A DNA stretch of 14,761 bases from Desulfobacteraceae bacterium (GTDB taxonomy: Bacteria > Desulfobacterota > Desulfobacteria > Desulfobacterales > BuS5): positions 1 through 14,761 of the forward strand of contig DAOWMW010000006.1 of NCBI GenBank assembly GCA_030642865.1, given 5' to 3'. The translations under genes were made by a program, and so were the position numbers. Below, one piece after another: positions 1 through 14,761 of this stretch. The notes beneath the pieces were generated by a model that saw nothing but the letters and a program-made list of their open reading frames with translations, was not told the origin of the DNA and made no database searches. Numbering within the stretch: position 1 is the first letter of the stretch; each line of letters starts with the position of its first letter.

Positions 1-78
1 ATATTCCTACGCTTTCGCGCCTTGCCAGGCAGGCGCCTCAACACTTAAAATTGCCAATTTATTTTTGGGCGAACCCTT
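1..78 (-). repeat. Half copy of large palindromic repeat, cut by window start
   Basis: Read on the minus strand, this stretch begins AAGGGTTCGC and contains AAATTGGCAATTTTAAGTG and GAGGCGCC. It matches the left arm of the palindrome at 1649-1810 with only scattered differences. It stops at the window edge just where that element has its centre (GAATAT), so the other arm probably lies upstream of the window. A third copy begins at 14704. No coding capacity is apparent. Confidence 0.75.
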
Positions 79-217
79 ACTGCTGAAAAGCTGTAATAAA
101 AAACAAGAAATTTTTTTAACCACCTTGCTAACATAGACCGCAACAGGTTTGTAAAGCTTGGAAACATAAGTAAATGTTTCAAAAACCCGGGTTCGGGCGC
201 CCCCGCTTTAATTCAGA

Positions 218-346
218 ATTCCGCCTGAAGGCGGGACTCCAAACTGCCCGCCTAAAGACGGAACTCCGAACTATATACCGCCAGTTTGGAGTTCCGCCTT
301 CAGGCGGTTCCTTTAGTTTGGAGTTCCGCCTTCAGGCGGTTCCTTT
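218..346. repeat. Inverted and tandem short repeat cluster (two minus-oriented, two plus-oriented units)
   Basis: Two identical 32-bp units lie head to tail at 283-314 and 315-346. Each reads AGTTTGGAGTTCCGCC, then TTCAGGCGG and TTCCTTT, with an internal CCGCC/GGCGG hairpin. Reverse-complement versions lie at 221-245 (one mismatch over 25 bp) and 248-272 (more diverged). The block can therefore fold into alternative large cruciforms. A 12-bp direct repeat, CTAAAAGCTAAC, follows at 349-360 and 363-374. An open frame of 61 codons crosses the block, but its sequence is just the translated repeat, so I do not call a gene. Confidence 0.8.
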
Positions 347-394
347 AGCTAAAAGCTAACACCTAAAAGCTAACCGCACAGGTCGAAAATTTTT

Positions 395-464
395 AGTAAC
401 TATTCAGCCAGTATCTGCAATAATTAGCATCTTAAGATCGTGAATTTATTTCATCCCCAATCCT
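395..464. repeat. Fragments of two dispersed repeats upstream of mdh
   Basis: Bases 395-410 (AGTAACTATTCAGCCA) resemble one arm of the hairpin at 14578-14620. Bases 443-464 are a 22-bp stretch containing TTTATTTCATCCCCAATCCT, found again exactly at 4982-5003. The rest of 376-500 shows nothing recognisable. Confidence 0.55.
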
Positions 465-501
465 AAGTAGTTATAGAGATTCTGTGCTAAACATATAAAT
501 G

Positions 502-529
502 TTGACAATGAATTATATTATGATATCAA
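502..529 (+). promoter_or_regulatory. Possible sigma70-type promoter for mdh
   Basis: TTGACA at 502-507 is followed after 16 bp by TATCAA at 524-529. The -35 matches the consensus fully and the -10 matches at four of six positions. The implied leader to the mdh start is about 180 nt and very A/T-rich, with long A and T runs at 560-625. No riboswitch-like or operator structure was recognised in that leader. The call rests on the hexamers alone. Confidence 0.3.
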
Positions 530-660
530 TTTTATGAAATTACAATAGAAACCTGGCATCTTTTTTATTTTTTATGAATATTTTTTTTAAATAAAAAAAT
601 AATGTTAAAATAAAAAAATAAAGGGTGTCCCAGAAGTGCCATTTATCTGGAAATTTCTAA

Positions 661-1648
<988 letters not shown>

Positions 1649-1650
<2 letters not shown>

Positions 1651-1810
1651 GGATTCGATCGAAAATAAATTGGCAATTTTAAGTGTTGAGGCGCCTGTCT
1701 GACAAGGCGTGAAAACGTAGGAATATCCAAGATATTTATACGTTTTCGTAACGCAGTCAGACAGGATGGATCGACGCTTAAAATGCTAAGTTATTTTTGA
1801 TCGAGTCCTT
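1649..1810. repeat. About 160-bp imperfect palindrome between convergent mdh and htpG
   Basis: The left arm (1649-1727) and the reverse complement of the right arm (1731-1810) align along their whole length, at roughly three quarters identity by eye. The element ends are AAGGATTCGATCGAAAATAA and the complement of GATCGAGTCCTT, and the centre is AATATC-CAA-GATATT (1722-1736). The mdh stop codon overlaps its first bases. It could act as a two-way terminator or insulator for the convergent genes. Its related partial copies at 1-78 and 14704-14761 show that it is a dispersed, possibly MITE-like element and not a terminator private to this locus. It encodes no protein. Confidence 0.8.
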
Positions 1811-1829
1811 AGTATAGCTGAGTAGTTAC
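1811..1829. repeat. Single arm of the 14578-14620 hairpin repeat
   Basis: AGTATAGCTGAGTAGTTAC is found exactly here and again at 14602-14620, where it forms the right arm of a hairpin. Here it abuts the end of the large palindrome and lies eight bases beyond the htpG stop codon. Only one arm is present, so it is probably a remnant or end of a mobile or repeat element. Confidence 0.6.
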
Positions 1830-1836
1830 AAATTTT

Positions 1837-3768
1837 CTATACTTTTAAAGAGTCTGCCATGAGATCACCCACTGTTTGAGAAAATTTTGCAGGGTTTAGC
1901 ACCTTGTTTCCTTCACTTATCAGGGCTATATCGAATAAAAGGCCGCTGTAATCTTTTAACACAAGATCTCCAGGATCTTTTTCAAAAATGGTCTTCATTT
2001 TTTCCATGAGAGGATGATTCATATTTATCTCAAGTACTCTTTTAATCTCCGGTGATTTTTGTCCGGTGGCTTTGACAATTTTTTCCATATATGCACTCAT
2101 GTCGTGGGTATCGCCGGAAAGACAGGATACAGACCCTTTTAAACGGGTGGAAGGTTTGACTTCCTTGATATGATCCTGCAGGGTTACTTTTATAAAGTTA
2201 AACAGAGGTGTATACTCATCTTTTTTATCATCGTCAATTTTGTCTAACTCAAGGTCTCCTTTTTCAGCACTTTTTATCTTTTTCCCGTCATATTCGGTGA
2301 GAGCCTGGACAACCCATTCGTCAATGGGGTCGGTCATTAGCAATACTTCAAAATTTTTCTCTTTTAAAATCTCCAGGTGGGGACTGTTCATCAATGCTGT
2401 GAGATTTTCCCCTGTGATATAATAAATCTCTTCCTGGCCTTCCTGCATTTTTTCCACATACTCTTTTAAAGAGATCAGTTTACCGTCTGATTTGGTTGTT
2501 TTGTATCTTGCCAGATCTGCGATTTTGGTCTTATTCTCAAAATCCGAATGTATGCCCACCTTTAAAACCTGACCAAAATTATTGTAAAATTTATCGTAAG
2601 CCTCTTTTTCCATTGAATTTAAAAGCTCAAAAATTTTTTTTACAAGATTTCTTCTTATGTTTCTGATAAGGGTGTTTTGCTGCAGTATTTCGCGGCTCAC
2701 ATTAAGGTCCAGGTCAGGACAATCAACAACTCCCTTTATAAATTTAAGATATTCAGGCATCAGCTCTTTACAGTCGTCCATTATAAAGACCCGGCGGCAA
2801 TAGAGATGCATCCCGTGTTTTGCATCGGGATAATACATATCCAGCGGGGCATTGGATGGAATATACAAGAGCGCATTATATTCTATTGTACCTTCAAGCT
2901 TTAAGTGGAGGCGCTCAGCCGGAGGGTTCCAGTCGTGGCTTATATGCTTGTAAAATTCTTCATATTCTTCATCTGTGATTTCAGTTTTATTTTTGAGCCA
3001 GATAGCCTTCATTGAATTAAGAGTCTCTTCCCGGATTACTTTTTTTGTCGTTTTTCCGATGGGTTTTCCTTCTTTATCCAGAATCTGCTCTTCTTTAGGT
3101 AATGGTTCATCCTTTTCCACATCCATGGCAATTGGGTATCTGACAAAATCTGAATGTTTTTTTATAATCTGGCGAATTGTCCATTCATCTGTAAAATCCT
3201 GACCATCTTTTTCCTTTTTTTTCAGATGGAGTATTATGCTGGTACCCCTGGTTTCTTTTGGAACCTCTTCCATGGAATATGAGCCGTCACCATGGGATTC
3301 CCACTTTACACCTGTATTTGACCCGGCAGCCTTTGTAATGAGAGTCACTTTATCTGCGGCTATAAATGAGCTGTAAAAACCTATGCCGAATTTACCTATC
3401 AGTTCAGGAGTCAGGGTATCCTGACTTTTTGTAGCCTCAAGGGCTTCCAAAAAAGCGGCGGTTCCGCTTTTTGCAATGGTTCCAATATTTTCCATGACTT
3501 CATCATGGGTCATTCCTATGCCGTTGTCTGAAATTTCCAGGGTTTGTTTTATTCCATCAGGGACGATTTTGATTTTAAACTGGGAGTCATCTCCGAGGAT
3601 ATCAGGGTCTGTCTGAGCCTTGAATCGTAATTTGTCCAGGGCATCTGAAGAATTTGAAATCAGTTCCCTTAGAAAAATTTCCTGGTTGGAATACATGGAA
3701 TTTATGATGAGTTTTAATAATTGTTGAATCTCTGTTTTAAACTGGTGGGTCTCTTTTTGGGTTTCCAT
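1837..3768 (-). CDS. htpG: Molecular chaperone HtpG (Hsp90 family)
   Basis: Bacterial Hsp90, a dimeric cytosolic ATP-dependent chaperone that remodels client proteins. The product has 643 residues, close to the usual bacterial HtpG length. The N-terminal GHKL ATPase motifs are all present: [14 protein letters not shown] with Glu35 and Asn39, DNGIGM (81-86), and the lid/phosphate-binding segment [11 protein letters not shown] (125-135). The middle and C-terminal domains run on without interruption; [10 protein letters not shown] is a typical middle-domain segment. The ATG at 3768 is preceded by AGGAG eleven bases upstream, a slightly long spacing, but the product starts as family members do. 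It is monocistronic, with its own promoter at 3823-3851, and it converges with mdh. No CIRCE-type inverted repeat or clear heat-shock promoter was seen. Confidence 0.97.
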
Positions 3769-3822
3769 TTGTTAGTCATCTCCTGTGTGTGCATCTAATA
3801 TAGATTTTAAAAAGGTACTTAA

Positions 3823-3851
3823 ATAATAATTACACCTCATGACCTTGTCAA
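3823..3851 (-). promoter_or_regulatory. Sigma70-type promoter of htpG
   Basis: On the minus strand TTGACA (3851-3846) is followed after exactly 17 bp by TATTAT (3828-3823), a full -35 match and a five-of-six -10 match. Transcription would start near 3816, giving a leader of roughly 48 nt before the htpG ATG. This is the cleanest promoter in the window. Confidence 0.6.
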
Positions 3852-3990
3852 TGGAGGGAAAGAGAAAGAGAGGGTTAATTTTCAACTTCTTGATCCTGCA
3901 ACGAAGTTTAATGAAAAATGATTTATATTTTCATATAAAATGTATTATGCTCCCAAAGATAATTAGGAAAGGGTGAGGTATGCTGCCGGG

Positions 3991-4107
3991 ATGTCGCAAC
4001 GAATGGTACCGGTTCCTGTACCTGAGTTTGACATCGAGAAAAATGATGTTAAAGGCTTTATGGATGAGTTCAATGGGTTTCATGAAATTTTTCATGATTA
4101 TTTTCAT
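3991..4107 (+). pseudogene. Truncated N-terminus of an IS701-like transposase
   Basis: Thirty-nine codons from the ATG at 3991 (an in-frame GTG lies at 3973) read like the first residues of IS701-family transposases, with FDIEKNDVKGFMDEFNGFHE and then FHDYFH. After that the family similarity I recognise stops abruptly. The same frame runs 17 more unrelated codons and ends at 4158, whereas a full transposase has several hundred residues. The break near 4107 is therefore a deletion or insertion junction. The identification is from memory of the family start and not from a search. It lies just upstream of the toxin-antitoxin pair and marks an accessory, recombined patch. Confidence 0.5.
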
Positions 4108-4208
4108 ACCCCCTCGTTTTTGCCAGGCTGGTCAATAAGTTCTGCCCGGGCCAGGTGATGTATGACGTTCCCGGCGGCTTTGCCACCGTGATCATGGGGG
4201 TAAAACGG
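4108..4208. other. Unassigned junction sequence between transposase remnant and toxin gene
   Basis: A different + frame here reads ARLVNKFCPGQVMYDVPGGF and continues into ATVIMGVKRLV before running into the toxin gene region and stopping at 4254-4256. It looks like a piece of a real protein and not random sequence, but I do not recognise the family and it has no start of its own. It may be a second gene fragment left by the rearrangement that truncated the transposase. Confidence 0.3.
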
Positions 4209-4499
4209 TTAGTGATGGAGGTATTTACTGAGTTCACGGTAGAAATTTTGGTGTGATCCGAAAGAATAAAGATAAATAGTCGAACATTCAATCTCGTATG
4301 CTAAAAGAATAAGATTGTTTCCGCCTTTATATTTATAAACCCTTATTCCTTGCAAATCTCCTTTTTTTATATCACCAATATCAGGATTTGTCATAATAGT
4401 TTTGATAGCTTCATCCAGTTTTTTAGTTTGGTTTTTTTTCAGTTTCCTTTTTTGTCTGGCAAAAGTCGGAGATTGAATAATTTCGGAAATGTCGTCCAT
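4209..4499 (-). CDS. ParE/RelE-superfamily toxin of a type II toxin-antitoxin pair
   Basis: A basic 96-residue protein with the RelE/ParE fold pattern. A Lys-rich N-terminal helical part (residues 13-38: FARQKRKLKKNQTKKLDEAI) is followed by short beta strands containing GDLQGIRVYKYKGGNNLILLAY. The end, YLYSFGSHQNFYRELSKYL, is the characteristic SFGSHxNFY segment of ParE-like toxins. It starts four bases after the antitoxin stop codon. Its GGAG ribosome site lies inside the end of the antitoxin gene, so the two are translationally linked. Superfamily members either cleave mRNA at the ribosome or poison gyrase, and the sequence alone does not tell which. It lies beside a transposase remnant, in keeping with horizontal acquisition. 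Confidence 0.8.
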   Translation of the reverse strand: MDDISEIIQSPTFARQKRKLKKNQTKKLDEAIKTIMTNPDIGDIKKGDLQGIRVYKYKGGNNLILLAYEIECSTIYLYSFGSHQNFYRELSKYLHH

Positions 4500-4502
4500 A
4501 TT

Positions 4503-4724
4503 TTATTCTCCAAAAACATATGGAGTCCCTTGTCCAGATTTTATTTCTTCTTTTCCGATTAAAATGCCTTGTATAAAGGGAAAGGGTAATTCGGGATTTT
4601 CTTCAATTATTTGCCCGATTTTTGCCCAGTACTCAATTTGACCTGCTACTGATCGTTTGAATACCTTGGATTGTACTTTTGCTTTCGCAACGAGAGCATC
4701 AGATATTTTGACAGCGGTTGGCAT
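4503..4724 (-). CDS. ParD-like antitoxin
   Basis: A 73-residue protein resembling ParD-like antitoxins that pair with ParE-like toxins. The N-terminal part (VKISDALVAKAKVQSKVFKR) fits a ribbon-helix-helix DNA-binding domain. It is followed by SVAGQIEYWAKIGQIIEENP, a hallmark of this antitoxin group. The C-terminal tail would wrap the toxin. I chose the ATG at 4724 because AAAGGAG lies five bases upstream. A longer in-frame reading from 4796 adds 24 residues of unrelated, Cys- and Lys-containing sequence running through the promoter region and is rejected. Such antitoxins normally bind and repress their own promoter. It is the first gene of a two-gene operon with the toxin. Confidence 0.8.
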   Translation of the reverse strand: MPTAVKISDALVAKAKVQSKVFKRSVAGQIEYWAKIGQIIEENPELPFPFIQGILIGKEEIKSGQGTPYVFGE

Positions 4725-4766
4725 ATTGTCTCCTTTCTTTTGTATTTTTGTTTTATTTTGACACGT

Positions 4767-4796
4767 AATACAACCTATTGCAACTAAATATGTCAA
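4767..4796 (-). promoter_or_regulatory. Probable promoter of the toxin-antitoxin operon
   Basis: On the minus strand TTGACA (4796-4791) is followed after 18 bp by TGTATT (4772-4767), a full -35 and a weak -10. TGACA and TGTCA flank the interval as a short inverted pair (4795-4791 and 4763-4759) that could belong to an antitoxin operator. This is weak evidence beyond the -35 match. Confidence 0.35.
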
Positions 4797-4878
4797 AAAG
4801 TTATAACAAATACTTTGCCATGATAAAATTAAACAGAAATACTTGTTCTTGTGCCCGTTTTCCGTGTTGAATCAATGG

Positions 4879-4979
4879 CCAAAATTGCGTAGGGGCATCC
4901 CTTGTGGGTGCCCAAAATGCTCCGAGTATGCAACCGTTGATGCGCTTCGAAGACGACCACAAGCCCGGCGCAATTATGG
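4879..4979. repeat. MITE-like 101-bp element with 11-bp terminal inverted repeats
   Basis: CCAAAATTGCG at 4879-4889 and the complement of CCATAATTGCG at 4969-4979 match at ten of eleven positions. Inside, GGGCATCCC (4893-4901), TTGT and GGGTGCCC (4906-4913) form a hairpin with one bulge. The segment GCGTAGGGGC through GTGCCC (4887-4913) resembles 7445-7471, so it belongs to a dispersed hairpin family. No open frame of note. Confidence 0.5.
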
Positions 4980-4981
4980 GT

Positions 4982-5003
4982 AATTTATTTCATCCCCAAT
5001 CCT
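4982..5003. repeat. 22-bp exact copy of the 443-464 repeat
   Basis: This 22-bp stretch, containing TTTATTTCATCCCCAATCCT, is identical to 443-464 and directly follows the 101-bp element. Both copies lie upstream of plus-strand genes (mdh and the radical SAM gene). It may be the edge of a larger dispersed element. Confidence 0.6.
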
Positions 5004-5037
5004 TACATGTTTAACTCATTACCATTATATTATTACC

Positions 5038-5067
5038 TTGACAAACTGCAGCAGGTTTTCATATGAA
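5038..5067 (+). promoter_or_regulatory. Possible sigma70-type promoter of the radical SAM-peptide operon
   Basis: TTGACA at 5038-5043 is followed after 18 bp by TATGAA at 5062-5067 (four of six matches). The start of transcription would be near 5074, leaving a leader of about 90 nt before the ATG at 5163. It is well placed to drive the two plus-strand genes that follow. Confidence 0.4.
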
Positions 5068-5162
5068 TAAAAGGTGGATAAAATAGACTTTTGTGACTCC
5101 ATATTTTTTTGTTGAACAGGGCTGTTTTTTAAATGGCATAATTTGCAATTGGGATACTTTAG

Positions 5163-7178
5163 ATGAGAATTGTCCTTGTTTTTCCCCCTTTTTACCTGGA
5201 TTCCATGTATAATCTGCCCCCTTTGGGACTGATTAACATTGCCACCATGGCCAAAAAATCGAACCGTGATATAATCATCCATGATTTTGCCCTGGCTATA
5301 AGAAATAAAACAATAAAAATGAGCAGTACTATTTATGATGATTGTGCAAAAATAGTCCTTGGAGAGAATCCTGATCTTGTGGGGTTTTCTGCACAGTGCA
5401 CAACCTATCCCTGTGTAATAAGAATTGCCGAAAAGATAAAAAAAGAAAAACCCGGGATAAAAATAATTGTTGGTGGACACAATGCCTCCTTTGTTGCCAA
5501 AGAGACCCTGTCCAGCTTCCCTTTTATAGATGCGGTGGTAAAAGGGGAGGGTGAAATAACATTTCAGGAGCTGGTAACAGCTTATGAAAACGGATTGGAC
5601 GAAGCAGGTGTGGCAGGGGTTACATACATGTCCCATGGCAAAATCATACAGAATAAAGATCGAAAATTAATGGAAGTGCTTGATGATCTTCCCATGGCGG
5701 ATTATAGCTTTGTTCGGCCTTTTTCAGAATATAGTGAGCTGTGCGGGCTCCCCAGGAGTATTGCAATTCTTGAAGTTGGACGGGGGTGTCCCCACAGGTG
5801 TATTTACTGTTCCGAATCTGTAATGTGGCAGCAGAAGACAAGGACCTTCAGTGTTAATCGTCTGGTAAAAGAGATGGGGCATCTCCATGAAAATTATAAT
5901 GCCCAGTGTTTTTTGCTGGCCTATGATCAATTTACAGCTAAAAAAAAATTTGTTGAAGATTTTTGTACTTTGGTGATAAAAGAAAAACTGAATCATCTCC
6001 CATGGTACTGTATTTCCAGGCTCGATACTGTTGATTCCCCTCTTTTACGCAGAATGCGTGAAGCAGGGTGTGAATCAATGTGCTATGGAATAGATTCAGG
6101 GTCAAAAAAAACTTTGGCTTTTATTCGGAAAAAGATTGATGAAGATATCCTTTATGAGCGTGTAAAGGAGACCACAAAGCAGGGTATTGTCCCCACCTTA
6201 AGTTTTATTGTGGGCTTTCCCAATGAAGAAAAAGAAGATATCGATGCCACAATGCTCCTTGCTTTAAGAACAGGGGTTCAGGGGAACAGTAATCCCCTGG
6301 TACAAATGCCCACAGTCCTTCCAGGGACAGATCTCCATAAACTTTACAAGGATAAACTTGTACGCAGGGTTGATACCTACTTTTCCCTGGGGCTTGAATT
6401 TGATAATGGGATCCGCATGGCTTTAGACGATAAAATGATAAATTCAGATCCGTCTCTTTTCAGCAGTTTTTATAATCTTGCCTGCCCCGGGCGCTGTCTT
6501 GAAGAACTTAATATTATAGCGAGCTATTTCCCCTTGATTATTAATCTGTACCCCAAGTCTTTTTTGTTACTTACAATTGCGTTAAAAGAGTCTGCAAGTG
6601 ATCTTTTCATCAATTTTTTTAACTGGATGGGGCGTAACCATTTACAGGGGAGACCCCGCCTGACCCATGGAGATTGCTTTAGAAATTTTTCAGAATTTGC
6701 GGATCAGACTTTTAAGGGGAGCGGTGTAGAAAAATGGAGCCATTTTCAGGAAATGCTAAAGTATGAAACAGTCTCCCTTAAGGCGGGCAAGTTTTCCCAG
6801 ACAAAACAACCCTCCCATACAGATTTTATCTTTTCAAAGGATACAATGCCCATGTTGAGGGAAAATGTAATCGTATCAGATTTTGACCATAATATTCGGG
6901 AGATAATTGAAGATTTAAATATGGGCATATTTAATAATCAATATGATGCTGAATCTGTATCCCTTGTTTTTCGGTTTGAAGATAATGAACTTGAAGTGAC
7001 TGAAATCAACGATTTTGGGAAAGATTTTCTTGGTTTGTGTGATGGGTCTTCCAGATTAAAAGAGATTGTTTCTGTGCTTTATCCTGTTTACGGCTCGGAT
7101 ATGGAGAGGAATGTTTTTGTTAAAGAGTGTGAGGAGGCCATGACAGGTTTGTCTGATTTGAGATTACTTCAGGTGTAA
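5163..7178 (+). CDS. B12-binding-type radical SAM protein with C-terminal PqqD-like domain; candidate RiPP maturase
   Basis: A 671-residue protein of at least three parts. Residues 1-160 fit a cobalamin-binding domain: PPLGL (19-23), IIVGGHNAS (101-109) and VKGEGE (126-131) are typical of class B radical SAM enzymes, and as usual there the DxHxxG cobalamin motif is absent. The radical SAM core follows, with C209-P-H-R-C213-I-Y-C216 binding the [4Fe-4S]/SAM site and FIVGFPNE (348-355). Residues 430-550 are unassigned. The last 60 residues (about 612-671) read FGKDFLGLCDGSSRLKEIVS and end LSDLRLLQV. This matches the helix pattern of PqqD-like domains, the RiPP recognition element that grips a precursor leader. 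Enzymes of this class often methylate unactivated carbons, but the reaction here is unknown. The ATG at 5163 has only a weak upstream GGGA. A 51-codon repeat-peptide gene follows 92 bp later on the same strand. Confidence 0.88.
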   Translation: MRIVLVFPPFYLDSMYNLPPLGLINIATMAKKSNRDIIIHDFALAIRNKTIKMSSTIYDDCAKIVLGENPDLVGFSAQCTTYPCVIRIAEKIKKEKPGIKIIVGGHNASFVAKETLSSFPFIDAVVKGEGEITFQELVTAYENGLDEAGVAGVTYMSHGKIIQNKDRKLMEVLDDLPMADYSFVRPFSEYSELCGLPRSIAILEVGRGCPHRCIYCSESVMWQQKTRTFSVNRLVKEMGHLHENYNAQCFLLAYDQFTAKKKFVEDFCTLVIKEKLNHLPWYCISRLDTVDSPLLRRMREAGCESMCYGIDSGSKKTLAFIRKKIDEDILYERVKETTKQGIVPTLSFIVGFPNEEKEDIDATMLLALRTGVQGNSNPLVQMPTVLPGTDLHKLYKDKLVRRVDTYFSLGLEFDNGIRMALDDKMINSDPSLFSSFYNLACPGRCLEELNIIASYFPLIINLYPKSFLLLTIALKESASDLFINFFNWMGRNHLQGRPRLTHGDCFRNFSEFADQTFKGSGVEKWSHFQEMLKYETVSLKAGKFSQTKQPSHTDFIFSKDTMPMLRENVIVSDFDHNIREIIEDLNMGIFNNQYDAESVSLVFRFEDNELEVTEINDFGKDFLGLCDGSSRLKEIVSVLYPVYGSDMERNVFVKECEEAMTGLSDLRLLQV

Positions 7179-7199
7179 TTTTAACTCTGGTTTCTTTTG

Positions 7200-7239
7200 G
7201 CCGTTAAATCCCCGGATTTTATACTGGTGATTTAATGGC
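7200..7239 (+). other. Hairpin between radical SAM gene and precursor gene
   Basis: GCCGTTAAATC (7200-7210) pairs with GATTTAATGGC (7229-7239) over 11 bp with one G-U pair and an 18-nt loop. No U-run follows, so it is not an obvious intrinsic terminator. It could be a processing or stability element that lets the peptide message accumulate above the enzyme message. That role is inference. Confidence 0.5.
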
Positions 7240-7270
7240 TTAAAATCATAGCAAAAAAGGAGGTGAAAAA

Positions 7271-7426
7271 ATGCTTAAGACAAAAAAAGTTGAAAAAAAA
7301 GTTTCTTCAGCTGCTAGTTGCCATGCTCCATCATGCCATGCCCCTGCATGTCATGCTCCAGCGTGTCATTCGCCAGCGTGCCATTCACCGGCGTGCCATG
7401 CTCCATCATGCCATTCACCAGCGTAA
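7271..7426 (+). CDS. Candidate RiPP precursor peptide with seven CH[A/S]P[A/S] repeats
   Basis: A 51-residue peptide preceded by an excellent ribosome site, AGGAGGTGA (7258-7266), directly before the ATG. The leader MLKTKKVEKKVSSAAS is Lys-rich and lacks Cys and His. The core is seven uninterrupted pentapeptides (residues 17-51): CHAPS, CHAPA, CHAPA, CHSPA, CHSPA, CHAPS, CHSPA. Cys, His and Pro are invariant, and the other two positions are only Ala or Ser. The 15-bp units differ at several synonymous sites (TGC/TGT, GCT/GCC, CCA/CCT/CCG), which argues that the protein pattern is selected. No signal peptide, membrane segment or CxxCH haem motif occurs. It sits between two radical SAM enzymes, one with a PqqD-like domain, so it is most likely their substrate. 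Crosslinked, methylated or metal-binding products are all possible. I vaguely recall NCBIfam names CbpA/CbpB for a similar peptide/enzyme pair but cannot confirm the match. Confidence 0.85.
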   Translation: MLKTKKVEKKVSSAASCHAPSCHAPACHAPACHSPACHSPACHAPSCHSPA

Positions 7427-7445
7427 CATTATGATTTTTTTCGAT

Positions 7446-7503
7446 CGTAGGGGCGACCCTCGTGGTCGCCCTGATTTGGGCAACCACAAGGGTTGCCCCT
7501 GCG
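7446..7503. terminator. Double-hairpin palindrome between convergent precursor and radical SAM genes
   Basis: Two perfect 8-bp hairpins stand side by side: GGGCGACC-CTCGT-GGTCGCCC (7451-7471) and GGGCAACC-ACAAG-GGTTGCCC (7478-7498). The whole 58-bp block is also self-complementary end to end if G-U pairs are allowed (CGTAGGGGC with GCCCCTGCG). It starts 19 bp after the peptide stop and ends 2 bp before the opposing gene's stop codon, so it could terminate transcripts from both sides. No long U-run follows. The first hairpin resembles 4887-4913, so it is also a dispersed repeat. Confidence 0.55.
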
Positions 7504-7505
7504 TG

Positions 7506-8531
7506 TTACGAAATTTCCTCTTTTAACATGCAGCAGGCGATTTTGTATTCAGGAGTTCCGTCTTTTTTATAGGCCAGGTTTTCCGGTTGAATAAGCCTGT
7601 TCATAACGCATCCTTCGGGTATGTTTAACCCGAAAAGATGTTTTTCGTTTATATTACCGGTTTGCACCAGGGAATTTCTTTTTATGGCCATACTATGCAT
7701 GGGAAAATCTTCACACAAGGGGCATCTGTAAACTCGGCCATTGGGAAATACAAAATAATTCTCCGCAACATTTCCTGCACATTCAAAGGTCTCCCCTTCG
7801 TTTAAATAGACCTTTGGGTAGGTTACGGATATCCCGCTGGATGCAATATTTTTGGCTGTTTCCGGTATTATGTCAAGCCATCTGGATTTTTGAACCTGGA
7901 GGATCTTTTCCCCTGTTTTTGTATTCTCTTTTGCGGACTCCCCCCTTATACCGAGGACCTGAATAAAAAATCTGTTAATCCCTAAATCATTTAAAAGGGG
8001 ACCCATCTTTTCAAGCTCATCTATGTTCAGACTGCTCACTGTATATATAAGACTTGTGCAGAATCCCTTTTTAACCGCTTTTTTTATCCCTTTTATACAG
8101 TTGTCATAACACCCTTTTCCCCGGATCATATCGTTGGTCTCTTTTGAAGCACCGTCCAGGCTGAAACTTAGATAATCCAGGGTGTCGGGGGATGTTTTTG
8201 CGAGAAAATCATTAAACAGATATCCGTTGGTATCCACGGTTACAGAATTATACCCAAGAGCTTTGGCAGTTTCCACAGCCTTTGCAAGATCAGGATGGAG
8301 GGTGGGCTCTCCCCCCAGAAAAATAATATTTTGTTTTTTTTCTTTTGATGAAAAAAGTTGCAGCCATGATTTTATGGTTGCAAAGGAGAGGGTCTTTGTT
8401 CCGTGCTGCTTTTTGTTGATATAGCAATGGGTACAACTTAAATTGCATTGGGTGAGAATATGAAAAAAAAGATTAACAGAATCTTTTGAGAATGAGACCG
8501 TATTTTTTTTTATTTTTTTTGCAGAATTCAT
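7506..8531 (-). CDS. Radical SAM protein with C-terminal SPASM-like Cys-rich region; candidate peptide-modifying enzyme
   Basis: A 341-residue protein. The radical SAM motif is C29-N-L-S-C33-T-H-C36-Y, followed by FLGGEPTLHP (71-80), VDTNGY (99-104) and SFSLDG (122-127), all typical of the peptide- and protein-modifying branch. The C-terminal part holds Cys251, Cys270, Cys273, Cys308, Cys333 and Cys334, with FPNGRVYRCPLCED in the middle. This is the layout of a SPASM/twitch-like region that would hold extra Fe-S clusters, as in sactipeptide and quinohemoprotein maturases. I chose the ATG at 8531 because GAGGTGGGAG lies just before it. A start at 8606 would add 25 unrelated residues overlapping purF. 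It is 13 bp downstream of purF and so the last gene of that operon, yet it faces the repeat-peptide gene, which is its likely substrate. Confidence 0.88.
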   Translation of the reverse strand: MNSAKKIKKNTVSFSKDSVNLFFHILTQCNLSCTHCYINKKQHGTKTLSFATIKSWLQLFSSKEKKQNIIFLGGEPTLHPDLAKAVETAKALGYNSVTVDTNGYLFNDFLAKTSPDTLDYLSFSLDGASKETNDMIRGKGCYDNCIKGIKKAVKKGFCTSLIYTVSSLNIDELEKMGPLLNDLGINRFFIQVLGIRGESAKENTKTGEKILQVQKSRWLDIIPETAKNIASSGISVTYPKVYLNEGETFECAGNVAENYFVFPNGRVYRCPLCEDFPMHSMAIKRNSLVQTGNINEKHLFGLNIPEGCVMNRLIQPENLAYKKDGTPEYKIACCMLKEEIS

Positions 8532-8544
8532 ACTCTCCCACCTC

Positions 8545-9951
8545 TTATACTGCGAGACAATCTTTTGATAATTCTTTGCCAAAATCCACAGGATAGCATC
8601 CATCAAAGCATGCTTTGCAGAAATTGTTTTCAGGGTTTTCTACTCCTGTAGATTTGAGGAGTCCTTCGAGGCTTAAATAATGGAGGGAGTCCAGGTTAAG
8701 ATAATTTTGCAGTTCTTTTGTCGACATATTCGCAGCGATCAAGTCTCCTTTTATGGAGAAATCGATTCCATAGTGACATGGAAAACGGTGCGCCGGACCG
8801 GCAACGCGTAAATGGATCTTGCTTACACCCAGCTCCCGCAGCGCTTTTACTCTGGTTTTGACTGTTGTGCCCCTGATCACCGAGTCTTCTATTATTATGA
8901 TCTCCTTACCTTTTAAGAGGCTGCTTATGGGATTTAATTTTACCCTGACTCCAAAATCGCGCATACTCTGGGTCGGCTGAATAAAGGTTCTCCCCACATA
9001 ATGATTCCGTATCATTGCCATTTCAAAAGGAATTCCGGATTCTTCGGAATAGCCCAAAGCAGCATAGGTACCTGAATCAGGAAAGGGCATGACAAGATCA
9101 GCATCCACAGGAGCCTCTTTGGCAAGGCATTTCCCATGGGCTTTTCTTATCTGATAAACATTTTTTTCAAATAATATACTGTCAGGCCTGGCAAAATATA
9201 TGAACTCAAATATACAAAATGTCTGTTTGATTTTGGGAAAGGGTTTTATGCTCTTTAAGCCATCCCTGTTGATAATAAGTATTTCCCCGGGATCAAGTTC
9301 TCTTATAAAATCTGCCTGAACAAGATCCAGGGCACATGATTCCGACGCAAGGACATAACTCCCGTTTAATTTCCCCAGGCATAAGGGCCTGAAACCGTTT
9401 GGATCTTTTATACCAAAAATTTCTCCCCTGGATGTTAACCCCACAAACGCAAATGCTCCCTTGAGCTTTGCCACTGCATTGACAATGGCCTGCTCAAAGC
9501 CGAATTTCAGGTTCTTAACAAAAAGGTGGAGGAAAATTTCACTGTCCATGGTGGTTTGAAAGATGGAGCCTGCTTCTTCCAGTTCGTTTTTTAATATATA
9601 GGCATTTACCAGATTTCCATTATGGGCTATGGCATAGGATTTTTTTCTGTGCCGGATGACAAAAGGCTGGGCATTTGCAATTACAGAACTTCCTGTGGTT
9701 GAATACCTTACATGCCCTATGGCATGCTCTCCTTTTAACTGCTTAAGGTGCTTTTTGTCAAAAACGTCCGATACCAGACCCATTTCCTTGTGAACAATTA
9801 TATTATTATCCGCTGCAACAGCTATCCCCGCGCTCTCCTGCCCCCTGTGCTGAAGAGCATAGAGACCGAAATAATTCAACCTGGCAGCATCAGAATGTTT
9901 GGAAATTCCGAATATTCCACATTCTTCCCGGGGTTTATTATTATAAATCAT
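8545..9951 (-). CDS. purF: Amidophosphoribosyltransferase (glutamine PRPP amidotransferase), Fe-S type
   Basis: Catalyses the first committed step of purine synthesis, glutamine plus PRPP to 5-phosphoribosylamine. The protein has 468 residues. The N-terminal glutaminase nucleophile is Cys11 in MIYNNKPREECGIFGI, so the first ten residues are a propeptide that must be removed, as in Bacillus subtilis PurF. The PRPP-binding motif IIIIEDSVIRGTT is at 351-363. Cys246, Cys392, Cys445 and Cys448 sit where the B. subtilis-type enzyme binds its [4Fe-4S] cluster, which fits an anaerobic host. It begins four bases after the carB stop codon. The AGGAG within carB is 16 bases upstream of the ATG, an unusually long distance, so translational coupling to carB is likely. 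The next gene follows after 13 bp. Confidence 0.96.
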   Translation of the reverse strand: MIYNNKPREECGIFGISKHSDAARLNYFGLYALQHRGQESAGIAVAADNNIIVHKEMGLVSDVFDKKHLKQLKGEHAIGHVRYSTTGSSVIANAQPFVIRHRKKSYAIAHNGNLVNAYILKNELEEAGSIFQTTMDSEIFLHLFVKNLKFGFEQAIVNAVAKLKGAFAFVGLTSRGEIFGIKDPNGFRPLCLGKLNGSYVLASESCALDLVQADFIRELDPGEILIINRDGLKSIKPFPKIKQTFCIFEFIYFARPDSILFEKNVYQIRKAHGKCLAKEAPVDADLVMPFPDSGTYAALGYSEESGIPFEMAMIRNHYVGRTFIQPTQSMRDFGVRVKLNPISSLLKGKEIIIIEDSVIRGTTVKTRVKALRELGVSKIHLRVAGPAHRFPCHYGIDFSIKGDLIAANMSTKELQNYLNLDSLHYLSLEGLLKSTGVENPENNFCKACFDGCYPVDFGKELSKDCLAV

Positions 9952-9955
9952 TGCG

Positions 9956-12900
9956 TTATTTATTATACTCCTGAATAGTTTTAACAGTTAATGTTTTATT
10001 TAACATCGCTTCAATACCATGGCACACAGCCATGGCACCGGCCACAGTGGTGGCGTAGGGAATATTGAATTTGATAGCTGCCCGTCTTATCTGATATCCG
10101 TCACGTTTAGTTTCATTCCCGGCACCTGTATTAATAATAAGCTGTATCTCACTATTTTTAACCGCATCAACTACATTGGGCCGCCCAATGGAAACCTTGT
10201 GTATCTTTTTTGCTGGTAATCCATTGTCATTTAAAAAAGAGGATGTACCCCGGGTCGCCATTATGGCAAAACCAAATTCATTAAATTTTTGTGCGACAGG
10301 GAGAATTCCCTTTTTATCACGATCCTGCACACTGATAAAGACCGTACCCGATGTGGGGAGGATATTTCCTGCCCCTGCCTGTGCTTTTGCGTATGCTCCT
10401 CCGAATTCGGTATCTATCCCCATGACCTCCCCTGTGGATTTCATCTCCGGGCCCAGGAGTGTATCCACACCTGGAAATCTGTTAAAGGGGAGCACAGCTT
10501 CTTTAACTGAAACATGGGATGGGATGATTTCTTTTATGAGTCCAAGACTTTCAAGGGTATGCCCCAGCATTACCTTTGTAGCCATTTTCGCAAAAGGGAC
10601 TCCTGTTGCCTTACTTACAAAGGGTATTGTCCTGGAAGCCCTTGGGTTGACTTCCAGAACATAAAGAAGACCATCTTTAATTGCGTACTGAACATTCATC
10701 AGGCCGACGACATTAAGCTCTTTGGCCATGGCCCTGGTAGCGCTTGTAATTTTATCAATCATATCCTGTTGTATTGTGTGGGGAGGAAGGACACATGCTG
10801 AATCTCCGGAATGGACACCAGCCTCTTCAATATGTTCCATTATCCCTGCGATCACAGTTCTGGTCCCATCTGCGATTGCGTCCACATCAACTTCTATGGC
10901 ATTTTCAAGGAATTTATCTATTAATACAGGATGCTCATTTGATGCATCTATGGCAAGTTTTACAAAGGTGTCCAGATCTTTTTTTACATATACTATTGCC
11001 ATGGCCCTTCCGCCTAATACATAGGATGGCCGGACTATCACAGGATATCCGATTTTTTTGGCCACATCTTCAGCTTCTGCAAGATTCATTGCAATTCCAT
11101 TTGCCGGCTGGACCAGTCCAAGCTTTTTCAGCATTACCTGAAAATGTTTTCTGTCCTCTGCCCTGTCTATACTTTCCGGTTGTGTCCCCAGAATATTCAC
11201 CCCTGCTTTATGGAGCCCTTCAGAAAGATTTAAAGGGGTCTGTCCTCCGAATTGAACAATAACGCCGTGGGGTTTTTCTGTTTCCACAATATTTAAAACA
11301 TCTTCCAGGGTAAGGGGCTCAAAGTATAGCTTGTCCGATGTGTCGTAATCTGTACTGACTGTTTCGGGATTGCTGTTTACCATTATACTCTCCACCCCTA
11401 TCTCCCTGAGGGCAAATGAAGCATGAACACAGCAATAGTCAAACTCTATTCCCTGGCCGATTCTATTGGGGCCTCCTCCTAAAATTATCACCTTTTTCTT
11501 ATTCGATATTCTGGCCTCGTTCTCTTTTTCCCAGGTGGAATAATAGTATGGAGTCACCGCCTGAAATTCTGCGGCGCATGTGTCAACAAGTTTATAAACA
11601 GGATTAAATCCAAGGTCATTTCTCTGTTTTCTGATGGTCTCTTCTGTTGTTCCTGTTAAAAATGCAAGCTGTTTGTCTGAAAAACCTGCTGTTTTTGCTT
11701 TTTCAATAAGTTCCACAGGGAGTCTTCCCCCTGTTTTTTTTATGGACAGCTCTAAATCGACAATCTGTTTGAGTTGAGATAAAAACCAGGGATCAATTCC
11801 GGTCATGCTGAAAATAGTATCAAAATCGATCCCGCTTAAAATGGCATGGCGCAGGTAAAAAAATCTAAGGGAATTGGGTGTGGAAAGCTTCTGCTCGATT
11901 TCCGATAAAGAGGGTTCTTCTGAATTTTTACCCTTGATATCATTCCCATCGGCTCCAAAGCCGTATCTCCCAATTTCAAGGGACCTGATACCTTTTTGGA
12001 AAGCCTCTTTAAAGGTTCTCCCTATGGCCATGGTTTCCCCCACAGATTTCATCGATGTTGTCAGATAATCTTCTGTTTCCGGAAATTTTTCAAAGGTCCA
12101 CCTGGGAATTTTTACAACACAGTAATCTATAGTCGGTTCAAATGCAGCAAAAGTTTTCCCTGTAATGTCATTGGGGATTTCATCAAGGGTATATCCCACA
12201 GCAAGTTTTGCAGCTATTTTTGCAATGGGGTAACCTGTGGCCTTAGATGCCAGGGCAGAACTTCTGGAGACCCGGGGATTCATCTCCACAATAATCATTT
12301 CCCCGTTTTTGGGATTAACAGCGAACTGTACATTGGACCCCCCTGTATCCACCCCCATTTCCCGCATTATTGCAATGGCCGCATTTCGCATTTTCTGATA
12401 TTCTTTATCTGTCAAGGTCTGGGCAGGTGCAACTGTAATGCTGTCCCCTGTATGAATTCCCATGGGATCCATATTCTCTATGGAACAGATTATTACAACA
12501 TTATCATTGTTATCCCGCATGACCTCAAGCTCATATTCTTTCCATCCCAGAATCGATTCTTCGAGCATTACCTGACCAATCAGGCTTGCATCCATCCCTG
12601 ATTTGGCCAGATTTTCAAGATCTTCATGATTATAGGCAATCCCTCCGCCTGTTCCCCCCAGGGTGAAACTGGGGCGGATTATCAGTGGAAGTCCGATCTC
12701 TTTGCCTGCTCTGCGGGCTGTCTCCATATCGGTTGCAATTATACTTGCGGGAATTTTAAGGCCGATTTTTTCCATTGCTTTTCTGAACAGATCCCTGTCC
12801 TCGGCTTTTTTGATAGCTTCAATGGATGCGCCTATCATCTCCACGCCGAATTTATCAAGGACTCCCATTTCTGAAACTTTCATGGCAGTATTAAGCCCTG

Positions 12901-13180
12901 TTTGTCCGCCCAGGGTGGGGAGAAGGGCATCCGGCCTTTCTCTTTCGATTATTTTTGCAACTGTTTCAGGAGTCACCGGCTCTATATATGTCCGGTCAGC
13001 CATTTCCGGGTCCGTCATTATGGTGGCAGGGTTACTGTTCACCAGTATCACGCTGTACCCTTCTTCACGAAGGGCTTTACATGCCTGGGTACCGGAATAA
13101 TCGAATTCGCATGCCTGGCTGATAATAATCGGGCCCGCACCAATAATAAGAATTTTTTTTAAATCTGTTCTCTTTGGCAT
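9956..13180 (-). CDS. carB: Carbamoyl-phosphate synthase large subunit
   Basis: Makes carbamoyl phosphate from bicarbonate, two ATP and ammonia channelled from CarA, feeding pyrimidine and arginine synthesis. The product has 1074 residues, full length for bacterial CarB. Two homologous ATP-grasp halves are evident. The first half starts [20 protein letters not shown] with [10 protein letters not shown] nearby; the second starts [20 protein letters not shown] with [10 protein letters not shown]. Each half has a METAL/ATP-site segment of the [11 protein letters not shown] or [11 protein letters not shown] type. The last ~130 residues form the MGS-like allosteric domain ([25 protein letters not shown]). 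The ATG at 13180 lies five bases after the carA stop codon, so the two subunits are made from one message and probably translationally coupled. Several long open frames on the opposite strand are shadows of this gene. Confidence 0.98.
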
Positions 13181-13185
13181 ATATT

Positions 13186-14346
13186 TTATCTGTTAAATTT
13201 TTCCATTGTTTGTGTAAAATCTTTAAAAAAATATCCTGCATCATGGGGCCCTGGAGAGGCTTCAGGATGGTATTGTACAGCGGAAACCATCAGGTCTTCA
13301 TGTGTGAATCCTTCCACGGTACTGTCATTAAGATTCAGGTGGGTTATTCTGGCATTTTTGTCATTAAGGGTGTCAGGATCAATTGCGAATCCGTGATTTT
13401 GTGATGTTATTTCTATTTTTTTTGTTGCAAGATTCATTACAGGCTGATTTGCGCCCCTGTGGCCGAATTTTAACTTAAATGTTTTACCCCCCAGAGATAT
13501 CCAGAGTATCTGGAGCCCCAGACAGATCCCGAAAATCGGACAAAATCCCAACAGCTCCCTTACAGTATCAGCAGCATACTTCACAGGCTCAGGGTCCCCT
13601 GGCCCGTTGGAAAGAAAAATTCCATCGGGCTGGAGACTTTTAATAAGCCCGGGAGAAGTTTTTCCGGGCATTATAAGAACCTCGCATCCTGCATTTTCAA
13701 GGCATCTCAGGATATTATATTTCACACCAAAATCGAGTACCAGAACAGAGTATCTTTTGCCGCTGTTTTTCCATATGGTTTTATTCAGCGGAGCAAAATT
13801 ATCCCGTGAAAATGAAGGTTCTCCCTTTATCCAGAGATATGGTCTGTCTGTGGTCACTTTTTTTACCAGATCTTCCCCTTTCATTTGTGGAATCTGTCTG
13901 GCTTTGTTAACACAGGATAGCGGATCAATGTCCCTGGTGGAAACAAATGCGCGCATGGCACCGGCATTTCGAATGTGCAATGTGAGGGCGCGGGTATCGA
14001 GTTGATCTATACCTATTATCCCTTTTCCACCATCCCCGATTTTTTTTAAATACTCTGCGAGGGTCGATGTGGATCTGTAATTGCTGGGAAATTTTTGATA
14101 CTCCCGGACAAGGAAGGCAGAAACCTGTATCCGGTTCGATTCAATATCTTCATGATTAATACCATAGTTTCCCACTAGAGGATATGTCATTGTAACCATC
14201 TGGTTTTTATATGAAGGGTCAGTGAGTACTTCCTGGTACCCTGTCATACTGGTATTAAACACGATTTCACCAGAGGCCTCACCAGCTCCGGTAAATGATT
14301 TGCAGGGAAAAGTCCGCCCATCTTCAAGGGCTAATAATGCTCTCAT
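13186..14346 (-). CDS. carA: Carbamoyl-phosphate synthase small subunit (glutamine amidotransferase)
   Basis: Hydrolyses glutamine and passes ammonia to CarB. The product has 386 residues. The N-terminal CarA-specific domain contains [20 protein letters not shown] (26-45). The class I glutaminase domain has NGPGDPEPV (247-255), the nucleophile Cys275 in FGICLGLQI, and His360/Glu362 in [11 protein letters not shown]. Most CarA proteins I know read CLGHQ at the nucleophile elbow. Here the residue is Leu (CLGLQ) and the next segment is ILWISLGG, a conservative oddity outside the catalytic triad. The ATG at 14346 is preceded by GGGAG about twelve bases upstream. It is the first gene of the carA-carB-purF-radical SAM operon, which runs without gaps larger than 13 bp. 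Confidence 0.97.
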
Positions 14347-14577
14347 GAATTTTTACATCTCCCACGGATAACCCCATCCAAGATAATTTTTTGGAAGGTT
14401 ATAATTTTGTTTGATTTTTTATGAAGAACGGAACAATATATAATATACAAGTTATTGATATAATTTTTATAAATTTGTTAAAAAAAGGGCTCATCGTGGA
14501 TTAATGGGAAATTGCCTGAAGTTCCTTTGGCAATTGACGTTAGATCAATATTTTAAATTGGTAACCATAAAAAAATA
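14347..14577. promoter_or_regulatory. A/T-rich leader of the car operon; no clear promoter
   Basis: This gene-free stretch must contain the start of the four-gene minus-strand operon. It has very A/T-rich DNA at 14400-14480, including TATA-rich stretches on the minus strand, but no convincing paired -35/-10. A 7-bp hairpin, AATTGCC/GGCAATT, lies at 14510-14535. No T-run follows closely enough to call an attenuator. Pyrimidine- or arginine-linked control is expected for car genes, but nothing here proves it. Confidence 0.35.
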
Positions 14578-14620
14578 GTAACTACTCAGCTACACTGAAT
14601 CAGTATAGCTGAGTAGTTAC
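14578..14620. repeat. Near-perfect 43-nt hairpin repeat
   Basis: GTAACTACTCAGCTA (14578-14592) pairs perfectly with TAGCTGAGTAGTTAC (14606-14620). After one C/A mismatch, ACTG pairs with CAGT around an AAT loop, giving 19 of 20 paired positions. The right arm occurs alone at 1811-1829 and a diverged arm at 395-410. No U-run follows, and it lies upstream of carA, so it is better read as a repeat or mobile-element end than as a terminator. Confidence 0.7.
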
Positions 14621-14703
14621 AGAAAATATACAAAAAGCCGGTTTGAAGTCAGATTATGTCATCCATGACATGAGAAGTGTGGACAGTTTTTCCTACTAAC
14701 ACT

Positions 14704-14761
14704 AAGGGTTCGCACAAAAATAAATTGGCAATTTTAAGTGTTGAGGCGCCCGTCTGGCAAG
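14704..14761 (+). repeat. Start of another large palindromic repeat copy, cut by window end
   Basis: AAGGGTTCGC, AAATTGGCAATTTTAAGTG and GAGGCGCC occur in the same order and spacing as in the left arm of the 1649-1810 palindrome and in the inverted copy at 1-78. Only the first 58 bases are in the window. Nothing coding lies between 14621 and the end. Confidence 0.75.

Follow-up and report, generated by a model that had tools for sequence, protein, structure and literature searches.

In the described ovothiol pathway, OvoA, OvoB and OvoC lead to 5-thiohistidine and ovothiol, and the route begins with the sulfoxide synthase OvoA, as set out in the available part of PMC12631010. The locus considered here lies in a window of 14,761 nucleotides (contig C203 of the genome G000, which is in 285 contigs and 67% complete) and pairs a B12-binding radical SAM enzyme with a short peptide of seven Cys-His units. 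OvoA uses O2, and the record titles of the genomes that encode the enzyme mostly name sulfate- and metal-reducing lineages. We see an even chance that the Cys-His peptide and the B12-binding enzyme constitute the first step of an oxygen-independent, peptide-based route to ovothiol-type 5-thiohistidine compounds.

The peptide gene and its partner enzyme

The sequence-only reading had proposed a real 51-codon gene with a ribosome site, a 16-residue leader and seven CH[A/S]P[A/S] units that vary synonymously, and these points are borne out, as shown in Table 1. GGAGGTG or a near-match also precedes the homologous peptide genes listed, the reading of the ORF returns the leader and the seven units, and a repeat search of the window finds the core unit at a spacing of 15 bases. 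Across the 128 CHxPx units of 19 repeat peptides (that of the window and those of 18 loci), Cys, His and Pro are invariant, and their codons vary (Cys, TGC 79 and TGT 49; His, CAT 80 and CAC 48; Pro, CCG 69, CCC 21, CCA 20 and CCT 18). The same DNA is also read by an 87-aa GTG frame (7263-7526), which is longer and had been dismissed as spurious in the sequence-only reading. The peptide scores below the cut-off for every curated family, with CefA as the best NCBIfam match, and two relatives are found among 5.8 billion proteins searched. Past the peptide stop, two GC-rich stretches at about 7449-7503 (beginning GGGGCGACC and GGGCAACCAC) look hairpin-like by eye and possibly represent a dispersed repeat; the repeat search reported no inverted pair there. 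Elsewhere in the window, a gene pair on the minus strand (4209-4796) encodes a ParD-like antitoxin (PF11903, 65.5 bits) and a ParE-like toxin (PF15781, 98.6 bits).

Table 1. Positions of the peptide gene, the B12-binding radical SAM enzyme and associated features in the window
Feature	Position	Strand	Basis or remark
B12-binding radical SAM enzyme, 671 aa, predicted peptide maturase	5163-7178	+	PF02310 66.7 bits, PF04055 69.6 bits
CxxxCxxC motif, C209/C213/C216	5787-5810	+	invariant in 14/14 aligned homologues
C-terminal RRE-like (PqqD-fold) domain, predicted leader binder	6852-7175	+	profile match, fold model
Ribosome-binding site GGAGGTG of the peptide gene	7259-7265	+	sequence, just 5' of ATG
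Peptide ORF	7271-7426	+	51 codons: MLKTKKVEKKVSSAAS + (CH[A/S]P[A/S])x7 + TAA
Leader MLKTKKVEKKVSSAAS, 16 residues	7271-7318	+	type M-x-x-x-x-x-[VI]-E
Core, seven CH[A/S]P[A/S] units	7319-7423	+	sequence; conserved relatives
Second radical SAM protein	7506-8606	-	beside purF

The stop codon of the enzyme lies 92 bases upstream of the peptide gene on the same strand. No terminator-like site is present between the two genes; two weak promoter-like matches are (7197-7225 and 7218-7246), and the region holds 10 such matches versus 6.3 in shuffles. Judged from the sequence, the two genes are likely to share one transcript. The CxxxCxxC motif of the enzyme is that of the radical SAM [4Fe-4S] cluster. 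The model of the full 671-aa enzyme (pLDDT 70, below 50 over residues 371-443) resembles OxsB, TsrM, AprD4, TokK, CysS and MgmA in structure matches, and the nearest NCBIfam model is ApyD (NF050148), at 247.6 bits versus a cut-off of 750. A separate domain is modelled for the C-terminal ~105 residues (pLDDT 92.8); its four top Foldseek hits are RRE proteins, namely TglI and leader-bound TbiB1 (prob 1.0, E 0.003-0.031), with no match at E<=0.001. Additionally, the ApyI RRE-protein model matches residues 503-668 (E 8e-4, 18.7 bits, cut-off 200), and Pfam gives no PqqD match for the enzyme. The sequence-only reading had noted that radical SAM enzymes with PqqD-like or SPASM-like domains modify ribosomal peptides, and it is the B12-binding enzyme that ends in a PqqD-like (RRE-like) domain.

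In a first survey of the whole genomes of 146 relatives, peptide matches at E<=0.01 are observed in 16 genomes, only 3 of them at E<1e-20 (the next is at 6e-7), and the enzyme is present at E<=1e-80 in those same 3 genomes, which excludes chance for the peptide ORF. The weak matches in the 13 other genomes (L004-L017) range from E 6e-7 to 0.0099, and one of these genomes, G038, has a 55-aa open frame. Scanning public genomes yielded 115 enzyme relatives, of which the best 80 were kept; 34 of these are full-length (L021-L054) and share 49-57% identity with the enzyme, after which the next relatives follow at 32% or less. The locus counts rest on these 34, the other 46 being left aside; all are metagenome-assembled records by title, and the contig of L028 is apparently identical to that of G099.

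A repeat peptide is present downstream of the enzyme in 18 of the 34 loci. Its distance from the enzyme match is 37-82 bases in 17 of the 18 and 353 bases in L023, and these peptides have 5-8 units; that of G045 has 9. Another 13 loci have a peptide with an in-frame UGA codon (UGA type), and 31 of the 34 have a downstream peptide of one of the two types. No peptide is found in L021, L025 and L035; the L025 contig ends 87 bases past the enzyme. In L035 (~4436-4532), the enzyme frame appears to continue straight into an ESPVRR peptide end, as if the leader and the UGA codon had been lost, and L040 (9046-9587) has both a Cys-type peptide, in which the spacing of the CHAP units is irregular, and a UGA-type peptide. 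Enzyme and peptide form a conserved pair, and the arrangement is as expected of a radical SAM RiPP system, in which a small gene for the precursor is kept next to that of the enzyme that modifies it. The sequence-only reading had named the peptide as the likely substrate of such an enzyme and had made this depend on conservation beside enzyme homologues; with 18 of the 34 loci carrying a repeat peptide, the peptide is the conserved partner of the enzyme and very likely its substrate.

The same reading had drawn in both radical SAM proteins of the window, which is not supported for the one on the minus strand. The family of that protein is large (4209 proteins at E<=0.001), its best-named relatives are from Desulfobacterales, and no curated NCBIfam model is over its cut-off among the 25 best shown. 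It does not recur near the B12-binding enzyme in the other 34 loci; the lone exception, in L047, is a weak match (26%) some 5 kb off. It was rejected as a member of the system because it is not a recurrent neighbor. The suggested comparison with CbpA and CbpB gives 52.1 bits versus a cut-off of 375 for the minus-strand protein against CbpB (TIGR04163) and no CbpA model match for the peptide; membership in CbpA/CbpB, ApyD and CefA was rejected, as all matches are below the cut-offs.

Relatives with an in-frame UGA codon

The UGA-type peptides are short, share the M-x-x-x-x-x-[VI]-E leader type with the repeat peptides, and have the UGA at the Cys position of the motif in all 13 loci. When read past the UGA, they continue as H-A-P-[ST]-[EQ]-S-P-V-R-R to a second stop, which is in frame and ten codons past the UGA in the 12 peptides counted. 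In these 12 (the L031 peptide is below the length limit), variation over the five codons that follow the UGA falls at 5/5 third, 2/5 first and 0/5 second positions. The stretch that comes next is almost invariant and folds into a 7-bp hairpin with a G-U-N loop, which lies 14 bases past the UGA and is kept in the 13 loci, save one pair in L047; a bacterial SECIS would be expected to have this form. No covariation is observed for the hairpin among the 13 loci. The single-sequence folding z-scores range from -0.4 to -4.05 in the 6 loci folded, of which only L052 is strong and the other 5 are not clearly better than shuffles; L044 prefers an alternative fold, and a search of 5 of the 13 loci returned no Rfam family match.

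The genomes of 12 of the 13 loci have a tRNA-Sec match of at least 70 bits (the exception is that of L031), and SelB is over the cut-off in 12 (the exception is that of L045). Many repeat-type genomes also have tRNA-Sec and SelB, which makes the machinery permissive, not diagnostic; in G000, SelB is over the cut-off, and the best tRNA-Sec match, at 42.9 bits, is below the gathering score. An in-frame UGA, a coding signal after it, a hairpin and Sec machinery are found together in these relatives, which are predicted to carry selenocysteine in a "UHAP" version of the motif.

In the enzyme tree, one branch with support 100/97 splits the UGA-type enzymes (L040 counted among them) from the repeat-type enzymes, which indicates that enzyme and substrate changed together. 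Most UGA peptides end VP-type just before the UGA. Each has one UH pair, and 10 of the 13 have no CH pair besides; in these 10, UH is the sole such pair, which points to residues i and i+1 as the natural partners. The natural exchange of Cys for UGA within the motif is an unusually direct pointer to the atom that matters.

Neighboring genes and the proposed route

An M19 dipeptidase is encoded in 24 of the 34 loci, downstream on the same strand in 23 and upstream in L026; 5 of the 10 loci that lack it have contigs ending within 1.5 kb. M19 dipeptidase acts on S-substituted Cys dipeptides. Convergent to the dipeptidase, 8 of the 34 loci encode a class-V PLP enzyme, for which SufS-type cysteine desulfurases are the closest group (117.8 bits versus 72.3 for EgtE). 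A Trm112-type methyltransferase gene lies directly 3' of the peptide in 12 of the 34 loci, all of the repeat type, and was not found near the 13 UGA-type loci within the available locus stretches. All three families are encoded in G000; none of their genes is adjacent to the peptide in the window, and they lie on other contigs of this fragmented genome (the PLP enzyme on C159, at 47% identity; the methyltransferase on C214, where its gene overlaps the M19 gene). One of the six recurrent neighbor families has no Pfam match.

The closest solved relatives of the methyltransferase are 5-thiohistidine and 5-selenohistidine N-methyltransferases. Searched against the PDB, it matches OvsM at 2.5e-18, OvoA at 2.8e-18 and OvoM at 1.4e-13, followed by a 60-aa Trm112-like chain (8e-8) and the next methyltransferase (1.8e-4); a 19-sequence profile places OvsM, OvoA and OvoM at 2e-33 to 8e-32 and the next methyltransferase at 2e-11. 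Additionally, EGEL- and W[IL]GG-like stretches are common to the methyltransferase and the OvoM/OvsM alignment. An OvoM-type match (TIGR04345) at E<=1e-10 is present in 34 of the 36 enzyme genomes, 8 of them over the curated cut-off; the G000 copy has 103.4 bits versus a cut-off of 170.

The methyltransferase itself is found at E<=1e-49 in 27 of the 36 genomes; in another 7, a stand-alone OvoM scores above the TIGR04345 cut-off, in open frames of 259-405 aa, such as that of L128, with 306.8 bits and PDB E values to 1e-83. None of these 7 genomes has a synthase over the cut-off, and 5 are without a synthase match at E<=0.001. Both proteins are lacking only in the genomes of L021 and L023. Of the six repeat-type loci without an adjacent methyltransferase, L024, L032, L036, L041 and L049 are from stand-alone-OvoM genomes, and the contig of L023 stops 685 bases further on. 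By eye, the stand-alone OvoM of L128-L130 is followed by a cobalt-transporter CbiM-like gene.

The N-terminal synthase of OvoA (TIGR04344) is over the cut-off in 1 of the 36 genomes, G176, which has a full OvoA by frame length; G000 reaches 42.1 bits versus a cut-off of 400, and some OvoA-synthase match at E<=0.001 is present in 29 of the 36. With an OvoM-type match in 34 of 36 genomes and no OvoA over the cut-off in 35, a B12 radical enzyme that works on Cys-His peptides would close the gap. Matches of 125-137 bits to the OvoA N-terminus occur in five UGA-type genomes (G163, G168, G169, G175 and G179), and these OvoA-N-term-like proteins could represent another route.

The idea that the methyltransferase is exclusive to enzyme genomes was rejected, as 25 of the 143 relatives that lack the enzyme at E<=1e-80 have a TIGR04345 match at E<=1e-12, a figure that comes from a different taxon sample and a different E limit than the 34 of 36 (1e-10). 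In 20 loci taken from these 25 genomes, with the other 5 genomes left out, a molybdopterin oxidoreductase gene comes after that of the methyltransferase in 17; in L150-L163 and L165-L167, the OvoM-like Trm112 methyltransferase and the oxidoreductase are tightly paired. L164 and L168 have a more distant methyltransferase and, ~1.5 kb upstream, a remote relative of the B12-binding radical SAM enzyme (27% and 23% identity), which is maybe another version of the system. A tree of 45 proteins separates the two settings with two changes, versus ~14 in shuffles. Because the methyltransferase stands beside a molybdoenzyme elsewhere, it is a less secure guide to the product than its best matches would suggest. 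The stand-alone OvoM carries more weight: TIGR04345 is over the cut-off in 3 of the 146 relatives, two of which have a 714-726-aa frame, as a full OvoA does; the third, G045, has a stand-alone OvoM and the B12-binding radical SAM enzyme.

The UGA at the Cys position and the OvoM-type methyltransferase next door suggest transfer of the chalcogen from Cys or Sec to His. The sequence-only reading had offered crosslinking, C-methylation or metal binding at the Cys-His pairs; that guess is sharpened here to chalcogen transfer, and C-methylation and metal binding become rivals. In the proposed route, the leader peptide would be held by the RRE-like domain while the enzyme bonds the sulfur of each Cys (or the selenium of Sec) to the imidazole ring of the His that follows it. 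The crosslinked Cys-His would then be released by proteolysis and the M19 dipeptidase; cleavage of the Cys C-S bond by the PLP enzyme and N-methylation of the thiohistidine by the methyltransferase would follow, in this or another order. The UGA version would yield selenohistidine, and several units per peptide would repay the cost of the leader. C-S bond formation is among the reactions reported for B12-binding radical SAM enzymes in the available part of PMC10635010. The complete scheme, in which anaerobes encode Cys-His or Sec-His peptides and convert them to ovothiol or ovoselenol by the B12-binding enzyme acting without O2, a dipeptidase, a PLP lyase and OvoM, is put forward tentatively, as a possibility on the doubtful side.

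Several of the structural matches (TsrM, TokK, CysS and MgmA) are methylases, which would suit an enzyme that places methyl groups on carbons of the core residues (His, Cys, Ala or Pro), in which case the product is the peptide and the methyltransferase N-methylates its His. The nearest curated model points the same way, as ApyD is an RRE-containing B12-binding radical SAM enzyme whose methylation target is the beta carbon of Tyr (PMC10635010, available part). However, C-methylation gives no account of why Cys is exchanged for UGA while His stays, and it leaves the recurrent M19 dipeptidase and PLP enzyme, as well as stand-alone OvoM without OvoA, unexplained; we consider it somewhat unlikely. 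The link to the methyltransferase may also be incidental, with the subfamily serving something else, such as the molybdoenzyme that it accompanies in members of the same order, and being uninformative on the peptide product, for which the molybdopterin oxidoreductase partner in 17 of the 20 loci without the enzyme speaks. This explanation has a limited chance of being right, since the methyltransferase directly follows the peptide in 12 of the 34 enzyme loci, a stand-alone OvoM over the cut-off is present instead in seven enzyme genomes, and no molybdoenzyme was found around the methyltransferase in enzyme genomes within the available stretches.

The remaining two rivals concern the peptide. 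The dense and regular spacing of Cys and His could belong to a metal- or redox-binding array that the radical enzyme merely tailors, and Sec/Cys exchange is common in redox motifs. Such an array is improbable, as the single UH pair of the UGA peptides, 10 of 13 of which have no CH pair, indicates that an array is not needed, and it would have no need for a dipeptidase or a thiohistidine methyltransferase. Were the UGA an ordinary stop, the conserved stretch after it would be an untranslated RNA element and the short peptides another substrate class; the hairpin without covariation, the 5 loci without an Rfam match and the VP-type ending right before the UGA in most peptides are consistent with this. 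Nevertheless, synonymous variation after the UGA spells H-A-P-[ST], the motif as in the Cys paralogues, the closing stop follows in frame ten codons on in the 12 counted, and Sec machinery is present. An ordinary stop was set aside on the coding signal and is retained as a rival of small probability.

Comparison with known systems

Chalcogen transfer to His would, to our knowledge, be new chemistry for B12-binding radical SAM enzymes on peptides. If true, it would explain a peptide of seven near-identical units, the selenium of a small molecule would come from genetically encoded selenocysteine, and there would be a new route to chalcogen-histidine antioxidants. No such peptide-based ovothiol or selenohistidine system appears in the literature searched, which was available in part, and overlap with work on ovoselenol and thio(seleno)oxazole is possible.

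The aminopyruvatide enzyme ApyD has B12-binding, radical SAM and RRE parts and acts on a ribosomal peptide (PMC10635010, available part), as is predicted for the window enzyme with its RRE-like domain. It differs in that ApyD methylates the C-beta of Tyr, the window enzyme is far below the 750-bit cut-off, and no P450 or MNIO enzyme is present among the six recurrent neighbor families scanned here. The "Cys-every-fifth RiPP peptide" CefA (NF038108), for which no paper naming it was found in the literature searched, shares the Cys at every fifth position; its model matches 20 of 23 peptides at E<=1 (best E 2e-4), whereas the window peptide reaches 18.8 bits versus a cut-off of 30. In the ovoselenol pathway, the 5-selenohistidine N-methyltransferase OvsM is the closest solved relative of the methyltransferase. 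The C-Se bond of that pathway is reportedly formed on histidine by a metalloenzyme, whereas the selenium here would derive from selenocysteine in the peptide.

In 3-thiaglutamate and pearlin biosynthesis, a small amino-acid-derived product is likewise made on a peptide scaffold, TglA, according to the available part of PMC9016710, and the RRE-like domain has TglI as one of its fold matches; however, Cys is added there to the scaffold post-translationally, whereas the Cys-His units here are encoded. The thio(seleno)oxazole RiPPs, known here by a title cited in PMC13188914, are similar in combining a radical SAM RiPP route with selenium. The ovothiol pathway (OvoA, OvoB, OvoC/OvoM) shares with the proposed route the transfer of Cys sulfur onto His, a PLP lyase and a methyltransferase, as far as the available part of PMC12631010 describes it. 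It differs from the present system, in which an OvoA synthase is over the cut-off in 1 of the 36 genomes, the Cys and His would belong to a ribosomal peptide, the PLP enzyme is of class V, and a dipeptidase is added.
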